DNA from: Candidatus Eiseniibacteriota bacterium
GTDB lineage: Bacteria > JAFGKV01
DNA: 5,115 nucleotides
Direction of reading: 5' to 3'
NCBI GenBank assembly: GCA_025453925.1
Contig: JALOPK010000266.1
Span: forward strand, 1 to 5,115
The position numbers and the translations under genes are program-made. A model generated the notes under the pieces. It ran no database searches, had not been told where the DNA came from, and saw only the letters and a program-made list of their open reading frames with translations. Shown here piece after piece: positions 1 through 5,115 of the stretch (the stretch's first letter is position 1; every line of letters begins with the position of its first letter).

Positions 1-935
1 GCCATCCGGTGCCGTTTGAGCTGTGCGAATGCGGCGGCGCTCATCACCAGGTGAAATGCGAGCTGCACCGCCTCGAAGGCACGGGGGAGGGAACGATTCC
101 ACTCTTGGCCGGACACACCGTAGATGAGGGCGCGACCATCTGTGGGTGCGGCGCAGAACGCGCGAGTCTCTCGGAGAACGCGCGCGGGATCGGGCGTGTG
201 CCACAAGAGGGTCGGCTCATCCGACCCTAAGCCCGGCCATGGGTGGCCGACCGACCCGCAGTCGGCGCGGGCCACATCGGCCTCTTCGCGCATCTCCGTT
301 ACCAGAGATGGGGCGATCTTCGATACCAGCGTCCGGATCCGCCCGGCCAGCATTCGCGATTCGCAGAGCGCATCACCATCCAGACGCTCCAGCATCGAGG
401 CGAGGGCCCTGGCGTTGACGGTGAGTCCAAGCTGGGTCGTGGTGGCCAGCCCCAAGGCGTAGCGGGCATCCTCCTTGCCCGCCCGGGAATCGCCCGATCC
501 GGCCATCCGCGCGGCGGCCGTGCGATACAGGGCGTGCTGATCGCGGGCGAGGGACCGGAACGCCGCGGAGAATCCTGATTCCCTCGCTTCCCGCGGGATC
601 AGGAAGTCTCCTCCTATTCGCACGTAGCGTTGCGACCGTTCCGTGTAGGATGCAAGCCGCGAGTGTTCCACGATCTCAGTGACGAGCCGGGACACGCCGA
701 TGAGGTCGAGATTGAACACGGCGTGCTCGGCCACCGACTCATGCCCCAGGTGGTGGACAATCCGTTCGATGAAGGCGCGGGCGCCGGCCAGGTCTTCCGC
801 CGCCCTGGCGCGAAGCTCGTGGACCGGACGGGAGCTTCGGCTGATTCTCGCATAGGCCGCACACACGATTTCGGGAGTGGACGCTGCCCCCTGTGCGAGA
901 CGCGGGACTGTGGCACCGGCCAGCGTGATCAGCAT
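1..935 (-). CDS. thyX: Flavin-dependent thymidylate synthase, tandem two-module form (partial, 3' end off window)
   Basis: I translated this frame by hand. It is open for 311 codons and runs off the left edge. ThyX makes dTMP from dUMP in the cytoplasm, using FAD/NADPH and methylenetetrahydrofolate. Module 1 shows an AYARISR stretch near residue 27, then GHESVAEHAVF (64-74), GVSR (80-83) and EHSRLASYTERSQRYV (90-105), matching the ThyX pattern HxS..EHa.F / SR / RHRx..S..RY. The RHR position reads EHSR. A second, ThyX-like stretch, AFHLVMSAAAFAQLKRHRM (293-311), begins at the window edge and has an intact RHR (308-310). From family knowledge, tandem ThyX proteins of about 500 residues exist, so roughly 200 codons are probably missing. 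The start is fixed: the codon before ATG at 935 is TAG (938-936), and a weak GGAAG (944-940) sits 4 nt upstream. It lies 73 nt after pgi, in the same direction, with no terminator seen. The family call is firm; the two-module reading is strong but incomplete. Confidence 0.87.
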   Translation of the reverse strand, partial: MLITLAGATVPRLAQGAASTPEIVCAAYARISRSSRPVHELRARAAEDLAGARAFIERIVHHLGHESVAEHAVFNLDLIGVSRLVTEIVEHSRLASYTERSQRYVRIGGDFLIPREARESGFSAAFRSLARDQHALYRTAAARMAGSGDSRAGKEDARYALGLATTTQLGLTVNARALASMLERLDGDALCESRMLAGRIRTLVSKIAPSLVTEMREEADVARADCGSVGHPWPGLGSDEPTLLWHTPDPARVLRETRAFCAAPTDGRALIYGVSGQEWNRSLPRAFEAVQLAFHLVMSAAAFAQLKRHRM

Positions 936-1008
936 CTAACTTCCGATCCGCATGCGATCCACGCCGCAACGAGGGGCGAACTCCAGGCCACCCATGCGCC
1001 GAGTCGCC

Positions 1009-2283
1009 TCACAGCGAGTTGAGCTTGGCCCTGACGCCCTTCTTGTAGGCCTCGACGCCGGGCTGGTCGAAGGGATTCACCCCATGAAACAGGGCCGTGA
1101 GAGCCACGGCGAGCTCGAACACGTAAAAGAGCTGACCGAGACAGAACGGATCGAGGCGGTGAGCGGTGATGCTTGTTCCCGGCACATCTCCCGCCCGATG
1201 GGCGTCCCGGGTGCCTTCCAGCGCGAGGCGATTGACGAGCCCAAGCGCCCGCCCGCCAACGAGGTCCAAGCCGTCCGCCACGGGTCCCGACCGGGGGATG
1301 ACCGGCTCGGCGTCGTACTCCTCAAAGGCCAGGAATGTCTCCTGGATCATGCGCCGACCATCCTGGAGGTACTGGCCGATGCTGTGGAGGTCGGTGGTGA
1401 GGGTAAGCACGGATGGCCAGATGCCGGCGCCGTTCTTCCCCTCGCTTTCACCCGCCAGCTGGCGCCACCACTCGCCGAACAGGCTGAGCTCGGGGCCCGG
1501 CAGCGTGAGCACCTCGACACACCGTCCGCGCTGCTCCATGACGCAGCGGGCCGCCGCATAGATGACCGCGGGATCATCTTCAGCGGAGGCGGATTCCGCC
1601 CCGCGCTGCACGTCGCCCGCCCCCGAGACCAGTGCCCGCACGTCGATACCCGCTGCGGCCAGGGGGAGCAATCCCACCGGGCTCAGCACCGAGAAACGCC
1701 CCCCCACGGTGGAAGGGATGTCCATCGTCTCGACACCACGGTCCTGCGCCCATAGGCGGAGGGCGCCCTGGGCCGGGTCGGTGGTCACGACGACGCGCTC
1801 AGTCCACGCATCACCGTAGCGGGTCTGGGCATGCTGGGCGAGAATCCTGAATGCGAGGGCTGGTTCCATGGTGCCGCCGCTCTTGGAGATGACATTGATC
1901 ATGTAGTCGCGGCCGTCCAGAGCCTCGACGAGGCGACGGGCCATCACCGGGCTCAGAGACCAGCCGGCCCATTGGAGCTCCACGCCGTCGAGGCCACGCC
2001 CCAAAGCCTCATACGCGGCTCGGGCCCCCAGGTACGAACCTCCGATTCCCACCACCACCAGCGTGGCCGACTCGGCGGCAATCCGGCGCCCCATCCCGGC
2101 GATGCGATCCAGGGTCGGTTCCATTTCCGCGGGCAGCCGAAGCCAGCCGGTGAATTCCGCCCCAGGGGTTGTTCCGTCGAGGAGGCATGCCTTGAGACGA
2201 CCCATCATCTCGATGATGAGCCCGAACTCCCGGGAGTCAGCGTTTAACCCTTCCAGTTGTATGTGGGGGCTCAGGTTCGGCAT
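1009..2283 (-). CDS. pgi: Glucose-6-phosphate isomerase (short Bacillus-like type)
   Basis: This 424-residue cytoplasmic enzyme interconverts glucose-6-phosphate and fructose-6-phosphate in glycolysis/gluconeogenesis. Motifs run in family order: GIGGSYLGARA (79-89), sugar-phosphate loop SKSGGTMEP (133-141), VGGRFSVLSPVGLLP (193-207, first PGI signature), AGESEGKNG (277-285) with E279 as likely catalytic base, TTDLHSIGQYLQDG (296-309) with H300 as the ring-opening histidine, and NPFDQPGVEAYKK (403-415) with K414 matching the conserved C-terminal lysine. By family knowledge these are the PGI active-site residues, and all are present. The length fits the short form (about 420-450) rather than the roughly 550-residue E. 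coli form. The frame stays open upstream to an ATG at 2517, but that extension overlaps the preceding gene. ATG 2283 is preceded 5 nt upstream by GAGG and gives a normal N-terminus. The loop reads SGG where SGT is usual; otherwise intact. Confidence 0.97.
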   Translation of the reverse strand: MPNLSPHIQLEGLNADSREFGLIIEMMGRLKACLLDGTTPGAEFTGWLRLPAEMEPTLDRIAGMGRRIAAESATLVVVGIGGSYLGARAAYEALGRGLDGVELQWAGWSLSPVMARRLVEALDGRDYMINVISKSGGTMEPALAFRILAQHAQTRYGDAWTERVVVTTDPAQGALRLWAQDRGVETMDIPSTVGGRFSVLSPVGLLPLAAAGIDVRALVSGAGDVQRGAESASAEDDPAVIYAAARCVMEQRGRCVEVLTLPGPELSLFGEWWRQLAGESEGKNGAGIWPSVLTLTTDLHSIGQYLQDGRRMIQETFLAFEEYDAEPVIPRSGPVADGLDLVGGRALGLVNRLALEGTRDAHRAGDVPGTSITAHRLDPFCLGQLFYVFELAVALTALFHGVNPFDQPGVEAYKKGVRAKLNSL

Positions 2284-2285
2284 CG

Positions 2286-3968
2286 TTACCTCACCACCAC
2301 CAAAGGCAAAACCCCGCTGCGCGAGTCTCCCCGCCAGACCAGGAGATAGGTGCCCGGAGGCATGAGGGAAGTGGGAATAGGGCTCTGAAGCGCTGCAGCA
2401 TCGAGGATCTTCAACTGCTGCCGGCCGGCGAGATCGTAGAGCGAGACCTGATCGAGGCGAAGGCCCCGCGGAGCACGCAGGCTGAACGATGACGCCGCGG
2501 GGTTGGGAGTGATGCACAGGGTCAGATGGGTCGGGGAGGGAGAACCGGCGCCCGCCGCGGGTGACGGCAGCACGTCAGTGCGCAGCCCGGCATCCCACAC
2601 GCCATCCAACCCGAAGTGAAGAAGGTTGAGTGGCGCCGGTTCGCCGTAGAGGAGCCTTTCGTCACTGCAGAGGAGCGCATAGTCGCCCGCTGCCGTCACC
2701 GGGCCGGTGGCCTCCAGGAAGGCCTCGCTCCCCGGTGTCGACGTGAGCGTAGCCGGCACCGTCCATGTCCCCGTGCCGACATCGTGGCCACACGCCCAGA
2801 TATCCAGATTGGTGCCGTCTTCCGACAGATCCGACCACAGCACGACGGCGTTGTCGCCAGCGAGGATTGCCGTCGGCCAGTCTGGGGTGTCGTACGCGCG
2901 TGCCGAATCGACCATGGCACGCCCGACATAGGTCGTCTGCCAGCCGGAGCCGGTGAGATAGGAGCACAGGAGCGCGCGCGCCGACGGCCACACGCGTTCC
3001 TCGGCGGAAGACGTATCCGCGGATGCCCGGCGGGCCGTCCAGAACACCAGGGGCGTTGCTCCGGCGTACGTGAGCTGCACGCCATACCACGAAGTGCCAC
3101 CGCGGAACGAGCCGTAGGGCATTCGGCCTGGGGTATCCCCCAGCGCGGATCCATGCGCTTCGGCAGGGAGAAGCACGAGGTCGTCCCAGGTCGCGCCTCC
3201 GTCGCGGCTGGTGGTCATCCATGGCTGAAGCCCGATGTGGATGGAATCGCCCACTTCGGCAAGGACACACGCGGTGATCTCGCCGAGAGGGCCGATTGCG
3301 ATGGGCGTCGGGCCCCCGGCGCATGTGTCGGGCCTGGGCATGGCGGACGACCAGGCCTCCGGCGCCGGTGCGAAGGAGGTGTCGCCGTCTTCGAAGGTGA
3401 ACAGATATGAATCCCATGTCGTCGGGTCCCATACCGAAAGGGCGAGCAGGCCGCCCGAGGCGGCGGGAATGCCCAGCGCCGGGTCATGATGCGCGGATGC
3501 CGAGTCCGGCGCCGGATCTGTCACGGCGAAGCCCGTGTCGCTGCACGAGTCGGGGGACAGGGGCTCCAGGGTCTGGAAGAACGAGTAGGGATTTACGCGA
3601 GCGCATGGCTGCACGATGGTGGACAAGACCGGGGGGCCGAACTGCTCGGGCGTGACTACCCCGGGGAAGGAGAAGCAGAGCGCCATGGTGTCACAGGGAC
3701 CGACCGCGGTCATCTCCCGCCACTCGCTGCCGACGGACGCAGTGTACATGACCTTCAACCCCGTGTCCGCGGGAATTGCCACGGTCAAGCCCCCGTCCGT
3801 GGTGCCGCTGATGCTGGGGCAGAAGGCGGGGATGAGTTGCTGGGGGCTGGTCAGAATGGCGAGGCTATCGCCGGCGATAGACCCCGCTCGGGGATGAAAC
3901 GTGGGGATCACTTCGGGGAAACGCCCCGTGGAGAGCAGTGCGAACATGCACATCAGAAGAGCAGTCAC
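2286..3968 (-). CDS. Secreted Asp-box (sialidase/BNR-like) protein with C-terminal FlgD-Ig/T9SS-type sorting domain
   Basis: This 560-residue protein is probably exported. Residues 3-12 form a short hydrophobic stretch resembling a signal peptide, but no Lys/Arg precedes it. The middle is rich in Trp, Gly, Asp and Thr and predicted beta-rich. SRDGGATW (254-261) is a perfect Asp-box (SxDxGxTW), typical of sialidase/BNR beta-propellers, and a second segment, VVLWSDLSEDG then NLDIW (375-391), resembles propeller strands of such proteins. The final ~78 residues (483-560), with ITPNPAASSFSL, VSLYDLAGRQ and PPGTYLLVWRG, match the FlgD-Ig/type IX sorting-domain pattern that directs outer-membrane export or attachment in FCB bacteria. 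I see no catalytic signature, so its ligand or substrate is unknown and 'sialidase' should not be assumed. Twelve cysteines fit an extracytoplasmic protein. The start is GTG: an in-frame TGA lies two codons upstream and a strong SD precedes it. It is first in the minus-strand run, 2 nt before pgi. Confidence 0.85.
   Translation of the reverse strand: MTALLMCMFALLSTGRFPEVIPTFHPRAGSIAGDSLAILTSPQQLIPAFCPSISGTTDGGLTVAIPADTGLKVMYTASVGSEWREMTAVGPCDTMALCFSFPGVVTPEQFGPPVLSTIVQPCARVNPYSFFQTLEPLSPDSCSDTGFAVTDPAPDSASAHHDPALGIPAASGGLLALSVWDPTTWDSYLFTFEDGDTSFAPAPEAWSSAMPRPDTCAGGPTPIAIGPLGEITACVLAEVGDSIHIGLQPWMTTSRDGGATWDDLVLLPAEAHGSALGDTPGRMPYGSFRGGTSWYGVQLTYAGATPLVFWTARRASADTSSAEERVWPSARALLCSYLTGSGWQTTYVGRAMVDSARAYDTPDWPTAILAGDNAVVLWSDLSEDGTNLDIWACGHDVGTGTWTVPATLTSTPGSEAFLEATGPVTAAGDYALLCSDERLLYGEPAPLNLLHFGLDGVWDAGLRTDVLPSPAAGAGSPSPTHLTLCITPNPAASSFSLRAPRGLRLDQVSLYDLAGRQQLKILDAAALQSPIPTSLMPPGTYLLVWRGDSRSGVLPLVVVR
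2288..2295 (-). promoter_or_regulatory. Ribosome binding site of pgi inside the upstream gene
   Basis: Read on the minus strand, GGTGAGGT lies 5 nt (counted from GAGG) before the ATG at 2283 and overlaps the last codons and stop of the secreted-protein gene. It decides the pgi start against the longer open frame and implies that ribosomes ending the first gene can re-initiate on pgi. Confidence 0.75.
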
Positions 3969-3970
3969 GT

Positions 3971-3979
3971 ATCACCTCC
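3971..3979 (-). promoter_or_regulatory. Strong ribosome binding site for the secreted-protein gene
   Basis: On the minus strand GGAGGTGAT is a nine-base match to the anti-Shine-Dalgarno complement, with 6 nt between GGAGG and the GTG at 3968. Together with the in-frame TGA at 3974-3972 it fixes the GTG start. It is the strongest SD in the window. Confidence 0.8.
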
Positions 3980-4006
3980 GAAACGGTCACTCCTACGAAG
4001 ACATGG

Positions 4007-4043
4007 TGTCAGGGCAATGAAGGCAGGCGACACATCCCTGACA
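4007..4043. repeat. 8-bp inverted repeat across the operon promoter (possible operator)
   Basis: TGTCAGGG (4007-4014) and CCCTGACA (4036-4043) are perfect reverse complements separated by 21 bp. One arm overlaps the candidate -35 and the other the expected start site, so the -10 lies between them. That is a plausible layout for a repressor-binding pair. No regulator is identified. Confidence 0.4.
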
Positions 4044-4044
4044 A
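4016..4044 (-). promoter_or_regulatory. Candidate sigma70-type promoter of the minus-strand operon
   Basis: On the minus strand TTGTCA (4044-4039, five of six to TTGACA) is followed after exactly 17 bp by TTCATT (4021-4016, three of six to TATAAT). Transcription would begin near 4009 and give a leader of about 40 nt before the SD. The -35 is good and the -10 weak; the call rests on spacing and position, and no sigma-factor preference is known for this organism. Confidence 0.35.
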
Positions 4045-4060
4045 GCGCGGCTACGGACGA

Positions 4061-4087
4061 CCCATGGGATACCGGGATCCATGGATC
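4061..4087. repeat. Paired palindromes centred on CCATGG
   Basis: CCCATGGG (4061-4068) is an 8-bp palindrome and GATCCATGGATC (4076-4087) is a perfect 12-bp palindrome. Both share the core CCATGG, spaced 17 bp apart. They lie just upstream of the candidate operon promoter. The role is unknown; regulator half-sites are possible, and so is chance. Confidence 0.4.
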
Positions 4088-4136
4088 ACGCGCGGGAATG
4101 TGGGCGGGCCACGAGAGACCGAGGGGGTGAGGCTGA

Positions 4137-4164
4137 GGGACGCAGGGGCGAGGGACGCGCCGGG
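4137..4164 (+). other. Potential G-quadruplex motif with GAGGGACGC direct repeat
   Basis: Four G-tracts of three or four (4137-4139, 4145-4148, 4152-4154, 4162-4164) are separated by loops of 5, 3 and 7 nt, satisfying the G3+N1-7 rule. GAGGGACGC occurs twice (4135-4143 and 4150-4158) with a 15-bp period. It lies on the plus strand in the middle of the divergent region. GC-rich DNA yields such motifs by chance, so function is unproven. Confidence 0.45.
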
Positions 4165-4232
4165 AGCGCGCACTCTGGGAAACGAGGGGTGCCGCCCGCG
4201 AGGATCGGAAGGCGTTCGGCCATCGGCCGTCG

Positions 4233-4263
4233 CGGATGTTTGGCCCCAGTGGCGGAACATCCG
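4233..4263. repeat. Inverted repeat of CGGATGTT upstream of the DUF4446 promoter candidate
   Basis: CGGATGTT (4233-4240) and AACATCCG (4256-4263) are perfect 8-bp arms around a 15-bp spacer, ending 17 bp before the TTGACA hexamer. A third CGGATGT occurs at 4311-4317. The position suits an activator or repressor site. No regulator is identified. Confidence 0.4.
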
Positions 4264-4280
4264 GCTCGTGCGGGGTGACC

Positions 4281-4309
4281 TTGACACTTCTGGAGAGAAG
4301 TCGTACTTG
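4281..4309 (+). promoter_or_regulatory. Candidate promoter of the DUF4446 gene
   Basis: A perfect TTGACA stands at 4281-4286. At 17 bp spacing the -10 position reads TACTTG (4304-4309), matching TATAAT only at the first two bases. A start near 4316 would give a leader of about 120 nt. The weak -10 lies within the 4299-4323 dyad, so activity may depend on a regulator, or the hexamer may be fortuitous. Confidence 0.35.
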
Positions 4310-4323
4310 CCGGATGTACGACT
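4299..4323. repeat. 8-9-8 dyad over the DUF4446 promoter (possible operator)
   Basis: AGTCGTAC (4299-4306) and GTACGACT (4316-4323) are perfect reverse complements around a 9-nt centre that contains CCGGAT. The dyad covers the -10 and expected start site behind TTGACA, a classic position for a dimeric repressor. As RNA it could also fold into an 8-bp hairpin. Confidence 0.5.
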
Positions 4324-4343
4324 CTGAGATCGAAGGAAGCCCA

Positions 4344-4371
4344 CACTGGCCGCGCCGAGGCGTGGCCAGTG
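4344..4371 (+). other. Strong 12-bp hairpin in the DUF4446 leader
   Basis: The arms 4344-4355 and 4360-4371 (CACTGGCC outward, GGCCAGTG returning) pair with eleven Watson-Crick pairs and one G-U around a CGAG tetraloop. It ends 64 nt before the start codon. No U-tract follows on either strand, so it is not a standard intrinsic terminator. A GGCCCG/CGGGCC pairing (4381-4386 with 4404-4409) could form a second, weaker stem before the SD. Possible roles are a leader-control or mRNA-stability element. Confidence 0.5.
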
Positions 4372-4422
4372 CCGCATGGTGGCCCGCCTTGGCTTTCGCC
4401 CCCCGGGCCGAAACCCCCCAAC

Positions 4423-4427
4423 AAGGA
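4423..4427 (+). promoter_or_regulatory. Ribosome binding site of the DUF4446 gene
   Basis: AAGGA lies 8 nt before the ATG at 4436. It favours this start over the in-frame ATG at 4376, which would add 20 Arg/Pro-rich residues in front of the membrane segment, and over the ATG at 4469. Confidence 0.65.
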
Positions 4428-4435
4428 ATCAAACG

Positions 4436-4921
4436 ATGATCACAGTGTTCGGCCGGCTGGATCCCAGCATGATCGCGATCGGCGCTGCGATCGGGCTTCT
4501 ATGGTTGATCGCGCTCCAGGTTCTCTGCATCGTGCTCTGGCTGAAGCTGCGCAGGATCTTCCGCGGGAAGGGCGCATCCGATCTCGAGGCCGTTATGGCC
4601 GGGCACGGGGCGGAACTGGATGCCATTCATCGCCGTGAGCACGATACGAAGGAGACCATTGCCCGGATCCGTGCGCACCTTGATCGTGCGCTCTCGCAGG
4701 TCAATGTCATCCGCTTCAACCCGTTCGGCGCAGGCGTCGCGGAGCAGAGCTTCACTGTGGCGCTCCTCGACAGCATGGGCAGCGGCGTGGTCATGACCTG
4801 TCTCCAGAGTGGTGACGGCAGCTCCCGCGTCTACGGGAAGCCCGTGGAGCAGCGTATCTCGGCTCACAGGCTCTCCCCCGAGGAAGAGAAAGCAATCGAC
4901 GAAGCCATGAAGATTCGGTGA
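4436..4921 (+). CDS. DUF4446 family membrane-anchored protein
   Basis: This 161-residue protein has the DUF4446 layout: one N-terminal membrane helix (about 12-36), a basic stop-transfer KLRRIFRGK (37-45), a heptad-like helical linker (about 46-90) and a small conserved cytoplasmic domain. In that domain VIRFNPF (91-97), SFTVALLDSMGSGVVMTCL (105-123) and RVYGKPV (131-137) followed by LSPEEEKAI (146-154) match the family pattern of R(y/f)(n/d)aF, FS.aLLD..GnGvv.tsl, sR.Y.KPi and LS.EE..A. The molecular function is unknown. From family knowledge it is common in Firmicutes and relatives, often near parB; that neighbourhood is not visible here. The gene is transcribed away from the minus-strand operon, stands alone as far as the window shows, and is preceded by a hairpin-bearing leader. 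The family assignment is from memory of the pattern; function is not inferred. Confidence 0.85.
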   Translation: MITVFGRLDPSMIAIGAAIGLLWLIALQVLCIVLWLKLRRIFRGKGASDLEAVMAGHGAELDAIHRREHDTKETIARIRAHLDRALSQVNVIRFNPFGAGVAEQSFTVALLDSMGSGVVMTCLQSGDGSSRVYGKPVEQRISAHRLSPEEEKAIDEAMKIR

Positions 4922-5115
4922 TTACCGGCACCCCTCCGCCCGGGGATGGCCGCGCCGCGCCGGACGCAATGGGTCAACTGCCCCGATGCCGCCACGGCGT
5001 CATGTTGAGTACGAGGGCAGCCCGAGCGGCCCCGCACGGAGCAGGGGGCAGGCGCGGGGCCGAGCCTCAGTCGGTCGGTCTCAGTCAGCGGCCCCGATGG
5101 ATCTGTCGCGGGCTA
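4922..5115. other. Downstream stretch with no established gene
   Basis: This stretch follows the DUF4446 stop. A plus-strand frame from ATG 5002 stays open to the edge (38 codons), but it lacks an SD and is Arg/Gly/Ala-rich. On the minus strand one frame enters from the right edge and stops at TGA 5083-5081, encoding ARDRSIGAAD. That could be the tail of a converging gene, but ten residues cannot establish it. CTCAGTC occurs twice (5066-5072, 5080-5086). Confidence 0.5.
5027..5062. terminator. GC-rich hairpin, possible terminator after the DUF4446 gene
   Basis: CGGCCCCGC (5027-5035) and GCGGGGCCG (5054-5062) are perfect 9-bp arms with an 18-nt loop, about 105 nt after the stop codon. No U-tract follows on either strand. 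It may be a bidirectional stem between converging genes, a Rho-independent-like stem of a GC-rich organism, or chance. Confidence 0.3.

Follow-up and report, generated by a model that had tools for sequence, protein, structure and literature searches.

Flavin-dependent thymidylate synthase (ThyX) builds each of its active sites from several subunits of a tetramer. A review of the Mycobacterium tuberculosis and Helicobacter pylori enzymes assigns the residues of one site to three subunits (PMC6514825). Subunit A contributes RHR and R199 (Thermotoga maritima R174), subunit B contributes S71 and R190 (T55 and R165), and subunit C contributes R87, S105, R107 and Y108 (the SR-motif Arg, S88, R90 and Y91). 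The correspondence of residue numbers between species was derived in this analysis from the motifs. According to the published roles, the RHR of subunit A grips FAD and dUMP, the GHxS serine of subunit B grips the FAD phosphates, and the SR arginine together with S88, R90 and Y91 of subunit C grips dUMP and forms a lid. In an inhibitor structure of the PBCV-1 enzyme, one monomer supplies Q75 and R182 (equivalent to R174) and the other supplies S88 (PMC3498832). H53 of the T. maritima enzyme is located on a third monomer (PMC11940539).

The duplication of the ThyX domain was noted in 2009 by Valas and Bourne for Chloroflexi "and a few other species", where it was left uncharacterised (PMC3224940). 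In the literature covered, which took in few subscription papers, this remark is the only mention of a two-module ThyX, and no structure, assay, complementation or divided-site account was found. A sequence search returned no two-module chain of known structure; the solved ThyX chains that were found contain one module and are 216–270 residues long. The 2009 report concerns the duplication only. The complementary division of the residues and sites described below, its breadth and the composite-site model appear to be new here, and an account elsewhere is possible.

Two ThyX modules in one chain

The window is the whole stretch of Candidatus Eiseniibacteriota DNA analysed here, 5,115 nucleotides long, and forms the entire contig C300 of a genome whose assembly is 82% complete. 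The frame running from position 935 to 3 of its minus strand encodes 311 residues without a stop and is open at the contig end. It represents the first 311 residues of a two-module ThyX, cut by the end of the contig (Table 1). PF02511 matches the protein with a full Thy1 domain at residues 20–210 and with a second stretch (E = 2e-38 for the whole protein). The intact RHR is the last element in the window, so module 2 (M2) is only begun there. An earlier note on this DNA had suggested extending the contig to the left, and the missing C-terminal part of the Thy1 module was indeed found, as the open frame that ends contig G000:C130 of the same genome. This fragment comprises the last 83 codons of the gene and matches PF02511 positions 130–186 (E = 1.2e-9).

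Complete orthologues of 427–448 aa are present in the same genus (G001) and the same family (G002). The same-genus orthologue (locus L033) has 427 aa when counted from ATG. The window protein covers its residues 1–308 with 62% identity and the G000:C130 fragment its residues 345–427 with 59% identity (BLAST), while alignment to L033 shows that 36 residues of M2 are absent between the two contigs, which constitutes an assembly gap. Between the window species and G001, module 1 (M1) is 71% identical and the M2 core around RHR 83%. Among the named records with a listed identity to the same-genus orthologue, a Candidatus Eisenbacteria contig comes highest, at 46%. Each complete orthologue matches PF02511 in two stretches, with E about 1e-50, and both pass the TIGR02170 equivalog cut-off of 87.9 bits (106.3 bits for the same genus, 94.2 for the same family). 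The window protein, which lacks its C-terminal part, reaches 86.1 bits, just below that cut-off.

The structure of the G001 chain is predicted with confidence (pLDDT 88.6, pTM 0.88), and its M1 matches ThyX structures with a best Z of 16.7 (2.4 Å over 190 aligned residues). M2 of the G002 protein was folded alone (pLDDT 87.7), and its best ThyX match has a Z of 17.9 (2.5 Å, 185 residues). By these predictions, both modules have the ThyX fold. The earlier note had proposed two ThyX blocks in one frame, an idea that a single Thy1 domain or an unrelated second fold would have contradicted; the two PF02511 stretches, the like architecture of the complete orthologues and the predicted folds all agree with it.

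Upstream of the ThyX gene lie a phosphoglucose isomerase gene (PF00342) and then a gene for a large secreted-looking protein, in the same order as in G001. The large protein (window 2286–3968, minus strand) is conserved in G001 and G002 and gave no Pfam match in the part tested; its C-terminus, NPAASSFSLRAP...LYDLAGR...PPGTYLLVW, resembles a type IX secretion sorting domain. The window also encodes a DUF4446 protein at 4376–4921 on the plus strand (PF14584, E = 7.4e-27).

Table 1. Features of the two-module ThyX gene in the window and loci of the two-gene ThyX (positions refer to the window unless a locus is named).
Feature	Position	Strand	Evidence or remark
Two-module ThyX gene, first 311 codons, running off the contig end	3..935	-	62% identity to L033 residues 1-308
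Module 1 (M1), residues 1-212, complete Thy1 domain	300..935	-	PF02511 at 20-210; predicted fold of orthologue, Z up to 16.7
GHESVAEH, residues 64-71 (T. maritima H53, T55, E58, H59), FAD/folate-binding motif	723..746	-	H53 in class A: M1 94/95, M2 0/95
SR-motif Arg (M. tuberculosis R87, dUMP binding)	687..689	-	class A: M1 94/95, M2 0/95; role from PMC6514825
HSR, residues 91-93, in the RHR place of M1	657..665	-	ungapped alignment; no intact RHR in M1 (0/106)
SQRY of M1 (T. maritima S88, R90, Y91)	624..635	-	M1 106/106; M2 S88 2/106, R90 0/106, Y91 0/106 (ungapped)
Arg equivalent to T. maritima R147	462..464	-	M1 106/106; another residue commoner in M2 (gapped alignment)
NAR (T. maritima N163, R165)	408..416	-	kept in both modules
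Linker and N-terminal part of module 2 (M2)	3..299	-	second Thy1 stretch; M2 of same-family orthologue with predicted ThyX fold, Z 17.9
Intact RHR of M2, with Gln equivalent to Q75 before it	6..14	-	M2: R78 and H79 106/106, Q75 100/106
Desulfurobacteriaceae ThyX pair	L154:1316-1939; L155:1516-1917	-; +
Further Desulfurobacteriaceae ThyX, large	L160-L167, L180-L181
Further Desulfurobacteriaceae ThyX, small	L170-L179

Division of the catalytic residues between the modules

The motifs named in the earlier note were located in the window protein: GHESVAEH at residues 64–71, SYTERSQRY at 96–104 and QLKRHRM at 305–311, its "EHSR" being the spot of HSR at residues 91–93. M1 of the window reads GHESVAEH ... 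GVSRLVTEIVEHSRLASYTERSQRY. When it is compared without gaps to a canonical ThyX (VSR, 10 residues, LASY), counting from SxRY, the place of RHR holds HSR, in which only the third Arg is retained. M2 of the window reads ...RAFEAVQLAFHLVMSAAAFAQLKRHRM and that of the same-genus orthologue RHRMASILAQPYDPALG. In this orthologue, M2 contains RHR and the Gln of Q75, while the S88 place is occupied by P and the R90 place by D. The GHxSxxEH motif and the SR arginine are missing from M2.

To describe this division, residues were scored at fixed ungapped offsets from RHR in M2 or from SxRY in M1 (T. maritima numbering). The scoring covered 106 complete two-module proteins, which were sorted by sequence into class A (95 proteins, the window type), class B (2), class C (5) and class D (4, a very divergent type). 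Since SxRY anchors M1 and RHR anchors M2, the presence of each motif in its own module follows by construction; what is informative is that it is missing from the opposite module, along with the pattern at the other scored positions. In class A (n = 95), the counts for M1/M2 are 94/0 for H53, 94/2 for S55, 94/0 for the SR Arg, 95/2 for S88, 95/0 for R90 and 95/0 for Y91. The opposite direction is seen for Q75 (3/94), R78 (12/95) and H79 (6/95), and R80 is undivided, being kept in M1 of 94 and in M2 of all 95 proteins. The losses of M2 comprise GHxSxxEH, the SR arginine, S88, R90, Y91 and R147. The 11 proteins of classes B–D are divided in the same direction for RHR, S88, R90 and Y91. In class C, the SR Arg is missing from M1 and Q75 from M2, and in class D, M1 retains H79. 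Taken together, the complete orthologues and the survey of 106 proteins exclude chance.

In the gapped alignment, a residue other than R147 is commoner in M2, both modules retain R165, and many to most M1 still have an Arg close to R174. The same alignment appeared to retain E58 and Y91 in M2, a result that was rejected, as the ungapped offsets from RHR give F and P at these places in class A. In most M2, a Tyr stands two residues ahead of the Y91 place, and it is this Tyr which the gapped alignment sets at Y91. Because the two alignments disagree on E58 and Y91, the ungapped offsets are reported, and the assignment of these two positions is to be read as ambiguous. The residues that replace the lost ones are fairly conserved in class A, with H79 changed to F in 80 of 95 and R78 to K in 61 of 95 M1, and with R90 changed to D in 67 of 95 and Y91 to P in 84 of 95 M2. 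They differ in classes B–D and in the window protein, which has HS in place of KF.

Single-module ThyX can be scored at the same offsets in 29 of 31 cases, and all 29 carry RHR, S88 and R90 together. In the two-module proteins, the RHR(x7)S pattern (RHR followed by S88 and R90 in one segment) occurs in neither module, and its parts are supplied by the two jointly. The two-module form is like described ThyX (PF02511, TIGR02170; 1O26, 4GT9, 3GWC) in the predicted fold of both modules and in that the modules jointly hold all main residues for dUMP, FAD and folate. It differs in having two modules per chain with the residues divided between them.

Proposed composite sites and alternative readings

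The division of residues, set against the published subunit roles, suggests that M2 is specialised as subunit A and M1 as subunits B plus C, the roles being read from papers and not measured on coordinates. It is probable that the window gene encodes the flavin-dependent thymidylate synthase of its organism, made of two fused and complementarily degenerated ThyX modules that form shared sites. In this model, the fusion of two ThyX modules would have been followed by the complementary degeneration of their catalytic residues. Two chains would then form an obligate dimer equal to a pseudo-tetramer, in which A = M2, B = M1, C = M1' and D = M2'. With the three two-fold axes of the tetramer, two complete composite sites would arise, each combining one M2 with both M1, while the other two sites would collect all lost residues and be inactive. 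Since a live site needs both M1 modules, both chains would be needed. Catalysis would follow the usual chemistry, CH2-THF + NADPH + dUMP giving dTMP + THF. Two live sites per four modules are expected, not four as in described ThyX. The divided residues lead to a sharp prediction, namely one FAD per chain, obligate chain pairing and two live sites, and they allow the assignment of ThyX residues to subunits to be tested in a natural system.

The earlier note had considered a pseudo-dimer with two unequal sites, one perhaps structural or of altered chemistry. In a reading along these lines, the chain would hold two independent ThyX units, in which M2 would build normal sites with the M2 of other chains and M1 would be structural or changed in its chemistry. 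The intact RHR of M2 and the ThyX fold predicted for both modules fit such units. In practically all proteins, however, GHxSxxEH, the SR Arg, S88, R90, Y91 and R147 are missing from M2, so that a site built of M2 modules alone would be unable to bind dUMP or folate in the manner known for ThyX. Moreover, the residues lost from M2 are strictly conserved in M1, where a structural module would not need them. We regard independent units as quite improbable. The expectation of unequal sites holds, but not the picture of a pair in which just one motif is altered: M2 has lost as much as M1, the losses are complementary, and live sites are expected jointly from both modules in place of an intact M2 site beside a degenerate M1 site.

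Another reading accepts the composite sites and proposes that the incomplete ones, with K/F for R78/H79 in M1 and D/P for R90/Y91 in M2, were rebuilt through new conserved residues to bind another ligand, e.g., a regulatory nucleotide. If true, this would be an allosteric ThyX whose catalytic and regulatory pockets share an origin. Such a rebuilding is unlikely; the conservation of the replacements in class A speaks for it, but conserved replacements can serve packing alone, and they vary in classes B–D and in the window protein. Finally, the split of the gene between two contigs of an incomplete assembly could point to a degenerate, decaying or chimeric gene whose M2 was joined on in assembly or is the tail of a pseudogene. 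This is hardly credible and is already refuted by the complete orthologues in G001 and G002, which carry both modules in the same order next to conserved neighbours and thereby also reject an assembly artefact; the sequence is, in addition, strongly conserved across many phyla.

A two-gene ThyX in Desulfurobacteriaceae

A comparable division was found between separate genes in Desulfurobacteriaceae. In one genome (G012), the two ThyX genes lie about 640 kb apart, and both genes occur at separate loci in all ten sampled genomes of the family, none of which (0/10) contains thyA. The large protein, of roughly 200–220 residues, keeps SR, RHR and SxRY, lacks GHxSxxEH and has R165 replaced (NGE or NSK). 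The small one, of about 130–150 residues, keeps GHxSxxEH and NLR and lacks RHR and SxRY. The small protein retains H53, S55 and R165, exactly the residues that the large one has lost. The small protein corresponds to the published residues of subunit B and the large one to those of A plus C, which supports the subunit roles used for the composite model.

These complementary losses suggest a heteromeric ThyX; no paper on it was found in the literature searched. The pair is like the two-module form in its complementary losses along the A, B and C roles and in the absence of thyA. It is unlike it in consisting of two genes and in the distribution of the roles, with B on the small and A plus C on the large protein, whereas in the window type M1 unites B and C and M2 provides A. 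The two systems together suggest that tetramers with three-subunit sites can become composite enzymes more than once by complementary loss.

Genome setting, distribution and origin

The sample comprised 98 genomes, which represent roughly the same number of families. Thy1 was found in 70 of them, and 21, including the window genome and its two relatives, encode a two-module chain of about 450–580 residues. About a third of the sampled genomes with ThyX (21/70) thus rely on the two-module form, and the plain annotation "FAD-dependent thymidylate synthase" conceals its different architecture. Neither PF00303 (ThyA) nor PF00186 (DHFR_1) was found in any of the 21 two-module genomes, while PF00303 had a match in 20 of 28 sampled genomes without Thy1. 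Their absence is expected with a working ThyX, which returns tetrahydrofolate. The search for thyA or another thyX, which the earlier note had advised, found no further Thy1 gene and no PF00303 in the window genome at its 82% completeness, so the only thymidylate synthase detected there is this single chain with its two Thy1 domains, as in the type noted in 2009. Thymidine kinase is present in the window genome and in some, not all, of the other two-module genomes. Salvage is therefore possible, and the two-module ThyX is the only de novo source found, maybe not the only source. The genome content (21/21 without thyA and DHFR_1) supports dTMP synthesis with FAD and NADPH by the two-module ThyX as a probable function.

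A scan of named genomes with the window-type ThyX gave at least 580 matching stretches, the best 80 of which belong to Syntrophales and other Deltaproteobacteria, Omnitrophota, Aminicenantes, Krumholzibacteriota, Eisenbacteria, Latescibacterota, WOR-3, Elusimicrobia and others. Together with the 106 complete proteins in four sequence classes, this bears out the earlier supposition of a subfamily rather than a one-off, and it shows the fused form to be widespread among bacteria that have received little study. Class D looks like the domain-duplicated type of Chloroflexi (PMC3224940).

M1 and M2 of classes A–C form separate, well supported groups in the tree. A free quick tree sets class D apart, with classes A–C far from it. 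Trees constrained to unite every M1, or every M2, score a slightly higher likelihood, and the AU test does not reject them (p 0.74 and 0.70). As the constrained trees stand, no parallel origin of classes A–C and class D is claimed. The order of M1 and M2 and the division of residues are the same throughout, which makes one ancient fusion the simplest reading.

Several further ThyX relatives were encountered. The jumbo Tunturiibacter phage Tunturi_5 encodes a protein annotated as thymidylate synthase (PP885688.1:46528-47958) which covers 88% of a two-module ThyX with 23% identity. Six contigs from a viral collection (L137-L142) carry full-length class A proteins, and some of them may be misassigned bacterial contigs. 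A single-module ThyX of genome G094 (L036:1958-3757, plus strand) has a long in-frame insert between the RHR region and SQQSQRY; the insert contains an HNH-like stretch and is apparently an intein. In a ThyX relative of genome G054 (L056:1812-2567, minus strand), RQWWKY replaces the RHR region, and thyA and DHFR are also present in that genome.
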